Positions 1 through 39,429 of a stretch of DNA of 39,429 bases are shown here, one piece after another; position 1 is the stretch's first letter, and each line of letters starts with the position of its first letter. A program made the position numbers and the translations under genes. Source of the stretch: a virus; the IMG/VR virus record IMGVR_UViG_3300008262_000414, positions 1-39,429 of that record, one strand, 5' to 3'. Below the pieces are notes generated by a model. It did not search any database. It was given only the letters and a program-made list of their open reading frames with translations, and had not been told where the DNA came from.

Positions 1-397
1 CCATTTAGACTGTGTCATAACAAACATGAGGTTTTATTTATCGTCAGGTTTCCTACCTCAAGACTGACGTTGTTAATGAATATGTTTATCTATTTACTTG
101 TTTATTCTTTGTACTAACTGTACTATTCTATAGTATTGTTTCCTATTTTTGGAATATTTTTATTTTTCTAGCTGGCAAAATAATTTCTACTATGCCTGTT
201 GTAGGGGGTATAGGCAACCTCTACTCATGCCACAGGGGCCAAAATTCTATGACCTCCCATACTCCACGAACACAGAACTTTTAGGTAGGGGTACCATCAA
301 AAATTCAGTATGTCAAACCAAGCGGAGGTCAAAAAAATTTTACCAAAAAAAATTTTTCACATTTAAGATTAATTTGTATATTTGTCAAAACTTTTTT
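1..397. other. Gene-free leading region with inverted repeats
   Basis: No convincing gene lies here on either strand. The reading frame open from 149 is low-complexity until the ATG at 398 and is better read as non-coding. Visible structure: a perfect 6-base inverted repeat CGTCAG (42-47) / CTGACG (64-69) enclosing a smaller AGGT/ACCT hairpin, and a patch around 190-300 that is clearly richer in G+C than the surrounding DNA and holds short inverted repeats such as TGCCT/AGGCA and GGCA/TGCC. Because all genes to the right run rightward, this may be an intergenic control region between gene modules, possibly with an origin or an RNA, but the sequence alone does not prove either. Confidence 0.5.
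353..384 (+). promoter_or_regulatory. Bacteroidota-type promoter before the first gene
   Basis: TATATTTG at 377-384 is a perfect TAnnTTTG box. A T-run (353-356) stands exactly 20 bases upstream, where the TTTG element of the other promoters sits, but lacks the G. The ATG of the first gene follows 13 bases after the box. Confidence 0.6.
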
Positions 398-1159
398 ATG
401 AGAAATATAAATGTAACTCTTGGACTAGCTTTAGCTATACTTGTTATGCTTTTCCTTCTACTTAGATCTTGTGGTAACGATAAGATTAGTGATCTTGAAT
501 CACAGATTACCTTATTAAAGGGTACTAACGATAGTTTGTATACTTTGACGAATAAATTAGGACAAAAGGTTACTTCACAGGAAGCTGAGATAGTAGAATC
601 TAAAGAAGCACTGAGTGTATATGCTGATAGTATATTTAAGTTACAACGTAAGCATGAGAAGCAGATAGCTGCAACTATAGCGTATTGGAAATCAAAGATT
701 GATGTAAGTATAGTAGAAGTACCAATGCCTTATTTAGATACACCTGGAATGAGAAGATTTTCAGATAGTATTAGATTATTATGTAAAGATGTACTACAGT
801 ATATGGAGGATAGTACAATAACTATACCTAGAACTGCTAAGATTGATACACTTGGAATTAATGGTAAGTTTACTATAGGTAAATCCTCACTAAAGATTGA
901 TACACTTAATATAGTAGATACCATGCATACTAGAGTTGTAGAGGTAAAGGGTGGATTCTTTAAGAGAAGGGAGATTGGATCTAAGAAGATACAATTCTAT
1001 AAAAGGAAGAGTTATGAGGTACAAACTATGCATACTTCCCCATTATTTAATACAACTTGGCAAAAGTCATATATTTATGTACCTCCCAAGAAGTTTCTAC
1101 TACCAAAGATAGCAATACCACTAATTGGAGGATTTTTACTACTTAATACAATATTATAA
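398..1159 (+). CDS. Membrane protein with coiled coil; spanin-like layout
   Basis: 253 aa starting at the ATG 13 bases after a promoter box; an in-frame extension back to 149 runs through promoter DNA and was rejected. Residues about 8-22 are a hydrophobic segment followed by Ser-Cys (C25), which could be an imperfect lipobox (Leu-Arg-Ser-Cys, with an unusual Arg). Residues about 28-95 are charged and heptad-like, suggesting a coiled coil. The middle is beta-like, and the last 18 residues (234-252) are again hydrophobic. An anchor at each end with a periplasm-sized middle resembles a one-piece spanin, which fuses inner and outer membranes at lysis, but no family motif confirms this. An ordinary bitopic structural or lysis accessory protein is the alternative. 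The next gene begins one base after this stop. Confidence 0.75.
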   Translation: MRNINVTLGLALAILVMLFLLLRSCGNDKISDLESQITLLKGTNDSLYTLTNKLGQKVTSQEAEIVESKEALSVYADSIFKLQRKHEKQIAATIAYWKSKIDVSIVEVPMPYLDTPGMRRFSDSIRLLCKDVLQYMEDSTITIPRTAKIDTLGINGKFTIGKSSLKIDTLNIVDTMHTRVVEVKGGFFKRREIGSKKIQFYKRKSYEVQTMHTSPLFNTTWQKSYIYVPPKKFLLPKIAIPLIGGFLLLNTIL

Positions 1160-1160
1160 T

Positions 1161-1535
1161 ATGTGGCTAGATATAATGAAGCTGATATTTGATTTTATAT
1201 CAAACTCAGAGAAGATGAAAGCTGATAAGAAACTAAAGTTATCTGAGGTATTCCAGGATATAAGTGATTTACTAGATGAGACAGTAGATGATCTTAATAA
1301 TGACATATATCCACATGGTAAATGTGTATCTATGGCAAATCTTGCAGATAACATGACAGATCTAATGAAAGGATATCTCGATGAGAAAAAGCTAGAGGAA
1401 CTAGTATTTATGTTAAAAGATGCATGTAGACTTGAAAAAGAGTTTGCTACCAGAAAAGATCCTGAATCAATTTTAGATATACAGACTACTGCAGGCATGT
1501 TTAACTCATTCTCTATAATGTATAAAATTGTTTAA
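1161..1535 (+). CDS. Small acidic helical protein, function unknown
   Basis: 124 aa. The ATG at 1161 follows the upstream stop codon by one base, so it is preferred over the earlier in-frame start at 1125, which lies inside the previous gene. The protein is mostly helical, rich in Asp, Glu, Lys and Leu, with no signal peptide, membrane segment or cysteine cluster. I do not recognise the family. Its tight coupling to the membrane protein upstream indicates one transcript and possibly a joint function. A new promoter starts right after it, so it closes a two-gene unit. Confidence 0.75.
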   Translation: MWLDIMKLIFDFISNSEKMKADKKLKLSEVFQDISDLLDETVDDLNNDIYPHGKCVSMANLADNMTDLMKGYLDEKKLEELVFMLKDACRLEKEFATRKDPESILDIQTTAGMFNSFSIMYKIV

Positions 1536-1542
1536 AAATAAT

Positions 1543-1574
1543 TTTGGAAATTAAATTTAATATCTATATATTTG
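1543..1574 (+). promoter_or_regulatory. Promoter TTTGGAAA-N16-TATATTTG
   Basis: TTTG (1543-1546) and TATATTTG (1567-1574) are separated by exactly 20 bases. This is the best match in the window to the Bacteroidota consensus. The ATG of the next gene begins only four bases after the box, so the transcript is probably leaderless or nearly so. Confidence 0.75.
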
Positions 1575-1578
1575 TAAT

Positions 1579-2055
1579 ATGATAAAAGAACTATTCAAAT
1601 TCCCTATTATCATGATAGATGGTAATATTGAGGAGAAAAAACAAAAAGACAGTGAAATGCTAGGTTTATCTCTTGGTGAACCTGAGCCAGATATTATTTA
1701 TGGAGAAGCAGAGTGTCCTTACTATGACTTTCTCTCTATATCTGATAGATGGTTACCTACAGATGAATCCTTTGATAAAGCAAAGAATGGAGAATTTGAT
1801 GCATGTAATGTAGTCTTTTTAAATTCAGGTGGATATATTGTACCTATGTCAAAAGAAGAGTTCAAAGAAAAACTAAATGAGTTTATAGACAGTATTAGTG
1901 AACCTCCAGTAAAAGAAACTAAAAAGGGTAAATCTAAGGTTTCCACTGATGTAAAAATACTAAGACTTAGTGAGAAGGATCTATTAGATATGCTAGGTAA
2001 AAAATTATTAGAGGATGCTGAAGATAACAAAGATGAAGAGTTAGATATAAAATAG
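1579..2055 (+). CDS. Hypothetical phage protein
   Basis: 158 aa, beginning just after a strong promoter box and ending with TAG, which shows that TAG is a true stop here. The N-terminal half is mixed alpha/beta with no catalytic signature I recognise. A Lys/Ser-rich linker around residues 112-123 leads to a short helical segment and a strongly acidic tail (about 145-158). This two-part layout with an acidic end is common in phage interaction proteins, but I cannot assign a role. It starts a four-gene unit (1579-3049). Confidence 0.75.
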   Translation: MIKELFKFPIIMIDGNIEEKKQKDSEMLGLSLGEPEPDIIYGEAECPYYDFLSISDRWLPTDESFDKAKNGEFDACNVVFLNSGGYIVPMSKEEFKEKLNEFIDSISEPPVKETKKGKSKVSTDVKILRLSEKDLLDMLGKKLLEDAEDNKDEELDIK

Positions 2056-2065
2056 ACTTCTTTAT

Positions 2066-2407
2066 ATGGAGATTAAAGTATTTAAAAAAATAAAGAAGAT
2101 GCTGGCATCAGATGATGAAGAGCTGATAAGACTAGCTTATGAGATACTTTGTCATCATGAAGAAGATAAAGATAGAATAGAGATGATAGTTCTAGCTTAT
2201 ATAAATAAGAAGTTTATACCTGATTTTACAAATGGAGAAATTGAGTTACACAAGAATCTTTTCCCCTTTGATACAAAAGGTTATAATAAATCTCCTATAT
2301 CAAGTAAGCATCCATATGACTTTAATATGAGTTTATCTTCATATGGATCAAATATAAAGCCAACTTATAAGGTAATAAATTTAAAAAACAAAAATCAACA
2401 AAAATGA
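2066..2407 (+). CDS. Hypothetical small protein
   Basis: 113 aa, 10 bases after the previous stop; its stop overlaps the next start (ATGA). Residues 1-50 look like two or three amphipathic helices with an acidic first half. The rest is polar with scattered aromatics and Pro and ends in a basic Lys/Asn/Gln tail. No membrane segment or metal-binding cluster is visible and the family is not recognised. The overlapping stop-start implies translational coupling within the operon. Confidence 0.7.
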   Translation: MEIKVFKKIKKMLASDDEELIRLAYEILCHHEEDKDRIEMIVLAYINKKFIPDFTNGEIELHKNLFPFDTKGYNKSPISSKHPYDFNMSLSSYGSNIKPTYKVINLKNKNQQK

Positions 2408-2697
2408 CACAGAAAGCAAAAGGGCCTGTCTCCAAAATGACAGAGGAACAAGAAATGATGAGACTTCAAGTAGTAGATCTAGAATTAAAAGCTAGGTACT
2501 GGAAAGCTCAACATGACATTAGATACTTCACTTTGGCCGCAGAAGGTCTACAAGAAGATTATGAGAAGTATCTAAATGAACAAGAAACTAAAAGAAACGA
2601 AGCAATGGATAAACTTCAGAAAGAGTTAGAAAGAATTAATTCTGAAGAGCAATCTAAATTAGATGAACTTAAAACTGTAGAAGAAGATGGCAATTGA
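2404..2697 (+). CDS. Coiled-coil protein
   Basis: 97 aa, ATG overlapping the upstream TGA. Nearly the whole protein is helical: Glu, Lys and Gln dominate and heptad spacing of Leu/Ile/Met is visible from about residue 15 to 90. There is no signal peptide. Such small coiled-coil proteins in phage late operons are often assembly chaperones or scaffold accessories, but that is inference only. Its stop overlaps the next gene by 11 bases. Confidence 0.75.
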   Translation: MTQKAKGPVSKMTEEQEMMRLQVVDLELKARYWKAQHDIRYFTLAAEGLQEDYEKYLNEQETKRNEAMDKLQKELERINSEEQSKLDELKTVEEDGN

Positions 2698-3049
2698 TAA
2701 ACTCTCTGACCACTATACATCAGCAGAAGCATATACAGATCTAGATGGTCAATCTAGACAGTTTACCTTTATAGATCACGATAAGAAATCAAAAATAAGT
2801 GCTCTTAAACAAACTGAAGAAGAAGTACAAGAAATAAAAAATAGTCTAAATAACTATAGAACTAATCTTGTAAATAGAATTCTTGAAATACCTGCTTCTC
2901 TTTGCCCATTTGAATTTGTAGACTTTACTATAAGAGGTGAAGCTATGGATAAGATTGAATGGAATAAGAAGATGTTAGAGGATGAGGGTTTTCCTTTAAG
3001 TAATCTTATGTCTTTATGCACAATTCTTGAAAACAAGTTTGGTGTATAA
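2687..3049 (+). CDS. Hypothetical helical protein
   Basis: 120 aa, overlapping the preceding gene by 11 bases. An N-terminal polar region is followed by a helical stretch (about 35-65), then a compact C-terminal part with one Cys in a Pro-Phe context near residue 70. No known motif is seen. It is the last gene of the unit that starts at 1579. A 93-base gap carrying a promoter follows. Confidence 0.7.
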   Translation: MAIDKLSDHYTSAEAYTDLDGQSRQFTFIDHDKKSKISALKQTEEEVQEIKNSLNNYRTNLVNRILEIPASLCPFEFVDFTIRGEAMDKIEWNKKMLEDEGFPLSNLMSLCTILENKFGV

Positions 3050-3094
3050 CTTTATAAGTTATAATAACAAGATATATTATTTATCCAAAATAAA

Positions 3095-3126
3095 TTTGGA
3101 AAATTAATTTATTTTCAGTATATTAT
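3095..3126 (+). promoter_or_regulatory. Promoter TTTGGAAAATTAA...TATATTAT with AACCAACAT leader
   Basis: TTTG at 3095-3098, 20 bases, then TATATTAT at 3119-3126, a partial match to TAnnTTTG. The leader ends in AAAACCAACATG, which is nearly repeated before the scaffold-like gene at 10938. It drives the packaging operon. Confidence 0.65.
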
Positions 3127-3142
3127 AGTAAAGAAAACCAAC

Positions 3143-3511
3143 ATGAAAATAAAATCTTTTTCAGATAAGGTTCTTTTAACGAAGAAAAGAGATGTTCTTA
3201 AGTATCATCTATATTTAAAGTTTTTACAGAATAATATCAAGTCATCAGAGAATGATATAGATATTATAATAGAGCTTTTTTTGTTTGGAGGCTATAACAA
3301 TAGTGAACAACAATCAAGATTTATTAAACTATGTATAGAGAAAAACTATAAGAAGACAGATCAAAGTGTAAGGAATACTTTATCAAAATATACAAATATT
3401 GGAATATTTGAGAAGCCTAAAAATACAATCTTAAAAGTAAGTGATGTATTTATTCCATCTTTAGATTTTGATAAACTAATTATAAATCATGTAGTTAGTC
3501 ATGCAGAGTAA
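3143..3511 (+). CDS. Conserved phage protein, possible winged helix
   Basis: 122 aa. The centre has a helix-turn-helix-like pattern (about residues 70-95: acidic/polar helix, QSVRNTLSKY, then Gly and a short basic wing), followed by a beta-like C-terminus. From memory, proteins with this RNTLSKY segment recur upstream of packaging genes in Bacteroidota phages, but their function is not established. It begins 16 bases after its promoter box and overlaps the next gene by 11 bases. A DNA-binding role, for example in late regulation or packaging-site recognition, is possible and unproven. Confidence 0.75.
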   Translation: MKIKSFSDKVLLTKKRDVLKYHLYLKFLQNNIKSSENDIDIIIELFLFGGYNNSEQQSRFIKLCIEKNYKKTDQSVRNTLSKYTNIGIFEKPKNTILKVSDVFIPSLDFDKLIINHVVSHAE

Positions 3512-3902
3512 CACTAGTGAGATATATAAACTAACTTCAAAAAGAACTGGTAAATCTGAACAAAGTTATAAGGATATCGGAAACTTTATATTCTCAGAAC
3601 TATATAAAGAACAGAAGAGACCCTCAAAACTAATTATAAAACTAAAAGGTTTAGGGTCCTTCTTCCTGAGAAAGAAAAGAGTTCAGGAAATAATGAACTG
3701 TTATCCTAAAGAGTTTTCAAGAACAAAGGAGGATTTTTCTTCTGAAAGACAATTCTTAAAGTATGAGAACAAGAAGGAAATCCATGAGATCTTTACAGAA
3801 AGGCTAAAAGATTACGAGGAATATCTACAAGAAAGAAACCAAATAAGAAAAAAAAGATATGAAACTCAAGTATTATTGGAACCTACTGAGGGGAAAGACT
3901 AA
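3501..3902 (+). CDS. Small basic protein with HU/IHF-like core
   Basis: 133 aa, rich in Lys and Arg. Around residues 43-65 the pattern LIIKLKGLGSFFLRKKR resembles the beta-turn of HU/IHF proteins (hydrophobic strand, G-x-G-[ST]-F, then basic residues), which binds and bends DNA. The rest is helical and charged and there is no full-length HU match, so the call is tentative. crAss-like phages are known to encode IHF-like proteins, which makes the reading plausible. It overlaps both neighbours, upstream by 11 and downstream by 44 bases, so the cassette is expressed together. Confidence 0.6.
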   Translation: MQSNTSEIYKLTSKRTGKSEQSYKDIGNFIFSELYKEQKRPSKLIIKLKGLGSFFLRKKRVQEIMNCYPKEFSRTKEDFSSERQFLKYENKKEIHEIFTERLKDYEEYLQERNQIRKKRYETQVLLEPTEGKD

Positions 3903-4215
3903 AGCTCTAAACCCAGCTAAACTTACTTTTAGAAATATATATGCTGTAATACAGTCAATTTTTAGAAGAAGTATACAAGGCTTTTCTATACAAACTCATA
4001 TTTATGAGCAAGCTGTATGGAGAAGAACACAAGTAATGTTAAAATCACCCCAGTGTTGGGAGGAAGGCAACTGTATACATTGCGGTTGTGAAATGCTAGG
4101 TAAAACAATTGAGGATAGAGGTTGTGAAAATGAACCTAGATGTTATCCTGATATGATGGGTAAAAAGGAGTGGAAACAATTTAAATTATCTAATAACATT
4201 AAAATTTTTGAGTAA
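3859..4215 (+). CDS. Zn-ribbon-like cysteine-cluster protein
   Basis: 118 aa, start nested 44 bases inside the previous gene. After a basic helical N-terminus, residues about 66-95 hold a Cys cluster of the form C-x5-C-x2-C-x-C ... C-x5-C, followed by a Tyr-Pro-Asp-Met-Met segment. The spacing suits one or two structural zinc sites. I recall similar CxxCGC...CYP proteins in Bacteroidota phages without an assigned function. A nucleic-acid or protein-binding ribbon is the likeliest role. Its last base is the first base of the next ATG (TAATG). Confidence 0.7.
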   Translation: MKLKYYWNLLRGKTKALNPAKLTFRNIYAVIQSIFRRSIQGFSIQTHIYEQAVWRRTQVMLKSPQCWEEGNCIHCGCEMLGKTIEDRGCENEPRCYPDMMGKKEWKQFKLSNNIKIFE

Positions 4216-4517
4216 TGTTACAACCAAACCAACATTTAATCTCTTTAGGAGATTTAAAGTATGGACAACCATACAGTTTTAAGTATTCATTAAAGAATGC
4301 CTCTGAACAACCAATCACAGTAAACCGAGTAATGGTAGGCTGTGGTTCATGTACAACTGCAAACATCCATAAGTTATTAATCTCTCCTGGTGAAGAAACT
4401 GACTTAGATGTAGTATTTACTCCTGGATCTACAGGAATACAAAGAAAAGGTATCACTATCCAATATAATGATACTGATTCAGTTGTACTAAATTTCACCG
4501 CAAGTGTAAATGAGTAA
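4215..4517 (+). CDS. DUF1573-like immunoglobulin-fold domain protein
   Basis: 100 aa consisting of a single beta-sandwich-like domain. It shows the DUF1573 hallmarks: a hydrophobic strand ending in Val-Gly-C43-Gly-Ser-C46-Thr, a central Ile-Ser-Pro-Gly-Glu turn (56-60), and a following strand VVFTPGSTG that continues into a second basic strand. DUF1573 domains are common in Bacteroidota and are usually exported, but this one has no signal peptide, so it probably acts in the cytoplasm or in the virion. Two Cys close together could bind metal or form a disulfide. It sits between the Zn-ribbon gene and the nuclease, with TAATG and ATGA-type overlaps. Confidence 0.7.
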   Translation: MLQPNQHLISLGDLKYGQPYSFKYSLKNASEQPITVNRVMVGCGSCTTANIHKLLISPGEETDLDVVFTPGSTGIQRKGITIQYNDTDSVVLNFTASVNE

Positions 4518-5319
4518 AGTACAATTTATTCAAGATTCTCACAGGTATGTTTCAGATGATGGATCAGAATTGATATCTGTCTCTAAATTTACAGAGAGAT
4601 TCAAAGAAAAGACTGATTGGAAAAAGGTAGCAAATAAAATTGCAAAGAAAGAGAGTGCCAACGGTAATCCAACAACTACTGATGATATATTGAAGAAGTG
4701 GGAGAATAAAAGAGATATATCTGCAAAGGTTGGAACAATGTATCATAACATCAGAGAGCAGGAACTCCTCAATTTAGAGGGGTCTCCTGTTTTCTATGAA
4801 AAGGAATGCTCTGTTATGAATCATGAATTTGAAGGAGAAAATAAATATTCAATTGATATCTCGTGTCTACAAAATGATACAGTTTATCCAGAATTGATGA
4901 TTTATGATTTTGATAATATGATATGTGGACAATCAGATAAAGTTATTATAGTAGATAATAAGATACATATTTGGGACTATAAAACTGATGCTGAGATAAA
5001 ATTTAGCTCTTTCTCATCAAAGTGGGTAAAACCTAAAAAGTTATTAGGACCACTATCACATCTAGATGAATGTAATGGAAACATATATTCTATAAAGATG
5101 TCAATATATATGTATCTTTTATGGAAAGCTAATAAAGGAAGATTTAAACCTGGTGATATAGTAATAGAACATATACATCTCAAGAGAGATCCAGAGAATG
5201 ATAATATTCCAGTACTTATAGATGATAAACCATTTGTAGAGAAGATTGAGACAATAACTATTCCATATAGAAGAAAAGAGGTAATTGAAATGTTAAAATC
5301 TTTAAAGAATGATTCCTAA
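4510..5319 (+). CDS. PD-(D/E)XK family nuclease
   Basis: 269 aa. The signature of the RecB/Cas4-like branch is visible: Gly-Thr-x-x-H79 followed by a helix, then an acidic residue (E128) before Gly-Gln-Ser-D143, then beta strands and the D156-Y-K158-T core. Asp143, Asp156 and Lys158 would hold the divalent metal and catalyse DNA cleavage. A nuclease beside the terminase could trim DNA ends, act in recombination-linked replication or degrade host DNA; the sequence does not choose among these. Length is normal for a stand-alone domain. It overlaps the DUF1573 gene by 8 bases and the next gene by 11. Confidence 0.85.
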   Translation: MSKVQFIQDSHRYVSDDGSELISVSKFTERFKEKTDWKKVANKIAKKESANGNPTTTDDILKKWENKRDISAKVGTMYHNIREQELLNLEGSPVFYEKECSVMNHEFEGENKYSIDISCLQNDTVYPELMIYDFDNMICGQSDKVIIVDNKIHIWDYKTDAEIKFSSFSSKWVKPKKLLGPLSHLDECNGNIYSIKMSIYMYLLWKANKGRFKPGDIVIEHIHLKRDPENDNIPVLIDDKPFVEKIETITIPYRRKEVIEMLKSLKNDS

Positions 5320-5821
5320 GATACTAGAATATGAAGAGGATAGAATAAAAGTTACAGCACAGGCATATGCAATACCTGAGATAAAAGATATTATTGATAA
5401 ATATGATATGGGTGCTGAACCATATCTTATGTTTGTATATGCTATGTCAGCAGTTGATTCTCCTTATATAAACATTCCAGAAGAAGAAAAAGTTGAGAGT
5501 ATTGTATATGATATAAGCTATACACTAGGTCAATTTGATTATGAAGAAGAGCTACTTACAATAGCTATAGATAAACTTAAATCTTTATATTCTTCTCCAA
5601 TTGTTTTACTTGCAAATGAACTAGAACAAGAATTACATAGACTGAGAAAGTATTTAAGAGATACTCCAGTTGTAGGTGGATCAGAAGGAAACTTTAGAGA
5701 AAGAATGTCTCTTATGGAAAAGATTGATAAGATAGCCAATTCTTATCAGAAGGTTAGAAAACAAGCTGATGAAGAATTAAAAGTTGCCACTAAAGGAGAT
5801 CATGAAATAGGAGAGTACTAA
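5309..5821 (+). CDS. Conserved helical protein upstream of TerL
   Basis: 170 aa, almost entirely helical and acidic, with a basic/polar helix near residues 105-135 and no cysteines. It stands directly before the large terminase gene, two bases away, where many phages keep the small terminase subunit. I see no helix-turn-helix signature to prove that role, and crAss-like phages are generally described without a recognisable TerS. It is a conserved packaging-operon protein and a candidate terminase partner on position alone. Confidence 0.75.
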   Translation: MIPKILEYEEDRIKVTAQAYAIPEIKDIIDKYDMGAEPYLMFVYAMSAVDSPYINIPEEEKVESIVYDISYTLGQFDYEEELLTIAIDKLKSLYSSPIVLLANELEQELHRLRKYLRDTPVVGGSEGNFRERMSLMEKIDKIANSYQKVRKQADEELKVATKGDHEIGEY

Positions 5822-5823
5822 TT

Positions 5824-8058
5824 ATGATAAATAAAATTTGGGAATTTCCTTTAAAGATACAAAAGATAGATACTTCAAAAGAAGGTATTGAATATGAAGT
5901 ATTTGAGAAAGAGGAAGATTTTGAAAAGTTTGTAAGATCCCAATTTAAACTTCCAGGAAAGTATAACCTTAAGAATACAAAAAGATGGCAAGATGTAGGA
6001 AGGCAATATGCAAATAGTGTAAATAAACCAAACTTTGAAGGAGGTCAATATACAAAAGCAATTAAGGGAACTCATAAATATAAACAGTTTTGGTCAAACG
6101 AGAAAGAAAAAGTAAAGAATGGAGTTATTATAGATAATATCTATATACCTCCATTTTATTATTGGTACCTAAACTTCTGCCCTATATATAATGATGTTGT
6201 AGGAAAGAAAATGTTTGGCAATGTATGGGATAGTGATCTTTGGTTCTTTCATTATATAACATTATGCATGGTGACTGGAAAACATGCGTGTATTGTAAAA
6301 ACTAGACAAAGAGGTTATTCATTTAAGATAATGGCTCTTTTATACTGGAGTTACTCTTGGTTTGAAAGCTCAGTAAATACAATTGGTGCATATAAAGAAG
6401 AGTATACTGTAAAGTCTTGGAGGTTCTTAGAGTTTTATAGAAAACATTTGAATTCAGGTGCAACTGCATGGAAAAGAGGACCAATTGTACCAAAATCACT
6501 AGAGTGGTATGAAAGAACTCCACTAGTTGACGGAGGTTATGTAGGATTGGATAGTAAGTTATCTGCAACTACATTTAAAGTATCTCCTGAAAATGGTGTA
6601 GGTGGATCTCAAACAATATTCTTTTATGAAGAGGCAGGGGTTGCACCAACTCTTTTACAAACTTTAGGTTATATTAGACCAGCTCTTGAAAAGGGTAATA
6701 GAACTACAGGTTTAATTATTTGCAGTGGATCAGTTGGTGATCTAGATGATGCAGAAGATATAAAAGAAGTATTCTACAATCCTGAATCACATAACTTTCT
6801 TGGTATAGAGAATATATGGGATGATAATGAGATGAGAGGAAGACCATGTGGTTTATTTGTATCAGAGGCTTATAATTTAGAAGGTTTTATAGATGAAGAA
6901 GGAAACTCAAATGTAGATAGTGCTACAGAATTTGTTTTAAAAAATAATGAGGCCATCAAGTCAAAGAAAAGAAAAGATCTTGCACAACTTGATATATCTC
7001 AAAAGCCACTAAGTCCAAAAGAAGCATTTGCACAAAGAAAGAGTTCTGAGTTTCCAATAGATCAACTTCTTGCACAACAAGATAGAATCAAGTTAAAAGA
7101 TAGTGAGAATAAATGGAAATTTAAACCTATAAAGTGTGTACTATTTGAAGATGAATCAGGAAAAGTAAAATTAAGAACTACAAATCTTCCTGAAGAACAT
7201 AAGTATCCAATTATACCAGACTGGGAAGATAAAAGAGGTGTGGTCACAATATATGAAATGCCTGAGGAAAACCCAAAGTGGTTAACTAACTTTGCAGGAG
7301 TGGATACAGTAGAGGTAGATGTTACAACTACATCACATTCAGTAATGTCTGTGGATATCTACAAGAGAATGGTAAAGGTTAAGTATAAAGATACTGATGG
7401 TAAAATAAAAACAAGAATTGAGGGAGGTAAGATTGTAGCTACATACAGAGGAAGATATGATCCTGTAGAGAGGGGAAATGAACAAGCTTGGTTACTTGTA
7501 AAACTATTTAATGCATTTACATATGTAGAGAGATCTAAACCTAATTTCATAAATTATATGAAAAGGAATGGTAGAGCAGAAAAATATTTGGCAAAAGAGT
7601 CAGATGTTACTATATTTAAAGATCTAAACATAAATGCAGGTTTATCAAATTCAAACTATGGTTTTATAATTTCTCCACAAAATAATATGTGGAAGATATT
7701 AAAAAATAATGTGAAAGAATACTTTCAAACAGAATTTGATAGAAGAGAGAAGTCTGATGGTGAAGTCCTTAAAATATATACAGGTATAGATAGGACAGAT
7801 GATTATTGGTTGATTGAGGAGTATGTAAGATATAATGAGAAAGATAACTTTGATAGAATTATTTCTCATAGTGCAGCAATAACAATAGGTAAAGTTTATG
7901 AAAGTGAACTTGGAATTCCTACTGTAAATGAAGTAAAAGAAGAACCAAAGGAACAAATTTATATACCTCCTAAAAAGATATCATTATTGGGAGGAAATAA
8001 AACAAGTAGAAATTTATACACAAACAAAAGATTTAAAAAATCTTATACAATATTATAA
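5824..8058 (+). CDS. terL: Terminase large subunit (TerL)
   Basis: 744 aa DNA-packaging motor. The N-terminal ATPase has a Walker A-like loop at about 159-167 (KTRQRGYSF, the K/R-rich variant seen in many TerL), a Walker B strand ending in FFYEEAG (266-272) with the catalytic Glu, and a coupling motif IICSGS (298-303). The C-terminal nuclease of RNase H fold begins near 488, with the first Asp in AGVDTVEVD (491-499). TerL docks on the portal, translocates DNA and cuts concatemers. Length fits the crAss-like family. The gene is followed two bases later by the portal gene, which is the usual order. Confidence 0.96.
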   Translation: MINKIWEFPLKIQKIDTSKEGIEYEVFEKEEDFEKFVRSQFKLPGKYNLKNTKRWQDVGRQYANSVNKPNFEGGQYTKAIKGTHKYKQFWSNEKEKVKNGVIIDNIYIPPFYYWYLNFCPIYNDVVGKKMFGNVWDSDLWFFHYITLCMVTGKHACIVKTRQRGYSFKIMALLYWSYSWFESSVNTIGAYKEEYTVKSWRFLEFYRKHLNSGATAWKRGPIVPKSLEWYERTPLVDGGYVGLDSKLSATTFKVSPENGVGGSQTIFFYEEAGVAPTLLQTLGYIRPALEKGNRTTGLIICSGSVGDLDDAEDIKEVFYNPESHNFLGIENIWDDNEMRGRPCGLFVSEAYNLEGFIDEEGNSNVDSATEFVLKNNEAIKSKKRKDLAQLDISQKPLSPKEAFAQRKSSEFPIDQLLAQQDRIKLKDSENKWKFKPIKCVLFEDESGKVKLRTTNLPEEHKYPIIPDWEDKRGVVTIYEMPEENPKWLTNFAGVDTVEVDVTTTSHSVMSVDIYKRMVKVKYKDTDGKIKTRIEGGKIVATYRGRYDPVERGNEQAWLLVKLFNAFTYVERSKPNFINYMKRNGRAEKYLAKESDVTIFKDLNINAGLSNSNYGFIISPQNNMWKILKNNVKEYFQTEFDRREKSDGEVLKIYTGIDRTDDYWLIEEYVRYNEKDNFDRIISHSAAITIGKVYESELGIPTVNEVKEEPKEQIYIPPKKISLLGGNKTSRNLYTNKRFKKSYTIL

Positions 8059-8060
8059 TT

Positions 8061-10838
8061 ATGGCAAACAAATTAATTTGGGGTTCTGATTTATATAAAG
8101 GTTTTAAACTAGATAGCAATGCTTTACTTGGAGGTAATATAGATGATTTACTTCCTTTTCAGATGTTAAGTCTAGAAGAGAAAACTAATGACTGGGTAAG
8201 AGCAGTTGCAGATTATTATGAAATGGCAGGATGGTTAAATGTAGAGAGAAGAGCTGGTAGGATTCAGAAGAACTACTGGATGAGATATGGAAAACTTAAT
8301 CAATCAGACTATATAATCAATCCTGATATAAATGAATATTCTCAGGCAATTGGAATGATTGTACCTCAAGAATCACAATCTCCTCTTGAACAATTTTATC
8401 CTCTTGTTCCAAACTTTATAGATGTACTGAGAGGTGAATTTATTAAAAGAGAGAATCAGTGGACAGTACAAGCAGTAGATCAATACTCTATAGATGAAGC
8501 CTTTAAATATAAACAAGAAGAATTTACAAAAATTGTACAGGAGTTTGCACTTGTAGAAAAAGAGAGAGCATTAGCAACAATGGGATTTTCACAAGAAAAA
8601 GATCCTGAGGCATATCAACAAGAGCTTGAAAAAGCTATGGCAAAGTTTCAAGAGCTTGAGATGAGCAGTAGAAGTTATAGAACAACTGGTGTAAAATGGG
8701 CAGAAAAAGTATTAAGAATACAAGAGAGAAGATTTGATCTATTTGAAATTGAACCAGATGCATTTGAATCAATGTTAATTACAGATAGTGAGTTCTGGCA
8801 CTTAGATCTTTTAGATGATGACTTTAAACTAGAATTGCTAAATCCTAAATTCTGTGATTACCATAAAGGTCCAAATGTTAAGTATGTAAGTGATGGTGAT
8901 TATTTTCTATGGTTTGACTTTATGTCTTCTGGAGATATAGTTAATAGATATGGAAGAAGAATGAAAGAAGAGGACTTAGTTAAACTAAAAGAGATATATG
9001 TAAAAACAGCTAATATAATTGTTCCAGATTATCTAAAGAGCCATCAAGGATCATATTATGATACTTCTAAAAATTGGTTAGATGCAACAGATATGAATCC
9101 TGTAATGAATGATGCATTACTTGGAAAGGAACTTGCATATAATTTTATGAGAACTCCAAACTTTGATCATAATCAAGAAGTTGATTTACTTAACCCTGTT
9201 TGGGGAAGAAGAGTTACTGGTCAACCTCAAATGTTTAGAGTAATGAGATTGTACTGGAGAGCAATGAAAAGAATTGGATGGTTAACAAAAGTAAATAGAG
9301 ATGGTAGTTATGAAGAGTCACAATGGATAGATGAGAACTTTAAAGTAACTATTGAACCAAAATATGATACATCTGTAAATAAGAAAAAAACAAAAGATAA
9401 TCTAATTTATGGTGAACATGTTGATTGGACATGGGTTCCTGAATGGAGACATGTAATTAAGATATCTCCAAATCAGAAACATACATTCTGGATGAATTCT
9501 CAGAATACATTACATTCAATTTATATTGATGGAGAACCTGTACAATTCCAATTCAAAGGAAGAAATAATCCATTTGATTCTCTTCCTCCTGTAGAAGGAT
9601 GTACATTTAGTCATATCAATACATCTACACATTCTCTAGTAGATAGATTGAGACCATTCCAAATTCTGTATAACATTGCAATGAATAGAGTCCCTAAGAA
9701 AATCCTAAAAGATTATGGAACTAAGATTGCAATAGATAGAAGAATTATGTCTACTAACAATCTATCAAATTCTACAAATACTGTAGATCCAATGGAGGCA
9801 TATGATGAAAAGCTTAGAGAATCAGATATATTTGACTACACTTTATCTAGAGAAGCATTAGATGGAGTAGGTCAACCTGCACTTCCACAAGTATTAAATT
9901 TAACAACTGTACAAGAATCACAGTTCTATTTACAACTTTCACAAATGTTAAAGATGGAAGCAGGTGAGGTTATAGGTATTACAAGAAATAGACTTGGTCA
10001 AGTTAAACCTTCTGAAACAGCTTATGGAATACAACAAGGTATACAGCTTTCAGAAACTCAAACAGAAAAGTATTTTGAACAACACTCAAACTTAATGCAG
10101 AGAGTTAGACAAAGAATGTTGGATGCTGCTCAATATTACACTACCTTTGTAGAGAAATCTAGAGATATATACATGAATGATAAAGATCAAAATGTATTTC
10201 TAGAAATAGAGGGTATGGAAAATTTACTTCCTCATTATAACATATTCTTACAAACAAGAGCAAATGTAAGAGGTGCATTACAAATGATAAGTCAATTCTT
10301 ACTTGGTGAAAATACACTTCCAATCAAACCTTCTGCAAAAATAGAAGCTATAGTACAAACATCTATACCTGCTATTATTGATCTTGTTAAGAAGGGTGAA
10401 ATTGAACAAATTGAAAGAGAAGAAAGACAAAGAGCTCACGAACAAGAAATGGCAGATAAGCAAGCTCAAAGCAATGAAAAAATGCAACAAGAGAAACTTG
10501 CATATGAAGCTGAACAAGCAGAACTTGACAGACAGAAAGATCTTGAAGTTGCTACAATTAGATCACTTGGAGGAATTCAGTCTGATAATAATCAAAATAA
10601 TGTTGTTGATGCAAATGAAAATCTTAATGCTTACTTTAAGCAAAAAGAACTTGATAACAAATCAAAGTTGATATCAGACCAGAATAATATCAAGAGACAA
10701 AGTGAAGTAAATAAAATGGTAATAGAAAAAGAAAGAATGAATACAGAGTTAGAAAAAGAAAAAATCAAAGGTGATTTTGCACTTAAAGTAGCTAAGGAAA
10801 ATAAAACAAATGCAGAGATTAATAAAAATAAAAAATAA
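8061..10838 (+). CDS. Portal protein
   Basis: 925 aa, directly downstream of TerL. The first ~760 residues are the portal core: mixed alpha/beta, aromatic-rich, with a long segment (about 600-720) rich in Gln and helix that corresponds to the stem/crown part. The last ~150 residues are an uninterrupted charged, Gln-rich coiled coil ending in Lys/Asn. Such a tail could form a barrel projecting into the capsid, as in P22. The dodecameric portal is the DNA entry channel and the base for tail assembly. A 99-base gap with its own promoter separates it from the capsid operon. Confidence 0.94.
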   Translation: MANKLIWGSDLYKGFKLDSNALLGGNIDDLLPFQMLSLEEKTNDWVRAVADYYEMAGWLNVERRAGRIQKNYWMRYGKLNQSDYIINPDINEYSQAIGMIVPQESQSPLEQFYPLVPNFIDVLRGEFIKRENQWTVQAVDQYSIDEAFKYKQEEFTKIVQEFALVEKERALATMGFSQEKDPEAYQQELEKAMAKFQELEMSSRSYRTTGVKWAEKVLRIQERRFDLFEIEPDAFESMLITDSEFWHLDLLDDDFKLELLNPKFCDYHKGPNVKYVSDGDYFLWFDFMSSGDIVNRYGRRMKEEDLVKLKEIYVKTANIIVPDYLKSHQGSYYDTSKNWLDATDMNPVMNDALLGKELAYNFMRTPNFDHNQEVDLLNPVWGRRVTGQPQMFRVMRLYWRAMKRIGWLTKVNRDGSYEESQWIDENFKVTIEPKYDTSVNKKKTKDNLIYGEHVDWTWVPEWRHVIKISPNQKHTFWMNSQNTLHSIYIDGEPVQFQFKGRNNPFDSLPPVEGCTFSHINTSTHSLVDRLRPFQILYNIAMNRVPKKILKDYGTKIAIDRRIMSTNNLSNSTNTVDPMEAYDEKLRESDIFDYTLSREALDGVGQPALPQVLNLTTVQESQFYLQLSQMLKMEAGEVIGITRNRLGQVKPSETAYGIQQGIQLSETQTEKYFEQHSNLMQRVRQRMLDAAQYYTTFVEKSRDIYMNDKDQNVFLEIEGMENLLPHYNIFLQTRANVRGALQMISQFLLGENTLPIKPSAKIEAIVQTSIPAIIDLVKKGEIEQIEREERQRAHEQEMADKQAQSNEKMQQEKLAYEAEQAELDRQKDLEVATIRSLGGIQSDNNQNNVVDANENLNAYFKQKELDNKSKLISDQNNIKRQSEVNKMVIEKERMNTELEKEKIKGDFALKVAKENKTNAEINKNKK

Positions 10839-10882
10839 ATTAGTTTATATTGTAAAATAGACATATTCTAAATAATAATATA

Positions 10883-10914
10883 TTTGGAAAATTAACTTAA
10901 AATGTTTATTATAA
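10883..10914 (+). promoter_or_regulatory. Capsid-operon promoter TTTGGAAAATTAA...TATTATAA
   Basis: TTTGGAAAATTAA begins at 10883, identical to the element at 3095. The box 20 bases on is TATTATAA (10907-10914), a weak match. The leader ends in AAAAACCAACATATG, again like the 3143 leader. A perfect TATATTTG (10879-10886) overlaps the TTTG element and is an alternative box. Confidence 0.6.
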
Positions 10915-10937
10915 AATTGTAAGTAAAAAACCAACAT

Positions 10938-12149
10938 ATGAATATTCAAGATCTAGATCCACAACAATATGTGGACTTATTTGGAGGCGATGATGTACAA
11001 AAACCAACTCAAGCAAATTTTGGTTCAGAATTAATTGATGTAGATTTATTATCTGGACAAACTAAGCAAGAAAGTTCTTTAAAAGAAGGTGGTCAGCAAA
11101 CTCAACAATTACCTGACAATCAAGGAGTTAAACCTGAAGAAAAAAAGGATGAATCTCTAAAAGAAGTAGATTTACTTGGAGAAAATATTCAACCAAAAGG
11201 TACTCCTGGTAGAAAGCCAAAGAATGACTTTGCTGATATATCAGGTTATTTTGAGGACAGGTTAAAAGCTGGAAAATTTGTTCCTATTGAACAAGAAACT
11301 GAAACTGGAGAAAAGACATACTTTGTTCCACAAACTCCTGAGGAATTTGATCAAGTAATTGATCTCCAAGTAGATTGGAAAGTTCAACAGATTCAGAATC
11401 AAATAGAACAAGGTTGGTATAAAACAAAATCCCCTGCATGGCAAGTAGTTGCACAATATGCAGAAATGGTAGATAATCCTCAAGAACTTATTCCTTTTAT
11501 ACAAGGTGTTCAAGGGATGCAGATTATAGGTAATATAGATGAAAGTACACTTGAAGGAGCTGAAGCAATTGTAAGATACAGACTTCAAGCTAGAGGAGAA
11601 ACAGATGATATTATCAATGATCAAATTGAAGCTCTTAAAACTAATGATAAACTAGTAACCACTGCTCAAAAGTATAAACCAATGTTGGTTCAGGAAGAAG
11701 AACAAAGGTTAGCTCAAATGCAACAACAAAAGCAATATGAGAATGAGCAATACTTACAAATGGTTCACTCAATTAGAAATAATGCAATCAATACAATCGA
11801 AGCTCCTTTATATGGAAAGAAGCTTAGGAATGAAGAGAAAGCAGTAATCTATGATCTGATTGGAGAACCTTCTCCTGAAACAGGTGGATATCAAATTTAT
11901 AATGCAATTGATCATCTTTTTGAATCAGGAGATTTTGAAACACTTAGACAAATAGCTCTTTTAGTTTCTAAAAAAGAAACATTCTTTAATTATGTAAGTG
12001 ACGGAGCATCAAAGAAAACAGCTGCCGCACTTCAATCTAAACTTAGAGTTGCTACAGAAAGAAACATTGGAAAAGACAACTCTATAGAAGATCAGAGAAT
12101 TGCAATGAATAAAAATCAATTCACTGGTAAACCTAAATTCGGAAGATAA
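10938..12149 (+). CDS. Scaffold-like protein between portal and capsid
   Basis: 403 aa, acidic and extremely Gln/Glu-rich, in the position normally held by the scaffolding protein. The first ~100 residues are disordered and contain two short related acidic peptides (IDVDLLSG near 34 and KEVDLLGE near 75). The middle is helical, with a coiled coil around residues 250-285, and the C-terminal ~30 residues are basic, as scaffolds use to bind capsid subunits. It would guide capsid assembly and then leave or be cleaved. No protease gene is seen nearby. The role rests on position and composition, not on a motif. Confidence 0.75.
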   Translation: MNIQDLDPQQYVDLFGGDDVQKPTQANFGSELIDVDLLSGQTKQESSLKEGGQQTQQLPDNQGVKPEEKKDESLKEVDLLGENIQPKGTPGRKPKNDFADISGYFEDRLKAGKFVPIEQETETGEKTYFVPQTPEEFDQVIDLQVDWKVQQIQNQIEQGWYKTKSPAWQVVAQYAEMVDNPQELIPFIQGVQGMQIIGNIDESTLEGAEAIVRYRLQARGETDDIINDQIEALKTNDKLVTTAQKYKPMLVQEEEQRLAQMQQQKQYENEQYLQMVHSIRNNAINTIEAPLYGKKLRNEEKAVIYDLIGEPSPETGGYQIYNAIDHLFESGDFETLRQIALLVSKKETFFNYVSDGASKKTAAALQSKLRVATERNIGKDNSIEDQRIAMNKNQFTGKPKFGR

Positions 12150-12169
12150 ATTTAAAATAAAAATAAACT

Positions 12170-13861
12170 ATGATACAAACTTCACTACAAGGACTAGGTA
12201 CTTTGGGACATCCTGGTATCTTTATTGGACAGACAAGGTCTCTTGGTATAAAAAACCATGTAGATATTCCCTATGTAACAGCTATTTCACCTGAAAAACC
12301 ATTGGATTTTGGTGTTTTGGATCTTTGGGCTTTGAAACAAAGAACTGATTCTCCACTTTTGACAATGGCTATTGACAATGCTCAAGTTGTTTATACAGGT
12401 GCAGATCATTACACTTTTGAACTTCCTTCTGCTGCAGACGCTACAACTCGTCTTGTAAGTGGTGGATTGGATAAAGATAAGATTGGACTTGATGGAGAAG
12501 AGATTCCTTTTGTTGTTACAAGAAGAGATCTTGCTCCTGGTTCAATTTTCAAATTTGATCTGACTTCAAGAGTATCTTTCACAGTTGTTGATAGACCTAT
12601 TGAACAACTGGGTGAGCACTATAAATTGTGGGCAGTATTGAATACTAACGCTCAAGTTAAATATGTAACTAAAGCTGAATTCCAACCTCAAAGACAAATC
12701 ATTAAGTTGGCTGATATTAGAGGTCTGGATTTCTCTTCTTACAAATCTACTTGGAGTGTAAGTGGTGTTCCTTCTCTTGCTAAATATAAAAACTATCTTT
12801 CAAATGCTCTTTTGCAACAATCTTACAGAGTTTCTTCTGGTGCTGTAGAGTATCTGAATAGCAACACACGTTTTGATCAAAAGCAAGTTAACATGATGGA
12901 ACAAATGACTCTTCAGTTCTATCAAGTAAGAGGTATTGCTGATAACAAAGTTATCAACATGACTAATCCTGATAACTACAAAGCTTATTGGGATAGACTT
13001 CAAGAGGAAAAAGCAAAAGGTAATGGTGAAGCTGCTTTTGTAAACTTGCTTGATAGTATTGCTATCAACATGTTGCTGAAACAAAACAATGACTTGATGA
13101 TTTGGTCTGACCAAGTTAATCTCCTGAGAGATGGTTATGATACAACTCGTCTTGTACCTGGTGTTTGGTTCCAACTTGATCTTGCTGGTTATAAGCACAC
13201 TTACTCTATTGAAAGCTTTACTCTGGATACAATTACAGATGCAATTAAAGATTTTGAATTTGGTAAAGTTCCGCTTCGTGAATCAATCTCTGATAATACT
13301 TATGTTGTTAAGACTGGTAGAGGTGGATCTGAATTGTTCTATCAAGCATTCATGAAAAAAGGATTCCAAATTCCTGCACAAGTTCATAACATGGATCATG
13401 GATTTATTACTGGTCAGGCTAATAACCTTACTTACAATGCTCCAAGATTCACCAGATATCAAATTCCTAACATTGGATACCTCGAAGTACAATGGGAGCC
13501 TGGATTTGATCCTGTAAAAGCTGATGAATTTGTAAACCCTGTTCTTGCTTCTGGTTACAGACTCTCTTCATATACAATGTTGATTGAAGATTATAACACA
13601 TCAAGAGACAACATTGCAATTATCAGAAAACAAGGTTCTAAATTGAGAATGATGGTTGAAGCTGGTGAAGATACCCATCCTCTGTTGAGAACAAGTACTT
13701 CAATCAATGGTCAGAATATCCAAGTTACAAATTCTAGTGATGAACTTTCTGGATATCAAGTTAAATTTGTAGGAAGAGCTGATACAGCTGTAGTTAAAGA
13801 TCCTACCAAGTTGTTAAAACTTGTTCCGAAGAACCCTAGAACTGGTATTGCAGCTCTCTAA
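12170..13861 (+). CDS. Major capsid protein
   Basis: 563 aa. Size, position after the portal and scaffold-like genes, and overall sequence character match the crAss-like major capsid protein, expected to have the HK97 fold. I see no cleaved N-terminal delta domain of HK97 type; the protein starts with a short Gly-rich arm. Codon use differs from the neighbours: CTG, CTT and TTG for Leu and GCT for Ala replace the usual TTA/CTA and GCA, as expected for a very highly expressed gene. A 5-base-pair hairpin lies just after the stop. Confidence 0.93.
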   Translation: MIQTSLQGLGTLGHPGIFIGQTRSLGIKNHVDIPYVTAISPEKPLDFGVLDLWALKQRTDSPLLTMAIDNAQVVYTGADHYTFELPSAADATTRLVSGGLDKDKIGLDGEEIPFVVTRRDLAPGSIFKFDLTSRVSFTVVDRPIEQLGEHYKLWAVLNTNAQVKYVTKAEFQPQRQIIKLADIRGLDFSSYKSTWSVSGVPSLAKYKNYLSNALLQQSYRVSSGAVEYLNSNTRFDQKQVNMMEQMTLQFYQVRGIADNKVINMTNPDNYKAYWDRLQEEKAKGNGEAAFVNLLDSIAINMLLKQNNDLMIWSDQVNLLRDGYDTTRLVPGVWFQLDLAGYKHTYSIESFTLDTITDAIKDFEFGKVPLRESISDNTYVVKTGRGGSELFYQAFMKKGFQIPAQVHNMDHGFITGQANNLTYNAPRFTRYQIPNIGYLEVQWEPGFDPVKADEFVNPVLASGYRLSSYTMLIEDYNTSRDNIAIIRKQGSKLRMMVEAGEDTHPLLRTSTSINGQNIQVTNSSDELSGYQVKFVGRADTAVVKDPTKLLKLVPKNPRTGIAAL

Positions 13862-13869
13862 GAAATCAA

Positions 13870-13883
13870 GGTAGTTTTCTACC
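13870..13883 (+). other. Intercistronic hairpin after the capsid gene
   Basis: GGTAG-TTTT-CTACC forms a perfect 5-bp stem with a 4-base loop in the 28-base gap before the next ATG. No U-run follows, so it is not a standard terminator. It could stabilise the capsid message or mark a processing point that lowers downstream expression. Confidence 0.45.
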
Positions 13884-13889
13884 GTAAAG

Positions 13890-14864
13890 ATGGGAAGGCT
13901 TCCTGGTAAAGCAGAAAAAGAAGGAGATGTAATTGTTAGATACAGTGGTGTCTCCGAACCATTTAAAAGAGTCTCTGATAGAGAATGTAAAAAAGTAGGT
14001 GTTGATGGTAAAGGTGAAGCTAGACTGGTATTTAATACTGGACTAGATGACAAAAAAGTAAAGTTCTTTAAATGGTTTACAGATGCTGAAAAGAAGATCT
14101 TTGAAAAAACAATATCAAATCTTAAATCTCTAATTATAGATTTTTATGGAGGTGAAGATGTTGTAAGTGAAACAAATGCTTTCTTCTGGAAAGAGAACAG
14201 AGATGTTTCAAGACTATCATTATCAAACGAAGAAATTGATGTTTTCTATGATGTAACAAAATCACCAGTACATGCTCTTTTATATTTGAGTATTGGTTCT
14301 GGAGCATTTATTGATCTTGTTGCACCTACAAGAGAATGGGCAGAAAGATTTCAAATCCCTCATTATCTTGCTCTAGAAACAGATGAAACATTTGATGATG
14401 AAGATAACATCACAAGGAGTGATGCTCACTCTGCACTTTCTGAACTCAGAAAAGAAGAAAATCCAGAAGCTCTCTTTATACTTGCTTGGTGTATTCAATA
14501 TGATACAAATGCATTTGGAGCTTATACAAAAGCAACACCTTTCAAAGATCTAATAAACTATCATATCAAATATATTGATGGAAAGATAGTTACAAAGAAA
14601 AAGAAAAATTGTCCAAAAGTATTTTTGGATTACTATGAAAAGTGGAAAAGTCCTCAAACAAAAGCCCAGTTATATACTGAAGCTTATATAAAATCAGGTG
14701 AATATTATGGCCTGATAAATATGAAAGAAAAGAAGTATGTTACAGAAGATGGAACAGTTCTTGGAAATACAATAACAGAGGCAATGGAAACACTCAATAA
14801 ACCTAAGTTCCGTAGTGATTATGAGAAGCTTAGAGATCAAGTTGAGAAAAAATGGAATGAGTAA
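13890..14864 (+). CDS. Conserved crAss-like protein downstream of capsid
   Basis: 324 aa, first gene after the capsid gene. The N-terminus is basic and probably extended. Residues about 60-260 are helical with many aromatics, and a cluster of Lys near 235-242 precedes the C-terminal helices. No enzyme motif is seen. In related phages a protein of this kind regularly follows the capsid gene; a head-completion or virion role is inferred from that position. Its stop overlaps the next start (TAATG), implying coupled translation with the adaptor protein. Confidence 0.7.
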   Translation: MGRLPGKAEKEGDVIVRYSGVSEPFKRVSDRECKKVGVDGKGEARLVFNTGLDDKKVKFFKWFTDAEKKIFEKTISNLKSLIIDFYGGEDVVSETNAFFWKENRDVSRLSLSNEEIDVFYDVTKSPVHALLYLSIGSGAFIDLVAPTREWAERFQIPHYLALETDETFDDEDNITRSDAHSALSELRKEENPEALFILAWCIQYDTNAFGAYTKATPFKDLINYHIKYIDGKIVTKKKKNCPKVFLDYYEKWKSPQTKAQLYTEAYIKSGEYYGLINMKEKKYVTEDGTVLGNTITEAMETLNKPKFRSDYEKLRDQVEKKWNE

Positions 14865-15517
14865 TGACAATCAGAGAAGCATCAGCTAAAATTGATATAA
14901 GACTTAACAAAGGTGCAAGCGGAGATTATGATAATCTCTGGGATTACCAGAAGAAAGAAGCTTTCAATAAAGCAATTATAGAATGGGTACGCAGACAAAA
15001 AAGAGGAAAGAATGTTACCCAAGAAGGAGATGAAGAAACTGATACAAGAGTAGATGATCTACAAGTTCTTTTAAAAAAGGAAAGATTACTTATAAAAGAT
15101 AAAGGTGATTTTGCAGAGACTGAAAAAATTCCATCTGATTATTTATTTTATAAAAGATTAGATGTAACTGCAAAAAGTAATAATTGTCAATTACCTTTGA
15201 CTTCATATTTGAAAGAGGAAGCTAACGTAAATATTTTAAGACATATTCCTTCTTTTAAATTTGAAGAAACTTTTCACACAATGTCTACCAATAAAATAAA
15301 AGTGTACCATTTTGAAAAGTTTAAGGTAGAAAAAGTTGAGCTAGTATATTATAGGTTACCTAAAAAGTATGACTTTAAAAAACTAGATCAAGTAATAGAA
15401 TTCAAAGATGATGTTTGTGAAATACTAGTTGATGAGGCTTGTAGAATTTTAGCATCAGATATTGAATCATTAAATCAAAAAGCACTGGCTCAAGAAAGGG
15501 CAGAGTTTAATAATTAA
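14864..15517 (+). CDS. Head-tail adaptor / ring protein candidate
   Basis: 217 aa. It starts with TIREASAKIDIRLNKGASG-type sequence, a helical region with a basic patch (WVRRQKRGK near 41-49), then KIPSDYLFYKRL (about 88-99) and a beta-rich second half. A helical N-terminus followed by a Pro-Ser-Asp-Tyr strand motif is typical of connector proteins such as P22 gp4 or T7-type adaptors, which ring the portal. It is translationally coupled to the gene before it. Which ring it would form in the crAss-like tail cannot be settled without comparison to the solved particle. Confidence 0.65.
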   Translation: MTIREASAKIDIRLNKGASGDYDNLWDYQKKEAFNKAIIEWVRRQKRGKNVTQEGDEETDTRVDDLQVLLKKERLLIKDKGDFAETEKIPSDYLFYKRLDVTAKSNNCQLPLTSYLKEEANVNILRHIPSFKFEETFHTMSTNKIKVYHFEKFKVEKVELVYYRLPKKYDFKKLDQVIEFKDDVCEILVDEACRILASDIESLNQKALAQERAEFNN

Positions 15518-15541
15518 ATAACATAAAACAAAAAAACGATT

Positions 15542-17467
15542 ATGGAAAATTTTAGCTATCACGTGCCATTTTATGTGGTAACTGGTGGGATTGACACAGC
15601 TGGACATTCTTCTGAATTGACATCTGGTCAAGTAGGTTTGTTTGACAGACAAACTTTTAGTGTTGCAACGGGAACTGGAAATGGTAAAGAGTTCTTCTTT
15701 GCTCAAGGAAACATTGGTGGAAAAGACTGGTATGGCCGTCCTGTGACAGAGAGTCACAAGTCACCTTTCTTCTATGGGAAAGACATAGAATCAATCTATG
15801 TTTCTCATCCTAAAGAAGTAAAGAATGAAGAATGGGTTATTGGTTATAACGGCTCTGCTTCTTCTGTAGGACTTTCTTATGAAAAAGGAAAGGCTATCAG
15901 AATTAAGTTCTACTTTCATGGCCAGCCTATTTACAGATTCTTTAACGGACCAAAAGAGTATGTAGTTTCTTATACTCCAAAAGAAAATTGTGTAGCTCCT
16001 TGCGATGCAAATGATTGTCCTGAAGCAATTGCTGATTGTCTTGATCACACAAAAGAATTGATCAATCATATTAATAATCACGTTGAATTGCAAAAGTTTG
16101 GTGTAAAAGCTCAAATTGTTACATCTCCTTTTGCTGCAACTCCAACTAATATGACTAAGTATCAGTTGAAAGTTTGTGACAATGGTGATTCAGTATCTCT
16201 TCAAGCTGTTCAAGCTCAAGTTTCTGCTCATGTTACAAGAGTAAAAAGAGAAGGTTCTATCTCTACATATGAAATCTGTGTTGTAAGTGGTGAAGGTTCT
16301 CAACCTGCTGATTTTGAACAAAAAGGTAGTGTTCTTGCTGCAGTTTGTGGTGACTGTCCTGATGGTTCAACTTTGACTGCTGCTTCTGATGTTTATATTG
16401 TTAAGAGAAATCTTTCTGGAGCTGATACACTTGCTGCTGTTACTACAGCTGTAGATGCTGCTTATAGTGCAGATAGTGCGGTTGCTCTTGGTCAAGATGG
16501 TGGAATGGCAATAATCAAAATTAAAGTTGCTGCAGGAACTTCTGTAACAGCTCTGGTTGCTGATATTGTTGAGTTCTCTCACTCTGAAGCTGCAGTTTGT
16601 ACTTTTGAAGATGCTGATCCTATTTCTTGGGTAGAATCTGGTACAGGTGTAAGAGGTAAAAGAACTTTGAAACTGAAATCAATTAACAGACCTGATTGTG
16701 ATGCAGAAGGTGATAGACTTTCTGATATTCAAACTGCAATTGCTGGTGTTGATGGTATTGATCTTCAAACTCTGGAAGTAATTGCTGGTACAAGTTGTGC
16801 TGATGATTACACAGTTGAGCAATGGTCTAACGATTGTTTCAGTGAAGAAGATTGCGCAAGTAATGTTGTTACTTTTAACTATACTTTGGTTCCTGCATTT
16901 GAAAACAGACAGTGGGAAGAACTTCCTGTTGTAAGTCAAGAAAATGCAAACAGAAAGTGTGGTATTAGAGTAACTGCTGGATATATCGATCCTAAATTTG
17001 GAGATTGCTCTTTTGATCCTCTGGATTACTATGAAACTGAGCCAATTAAACTTGAACTTTCTCTTCTGAATGAAGATGAAGATGCTTGTGATGTTGCTTA
17101 CTGGCCTACAGTTCTTCAAACTAGAGTTGGTCAAATTGGAAGACAATCTGGTGAATATGTTGTAAGAGAAGTAATTATGAAAACTGACGCTTATGTTAAA
17201 CATATTGATCAATTCTCAATGAAGCCTAGAGATAGGGAAGCATTTGATCAAAATTTGTTGAGCATGGTAGATAGAAATGCAAGTTATGTTCTGTACTATA
17301 TAACCTATAAGGCATCTTATGGTAAGAGCTATAGAAAGAACGAGCAAGAGAAGTTTACTACAGTATTTGCTTTCAAAAACGGTGATGCTTCACAACAAAC
17401 ATTTAAAACATCAGTAGTAGATGTTCTAACTGCTAAGTCTGGAGTTACACTTGAGGTAAATAGTTAA
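15542..17467 (+). CDS. Abundant virion structural protein, Cys-containing
   Basis: 641 aa, mostly beta-like. N- and C-terminal regions (about 1-150 and 440-641) look like one conserved body. The middle (150-440) is rich in Ala, Val and Gly, carries most of the Cys (a C-x3-C-x4-C-x7-C cluster near 150-170 and scattered pairs), and looks like inserted Ig-like domains. Codon use matches the capsid gene (GCT, GTT, CTG, TTG) and differs from other neighbours, so it should be made at high level: an auxiliary capsid or major tail component. A strong terminator directly follows. Confidence 0.75.
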   Translation: MENFSYHVPFYVVTGGIDTAGHSSELTSGQVGLFDRQTFSVATGTGNGKEFFFAQGNIGGKDWYGRPVTESHKSPFFYGKDIESIYVSHPKEVKNEEWVIGYNGSASSVGLSYEKGKAIRIKFYFHGQPIYRFFNGPKEYVVSYTPKENCVAPCDANDCPEAIADCLDHTKELINHINNHVELQKFGVKAQIVTSPFAATPTNMTKYQLKVCDNGDSVSLQAVQAQVSAHVTRVKREGSISTYEICVVSGEGSQPADFEQKGSVLAAVCGDCPDGSTLTAASDVYIVKRNLSGADTLAAVTTAVDAAYSADSAVALGQDGGMAIIKIKVAAGTSVTALVADIVEFSHSEAAVCTFEDADPISWVESGTGVRGKRTLKLKSINRPDCDAEGDRLSDIQTAIAGVDGIDLQTLEVIAGTSCADDYTVEQWSNDCFSEEDCASNVVTFNYTLVPAFENRQWEELPVVSQENANRKCGIRVTAGYIDPKFGDCSFDPLDYYETEPIKLELSLLNEDEDACDVAYWPTVLQTRVGQIGRQSGEYVVREVIMKTDAYVKHIDQFSMKPRDREAFDQNLLSMVDRNASYVLYYITYKASYGKSYRKNEQEKFTTVFAFKNGDASQQTFKTSVVDVLTAKSGVTLEVNS

Positions 17468-17488
17468 TTCCTCTGAAAAATACCTAAG

Positions 17489-17524
17489 AAGGGTGGTAGG
17501 GCAGTGACTCTGCCACCCTTTTTA
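17489..17524 (+). terminator. Terminator closing the capsid operon
   Basis: AAGGGTG pairs with CACCCTT and the inner GCAG pairs with CTGC, with a bulge on the 5' side; a T-run follows. It lies 21 bases after the stop of the 641-aa gene. Confidence 0.8.
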
Positions 17525-17566
17525 ATTTAAAGAATTATTTTAATTTATCACATTTTTTAATTATCT

Positions 17567-17574
17567 TATATTGT
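17567..17574 (+). promoter_or_regulatory. Possible promoter box overlapping a GTG start
   Basis: TATATTGT resembles the TAnnTTTG box and lies between the terminator and the appendage operon, so some promoter is needed here. The upstream TTTG element is poor (T-rich only). The GTG start begins at 17573, inside the box, so if both calls are right the start codon cannot be on the message and a later ATG (17627) would be used. Confidence 0.35.
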
Positions 17575-18121
17575 GAGTAACAGTGAACTTTCTCTAGAAG
17601 TATCTATAAGTAATGATCCTAAAGTAATGAGATTATTTGATACATCTCATTATTATACAGATAGCGTATTAGAAAATTATTTAGTAGAAGTACTTCCTGT
17701 AAATAAATCATCTTGGGTTACATTTCATGTAAATAAGAATTTTTCACTCGTATTAAATTCTTCTAATCTCCAATATAAAAAGGCTTCTTACTCAAACGAG
17801 CTTGTTGATTTACAAGATGGTATATATGAAATTAAACAGTCACATAAACCTAATATAAGTACAGTTTCTCATTTTCTTTATTTGAGAACAGTTCTTCTCT
17901 ATAATGATCTTAAATCTCAATTATGTGATCTAATCACAAATAAATGTGATTTATCTAGAGAAGACTTTAATATAAATAGAGATAAACTTAGAGAAATTGA
18001 AGAGTATATAAATGCTGCCAAGTGGATGGTTGAAGAATGTGGTGATAAAGTAAAAGGAAAAGAATTATATGACTATGCTAAAAAATTACTAGAAGAATAT
18101 AAAAGTGAGTGTGGATGTTAA
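17573..18121 (+). CDS. Conserved Bacteroidota-phage structural-region protein
   Basis: 182 aa if started at GTG 17573; the first in-frame ATG is at 17627. The sequence before that ATG (LSLEVSISNDPKVM) looks like protein and matches my memory of the family's N-terminus, so the GTG start is favoured. N-terminal half beta-rich, C-terminal half helical and charged, ending in Glu-Cys-Gly-Cys. From memory it is a recurrent gene in Bacteroidota phages near tail or fibre genes, with unknown role. It opens the cysteine-rich operon and is followed four bases later by a 55-aa gene. Confidence 0.75.
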   Translation: MSNSELSLEVSISNDPKVMRLFDTSHYYTDSVLENYLVEVLPVNKSSWVTFHVNKNFSLVLNSSNLQYKKASYSNELVDLQDGIYEIKQSHKPNISTVSHFLYLRTVLLYNDLKSQLCDLITNKCDLSREDFNINRDKLREIEEYINAAKWMVEECGDKVKGKELYDYAKKLLEEYKSECGC

Positions 18122-18125
18122 TGAT

Positions 18126-18293
18126 ATGAGATGCAGATTTGCTAATCTGAAATATGAGCAATTGCTTACAGAAAAGTATTTTATTGAAACTTGTTTTTCT
18201 AAGAAGCATAAGTCATATTCTCCAAAAGATAAGTTAAAGGATTTAGCATTAAAAATTAAATGTAATGAAGAAACTAAACAACTGTGTAGTTGA
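18126..18293 (+). CDS. Small Cys-containing protein
   Basis: 55 aa with ATG at 18126, four bases after the upstream stop. An in-frame GTG at 18105 would overlap the previous gene and is less likely. The protein is basic with four Cys spread along its length (near residues 3, 23, 46 and 54) and otherwise helical. The C-terminal Cys-Ser ends 29 bases into the next gene. No family recognised; the spacing suggests a small helical protein co-expressed with the neighbouring structural genes. Confidence 0.65.
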   Translation: MRCRFANLKYEQLLTEKYFIETCFSKKHKSYSPKDKLKDLALKIKCNEETKQLCS

Positions 18294-19536
18294 TAATTGT
18301 ATACCCACTCTTTCTTCCTGTGTAGAATGGAATGGAGGAGATTTACCATTTTTAGGTATATGTAATGGTGATTCTCTAAACAATATAGTTATTGAAATTA
18401 TAAACAAGATAAAAGAACTTGCTGGTGAAGATATTTCTGCTTTTGATATTGATGAACTTCTAGATATCTGTAATCAGAAAAGACCAGTAGAAGTAACACT
18501 TGTATCTATATTAAATCTTATAAAACAAAATCAAGTTTGTTTAAAGGATTTTATAGATGTACTTAATGAAAAATTAAATGAACTCCTTTCAGAAAAAGGA
18601 ATAGCAGTAAATCTCAAGTGCTATGCTGAATTTGATAATCTTGGGAACTCTTTATCTATAACAAGAGATCAATTAGATCAACTTGTAATTGATAAACTTT
18701 GTGAATATAAATCAAGAATAGAATTCCTTGAAGGAAAAGTAATAGATTTACAAGATCAAATAAATGCTATAAATATTGGTTCAGGAAGTGGATCAAGTTC
18801 TTTCTTAATATGTTTAAATACACAGGGAAAAACTATTGAACAAAATATAATAGATACAAGTGATAAAGTTTGTGATTTTATAGATGCAATAGGTCAACCT
18901 GCAGATGTTGTTAGTTCAATAGGAGTTGTTGATATTACAAAATGGACAGAAATAGATCCAGATCTTGTAACTAATATAAATCTTTTATTTCCTGGAGATT
19001 GGAGTTTAACTACAGATAATTTATCAGAAAGTTATAATAACTTATTACTTATAACAGCAAATCTTTTATCTAGACTTAAGTATATTGAAACTACATGTTG
19101 TAGAGCAGATTGTGAAGATATATTAATTGACTTTGATGTTAAGTATGATGATTGTGATATACTTCGTCTATACTTTGGATCAAAAAGTTTCTTACCAGAT
19201 GGATTCAAAGATTACAAACCTAATGGTACAAAATGGGATATTGTTGATGGACTTGGAAACAAAGCTGTTATATACATTAAATTATATGAAGATGTATTTA
19301 GTCAACCTGATGTATTAGTAGATGGTTATGAAATTGATTTCTCTACAACTCCAATTGATACAAGAAGTGGATTTGTAATGAGTTCTGATGTAGCACTTTT
19401 CAATGAAAAAACAGGACAGCTTTGTATTAAGTGTGTATCTATAGTTGCTCCTCCATGTCCTGCTAGCTGTTGTAAAGTTTGCTATAATTCTGATACACCA
19501 GATGGACAGTTAACTATAATCTATACTACAATATAA
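18265..19536 (+). CDS. Cys-rich appendage / fibre-like protein
   Basis: 423 aa. The N-terminus has paired Cys and a GICNGDSLNNIV segment (about 31-42), similar to the G-[IV]-x-x-GDxL motif of Bacteroidota phage fibre and head-fibre proteins. A coiled coil near 150-170 (RIEFLEGKVIDLQDQI) is followed by a Gly/Ser linker, then a beta-rich C-terminal half with clusters CC...C near 275-285 and CxxxCCxxC near 404-411. A trimeric stalk with a beta-structured head is the likely form, on capsid or tail. Cys content is far above the phage average; disulfide or metal bridging is possible. Confidence 0.65.
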   Translation: MKKLNNCVVDNCIPTLSSCVEWNGGDLPFLGICNGDSLNNIVIEIINKIKELAGEDISAFDIDELLDICNQKRPVEVTLVSILNLIKQNQVCLKDFIDVLNEKLNELLSEKGIAVNLKCYAEFDNLGNSLSITRDQLDQLVIDKLCEYKSRIEFLEGKVIDLQDQINAINIGSGSGSSSFLICLNTQGKTIEQNIIDTSDKVCDFIDAIGQPADVVSSIGVVDITKWTEIDPDLVTNINLLFPGDWSLTTDNLSESYNNLLLITANLLSRLKYIETTCCRADCEDILIDFDVKYDDCDILRLYFGSKSFLPDGFKDYKPNGTKWDIVDGLGNKAVIYIKLYEDVFSQPDVLVDGYEIDFSTTPIDTRSGFVMSSDVALFNEKTGQLCIKCVSIVAPPCPASCCKVCYNSDTPDGQLTIIYTTI

Positions 19537-19537
19537 A

Positions 19538-20191
19538 ATGTCACTGTCAGCAGAATGTTTAAAAGGACTAGTTTTAGAAACACTTTTTGTTCGAGATCAA
19601 AGTGATTTTGATAAATTGGGTCCAGGTTATGAAAAACCAGGGTGTTATAATCCTACATTTCCAGGCCATAATTGTAATAGAGCTCTTTTTGGAATATTTG
19701 CAAATAATGTTTTTTTAGATGTTGCTAAATTAAACAATAATGGAGCTGGACCAACACTTGGTTCTGTTTATCAGGGTGTACCAAGATGTCAAGATTTTGA
19801 AAACATACATCCAAATTGGAATCCTGGAACAAAATCTAGATACAATAAAAAAATAATATCTTTACAAGAAGCTGAAGCTATACTTAAAAATAGTACTCTT
19901 GATTGTGTTGTAAGATTTAGATTTCAAGCAGCCTTAAATCCAGGAGAAATGGAATGTGGGCCTGGTGATGGAACAGGAGGACCTCATAAAGAAGCAGCAT
20001 GGTTTAGGATAACAAATAAATCAGGACAAGTATTATTTAATAGTTGTTTTTCTACAGCTCAATCTACACAAGATATTAGTTTAGCTTGTGCATTATGTCT
20101 AGTAATAGAATTTGTAGATAGAATAACTCCTAGAGTTACAAGTCAAAGAAGTTGTTCAGCAATTCCAAACTTTGGGTTATATAATGTATAG
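19538..20191 (+). CDS. Cys-rich structural-region protein
   Basis: 217 aa, starting one base after the previous stop and ending with TAG. Rich in Cys, Gly, Asn and Pro, with little helix: a compact beta protein is likely. Several Cys lie near aromatic residues (GCYNPTFPGHNC at about 35-46). No catalytic pattern is seen and there is no signal peptide. It is co-transcribed with other Cys-rich proteins between the two fibre-like genes, so a virion appendage or baseplate-like role is inferred. The next ATG (20184) lies inside its end. Confidence 0.65.
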   Translation: MSLSAECLKGLVLETLFVRDQSDFDKLGPGYEKPGCYNPTFPGHNCNRALFGIFANNVFLDVAKLNNNGAGPTLGSVYQGVPRCQDFENIHPNWNPGTKSRYNKKIISLQEAEAILKNSTLDCVVRFRFQAALNPGEMECGPGDGTGGPHKEAAWFRITNKSGQVLFNSCFSTAQSTQDISLACALCLVIEFVDRITPRVTSQRSCSAIPNFGLYNV

Positions 20192-20513
20192 AAATAATAG
20201 ATGGGAATTTTGGGAAAAGTTTCCAATTGTTGGTGGAAGTAGAGAAGCTAGTGGAATGTTTTATGGTTATAACAGTGATCCAGGAAATATAACATATCCA
20301 ACTCAAGCAGGAACATGGGTTGTAGGAATTACTCCTTCCCCAATAGATCAGAAAAAAATTATCTCAGGGGTATGTGGTGGACCTTGTCCAATACCAGATG
20401 ATGATAAAGGGTGTGATTGTGAGGGATTAATTGTAAAACCAGATTTTAATCTTAATTCAAATAAAAAGAAATATTTACCTATACTAAATAAGATAAAAGA
20501 AGATAGGTGTTAA
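20184..20513 (+). CDS. Small Cys-rich protein
   Basis: 109 aa from ATG 20184, overlapping the upstream TAG by eight bases; an in-frame TTG at 20172 is a weaker alternative. The first half is aromatic and Gly-rich (Trp-Glu-Phe-Trp at 7-10). The centre holds C-x3-C and C-x-C groups (about 64-68 and 78-80), and the basic tail ends in Cys. It resembles the preceding gene in composition and the two may form one assembly. Function unknown. Confidence 0.65.
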   Translation: MYRNNRWEFWEKFPIVGGSREASGMFYGYNSDPGNITYPTQAGTWVVGITPSPIDQKKIISGVCGGPCPIPDDDKGCDCEGLIVKPDFNLNSNKKKYLPILNKIKEDRC

Positions 20514-20528
20514 TTTTAAACTTATATT

Positions 20529-21149
20529 ATGTCAGTAACAACAACAACTACTACTGCACCAAGTAGAATTGTAATAAAACCAGGAGAATGTGCTATATTA
20601 CCTTCAAATGCCATAATATTGTCTACATTTACATTTGACGATGCACCTGATGTGCAAAGTGATGATTGTCCAGAACTGGCACTAGATATTTTTTCTAAAT
20701 TAGAAATTGCACAAACTTATTGTGCAAGATTTGCAGATTCAAATAGAGAAACTTTTTTTCCTAATCCACCAACGCCAAATTATGATAGTGTTAAAATACA
20801 AGGAATAAGAGTAAATGATGTAGAATATCCTTTTTCAACTGTAATTGCTCCAGATGGAATAGATATTATGACTTTTTATAGTCTTTCAAATCCCCTTTTG
20901 GTTTGGCAAAATGCAATAGATAGTACTGCATTAAAAGGAGCAATAAAAATAACTAAACTTGAACCATCTCCACCTTCTAATTTTGATAACGAGAGAGGGT
21001 ATCAAATTAGAATGGAATTAAAAACATTTCCTGCTATACAAAAAGATTTTACATTTTATGGGGTTGGAAGCAGTGCCATTGGTTCACAAGAAGGGGGTGT
21101 AAAAATAGAATTTAGAGTTCTTAACTGCGATGATATTGCAGTAAATTAA
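20529..21149 (+). CDS. Structural-region protein with Thr-run N-terminus
   Basis: 206 aa beginning with Ser-Val then six consecutive Thr, Ala, Pro, Ser. The body is beta-rich with a few Cys and a Pro-rich loop near 77-82. The Thr run plus Ala-Pro echoes the C-terminal tail of the next protein (Thr runs with Val-Ala-Pro-Ser), suggesting a shared linker element in neighbouring virion proteins. No family recognised. It begins 15 bases after the previous stop. Confidence 0.65.
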   Translation: MSVTTTTTTAPSRIVIKPGECAILPSNAIILSTFTFDDAPDVQSDDCPELALDIFSKLEIAQTYCARFADSNRETFFPNPPTPNYDSVKIQGIRVNDVEYPFSTVIAPDGIDIMTFYSLSNPLLVWQNAIDSTALKGAIKITKLEPSPPSNFDNERGYQIRMELKTFPAIQKDFTFYGVGSSAIGSQEGGVKIEFRVLNCDDIAVN

Positions 21150-21178
21150 TAATTTATAAAATATAAAAATAAAAAAAT

Positions 21179-21910
21179 ATGTCATCTTGTGCAATAAACA
21201 TTACAGGTACAATTGGTTCAGTTACAATAAATTATAAACTGGATGGTGTAAGTAATACTATGACTGGAAAAGCTGGTCAAGTTTTATATATAAATAGTGA
21301 TGCCACTGAAGTTACTTATACAAACTTAAATCATTTAACTACAGATGCTTCTGCTGAATCAGACTGTATTAATTTAGAACCTTTACATTCTGGATATTAT
21401 GTATTCTCTTGGGAAACAAGTAATCTAGTTAATCTATATATTGACAAACTTGTAATAGGTGATGATGAGTATACATTTGCTAAACCTATATATTTTAATA
21501 CAAAAGATCCACATGAACTTTGTGATGCTATAGAAGAACTAGGATTAGCAAATGCAATTATATCAACTTCATATTACTCATTTAGAACAAAGAGAGGAAC
21601 AACTTTGAATAGATTTATTCTAAAAGTAGATGGTCCAAAAGATATATTCTTAAGAGTAAAAAATATTATCAGTCAAGGTATATTAACATACTTTTACATA
21701 AAAGGTGTTGATACTCTTGATCCTGTTCCAGATAGGTATACTGCTTGTTCTTCATATATCAAGTATCTAGAGAATATTATAATTTATACTACAACTACTA
21801 CTAGTACAACAAGTAGTACCACAAGTACAACTACAGTTGCCCCAAGTACTACAAGTACTACTACAGAAGAAATAGTAGAATCTACTACAACTACAACAAC
21901 TGAGATCTAA
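21179..21910 (+). CDS. Structural-region protein with Thr/Ser-rich tail
   Basis: 243 aa. Residues 1-200 form a mixed, beta-rich domain with few Cys. Residues about 202-243 consist almost only of Thr and Ser with a Val-Ala-Pro-Ser break and an acidic end. The tail is encoded by ACT/ACA/AGT codons that make a near-microsatellite in the DNA. Thr/Ser tails of this kind act as stiff extended linkers and as O-glycan acceptors in other systems; that role here is inference. It lies between the Thr-run gene and the fibre gene. Confidence 0.7.
   Translation: MSSCAINITGTIGSVTINYKLDGVSNTMTGKAGQVLYINSDATEVTYTNLNHLTTDASAESDCINLEPLHSGYYVFSWETSNLVNLYIDKLVIGDDEYTFAKPIYFNTKDPHELCDAIEELGLANAIISTSYYSFRTKRGTTLNRFILKVDGPKDIFLRVKNIISQGILTYFYIKGVDTLDPVPDRYTACSSYIKYLENIIIYTTTTTSTTSSTTSTTTVAPSTTSTTTEEIVESTTTTTTEI
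21786..21903 (+). repeat. ACT/ACA/AGT codon microsatellite
   Basis: A run of trinucleotides ACT, ACA and AGT, with the recurring 9-mer ACAAGTACT, encodes the Thr/Ser tail. Such repeats can expand or contract by whole codons without shifting the frame. Confidence 0.8.
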
Positions 21911-21933
21911 TAACTAAAATAAAATAAAAACAT

Positions 21934-23031
21934 ATGTCTTGTAATCATACTGATCCTTGTAAAGATCCTTGTAACACAGATCCTTGCTATGATAATTGTG
22001 GATGTTTAAATCCTACAACATTTGAATGTGTTACAAAACCAGGAAATCATCATGATATTAAGGTTAGTAATGATATGAATGGAAAGCAGGTTTTATCTGC
22101 TTTAAATAATAGAATTGCAGAACTTAATGATCTTTCTGGTAAAGTTGCTATAGATCACGATGATCTTTGTCCAAATAATCTTGTTGATAAAATTGAAGCT
22201 GGTGCTAATGTTTCTATTTCTCAAGTTGGAACAGGATGTGATAAAAAACTAGTTATAACAGCAGGTAGTGGTATTGGTCCTGCTGGTGCTGATGTAAATG
22301 TAAAAGTAACATCAAGTGATACAACTTCAGGATTTTTATATAATAAAATTAATGTAGGCGCATACCTACAAAAAGCAATACAAGGAGGTGGAGGAAATCA
22401 AAAATTAATTATTGATTTAGCTTCACTCTCTAATTTTATATCTACTGATGCTGGAAATGCTTTAGTTCTAGGTGCAGACTCTAAGTTAAAAACTTTATAT
22501 AGCATACCTGATGGATCTGAAACTAAAATACAAGGAGCAGGTGCTGTAACTGTAACAGGAATTGGAACTAATTCTGATCCTTATATTATTTATTCTAATG
22601 CATCAGTAACTCCAAAAAGAGCTAAGTTTGATGGAGTATGGAAAACTTTAACAATGACTCCTCCTGCAGGCGTATCAGTTATTTCAAATAAAGCATCTTA
22701 TAGATTTAGATTTGATGGTACAATTGAGTTTAAAGGAAGAATCCAGTTTGGTGTAACATATAGTAGTTTAGCTACAATTACTGCATCATCTTTATTTACG
22801 TTTCCTGTTGGACCAAATGAAGCTATATTAAATGCATCAGAAATTATAGATCCATCATTTATTAAATCAGTATCTACTTATTCTGCTCCATCATTTGATA
22901 TATATGACATATTTGTACAATCTGGAAAACTTGGAGTTAGATTTACATATACTGGAGCATTACCTTTAACTAGCCCAAGAGTATTTAATGTAGACTTTGA
23001 TTCTGCTGTTTATCATTTAAACATACCTTAA
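21934..23031 (+). CDS. Fibre protein, candidate receptor-binding protein
   Basis: 365 aa. Residues 1-35 hold seven Cys, including three Asp-Pro-Cys units made by a repeated GATCCTTG in the DNA (21952, 21964, 21979). Residues 40-75 contain the short helical N-[GD]...L..L..RI pattern common at fibre bases. Residues 121-139 have the VKVTSSDTTSGFLYNKI-type segment that recurs in Bacteroidota phage fibres. Gly-rich repeats follow, then a beta-structured C-terminal domain (about 228-365) that would be the distal knob. It is the last gene of the appendage operon, the usual place for the receptor-binding part. Confidence 0.72.
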   Translation: MSCNHTDPCKDPCNTDPCYDNCGCLNPTTFECVTKPGNHHDIKVSNDMNGKQVLSALNNRIAELNDLSGKVAIDHDDLCPNNLVDKIEAGANVSISQVGTGCDKKLVITAGSGIGPAGADVNVKVTSSDTTSGFLYNKINVGAYLQKAIQGGGGNQKLIIDLASLSNFISTDAGNALVLGADSKLKTLYSIPDGSETKIQGAGAVTVTGIGTNSDPYIIYSNASVTPKRAKFDGVWKTLTMTPPAGVSVISNKASYRFRFDGTIEFKGRIQFGVTYSSLATITASSLFTFPVGPNEAILNASEIIDPSFIKSVSTYSAPSFDIYDIFVQSGKLGVRFTYTGALPLTSPRVFNVDFDSAVYHLNIP

Positions 23032-23071
23032 TAAAAACACTGTAGTTGTTGGTTTCTGCAGAAGAGTTTAT

Positions 23072-23098
23072 ACCCCTATTTCTATAGGGGTTTTTTTT
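23072..23098 (+). terminator. Terminator after the fibre gene
   Basis: ACCCCTAT-TTCT-ATAGGGG followed by eight T: a 7-8 bp stem, 4-base loop and a U-run, 41 bases after the stop codon. Confidence 0.92.
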
Positions 23099-23118
23099 GG
23101 AAAAAAATTAATAAAAAA

Positions 23119-23150
23119 TTTGGAAAATATAAAAAAAATTCCTATATTAG
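23119..23150 (+). promoter_or_regulatory. Promoter TTTGGAAA-N16-TATATTAG
   Basis: TTTG at 23119-23122, 20 bases, TATATTAG at 23143-23150. The mini-protein ATG follows six bases after the box, so the message would be nearly leaderless. It is the first promoter of the accessory island. Confidence 0.7.
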
Positions 23151-23156
23151 TATTAG

Positions 23157-23240
23157 ATGATTATAAATAAAAACATATATGAACCATGTTGTGCCCAATG
23201 TCAAATTGAGGGTGGTTGCATTATATGTATAAAAAAATAA
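23157..23240 (+). CDS. 27-aa cysteine mini-protein 1
   Basis: A 27-residue frame with five Cys in the pattern C-C-x2-C-x5-C-x2-C, ending in Lys-Lys. The pattern suits a small metal-binding knuckle. Its N-terminus (Met-Ile-Ile-Asn-Lys-Asn-Ile-Tyr) resembles that of the second mini-protein at 23433, which supports both being real. A competing 17-residue frame from the ATG at 23178 has no such features. It has its own promoter and terminator, and a tRNA-Cys follows 62 bases downstream. Function unknown. Confidence 0.5.
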   Translation: MIINKNIYEPCCAQCQIEGGCIICIKK

Positions 23241-23267
23241 GATCGGCCAAACAATACATATAGAATC

Positions 23268-23296
23268 ACCCTTGATTTAAAATCAGGGGTTTTTTT
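23268..23296 (+). terminator. Terminator-like hairpin upstream of tRNA-Cys
   Basis: ACCCTTGAT and ATCAGGGGT pair with one G-U, followed by seven T. The tRNA gene begins seven bases after the T-run, so the tRNA either depends on read-through or the hairpin guides 5' processing. Confidence 0.8.
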
Positions 23297-23302
23297 ATTT
23301 AT

Positions 23303-23373
23303 GGAAGTATAGCCAAGTGGTAAGGCAAGGCTCTGCAAAAGCTTCATCATAGGTTCGAATCCTATTACTTCCT
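23303..23373 (+). tRNA. tRNA-Cys (anticodon GCA)
   Basis: Folds as a normal 71-base tRNA. The acceptor stem GGAAGTA/TACTTCC is a perfect 7 bp. The D arm is GCC/GGC with an AGTGGTAA-type loop. The anticodon stem AGGCT/AGCTT carries loop CTGCAAA with GCA at 23335-23337. The variable region is 4 bases, the T stem is ATAGG/CCTAT and the loop is TTCGAAT. The discriminator base is T, the identity base of cysteine tRNAs. CCA is not encoded. It sits among cysteine-rich genes and could raise Cys decoding capacity late in infection. Confidence 0.95.
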
Positions 23374-23383
23374 CAAAAAAAAT

Positions 23384-23420
23384 TTTGAAAAGTTTGAAAA
23401 ATTTAGTATATTAGTACTAA
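23384..23420 (+). promoter_or_regulatory. Promoter with overlapping palindrome TTAGTACTAA
   Basis: TTTG (23384-23387), 19 bases, TATATTAG (23407-23414). A perfect 10-base palindrome TTAGTACTAA (23411-23420) covers the end of the box and the expected start point, followed by a further AGTAC. This is where an operator would sit. It drives the 23433-24386 genes. Confidence 0.6.
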
Positions 23421-23432
23421 TAGTACTTTTAT

Positions 23433-23531
23433 ATGATAAAAAATAATATTTTATATGGATGTGGTTGTGGTAAGCCAAAACCACCTGTGCCAACAAAGCC
23501 AGCAACAGTAGTAAAAACAATAAAACAATAA
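23433..23531 (+). CDS. 32-aa mini-protein 2 with CGCG motif
   Basis: 32 residues: a short Ile/Asn/Tyr-rich start, Gly-Cys-Gly-Cys-Gly (9-13), then a Lys/Pro-rich stretch and a Thr/Val/Lys tail. The start lies 18 bases after a promoter box and the stop two bases before the next gene. The N-terminus aligns with mini-protein 1, so the two are probably related. C-x-C with Lys/Pro tails is seen in small metal- or membrane-associated peptides, but no family is known to me. Confidence 0.5.
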   Translation: MIKNNILYGCGCGKPKPPVPTKPATVVKTIKQ

Positions 23532-23533
23532 TT

Positions 23534-23779
23534 ATGGCAAGTTTAATTGATAAAGTAAAAGTTAAGGCTGGTCGCCTTATAAGAGTCTGGAATACAGAGA
23601 AGAAAAAGTTTTCTAATGCTAAACCCTGGTATATCTCTGTATGGGTAGAAGATGCTGATGGAAAGAATGAAAGATGTCTTCTTTTTACAGATCAAGAAAT
23701 ATTAAGGGCAGAAATTAGAGCTTCTAAGAATGCAGAAGATCTAACATCAAAAGGATTCTTTACAGATATAATTGATTAA
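23534..23779 (+). CDS. 81-aa protein of unknown function
   Basis: 81 aa, two bases after mini-protein 2. Compact, with a basic N-terminal half holding several Trp/Tyr (WYISVWVED around 32-40) and an acidic helical C-terminus. It has one Cys. The alternating hydrophobic pattern suggests a small beta-barrel or ferredoxin-like fold. No signal peptide. It is co-transcribed with the lipoprotein and protease downstream. Confidence 0.7.
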   Translation: MASLIDKVKVKAGRLIRVWNTEKKKFSNAKPWYISVWVEDADGKNERCLLFTDQEILRAEIRASKNAEDLTSKGFFTDIID

Positions 23780-23794
23780 TTAATAGTTACAAAT

Positions 23795-23947
23795 ATGAAA
23801 AAAGCAGTATTTTTATTTCTACTTATTAGTAGTTTGATTTCTTGTGGTTCAGGAGAAGGTTCTTCTGTAGAAACCAAAGTTGATTCAGTCCAAGTTGACA
23901 GTGTTAAGGTTGACAGTGTTAAGGTTGATAGCACAGTAAAGAAATAA
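23795..23947 (+). CDS. 50-aa lipoprotein with four VDS(V/T) repeats
   Basis: Translated from ATG 23795: a Lys-Lys start, a hydrophobic core (5-13), then lipobox Leu-Ile-Ser-Cys (14-17), a typical signal peptidase II site. The mature part is only 34 residues: a Gly/Ser/Glu linker followed by four pentapeptides [KQ]-V-D-S-[VT]. Each repeat contains Asp-Ser-Val or Asp-Ser-Thr, which fits the Bacteroides periplasmic O-glycosylation site D-(S/T)-(A/I/L/M/T/V). The protein should be attached to a membrane facing the periplasm or cell surface. Small phage lipoproteins often block superinfection. A CPBP protease gene follows seven bases later. Confidence 0.75.
   Translation: MKKAVFLFLLISSLISCGSGEGSSVETKVDSVQVDSVKVDSVKVDSTVKK
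23876..23935 (+). repeat. Four tandem 15-base repeats in the lipoprotein gene
   Basis: Four consecutive 15-base units built on AAGGTTGACAGTGTT. Units two and three differ at only two positions; the first and last are more diverged. Each encodes one KVDSV-type pentapeptide. Confidence 0.85.
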
Positions 23948-23954
23948 GTATCCA

Positions 23955-24386
23955 ATGATATCATTAAAAATAAAAAATATTATTATTGGATATTTTTTAT
24001 GTTTAATTTGGATAATCTTTATAAGTTATTTATATAACATTTTAGGACATTATGAAATTATAGAGGAGTCGGAGCAATCTGACTCCTTTTATTATTCAAT
24101 ATTCTTAGTATGTATATGGGCTCCTATTTGGGAAGAAGCATTGTATAGATATGGCCCACTCACAATAGCAAAAAATATTGATAATCAACATATTATACCT
24201 GTTGCAATAATAGCATCTTGTATATTTGGCTGGGGACATGGGGAGTCTCATGAAGGTGTATTAGTACAAGGAGTTCTAGGATTAATCTTTTCAATAGTCT
24301 ATATTAAAAATAATTTTTGTTATTTTTCTTCAGTTTTACTACATTCATTATATAATACAACTCTAGTCATTTTAGAAAATATTTAA
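23955..24386 (+). CDS. CPBP-family intramembrane metalloprotease
   Basis: 143 aa with about four hydrophobic segments. All three motifs of the CPBP (CAAX protease and bacteriocin-processing, Abi) family are present: EExxxR (E60-E61-A-L-Y-R65), FxxxH (F91-x3-H95) and HxxxN (H130-x3-N134), the Glu and His residues that bind the catalytic metal and activate water. It is shorter than most family members, near the minimal core. Members cleave within membranes and are tied to bacteriocin immunity and prenyl-protein processing. It follows the lipoprotein gene by seven bases, so that protein, or a host membrane protein, is a plausible substrate. Confidence 0.85.
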   Translation: MISLKIKNIIIGYFLCLIWIIFISYLYNILGHYEIIEESEQSDSFYYSIFLVCIWAPIWEEALYRYGPLTIAKNIDNQHIIPVAIIASCIFGWGHGESHEGVLVQGVLGLIFSIVYIKNNFCYFSSVLLHSLYNTTLVILENI

Positions 24387-24412
24387 AAAAGCCGAAAAAA
24401 AACCGAAAAAAA

Positions 24413-24444
24413 TTTGGAAAGTTAAAAAAGCAGTCTTATCTTTA
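24413..24444 (+). promoter_or_regulatory. Promoter TTTGGAAA-N16-TATCTTTA
   Basis: TTTG at 24413-24416, 20 bases, TATCTTTA at 24437-24444. It precedes the 59-aa HTH gene with a 36-base leader, the longest among these promoters. Two CCGAAAAAAA direct repeats lie just upstream (24392-24410). Confidence 0.65.
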
Positions 24445-24480
24445 CACTGTTATTGATTCATAACTTTAAAAATTAAAAAA

Positions 24481-24660
24481 ATGAAAAAGATGTCTATGAC
24501 ACAAACAATCAAAACCCATTTAGTTAACAACAATTCTTATTTCAAATGGGGTAAAGAAAGATTGGCTGCAAAGTTTGGATGTTCAGTTAAAACAATTACA
24601 TCAGTAATTAATAACTTGAAAGCCGAAAAGGTTAACTACCTAAGAAGCTTACAAAACTAA
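24481..24660 (+). CDS. 59-aa helix-turn-helix protein
   Basis: 59 aa, single HTH-like domain: helix (ERLAAKF, about 26-32), turn with Gly-Cys-Ser, and recognition helix (VKTITSVINNLKAEK, about 36-50). It aligns with residues 10-45 of the phosphoesterase gene downstream, sharing S-Y-[FL]-x-[WM]-G ... [RK]-L-[AS]-x-[KR]-[FW]-x-C-[ST], so one is a copy of the other's DNA-binding part. It has its own promoter and is followed by a terminator hairpin. A small repressor or competitor of the longer protein is the natural hypothesis. Confidence 0.75.
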   Translation: MKKMSMTQTIKTHLVNNNSYFKWGKERLAAKFGCSVKTITSVINNLKAEKVNYLRSLQN

Positions 24661-24678
24661 TAGTTTCGCTGGTCAAAA

Positions 24679-24715
24679 GTAAAGGGAGGAATAAAACCTC
24701 CCTTACTTATTTTTT
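24679..24715 (+). terminator. Terminator between HTH gene and phosphoesterase
   Basis: GTAAAGGGAGG / CCTCCCTTAC with one bulged A, a 7-base loop and a T-rich tail. The phosphoesterase ATG is only 15 bases further on, leaving no room for a separate promoter, so that gene needs read-through. Confidence 0.8.
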
Positions 24716-24730
24716 ACAAAAAAATAAAAT

Positions 24731-26014
24731 ATGAATATAGAAAAAATAGCTGATAAGTTTATAAGTAATCCTAGCTATCTACAGATGGGTGCTGGTAAAC
24801 TAAGTAAAAGATGGAAATGTACAAAAGATGATATTTATCTAGCAAAAGAAAGAGCTAGAGAGTTTATTACATCAACTGAAATATCAGAGTTAAATAATAT
24901 AATTTCTGAACAGGAAAATACAATTGCAAAATATATTGGATCAGAAACAACTGATGGTGTCACACTTAAAAAGTTTGAATCAGTACGTCCTTTATCTCCA
25001 GAAGAAATAAAAGAACTTGCTCAAGTTGATGGTATAAATACTAGAGTTGCAAGAGTATGGGATAAGTTATTACCAAATGGAAAGTGGGTATATAGCATTG
25101 ATATAAGATATAATATAAATGATTTCTATAATACTGTAGAACTTCAGGAAAAACTAAAAGAAATATTTCCTGTAATTCCACCTGTAAAGCTTCCAGTTGT
25201 TACTAAAGTATCTGAAAAAGCAGCAGTTGTTCTATTATCAGATGATCATGCTGGAGCAGTTATACAGAATAGTATGTTTGGAAATGAATGGAATGAAGAT
25301 ATTTATAGAGAAAGGCTTCTTAAAGTAAGTAATGAGCTAAAGAAACTGGATATTAAATTTGAGGAAGTTCATATTATATCTCTTGGAGATCAAATGAATG
25401 GCTGGAATAGTCAAACTACAAGAGGTGGTCATGAAGTTAAATCCTTATCAAATAAGGAACAATTTGATATCTATACAAGAGCAAGGGTAGCTTTTTATGA
25501 TGATATACTTTGTTCTGGAGTAGCCAAAGACTATATTATACATGATGTAGAAAACTCTAATCATACTGGTAAGGATTTCTCATATATGGCAAATAGTTTT
25601 TTAGATATGTATCTTAAAGCAAAGTATCCTACAGTAGAAAGAAAATCATACTTTTTACCTGTAGAATCTTTTGATTATGGAATACATACTATTGGATTTA
25701 CTCACGGTAAAGATGAGAAATTAATGACTAGAGCAATGCCACTTAAATTAGATCCAAAAACAGATCTTTTCTTATTCCAACTATTTGATAAGAAAGGTTT
25801 ATCACCTTCTACCAGAAGGATTACTCTGTATAAGGGAGATCTTCATCAGTATGCCCTAGATAAGGGAAAATTTGGTAGATATGTAAATATCCCTTCTATA
25901 ATGGGATCTACAGATTGGACAGAGATAAACTTTGGAAATACTGAAGGAGGAGCAATAATTGAGATATTTGATAAGAATTCAAGATCTGTACAACATGTAC
26001 CAGTCTGGTTTTAA
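24731..26014 (+). CDS. HTH-calcineurin-like metallophosphoesterase
   Basis: 427 aa. Residues about 1-45 are a HTH-like domain related to the upstream 59-aa protein. From 163 the phosphoesterase core shows D171-x-H173, G219-D220-x-x-N223, N277-H278, T324-H325-G and a final G369-D370-x-H372, the metal ligands of the calcineurin-like superfamily. It should hydrolyse phosphodiester or phosphomonoester bonds with two metal ions; the HTH suggests a nucleic-acid substrate. Related genes occur in the structural block of crAss-like phages, so it may be a virion enzyme. A terminator follows directly. Confidence 0.85.
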   Translation: MNIEKIADKFISNPSYLQMGAGKLSKRWKCTKDDIYLAKERAREFITSTEISELNNIISEQENTIAKYIGSETTDGVTLKKFESVRPLSPEEIKELAQVDGINTRVARVWDKLLPNGKWVYSIDIRYNINDFYNTVELQEKLKEIFPVIPPVKLPVVTKVSEKAAVVLLSDDHAGAVIQNSMFGNEWNEDIYRERLLKVSNELKKLDIKFEEVHIISLGDQMNGWNSQTTRGGHEVKSLSNKEQFDIYTRARVAFYDDILCSGVAKDYIIHDVENSNHTGKDFSYMANSFLDMYLKAKYPTVERKSYFLPVESFDYGIHTIGFTHGKDEKLMTRAMPLKLDPKTDLFLFQLFDKKGLSPSTRRITLYKGDLHQYALDKGKFGRYVNIPSIMGSTDWTEINFGNTEGGAIIEIFDKNSRSVQHVPVWF

Positions 26015-26023
26015 ATATAACGG

Positions 26024-26046
26024 ACCCCTCATTAGAGGGGTTTTTT
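26024..26046 (+). terminator. Terminator after the phosphoesterase gene
   Basis: ACCCCTC-ATTA-GAGGGG followed by six T, 10 bases after the stop codon. Similar in core to the terminator at 23072. Confidence 0.9.
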
Positions 26047-26061
26047 AATAATATAAGTTAA

Positions 26062-26093
26062 TTTTTTTATATTCCTCTTTTTTGGTATATTAT
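26062..26093 (+). promoter_or_regulatory. Probable tail-operon promoter
   Basis: TATATTAT (26086-26093) with a T-run 20 bases upstream (26062-26065) lacking the G of TTTG. The box lies in the near-palindrome GTATATTATAC. It precedes the tail operon that starts at 26124, and a terminator just upstream makes a promoter here necessary. Confidence 0.5.
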
Positions 26094-26123
26094 ACTAGGA
26101 GTATTCTATAAATAATATTTTAA

Positions 26124-26657
26124 ATGAAACCAACATATAGTAATGATAAGTCTGCTCCAAGAATGAGAAAGGCAAAGTATGCAATTAATCTAGTAAGTAA
26201 GGATACATTCAAAAAGTTTAAAAGTTCTTTTCCTGAATATAAGAATATGAAATGGGAAGATTTTTTTAATAGTTGGCTAGAGATAGCAGAGACAATTAGA
26301 ACTGAAACTATAGAAAATCCACTTGGAGTTAAATTAGGCTCATATACTGGAGAACTAAAACTACAATATTTACCATATAAAGTAAAAGCTGTAGATCAAG
26401 CTGTATCAAATGAGATTGGTGAAAAGATAGATCACTTAAATATAACAACTAAAGGAAAGGTTGCTATAATAAAATGGGAAAGAAGATGGGCTGTAAAATT
26501 CAATAGAATGTTACAGTTTTTTGCTTTTGAGCCTACAAGAAAATTAAATACAGATGCTAAAAAATATATTGATAGTCATCCTGAAAAACTAAGAGTTTCA
26601 AGAGCTGTAACAGGAGGATACAATGTCTGGAAAAAGCTAAAACCTAAGAAAAAATGA
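26124..26657 (+). CDS. Conserved tail-operon protein
   Basis: 177 aa, basic, mixed alpha/beta, first gene of the tail operon. It has a Lys/Arg-rich N-terminus, an aromatic helical stretch (NMKWEDFFNSWLEIAE at about 40-55) and a central beta region, and ends in a Lys/Pro-rich tail. No motif identifies it; similar proteins stand before ring-protein genes in other crAss-like phages by memory. It could be a DNA-contacting virion protein or tail chaperone. Its stop overlaps the next ATG (ATGA). Confidence 0.65.
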   Translation: MKPTYSNDKSAPRMRKAKYAINLVSKDTFKKFKSSFPEYKNMKWEDFFNSWLEIAETIRTETIENPLGVKLGSYTGELKLQYLPYKVKAVDQAVSNEIGEKIDHLNITTKGKVAIIKWERRWAVKFNRMLQFFAFEPTRKLNTDAKKYIDSHPEKLRVSRAVTGGYNVWKKLKPKKK

Positions 26658-27349
26658 CAGTAAGAGAAATTATAGATTCCTTTAGAAGTAAGATTAAAGA
26701 AAGATCAATTGATACTATTTATACTAATGGTCAACTTTATCAATTTCTAAAAGAGCAGTTTGAATGGATACTTGCAAGAGAGGCTAGTGCAGGAAGAGTA
26801 TGGACAAGTACTTATATGTTTAAAACTGTAAAAGGACTTGAGATAATTGAAGTATCAACAATAGATGAAAATTGTCCAGTAAAAGGTTGCTGTAAAATAT
26901 ATAGAACTAAAGATAAATTACCTAGTATTTGGAGAGATAAAGGTGGTACAATTATAAGATTTGTAACATCTATTGATGGATCTACTGATTTTTATATTAC
27001 TACTCCTTGGGGATGGAATAATAAAAAGAATGATCCTTACCAAAAACTTACTAGTCAAAAGTATACATTTTATAAAGATGGTTATCTATGGTTTCCTGAA
27101 AATAATCCACATAGAATTAATGTAGATGCATTTTTTGAGGAAAGTTTAAGTTATATAAACTCAGAAAGAAATGACTGTGAAGAGTGTTATGAAAAAGAAA
27201 ACTGTGTTAGATACCTTGATACAGAAATGATGCTTCCTGACTGGGTTCTTGCAGAATCAATAAGTAAAGCAGCTGAATTATTATTAGGAACTGCTGCTAG
27301 AATTCAACAAGATAACAATCTTGATAAAAACGAAACTAGAAGAAATTAA
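26654..27349 (+). CDS. Tail ring / adaptor protein candidate
   Basis: 231 aa. Opens with a helical TVREIIDSFRSKIKE segment that echoes the start of the 14864 protein (TIREASAKID), then a Trp/Tyr-rich beta domain with C-x4-C near 75-80 and C-x2-C-x5-C near 174-183. Ring-forming adaptors that stack below the portal in short-tailed phages have this helix-then-beta layout. The two N-terminal Cys and the later three could bind a metal. It stands immediately before a second adaptor-like gene with two bases between them. Confidence 0.65.
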   Translation: MTVREIIDSFRSKIKERSIDTIYTNGQLYQFLKEQFEWILAREASAGRVWTSTYMFKTVKGLEIIEVSTIDENCPVKGCCKIYRTKDKLPSIWRDKGGTIIRFVTSIDGSTDFYITTPWGWNNKKNDPYQKLTSQKYTFYKDGYLWFPENNPHRINVDAFFEESLSYINSERNDCEECYEKENCVRYLDTEMMLPDWVLAESISKAAELLLGTAARIQQDNNLDKNETRRN

Positions 27350-27351
27350 AA

Positions 27352-28200
27352 ATGATAAATAATAAAACCTTTGAGCATAGACCTATATCAGAATTAATGT
27401 CAATTGTAAAGAATGCTTTACCTAAATTTGATGTAGAAGGTCTTATAGATGAAGGTCTTTTTATAAAGACTATACTTAGGTGCAATGATAGATTAGGAAT
27501 ACCTATACGTGAAATAAAAGAAGTTGCTGTACCTGTAAATGATTATAAAGCAAAGTTACCAATTGACTTTGATAAAATGTATTATATATGTGCACTTAAC
27601 TGTACTAATACAATGGTGCATAATAATGTAAATCCATTTTATAATAACTTTGACTCAGATGTAGTTTATAATGCAAAACTTGATAGAGAATCTCTTGGGT
27701 GTGTAGATAATTATAAAGTGATTGTAGAAAGAGCTGTAAATTCAGAAGTTTATAGTCATGGTGCGTGGACTCAGTTACAAATAGATAAGTCCTCATCTAG
27801 ATATTGTCATGAAAGTTGTCCAAACTTAAAAAAGCCAGGAAAATATAATGTTACAATAACTGATGATACAATTAACACACCTTTTAAATCTGGTACATTA
27901 TATTTAATGTATCTGGGTAATATGAGAAATGAAGATGGTGAATTATTATTTCCTTTTCATCCAATGATTACTCCATGGTATGAATGGTGTATAAAATATG
28001 AAATAATAATAAATGCTATATTTAACTCAAATCTAGGAAATGAGGCTGCAAACCTTTTAGGAATTGCTACAAAAGAAAGAGCAGGTGCTTGGCTAGATGC
28101 ATTTAATTTTACTACAGATAAAGGTTTTGGTGAATATTTAGATCTTCAAAAGAAGAAAGAACTTGCTTGGTATAACCAATATTTTAAATACTTTCAATAA
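27352..28200 (+). CDS. Tail ring / hub protein candidate
   Basis: 282 aa. The N-terminal third has the adaptor pattern: helix, IKTILRCNDRLGIPIREIKE, then a KAKLPIDFDKMYYI strand (Leu-Pro-x-Asp-Phe, about 64-75), like the L-P-x-D-F signature of gp4/gp6-type connectors. A variable middle carries several Cys and aromatic residues. The C-terminal third is helical (KYEIIINAIFNS to the end). It would bind the preceding ring protein or the 1547-aa tail protein. Its stop overlaps the next start (TAATG), coupling it to the SPFH gene. Confidence 0.65.
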   Translation: MINNKTFEHRPISELMSIVKNALPKFDVEGLIDEGLFIKTILRCNDRLGIPIREIKEVAVPVNDYKAKLPIDFDKMYYICALNCTNTMVHNNVNPFYNNFDSDVVYNAKLDRESLGCVDNYKVIVERAVNSEVYSHGAWTQLQIDKSSSRYCHESCPNLKKPGKYNVTITDDTINTPFKSGTLYLMYLGNMRNEDGELLFPFHPMITPWYEWCIKYEIIINAIFNSNLGNEAANLLGIATKERAGAWLDAFNFTTDKGFGEYLDLQKKKELAWYNQYFKYFQ

Positions 28201-28724
28201 TGCTAGACTCACTAATTCAATGGTTAACATCCATTATCGATCACATTTCTCCATTTTTTATTGTTAGACAATATGAGAATGGTATCCAACTAAGATTTGG
28301 TAAATATATGAGAAGTCTTGATCCTGGTCTATATATTAAAATACCTTTTATAGATGAGATACTTACACAACATGTAGTATTAACAACTTTAAGTTTACCT
28401 GCACAATCTTTGGTTACAAGTGATAATAAAAACATTGTAGTAGAGGCAATGGTAAAATATAAAATTACAGACGCTCAAGTTTTCTTACTTGAAGTCTATG
28501 ATTCTATAGATGCTGTAAGTGATATCTCTCAAGGTATTATAAAAGAATTAATAATGTCTTCTACTTGGGAACAATGTAGGGATAATGAACTTGATAATAG
28601 TATAACTAAGAAAGTTAGAAATGAACTTAAGAAGTTTGGTGTATATGTAGATAAAGTTACTCTCACATCTATATCAGAAATAAAGACATTCCGTCTAATA
28701 AATCAATCAATCTTTACACCTTAA
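28200..28724 (+). CDS. SPFH / band 7 domain protein
   Basis: 174 aa. A hydrophobic, probably membrane-associated N-terminus (4-22) leads into a classic stomatin/prohibitin-like start: V-x-x-Y-E-x-G-I-Q-L-R-F-G-K, then L-D-P-G-L-Y-I-K-I-P-F-I-D, and the conserved strand pattern of the band 7 fold ending near residue 165. It lacks the long coiled-coil that host HflK/HflC, prohibitins and flotillins use to form cages, so it is a bare domain. SPFH proteins scaffold membrane patches and control FtsH-type proteases. Its place between ring and tail-tip genes, coupled by TAATG on both sides, suggests a virion or assembly role. Confidence 0.85.
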   Translation: MLDSLIQWLTSIIDHISPFFIVRQYENGIQLRFGKYMRSLDPGLYIKIPFIDEILTQHVVLTTLSLPAQSLVTSDNKNIVVEAMVKYKITDAQVFLLEVYDSIDAVSDISQGIIKELIMSSTWEQCRDNELDNSITKKVRNELKKFGVYVDKVTLTSISEIKTFRLINQSIFTP

Positions 28725-31700
28725 TGGCTGAAAATCTTCAAAATACCTCCAAGGTTGACATAAATGCATTTGGAAAACCTTCATTAATAACTGATCTAAA
28801 TTCTTCATTTATATCAAAGGAACAATATTCTTTTGCTAGAAATGCTATACGTAATTCTAAAGAAGGTGATCTTGGAACAATTGGTAACGAACCCTCTAAT
28901 CTAAAATGTTTTTCTACTCCATATCCTATATGTGGAGCTATAATACTTCCAGATAATAAGATTGTAATATTTTCAGGTAATGGTATTGAATCTGAAATAG
29001 GAATAGGAGATGAACTAGATTGTAGTTATAAAAAACTACTCTCCCTTCCTTGTCTAAACTTTAGTCCTAAAAATCCCCCAATTGTAGGTATTGCAAAAGA
29101 ATTATTTCAAAAAGGAATAACAGTTACTTTTACAGATAAAGTAAATCCTGTAAGAAGAATAGAACTTAATAAAATAGATGAGATACAAAATTGTGATGAT
29201 ATACTTCTATTTAAAAAGATAAAACATCCATGTGTTGAGATAAAAAAATCTGATTCTGGAAATATGCCAAATGGAACATACTCTGTTGCTGTTGCATATT
29301 CTATTGACAATCAGGTATTTACTGATTGGATGTCTATGACAAATAGAATACAATTATTTTCAGAGAATGAATCAAATGGAATAGATATAAAAATTACAGA
29401 TCTAGATAAAAGTTTTGATTTCTTTTCTGTTGTAGTAGTTGGTTCATATGTAGATCCTGCCACAAAAGGAACAACCAAAACTGCAAAGATAATTGGTACA
29501 TATTCTTCTGAAACAAGTTCAGTAAATGTTTCAGATTTTAGAGCTGATACTGGAACAACTATTCCAATATCTTCTCTTGTTGCTAGAAAAAGAACATGGC
29601 AGAAAGCAGGAATAATATCTTCAAATTCAAACTATTTATTACTTGCGGATCTAGTAGCAAGAGAGGAAGAAGACTATCAATTGAAAGCAATGTCAATTGA
29701 GTCAGAATATGTTATTGAACAATTACCTATAGAATATTATGAAGATGGTGGAAGTGATGTAGGTTATTATGCAGATGAAAACTATGATTTTTATATTCAA
29801 GGTGTTTATAATACAGGAGAGTTAACTGAAAGATTTCATATTCCTGGTCCTGTTCCAAGTAACTCTGATTTATCTCCTGCAAGCGGAGCAGATGTATATG
29901 AAAACGATAGAAAATTTAAAGATTGTGAGGAGAAAAGAATATATCAGAAATGGGAAATAGTAAATACTGCTGGACCTCTTGAAAAGAAAGGTGCAAATAG
30001 ACAATTTAATTGTGATAGAAGAACATTAGGAAAAGGAAAGATGGGGGTATTTTTATCAACAGAATTATATCCTAATAATCCTGATATGTATGGAATTTAT
30101 GCAAATACTAGAATAAGATACCATAAATTTCCAGATGAAGCAATTGTTCCAAGATATACTGTTATAGATGGTAAGTACTATATTAATGTAAAAGCTGTAA
30201 GGTTTAAAAAGATACCAAAATTTGATAGTCCTGATATAGTTGGTTATAAAATTACAAGGTCTGATAGAAAAGGAGGTAATGGTACTGTTATTGCTAGAGG
30301 ACTAATGACAAATGTTAGATCTTATTATGATAATGCAATAAGACAAAGAGTTTTATATCCTAACTATACTGTAAATGATTTAAGTCCAGATGTTTATCTA
30401 TCTTCAACTCAAACATCTTATAGAAACGGAAGAGAAAGAGGATTTAAACCTCTTACAGATTTTCATCTAGATAAATTTAATTTCTATTCACCTCATACAT
30501 CTTTTGATCCCAAATATACTCTGGGTCAAGAGGTAAAAATTGAGTGTGAAGAAATTGCAGATGTTACTGGAAACTTTGAAAGAGTTTATAATCATCCTAG
30601 ATTAAAACTATTAAATCAAATTGCATATTGGATTGCATCAGTTGTTGGTATATTAGAAATGACATTAGTAATATTTGGAAAAAGTAAAGAAAAAGCATCA
30701 AGTGAAAGTCAAATTGTAGCTGGTACTCCACCACAAAGTGGTAGTGCGAATAAAGTAGAAAAAGAGTTTAATATAACAAGTATTGATGATTTACTTTCTA
30801 TAAATCTTACAGAGTATATAACAGCACAAAGTCAAGCTCTTAAAAGTAGTCCTGCAGGTATATCAAAATTAGCAAGTCTTTTCAGAAGAGTTAAAATATA
30901 TCTTACTATTGCTGGATCAAGTCTTGTAAAAGGTACATATGCATTTATAAAGGGTGCTGAAGAAGCTAATAAAGTAATTAATTCTATATATAACTTTGCT
31001 CCATTTACTGATTATGTTCTACAATATAATGCAAAAGCTGTATTTAATAAAAGTAAAAAAGTAAGTAAAGGTAACAAGAGAAGAAGATTATTAAGACCCT
31101 TTATCTATCTTCCATCTGATTCTGTAACAATAGATAATGATATATTTAATAATTTTCTTAGAGAAAAAAGTGTATACTTACAATTAAATAAAGAAATACC
31201 CCCACCTACTACAGTTGATAATACTAGGAATACAGTTTCTGGATTTAAACTTTGTAAAGATCTAGAAAAAAATACTTCATCAGTAGGATCTGCATATTAT
31301 GTAACATCTAAATCAAAAAATCCAAATCAATATGGTTCATTAGGAAGTAGTAAAATTGTATCAATACATTCTTGTGTTCTTCCTTTTGAAGATGATAAGG
31401 ATAGAGTTGATTCTCCAATTTTATATGGAGGAGATTGTATTATTACAAAGTTTTACTTTCAAAAAAGAATGCAATTCTTTTCACAGAATATGGCAAATGC
31501 TAATTTTCCAGATGGTACTGAATATAACTATAGACTATACAGAAATATTGCTTATCCAAGATATTGGTTAGATTCAACTAAGTTTGAAATAGATACATTT
31601 ATAAAACCAAGAAATATATTAACTCAACAAAGATTTCTTGGAAGTACAAATACTAAATTTAATTTAGATTGTAGAAGAAGAGGAGATTGGAGAGTTGTAG

Positions 31701-33367
31701 GTAGAGTTACTGATTCTTATATGTATCTTTCTAATAACTGTGGTGTAGAATTTATAGTTGAGGCCGATTATAATGTTAACTTTAGAGATGAAAAAACAAA
31801 GCAACCTTTTTATTCAAAGAATAATAAAAATACAAGTTCAATATTTAGATCTGATAGATTAACTACACCTGAAGATTTTAAAATAAGTAATGCTTTTTCT
31901 GATATTTATACAACAGAAGTTGCATATCTACAACAAAGATCTAACTTTGATCCAAATAATAGAATACCTATACAACAACCAAATTCTGTAATTTATTCAT
32001 TACCTTCTTATAATTTACAAGAAGTTGATAACTGGCAATACTTTCTTCCTAATAATTTCTTTGCATTTAATGATGTAGACTTTGGAAGACTTACATCAAT
32101 AAATAAAATTGATCAGGATAGAATGTTATTCTTATTTACAAGATCTTCTCCTTATGTATCAATGGGTAGAGATTTTATTCAACTTGATAATTCTGGAAGA
32201 AAAATTACAATAGGTGATGGAGGATTATTTGCACAAGATCCAAGAGAAGTAATGCCAACAGATGATAACTTTGGGTTATCTAATTCTAGATATGCATTTT
32301 CTGGAACACATCTTGGTAGATTCTATCCATCTGAAAGTCAAGGAAGAATTATATCATTTTCAGAAGGACTTCAAGATATTTCAATGGCAGGGATATCTTT
32401 TTGGTGTAGTAACTATATGCCTATTTTCTTATATAAGTATTTTCCAAACTATCCTAGAATAGAAAATCCTTTATCTGGAGTTGGTTACTTGATGGTAATT
32501 GATAGTAAAAATGAAACACTTTATATATCAAAAAGAGACTTCTCACCAAAGAAAGAGTTTGCAAGTGGTATAAAATGGGAACCTGAATTAAATAGTTTTA
32601 CTTATGATTCTAGAAAAATAGAACTAACTGATACTAAATTCTTTAATGATATATCTTGGACAATATCTTATTCTCTTGTAGATAAATCTTTTGTAGGATG
32701 GCATGATTGGCACCCTAACTGGGTAATACAAAAAGACAATCATTTCTTAACAGTCAAAGGAGATACAGTATGGAAACATAATGAAAGGTATGATAGCTTT
32801 TGTAATTTTTATGATGTAGACTATCCATTTGAAATAGAGTTTGTATCTTCTTCTGGTCAGCAAGTTGAAACAATAAGAAGCATAGAGTATATGCTAGAGG
32901 TACATAAGTATAAGAATTTTGGAAGAGATAGATTTCATGTATTTGGAGAAAACTTTGATAGATTAATTGTACATAATACTGAACAAATATCACCACTTTT
33001 AAATATAAATAAACCTTCACAGGATCCAGAAAAAAACCTAGAATTTCCTAGGAAAAGTACACAAAATTCCGTATCTTATGATATATTGTCTTTTAAAGAG
33101 GAAAATAAATATAGAATTAATCAATTCTGGGATACTGTAAAAGATAGAGGTGAATTTACAAATGCTGACTTTCATTTATACCCAACTGACGAGAGTGGAT
33201 ATAAAAATGTAATTAATCCTGAAGCAATAGATATAGATAAACCAGAAGAACAAAGAAAGAAATTTAGACACTACTATAATAAGTTCCGTTTTATAAAAAC
33301 TATATCTGGAGAAAATAAGTTTCTTGTTAAAGTAGCAAACATTAAAAAACAAATCTCACTACGATGA
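28724..33367 (+). CDS. Very large tail-tip (muzzle-like) protein
   Basis: 1547 aa, the largest gene in the window. The N-terminal ~300 residues contain beta repeats of propeller type (for example ICGAIILPDNKIVIFSG near 68-84). A helical, hydrophobic insertion lies around 610-760, and the rest is rich in Tyr, Asp and Asn and beta-like to the end. In crAss-like phages a protein of this size follows the ring proteins and forms the distal end of the tail barrel; older annotations call it a tail stabilisation protein. It should gate DNA exit and touch the cell surface. Start coupled by TAATG; its end overlaps the next gene by ATGA. Confidence 0.85.
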   Translation: MAENLQNTSKVDINAFGKPSLITDLNSSFISKEQYSFARNAIRNSKEGDLGTIGNEPSNLKCFSTPYPICGAIILPDNKIVIFSGNGIESEIGIGDELDCSYKKLLSLPCLNFSPKNPPIVGIAKELFQKGITVTFTDKVNPVRRIELNKIDEIQNCDDILLFKKIKHPCVEIKKSDSGNMPNGTYSVAVAYSIDNQVFTDWMSMTNRIQLFSENESNGIDIKITDLDKSFDFFSVVVVGSYVDPATKGTTKTAKIIGTYSSETSSVNVSDFRADTGTTIPISSLVARKRTWQKAGIISSNSNYLLLADLVAREEEDYQLKAMSIESEYVIEQLPIEYYEDGGSDVGYYADENYDFYIQGVYNTGELTERFHIPGPVPSNSDLSPASGADVYENDRKFKDCEEKRIYQKWEIVNTAGPLEKKGANRQFNCDRRTLGKGKMGVFLSTELYPNNPDMYGIYANTRIRYHKFPDEAIVPRYTVIDGKYYINVKAVRFKKIPKFDSPDIVGYKITRSDRKGGNGTVIARGLMTNVRSYYDNAIRQRVLYPNYTVNDLSPDVYLSSTQTSYRNGRERGFKPLTDFHLDKFNFYSPHTSFDPKYTLGQEVKIECEEIADVTGNFERVYNHPRLKLLNQIAYWIASVVGILEMTLVIFGKSKEKASSESQIVAGTPPQSGSANKVEKEFNITSIDDLLSINLTEYITAQSQALKSSPAGISKLASLFRRVKIYLTIAGSSLVKGTYAFIKGAEEANKVINSIYNFAPFTDYVLQYNAKAVFNKSKKVSKGNKRRRLLRPFIYLPSDSVTIDNDIFNNFLREKSVYLQLNKEIPPPTTVDNTRNTVSGFKLCKDLEKNTSSVGSAYYVTSKSKNPNQYGSLGSSKIVSIHSCVLPFEDDKDRVDSPILYGGDCIITKFYFQKRMQFFSQNMANANFPDGTEYNYRLYRNIAYPRYWLDSTKFEIDTFIKPRNILTQQRFLGSTNTKFNLDCRRRGDWRVVGRVTDSYMYLSNNCGVEFIVEADYNVNFRDEKTKQPFYSKNNKNTSSIFRSDRLTTPEDFKISNAFSDIYTTEVAYLQQRSNFDPNNRIPIQQPNSVIYSLPSYNLQEVDNWQYFLPNNFFAFNDVDFGRLTSINKIDQDRMLFLFTRSSPYVSMGRDFIQLDNSGRKITIGDGGLFAQDPREVMPTDDNFGLSNSRYAFSGTHLGRFYPSESQGRIISFSEGLQDISMAGISFWCSNYMPIFLYKYFPNYPRIENPLSGVGYLMVIDSKNETLYISKRDFSPKKEFASGIKWEPELNSFTYDSRKIELTDTKFFNDISWTISYSLVDKSFVGWHDWHPNWVIQKDNHFLTVKGDTVWKHNERYDSFCNFYDVDYPFEIEFVSSSGQQVETIRSIEYMLEVHKYKNFGRDRFHVFGENFDRLIVHNTEQISPLLNINKPSQDPEKNLEFPRKSTQNSVSYDILSFKEENKYRINQFWDTVKDRGEFTNADFHLYPTDESGYKNVINPEAIDIDKPEEQRKKFRHYYNKFRFIKTISGENKFLVKVANIKKQISLR

Positions 33368-35079
33368 AAATGAGAAATAGAATGCCTTGTATGAAATGTG
33401 GAGGCATGAAAAAAATGGCACCTGGTGGAATGTTTGGTGATGATCCATGTCCTCCTGGAAAACAAATAAATCCTGCAACTGGAGAATGTGAATGTCCTCC
33501 TGGTAAAAGAGAAAGTGCTTTTACAGGAGAATGTATTGATAATCCTTTTGATCCACGTCTTCCAAAAAATCAGCAAACTTATGGATTTCAAAACTTCTCA
33601 CAATATGATTGTCCTACAGGATATAAATATGATATAGTTACAAGAAAATGTCAACCACTTAGTTATTTTGATAAACTTAGAGAAGAAAATAACAATAGAT
33701 TTATAAAATTTCCAACATTTGAGGAACTTTTAAAATCATCAAATGACCTATTCTTTAATGGAAAACCTAAAGAATTTAGTCTTTTAGATAAAACAAAATT
33801 TCCATTTGTAAATCCAGATGGAAGTCCAGCTTGTGGAGATCTATATAAGTGGGATTTTATTACTAAAAAATGTATAGTTAATACAGATGTAGCTATACAA
33901 TTACCTAATGGACAAGTTATTCCAAAAAGAATTGGAGGATGTAAAGAGGGTGAAACAATTGATCTATTAACAGGAGAATGTGTACCAAGAAAAGAAAGTA
34001 CAGATACTACAACAACTCTTCCTCCAGATAAATATCAAATCCCAGCGAATGTAATATTAGAAGGTGCAAATACAGCGGTCAATCTAATATCTAAAATGTT
34101 TAATACAAGAGACCAAAATAGATATATGGAAGACCAAATTAGACAAATGTCTTTTAGAGAACCAATGCCTTATTGGGCAACAAATGAACAAAAAGGGGTT
34201 CCTGGATATAATTTATATTTTGAACAAGGTGGATTAATTAATAATAATAATAAAAACAAAAACATGATAAAGATCAAAGAAGAAAACAGAGGTAAATTCA
34301 CTGCTCAAGCAAAAAGAGCAGGAATGGGTACTCAAGAATTTGCAAGCTATGTGCTTGGAAATCCAGATGAATTTAGTGCATCTACAGCAAAACGAGCAAA
34401 CTTTGCAAAAAATGCAGCTGGCTGGAAAAAGGAATATGGAGGAATGACAATGAACAATCCATATTATGGATACTACCAAGATGGAGGACCTGTTCCAATG
34501 GAAGGTGCTCCTATGCAAGCAGGTGCACCTGGAGGTGGTCAAGAAGATCAACTTCAACAAATTATTCAAATGATAATTGAGGCTCTCCAAGAAGGAATGT
34601 CTCCTGATCAAATTTTACAAGCACTTGTACAAATGGGTATACCTCAAGAACAAGCTGCACAACTTTTGCAAATGGTAATGGAAAAAATGCAAGAAGCAGG
34701 AGGTGGTCAAGGTCAAATGGAAGGTGAAGGACAAATGATGCAACAAGCTGCTCCTCCAATGAGAAGAGGTGGTTACTATCAAGATGGAGGAATGACAGAA
34801 CAAGAAGCTATGTCTCAAGATCAAGGTCAAATGGGAAATACAAGAGACATGATGAATACTATGAATACAAATATGAATGCAATAATTAAAGCGTATTCTC
34901 AAATGAAAGGTATTCCAGAAAGAGATCTTCTTAGACAATTAAGTCAATTGGATGATACTGCAAAAGAAAATAAGTTAAGAACTTGGCTTTCTGAAATACA
35001 AATCACTGAACAATCAATGCAACAAGGTCAGGATCAAGGAATGATGAGAGCAGGTGGAATGATTTCTAATTATAGATAA
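33364..35079 (+). CDS. Cargo-like protein with C-x12-C repeats
   Basis: 571 aa. Starts with a CxxCGG knuckle (9-14). Five copies of C-x2-G-like...T-x2-C with exactly 12 residues between the Cys follow at 29-42, 44-57, 83-96, 157-170 and 193-206. A Thr-rich linker and helical part come next, then a compact basic module (about 305-355, NRGKFTAQAKRAGMG-type) that I recall from many Bacteroidota phage proteins. The last 200 residues are Gln/Met/Gly-rich with several YYQDGG-type motifs. Position after the tail-tip gene and low-complexity tail fit the cargo proteins ejected with DNA. No enzyme motif seen. Confidence 0.7.
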   Translation: MKMRNRMPCMKCGGMKKMAPGGMFGDDPCPPGKQINPATGECECPPGKRESAFTGECIDNPFDPRLPKNQQTYGFQNFSQYDCPTGYKYDIVTRKCQPLSYFDKLREENNNRFIKFPTFEELLKSSNDLFFNGKPKEFSLLDKTKFPFVNPDGSPACGDLYKWDFITKKCIVNTDVAIQLPNGQVIPKRIGGCKEGETIDLLTGECVPRKESTDTTTTLPPDKYQIPANVILEGANTAVNLISKMFNTRDQNRYMEDQIRQMSFREPMPYWATNEQKGVPGYNLYFEQGGLINNNNKNKNMIKIKEENRGKFTAQAKRAGMGTQEFASYVLGNPDEFSASTAKRANFAKNAAGWKKEYGGMTMNNPYYGYYQDGGPVPMEGAPMQAGAPGGGQEDQLQQIIQMIIEALQEGMSPDQILQALVQMGIPQEQAAQLLQMVMEKMQEAGGGQGQMEGEGQMMQQAAPPMRRGGYYQDGGMTEQEAMSQDQGQMGNTRDMMNTMNTNMNAIIKAYSQMKGIPERDLLRQLSQLDDTAKENKLRTWLSEIQITEQSMQQGQDQGMMRAGGMISNYR

Positions 35080-36899
35080 TGAATAATATATCAAAGTTAG
35101 GGTACTCTAGATATTCACCATATCGAAATAGTCCATTTTTAGATATTAAATCTCCAAGTGGACTTATTGATATGAGCAATACTGACATACCATTACTTGG
35201 TATAGGACTTCAAACAGGTGTAATAAAGCCCTTACTTCCTGGTACAGGATTACATTCTTTTCCTGGAGATAAAGTTATAAGAGAGATAAAACTCCCTAAA
35301 ATAGAATTTCAATATGGTGGAAGTACACCCCAAGAATGGGAAAAGCAAATAAGAGATGTAGAAAAAGAGATTGGAGATCCTAGCAAATGGACAATGAAAG
35401 AATATAATAAGTTGCAAGATATACTTAATCAATATAAATTTTGGAGACAAAATACAAAAGAAGGAAAAGCTGTTATAGACTATAGTAATGAACCAAATGA
35501 ATATATAGTACCTTTACCAATGCATTTAAGAAAAAGTTTTACATATCTTGAACCTGGAAGTTTCTTTTTACCAAGTAGAGCTAACATTCCTGAAAATACC
35601 TTTAGTTCTGAAAGGGCTACATCAATAGGTGGAGAGAATGGAGAACCTGCTTTTTTAGTTCCTTCATTCAAATATGGAAAACCTCTTAGAGATGAATTTA
35701 ATGAATTTAAAAAAACAGGTCATCATATTGGAGGACCATTTAAAACTTGGCAAGAGGCACAAGAGTATGGCAAATTAAGACACAAATTTATTGATGAAGG
35801 ATATGAGTCTTTACCTACACCTATAAGAAGATGGGGAAAGGATTATAGTAATGAATCTTTTGGATTACCAAATAGATTTTTTAAAAAAGGTGGTTCAACA
35901 ACTAATACTACTACTTTAGATCCTACAAATAGTCTTCCTATTAAATACGAGCAAGGAGTGGGAATATTACCTGAAGTAATAGTAAAAGCTAGAAGTGGAT
36001 TTAAAGATGATGAATATCAACAAGCATTTAATGAAGCTAAAGATTGGTATAATCAATGGTTTTCATCTCCAATGTATGCACAAATAATAAAAAATAATAG
36101 AGGATATCCATATAATCCTCCTAGTAGATTTGGACAAAATTTTAATTTTTTAAGACCAACTGATCAATTAAGAGGTCAAGGAGTTGCTTCATCTTTATTT
36201 TCATATCCATATCTTCCAAATTATGATTCATTAATAAATTATCCAAATACTGAAGAAAACCCAGTAGAAGAAAGAGAGTTAATACTACCTAATATAAAAT
36301 ATAATATAGACAGAAAAAATTCTTTGCTAGGAAAAAATACATTAGGAATTAGTACACTAGCAGATCAAAATAATAAAAATATTTTATTACTTCCATCTTA
36401 TCCTACTTTAACATTTAATGATAAATTATTTAGATCATATGATGATTTGTTAACAACTATGGTACATGAAGTAGGACATGGAATAAATAAAAATGGTGAA
36501 ATTATACCTCCTCGTGAAAAAATTTCTGTGATGGCAAGACAACCCTCTTCATATTTGTCTTCACCTATGCATGCACAAGATCTTCAAAATGAAGATTTTT
36601 GGAATAGGTTAAAAAATAATGATCTTACATTACTAAAACAAAGAGAAAAAGATTTTAATTATCTTACTGTACCTGATGAAGTTATTCAACGCATAAGAGC
36701 TTTAAGATTTAACTTACAAAGACAAGGAATTTATAATCCTTTTAATTCTCAATTTAAAAGTGAGTATCTTGAAAATTATATACCTGTACCAAGTGCTGAC
36801 CCACTTGAACAGTTAAGACAAATTTATAAAGATTATGATATTGAGTATTTAATGAATAATACAACAAGAAATAAAAGTAAAGCTAGTAATGCCGTTTAA
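35079..36899 (+). CDS. Cargo-like protein with zincin metallopeptidase domain
   Basis: 606 aa. Two aromatic-x-x-GG motifs (FQYGGS at 77-82, FFKKGGS at 267-273) divide it. The C-terminal domain (about 400-600) carries HEVGH at 463-467, the zinc site of HExxH peptidases, and a downstream YLTVPDEV segment whose E534 fits the third ligand of a gluzincin. A short LPEVIVKA peptide (298-305) resembles linkers in Bacteroidota export proteins. A peptidase carried in the virion could open peptidoglycan-linked or periplasmic proteins during DNA entry or mature other cargo. Start overlaps the preceding stop by one base. Confidence 0.78.
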   Translation: MNNISKLGYSRYSPYRNSPFLDIKSPSGLIDMSNTDIPLLGIGLQTGVIKPLLPGTGLHSFPGDKVIREIKLPKIEFQYGGSTPQEWEKQIRDVEKEIGDPSKWTMKEYNKLQDILNQYKFWRQNTKEGKAVIDYSNEPNEYIVPLPMHLRKSFTYLEPGSFFLPSRANIPENTFSSERATSIGGENGEPAFLVPSFKYGKPLRDEFNEFKKTGHHIGGPFKTWQEAQEYGKLRHKFIDEGYESLPTPIRRWGKDYSNESFGLPNRFFKKGGSTTNTTTLDPTNSLPIKYEQGVGILPEVIVKARSGFKDDEYQQAFNEAKDWYNQWFSSPMYAQIIKNNRGYPYNPPSRFGQNFNFLRPTDQLRGQGVASSLFSYPYLPNYDSLINYPNTEENPVEERELILPNIKYNIDRKNSLLGKNTLGISTLADQNNKNILLLPSYPTLTFNDKLFRSYDDLLTTMVHEVGHGINKNGEIIPPREKISVMARQPSSYLSSPMHAQDLQNEDFWNRLKNNDLTLLKQREKDFNYLTVPDEVIQRIRALRFNLQRQGIYNPFNSQFKSEYLENYIPVPSADPLEQLRQIYKDYDIEYLMNNTTRNKSKASNAV

Positions 36900-39429
36900 T
36901 ATAAACTATAAAAAATATCAAACAGGTGGGTCCTCAGTAGGGACTACTACAACTATAGTTCCTTTACAACAAAATATAATTTTGCATACTCCTGGTACAG
37001 GAGGTTTAAATTATCAAGCAAGAAGAACAAATTTAACAGGAGATATAAGTAATAGATCAATAAAAGAAAATACTCCTATTCCTAGTTCTTTTAAAGATAT
37101 TGATTTTTTGAATAACTATGCAGAGTTTAAAAAATCTTTTAGTAATGTACCTGAAGATTATAGTCCTACATCTGTACCTACAGAAGGGAATAAACATTGG
37201 AATATAAAAAGATTTGTAATAGACCCACATTTAACTAATACAATGTCAGATCTGGGTGTAAAAGGATCTACTCAGGAACAATTAAAAGCAAATATTTTAT
37301 CTGATATGTATGAGTATTATCTCCTACAAAATCAAGGAAATAGAAATAAATCATTTAGACAAGCAAAAAGATTTTTACGCAAAAATATTAATCCAGTATT
37401 GAATGGACCATTTTTAGATCAATATATGAATGCTGATCCTGGTACTGTTCCAAACTTTGGAATGATGGACCCACTTAATACTTTTGCTGATGAAAATCCT
37501 ATAAAAACCTTAGAGTCATATAATAAAGCATTTAGAGAATCTGAAGGAATGAAATTATATAGACCTAATTATAATCCAGATATATGGAATCGTGAAAGAC
37601 TAAAGGATGTAACAATGGACTATCTGAAGAACTTCAGAAATATGTCAAATAGAGATGCAAAAAAACTATGGAAAAAATGGGAAGATGAAATAAATTATCA
37701 AATAAATGTAAGAGTTGGACCATCTCAATCATTACCTTCTTATGATATTAGTTCAGAAGAAGCTTGGTATAATTCAGATATTTTTAAAAATCCTGAAATA
37801 TTTGCAAAACCAAGAACTAATCAAAAAATATTATCTCAAGCAAATAGAATGGTAGAATGGATTGGAGAAGACAATCTTCCTCATAGAAGATTATTTTCAA
37901 CAATGGGTGATGCTGATAATTTTATGAAATATTTAACAAATGAGAAAAAGTCATTTGGTACTACTATTTCAAATAGAGGAATATTAGAAGAATCAGATAG
38001 AAGAGAATTTCAAATAGGAGGATCTGTTACAATTACAACTACTATTGTTCCTGGAATAATTTATATAAATCCAACTGATGAAGAGGGAATGAAAAAATAT
38101 AATGATTATTTAAGTACAATAGAATTAATTAAATTAGCTAATGAACAAAATAAACTTATTAAACAAACTTTTGATAATTCAAAAACTTATAAAGAATTTC
38201 AAACAAAAAAAGATAAAATAAAAGAAAAATATACTAACGATAAAAGAAGAATGCTTGTTGATAAAACTTATAAAGAGTATAATAAAAATTTTCCAGAGGG
38301 AAGTGTTACTCTTCGTCTTTGGACTCCTGTTAATCCATCACAAGTATATGCTTTACAAGAAGATCCAATATTAGAAAAGACTTCATTAATACCAAGAGAA
38401 GAAAAACCTTATGTACAATTACCAACTTTTTCAATGCCTCCCATTACATTACGTCCTCCTGTTACAATTTTACCAAATCCCACTATATCAAATCCTGTTA
38501 TTTTACCAAAGCAAAAAGAAGAAAAAATAAGATATCGTGGCAATGGGTATTGGAGACGTCAAGATAAAATGGATAGAAGAAAAATAAATAGAGGTATAAG
38601 AAGACAAGGTCAATGTTGGGGTAGTAATTGTGAGGATGATTTTGAATATATAACTGCTAAATATGGTGGACTATTAGGTTTAAAACAGTTCGAAAAAGGA
38701 GGATCTGTTGCAACTACAACTACTAGAGTACCTACTACAACAACTAATACAACTTTTCCTCAAATTACAGAACAAGAACTAGAAAATTTATATAACGCAC
38801 AAATTGCTCTTAATAAATTTTATGAAGAAGAAGAACGCGCTGGGAGAATTAAAAAAGTAAGTCCTGAAGAAATGGATAAATTTGGAAAATATAATAACGA
38901 CTACTATAATATAGATTCATTAAGAAAGAATAATCGTGAGTTTTATGATGGGATAATATATACTAGAAAAAATAGTAAGAATCAAATAGTACCTGATGAC
39001 AATCTTTATAAAGAATATTATAATTTAAGTTCTAGTGAAGTTGCTGCTTTAGAAAGAGAAGGTTTAAATAAAATTAAAGCTGGAAATAAATACCAAGAAT
39101 ATTATAGAGATTTGATTCATCCTCGTCAAAATCTAATGGCTCCTTTTGCATTGTATGATAGTCGTATAACTCCTGATGGATTACTTATGTATGAACCAGT
39201 AGTACCTAAGATTGATGAATCAAATCAAGTTGCAAAAAATAGAGCTATTGCTAAATATCCAGGTGGGGCTGTTAGAGTTTTTACATATGATCCTTTTCGT
39301 ATAAAGCCTCGTCACCTACAAACAGAAGAAGAGATTAAATTATGGGATCAATTATATAATCCAGATTTTACTCTTAAAATAAAACAAACACTACCAAACA
39401 GTTTACCAGAATTAGGAAAAGAAAGAACA
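36889..39429 (+). CDS. Large cargo-like protein, truncated by window end
   Basis: I read an open frame from ATG 36889 to the last base, 847 codons without a stop, so the gene continues outside the window. The start lies 11 bases inside the previous gene, as is usual in this operon. The protein is rich in Asn, Lys and Tyr and repeatedly shows aromatic-x-x-GGS followed by a Thr run: YQTGGSSVGTTTT (10-22), FQIGGSVTITTT (374-385) and FEKGGSVATTTT (601-612), plus KYGG at 591-594. Each marks the start of a new segment of 200-360 residues. No enzymatic motif recognised in what is visible. In other crAss-like phages, giant virion RNA polymerase genes lie beyond such proteins. Confidence 0.8.
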   Translation, partial: MPFNINYKKYQTGGSSVGTTTTIVPLQQNIILHTPGTGGLNYQARRTNLTGDISNRSIKENTPIPSSFKDIDFLNNYAEFKKSFSNVPEDYSPTSVPTEGNKHWNIKRFVIDPHLTNTMSDLGVKGSTQEQLKANILSDMYEYYLLQNQGNRNKSFRQAKRFLRKNINPVLNGPFLDQYMNADPGTVPNFGMMDPLNTFADENPIKTLESYNKAFRESEGMKLYRPNYNPDIWNRERLKDVTMDYLKNFRNMSNRDAKKLWKKWEDEINYQINVRVGPSQSLPSYDISSEEAWYNSDIFKNPEIFAKPRTNQKILSQANRMVEWIGEDNLPHRRLFSTMGDADNFMKYLTNEKKSFGTTISNRGILEESDRREFQIGGSVTITTTIVPGIIYINPTDEEGMKKYNDYLSTIELIKLANEQNKLIKQTFDNSKTYKEFQTKKDKIKEKYTNDKRRMLVDKTYKEYNKNFPEGSVTLRLWTPVNPSQVYALQEDPILEKTSLIPREEKPYVQLPTFSMPPITLRPPVTILPNPTISNPVILPKQKEEKIRYRGNGYWRRQDKMDRRKINRGIRRQGQCWGSNCEDDFEYITAKYGGLLGLKQFEKGGSVATTTTRVPTTTTNTTFPQITEQELENLYNAQIALNKFYEEEERAGRIKKVSPEEMDKFGKYNNDYYNIDSLRKNNREFYDGIIYTRKNSKNQIVPDDNLYKEYYNLSSSEVAALEREGLNKIKAGNKYQEYYRDLIHPRQNLMAPFALYDSRITPDGLLMYEPVVPKIDESNQVAKNRAIAKYPGGAVRVFTYDPFRIKPRHLQTEEEIKLWDQLYNPDFTLKIKQTLPNSLPELGKERT

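Follow-up and report, generated by a model that had tools for sequence, protein, structure and literature searches.

A candidate leader-peptide attenuator ahead of tRNA-Cys in a variable locus of a crAss-like phage, with counterparts on the tRNA arrays of its relatives

We propose that a tRNA-Cys gene located between the fibre and phosphoesterase genes of a crAss-like phage is controlled by a ribosome-mediated transcription attenuator, and that relatives of this phage gate whole tRNA arrays in the same way; we put the probability of this reading at about 0.8. Computation showed the order of the parts, the mutually exclusive RNA pairings, the match between leader peptides and tRNA blocks, and the variable content of the locus. 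The DNA analysed, referred to here as the window, is a 39.4-kb IMG/VR virus fragment taken at its full length. It comes from a distant crAss-like phage of Bacteroidota, as judged by the relatedness of its portal and large structural protein to those of Crassvirales-like phages and by its Bacteroidota-type promoters.

The interval of interest is bounded by the fibre gene (21934-23031) on the left and by a gene for a metallophosphoesterase/exonuclease-like protein (24731..26014, + strand), the syntenic flank, on the right. The initial annotation had listed three promoters, two mini-ORFs, a tRNA, an 81-aa protein, a lipoprotein, a protease and an HTH protein between these genes, and all of them are present, the tRNA being tRNA-Cys. 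Its remark that this was not a recognisable set was also a fair one: the island is a hot spot made of three transcription units and has no single functional set. Unit 1 consists of promoter P1, a 27-aa Cys-rich ORF, a terminator and tRNA-Cys; unit 2 of P2, a 32-aa ORF (mini32), the 81-aa protein gene (p81), the lipoprotein and the protease; and unit 3 of P3, the HTH gene (HTH59) and a hairpin. The possibility that the whole island is one joint system was rejected because the contents of the units change independently.

The promoter motif, TTTGRAAA-N15/16-TATNTTWN, is of the Bacteroidota type and was derived from the three island sites themselves; it has five perfect matches in the 39.4 kb, all on the + strand (1543, 3095, 23119, 23384 and 24413), and none in 20 Markov shuffles. 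Three of the matches are P1 (TTTGGAAA-16-TATATTAG; 23119..23150, +), P2 (23384..23414, +) and P3 (24413..24444, +), each of which is recognisable in the sister phage (L012/L071), and the two outside the island also sit just upstream of genes. Strong terminators were identified at 23072-23091 and 23268-23290. The former (+ strand), with a stem identical in the sister phage, closes the fibre/structural operon, and the latter belongs to unit 1. The hairpin 3′ of HTH59 (24682..24704, +) is without an immediate T run.

The 27-aa leader peptide of unit 1 (MIINKNIYEPCCAQCQIEGGCIICIKK; 23157..23240, +) contains five Cys residues, all conserved in the sister phage, and the enrichment is significant (5 Cys of 26, P = 3e-5). 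Its ATG is positioned 6 nt past the −7 box of P1, and the predicted transcript is nearly leaderless; therefore, a ribosome could load at the very 5′ end. Within the leader ORF lies region 1 (AATTGAGGGTGGTT; 23204..23217, +), the antiterminator partner of region 2 (AATCACCCTTGATT; 23264..23277, +). Region 2 is also predicted to fold with region 3 into a terminator hairpin followed by a T run (23268..23290, +), and tRNA-Cys (GCA) begins 13 nt past this terminator (23303..23374, +; ARAGORN; Rfam 67.4 bits). In the predicted folds of the window, a free region 1 pairs with region 2 at 14 of 14 positions (MFE −21.9 kcal/mol), and occlusion of region 1 lets the terminator form instead, with 10 of 10 pairs (MFE −17.3). 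The corresponding values in the sister phage are −27.4 and −18.7; there region 1 is unchanged and regions 2 and 3 are altered, and both helices remain paired. The conservation of the leader residues IEGG is explained by the need for region 1 to pair as RNA. Both phages thus carry in full a mutually exclusive antiterminator and terminator with region 1 inside the ORF, and this short ORF, which follows the promoter and precedes both the terminator and the gene to be controlled, has regulatory codons cognate to the operon product.

Since tRNA-Cys is the only tRNA downstream of the window leader, the amino-acid match is modest by itself, and its strength comes from the relatives described below. 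No T-box riboswitch was detected in the window at the Rfam gathering threshold, the tRNA being the sole Rfam match. The Cys content of several structural proteins encoded at 15.5-23 kb is 2.5-4.7%, and that of others there is 1.7-1.9%, against 1.4% overall. Codon demand alone was considered as an explanation of the Cys unit and rejected, as it leaves the leader and the hairpin unexplained.

In the mechanism we envision, RNA polymerase would start at P1 and a ribosome would translate the leader at once. With Cys-tRNA plentiful, the ribosome would cover region 1, regions 2 and 3 would form the terminator, and no tRNA-Cys would be made. With Cys-tRNA scarce, the ribosome would stall at the Cys codons, leaving region 1 to pair with region 2, so that no terminator would form and tRNA-Cys would be transcribed. 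Leader translation, stalling, and the choice between termination and read-through in vivo are what we infer from the arrangement of the parts, and the scheme assumes that the hosts couple transcription tightly to translation. In the array relatives, the same device would act on what are usually three tRNA operons, with each leader including the amino acids that the tRNAs of its operon serve. The presumed benefit to the phage would be a supply of those tRNAs that run short because of codon demand or because they are lost during infection.

In the five relatives that carry arrays, a Cys/His/Trp-rich mini-ORF lies immediately upstream of the first tRNA block, and each of the remaining blocks has its own mini-ORF and hairpin, giving three such elements apiece (usually three tRNA operons). 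The leader MIVDRINGAEK is found upstream of tRNAs for Lys, Val, Arg, Asn, Met, Gly, Glu, Asp, Ile and Ala; LSYYSSLSLL upstream of those for Leu, Ser and Tyr; and HRTHTWFTTCPQCPF upstream of those for Pro, Thr, Cys, Phe, Trp, Gln, His and Arg. All amino acids of the respective block were present in the leader in 15 of 15 cases (five genomes), and among 7,776 within-genome permutations no other assignment of leaders to blocks scored as well as the true one. In this comparison, leaders that share a block type are homologues and, hence, non-independent. The Arg codons are CGT/CGC ahead of tRNA-Arg(ACG) and AGA ahead of tRNA-Arg(TCT), and block B of L086, which is without tRNA-Arg, has a sensing run (MIVDNGIGANEK) without Arg. 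Taken alone, the in-set fraction is weak for the block B leaders (P = 0.015-0.27) because the amino-acid set of that block is so large. The arrays hold other elements as well. A tRNA with a CTA anticodon (amber suppressor type; labelled Pyl by ARAGORN) occurs in the array of L087 (7236-7308; the same phage as L072) and has its own promoter-like site. A conserved protein of about 160 aa (YVNIVKHTLEQL...GTDSQ) is encoded inside four of the five large arrays (L084 6197-6679; L085 7042-7527; L087 5118-5648; L088 9031-9507, reverse).

A blind scan that took no account of tRNAs required three things: a terminator, a segment farther upstream that is complementary to the terminator's 5′ arm, and an ATG ORF that spans this segment and ends before the 5′ arm. 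The loci scanned, about 90 and in part overlapping, amount to 2.26 Mb of strand. They yielded 23 elements, and in 22 of these a tRNA follows at a distance of 6-15 nt; shuffled sequence (1.11 Mb) yielded none. Exactly one element, the Cys unit, was found in the window. Of the 22 terminators before tRNAs, 15 were attenuator-like, as was 1 of the 65 at other places (Fisher P = 9e-11). The region 1:2 helix was complete in the unconstrained fold for just 7 of 15 elements. The default scan missed the leaders L087 C, L088 C and L086 A and two leaders of phage phi38:1 (L1 and L3), which were found by reading. A pattern-scan match in L096 was dismissed as a chance match, there being no tRNAs.

Because leaders of the same type are homologous, an independent case was sought, and it was provided by the cultured Cellulophaga phages phi38:1 and Calle_1. 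These have three leaders and partition the code unlike the array relatives. The leader MNIATDIRTKGVK precedes tRNAs for Lys, Ile, Gly, Met, Asp, Thr, Val and Arg(TCT), with a tRNA-Ala, read by eye, ahead of Lys. The leader YNNFSWYSNCSFSSYN precedes Ser, Ser, Asn and Phe tRNAs, and Trp too in Calle_1; Tyr and Cys tRNAs were also read by eye in this block, the Cys one being a weak Rfam match only. The leader LLHQEPLEQLRLP precedes Pro, Glu, Gln, His, Leu and Arg(ACG) tRNAs. The true assignment was the best of six, even when only the tRNAs called by ARAGORN were used. In crAss001, which has 23 tRNAs, the scan found no leader/attenuator element. Both phi38:1 and Calle_1 also encode a tmRNA (Rfam RF00023; L177 804-1165 and L178 18951-19312) near the attenuated arrays.

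The initial annotation had described the interval as a cargo (moron) locus that should vary or be absent in related phages between syntenic flanks. This was borne out in a comparison with ten relatives, the distant ones retrieved via the large structural protein: the flanks were syntenic, and the content was variable or absent. The sister phage has the same gene order, including tRNA-Cys, and a phosphoesterase that is 85% identical. The interval is empty in L078 and L079, where about 100 bp separate the fibre gene from the phosphoesterase gene; it holds a LeuRS-like gene and tRNA-Arg in L004, a lysozyme and small genes in L027, and arrays of about 17-26 tRNAs with HNH-like and other small genes in L084-L088 (L085 is truncated by its contig end, and L075 is its continuation). 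We conclude that the cargo description holds for the variable content and for unit 2, especially the 81-aa gene, and is mistaken or falls short for the tRNA, the Cys mini-protein and HTH59; the tRNA-Cys is a remnant or minimal form of the tRNA-array locus. Upstream of the LeuRS-like gene of L004 (409 aa, TIGR00396 E = 3.6e-99, shorter than the family) are a 25-aa Leu/Thr-rich ORF (MKYTITLSSTHLPLWITTTLGGIIK) and a −7-type box (3247-5086), and this ORF is possibly a leader for a synthetase. In L027, an HTH mini-gene (3021-3206) and a GIY-YIG-like gene (7309-8145) have one in-frame TAG each, and the large genes have none. Recoding of TAG in L027 is unsupported, as these two are the only genuine-looking ORFs concerned; pseudogenes, suppression or errors are the alternatives.

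Unit 3 belongs with the phosphoesterase side and is not cargo in the sense that p81 is. HTH59 (24481..24660, +) is a separate small protein related to the N-terminal domain that the phosphoesterase carries (24731-24850; hhalign probability 93%, E = 2.7e-7), and its match to HTH_36 (E = 1.2e-4) is below the gathering score. Counterparts stand immediately upstream of the phosphoesterase gene in four other relatives (L004, L027, L086 and the sister phage), and HTH59 is therefore semi-core. A similar mini-HTH gene occurs inside the tRNA array of L084 (5147-5317).

Unit 2 is real cargo. Its first ORF, mini32 (23433..23531, +), ends 2 nt before p81 and is conserved in the sister phage; its GCGCGKPKP motif recurs in the N-terminal part of an L088 leader peptide. 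The p81 gene (23534..23779, +) is common to many unrelated Bacteroidota phages, with homologues on about 35 viral contigs of widely differing gene content, and its DNA is 88% identical to that of an unrelated phage contig versus 86% to that of the sister phage. Among 396 Flavobacteriales genomes, p81 matched a locus of Flavobacterium caseinilyticum, prophage-like in appearance, and one weak match, nothing more. The label of mobile cargo fits p81 best. No reliable match to p81 was found in PDB, PHROGs, PADLOC or NCBIfam, and an AlphaFold model was discarded (pLDDT 49). In L060-L065, p81 homologues adjoin GroES-like phage genes, and in L065 apparently a GroEL-like one as well. The next gene encodes a small lipoprotein of 50 aa with VDS repeats (23795..23947, +; lipobox LISC by direct reading), followed by a CPBP/Rce1-like intramembrane protease (23955..24386, +). 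The protease resembles the known family (PF02517, E = 1.3e-11) in scoring above the gathering threshold (45.1 versus 22.4 bits) and in having the three catalytic motifs EExxxR, FxxxH and HxxxN intact, and differs in being phage-borne and 143 aa long; among annotated phages, a CPBP match was seen only in Bacillus phage G. The protease is a repeated occupant of the interval, since in both L084 and L085 its gene comes directly after that for the fibre. Another CPBP gene is found in L031, a 118.8-kb phage contig, between ORFs of 1,550 and 1,627 aa (4935-5423).

One could envision that the lipoprotein and the protease form a superinfection-exclusion or envelope-modifying pair. Phage T5 Llp is a small lipoprotein encoded near the receptor-binding gene with such a role, and the window lipoprotein likewise lies near the fibre region; in L084 and L085, it is the protease gene that comes immediately behind the one for the fibre. 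However, no lipoprotein counterpart was seen beside the protease in L084, L085 or L031, and a lysis role for unit 2 would be equally possible; we regard the pairing as unlikely. A broader proposal would extend the moron interpretation to every small gene of the island, the Cys mini-proteins being independently expressed host-interacting proteins and the hairpins plain terminators. In its favour are the promoters of their own that the genes have, their low conservation among relatives, and the occurrence of p81 in unrelated phages. Against this, the 27-aa ORF is tied by position to tRNAs rather than to other cargo, its counterparts in relatives hold their amino-acid composition while changing its order and match the tRNA block, and region 1 pairing accounts for the conserved EGG residues. 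We consider the proposal improbable, and the Cys mini-protein, presented initially as host-interacting, is better read as a cis-acting leader peptide for tRNA-Cys.

We give very little credence to a further explanation, in which the hairpin merely ends P1 transcription or marks tRNA processing, the tRNA is transcribed by read-through from the structural operon or from a promoter that escaped notice, and the composition of the leaders is a matter of shared ancestry. Read-through and processing may occur, and leaders within a block type are indeed homologous, but the leaders of phi38:1 and Calle_1 match their blocks despite a different code partition, and the type of Arg codon tracks the isoacceptor. 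Furthermore, a strong terminator stands upstream of P1, and the gap from terminator to tRNA is just 6-15 nt.

Returning to the attenuator, we think it reasonably likely that in this phage family some three tRNA operons share out the genetic code, and that the charging level of an operon's own tRNAs gates it through its leader. The tRNA supply would then be self-correcting, and destruction of tRNAs by host defences could be detected as well. It is an open question for what reason, and at what time, tRNAs are expressed by phages, and a leader that spells the downstream amino acids tells what the phage senses. The spelling yields direct predictions, which are testable now since phi38:1 and Calle_1 are grown with known hosts. 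Should the reading be correct, multi-tRNA sensing in viruses would come within the range of classical attenuation, and the leader ORFs that annotation now lists as hypothetical proteins would gain a function.

The proposed tRNA-gene control device would be a new variation on classical attenuation and is the most interesting part of the variable locus. A search of the open-access literature found no earlier report of leader-peptide attenuation of phage tRNAs, which is no proof of absence. Large tRNA sets are known in Bacteroidota phages, with arrays of 1-34 tRNAs in some crAss-like groups, and the review that describes them (PMC10136315) makes no mention of leaders or attenuation. As in T-box riboswitches, tRNA charging would be sensed and termination decided; the T-box, however, needs no leader ORF, whereas sensing here would be by translation. 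The closest comparison is with ribosome-mediated attenuation of amino-acid operons such as trp and his, for which a theory has been presented (PMC1183508). Both have a short leader ORF with regulatory codons, a terminator and an exclusive antiterminator, placed between promoter and genes. In contrast to the trp and his systems, the phage elements would control tRNA genes rather than biosynthetic genes, as many as ten amino acids would be sampled by a single leader, the RNA segments involved number only three, and many of the leaders begin 4-9 nt past the −7 box.
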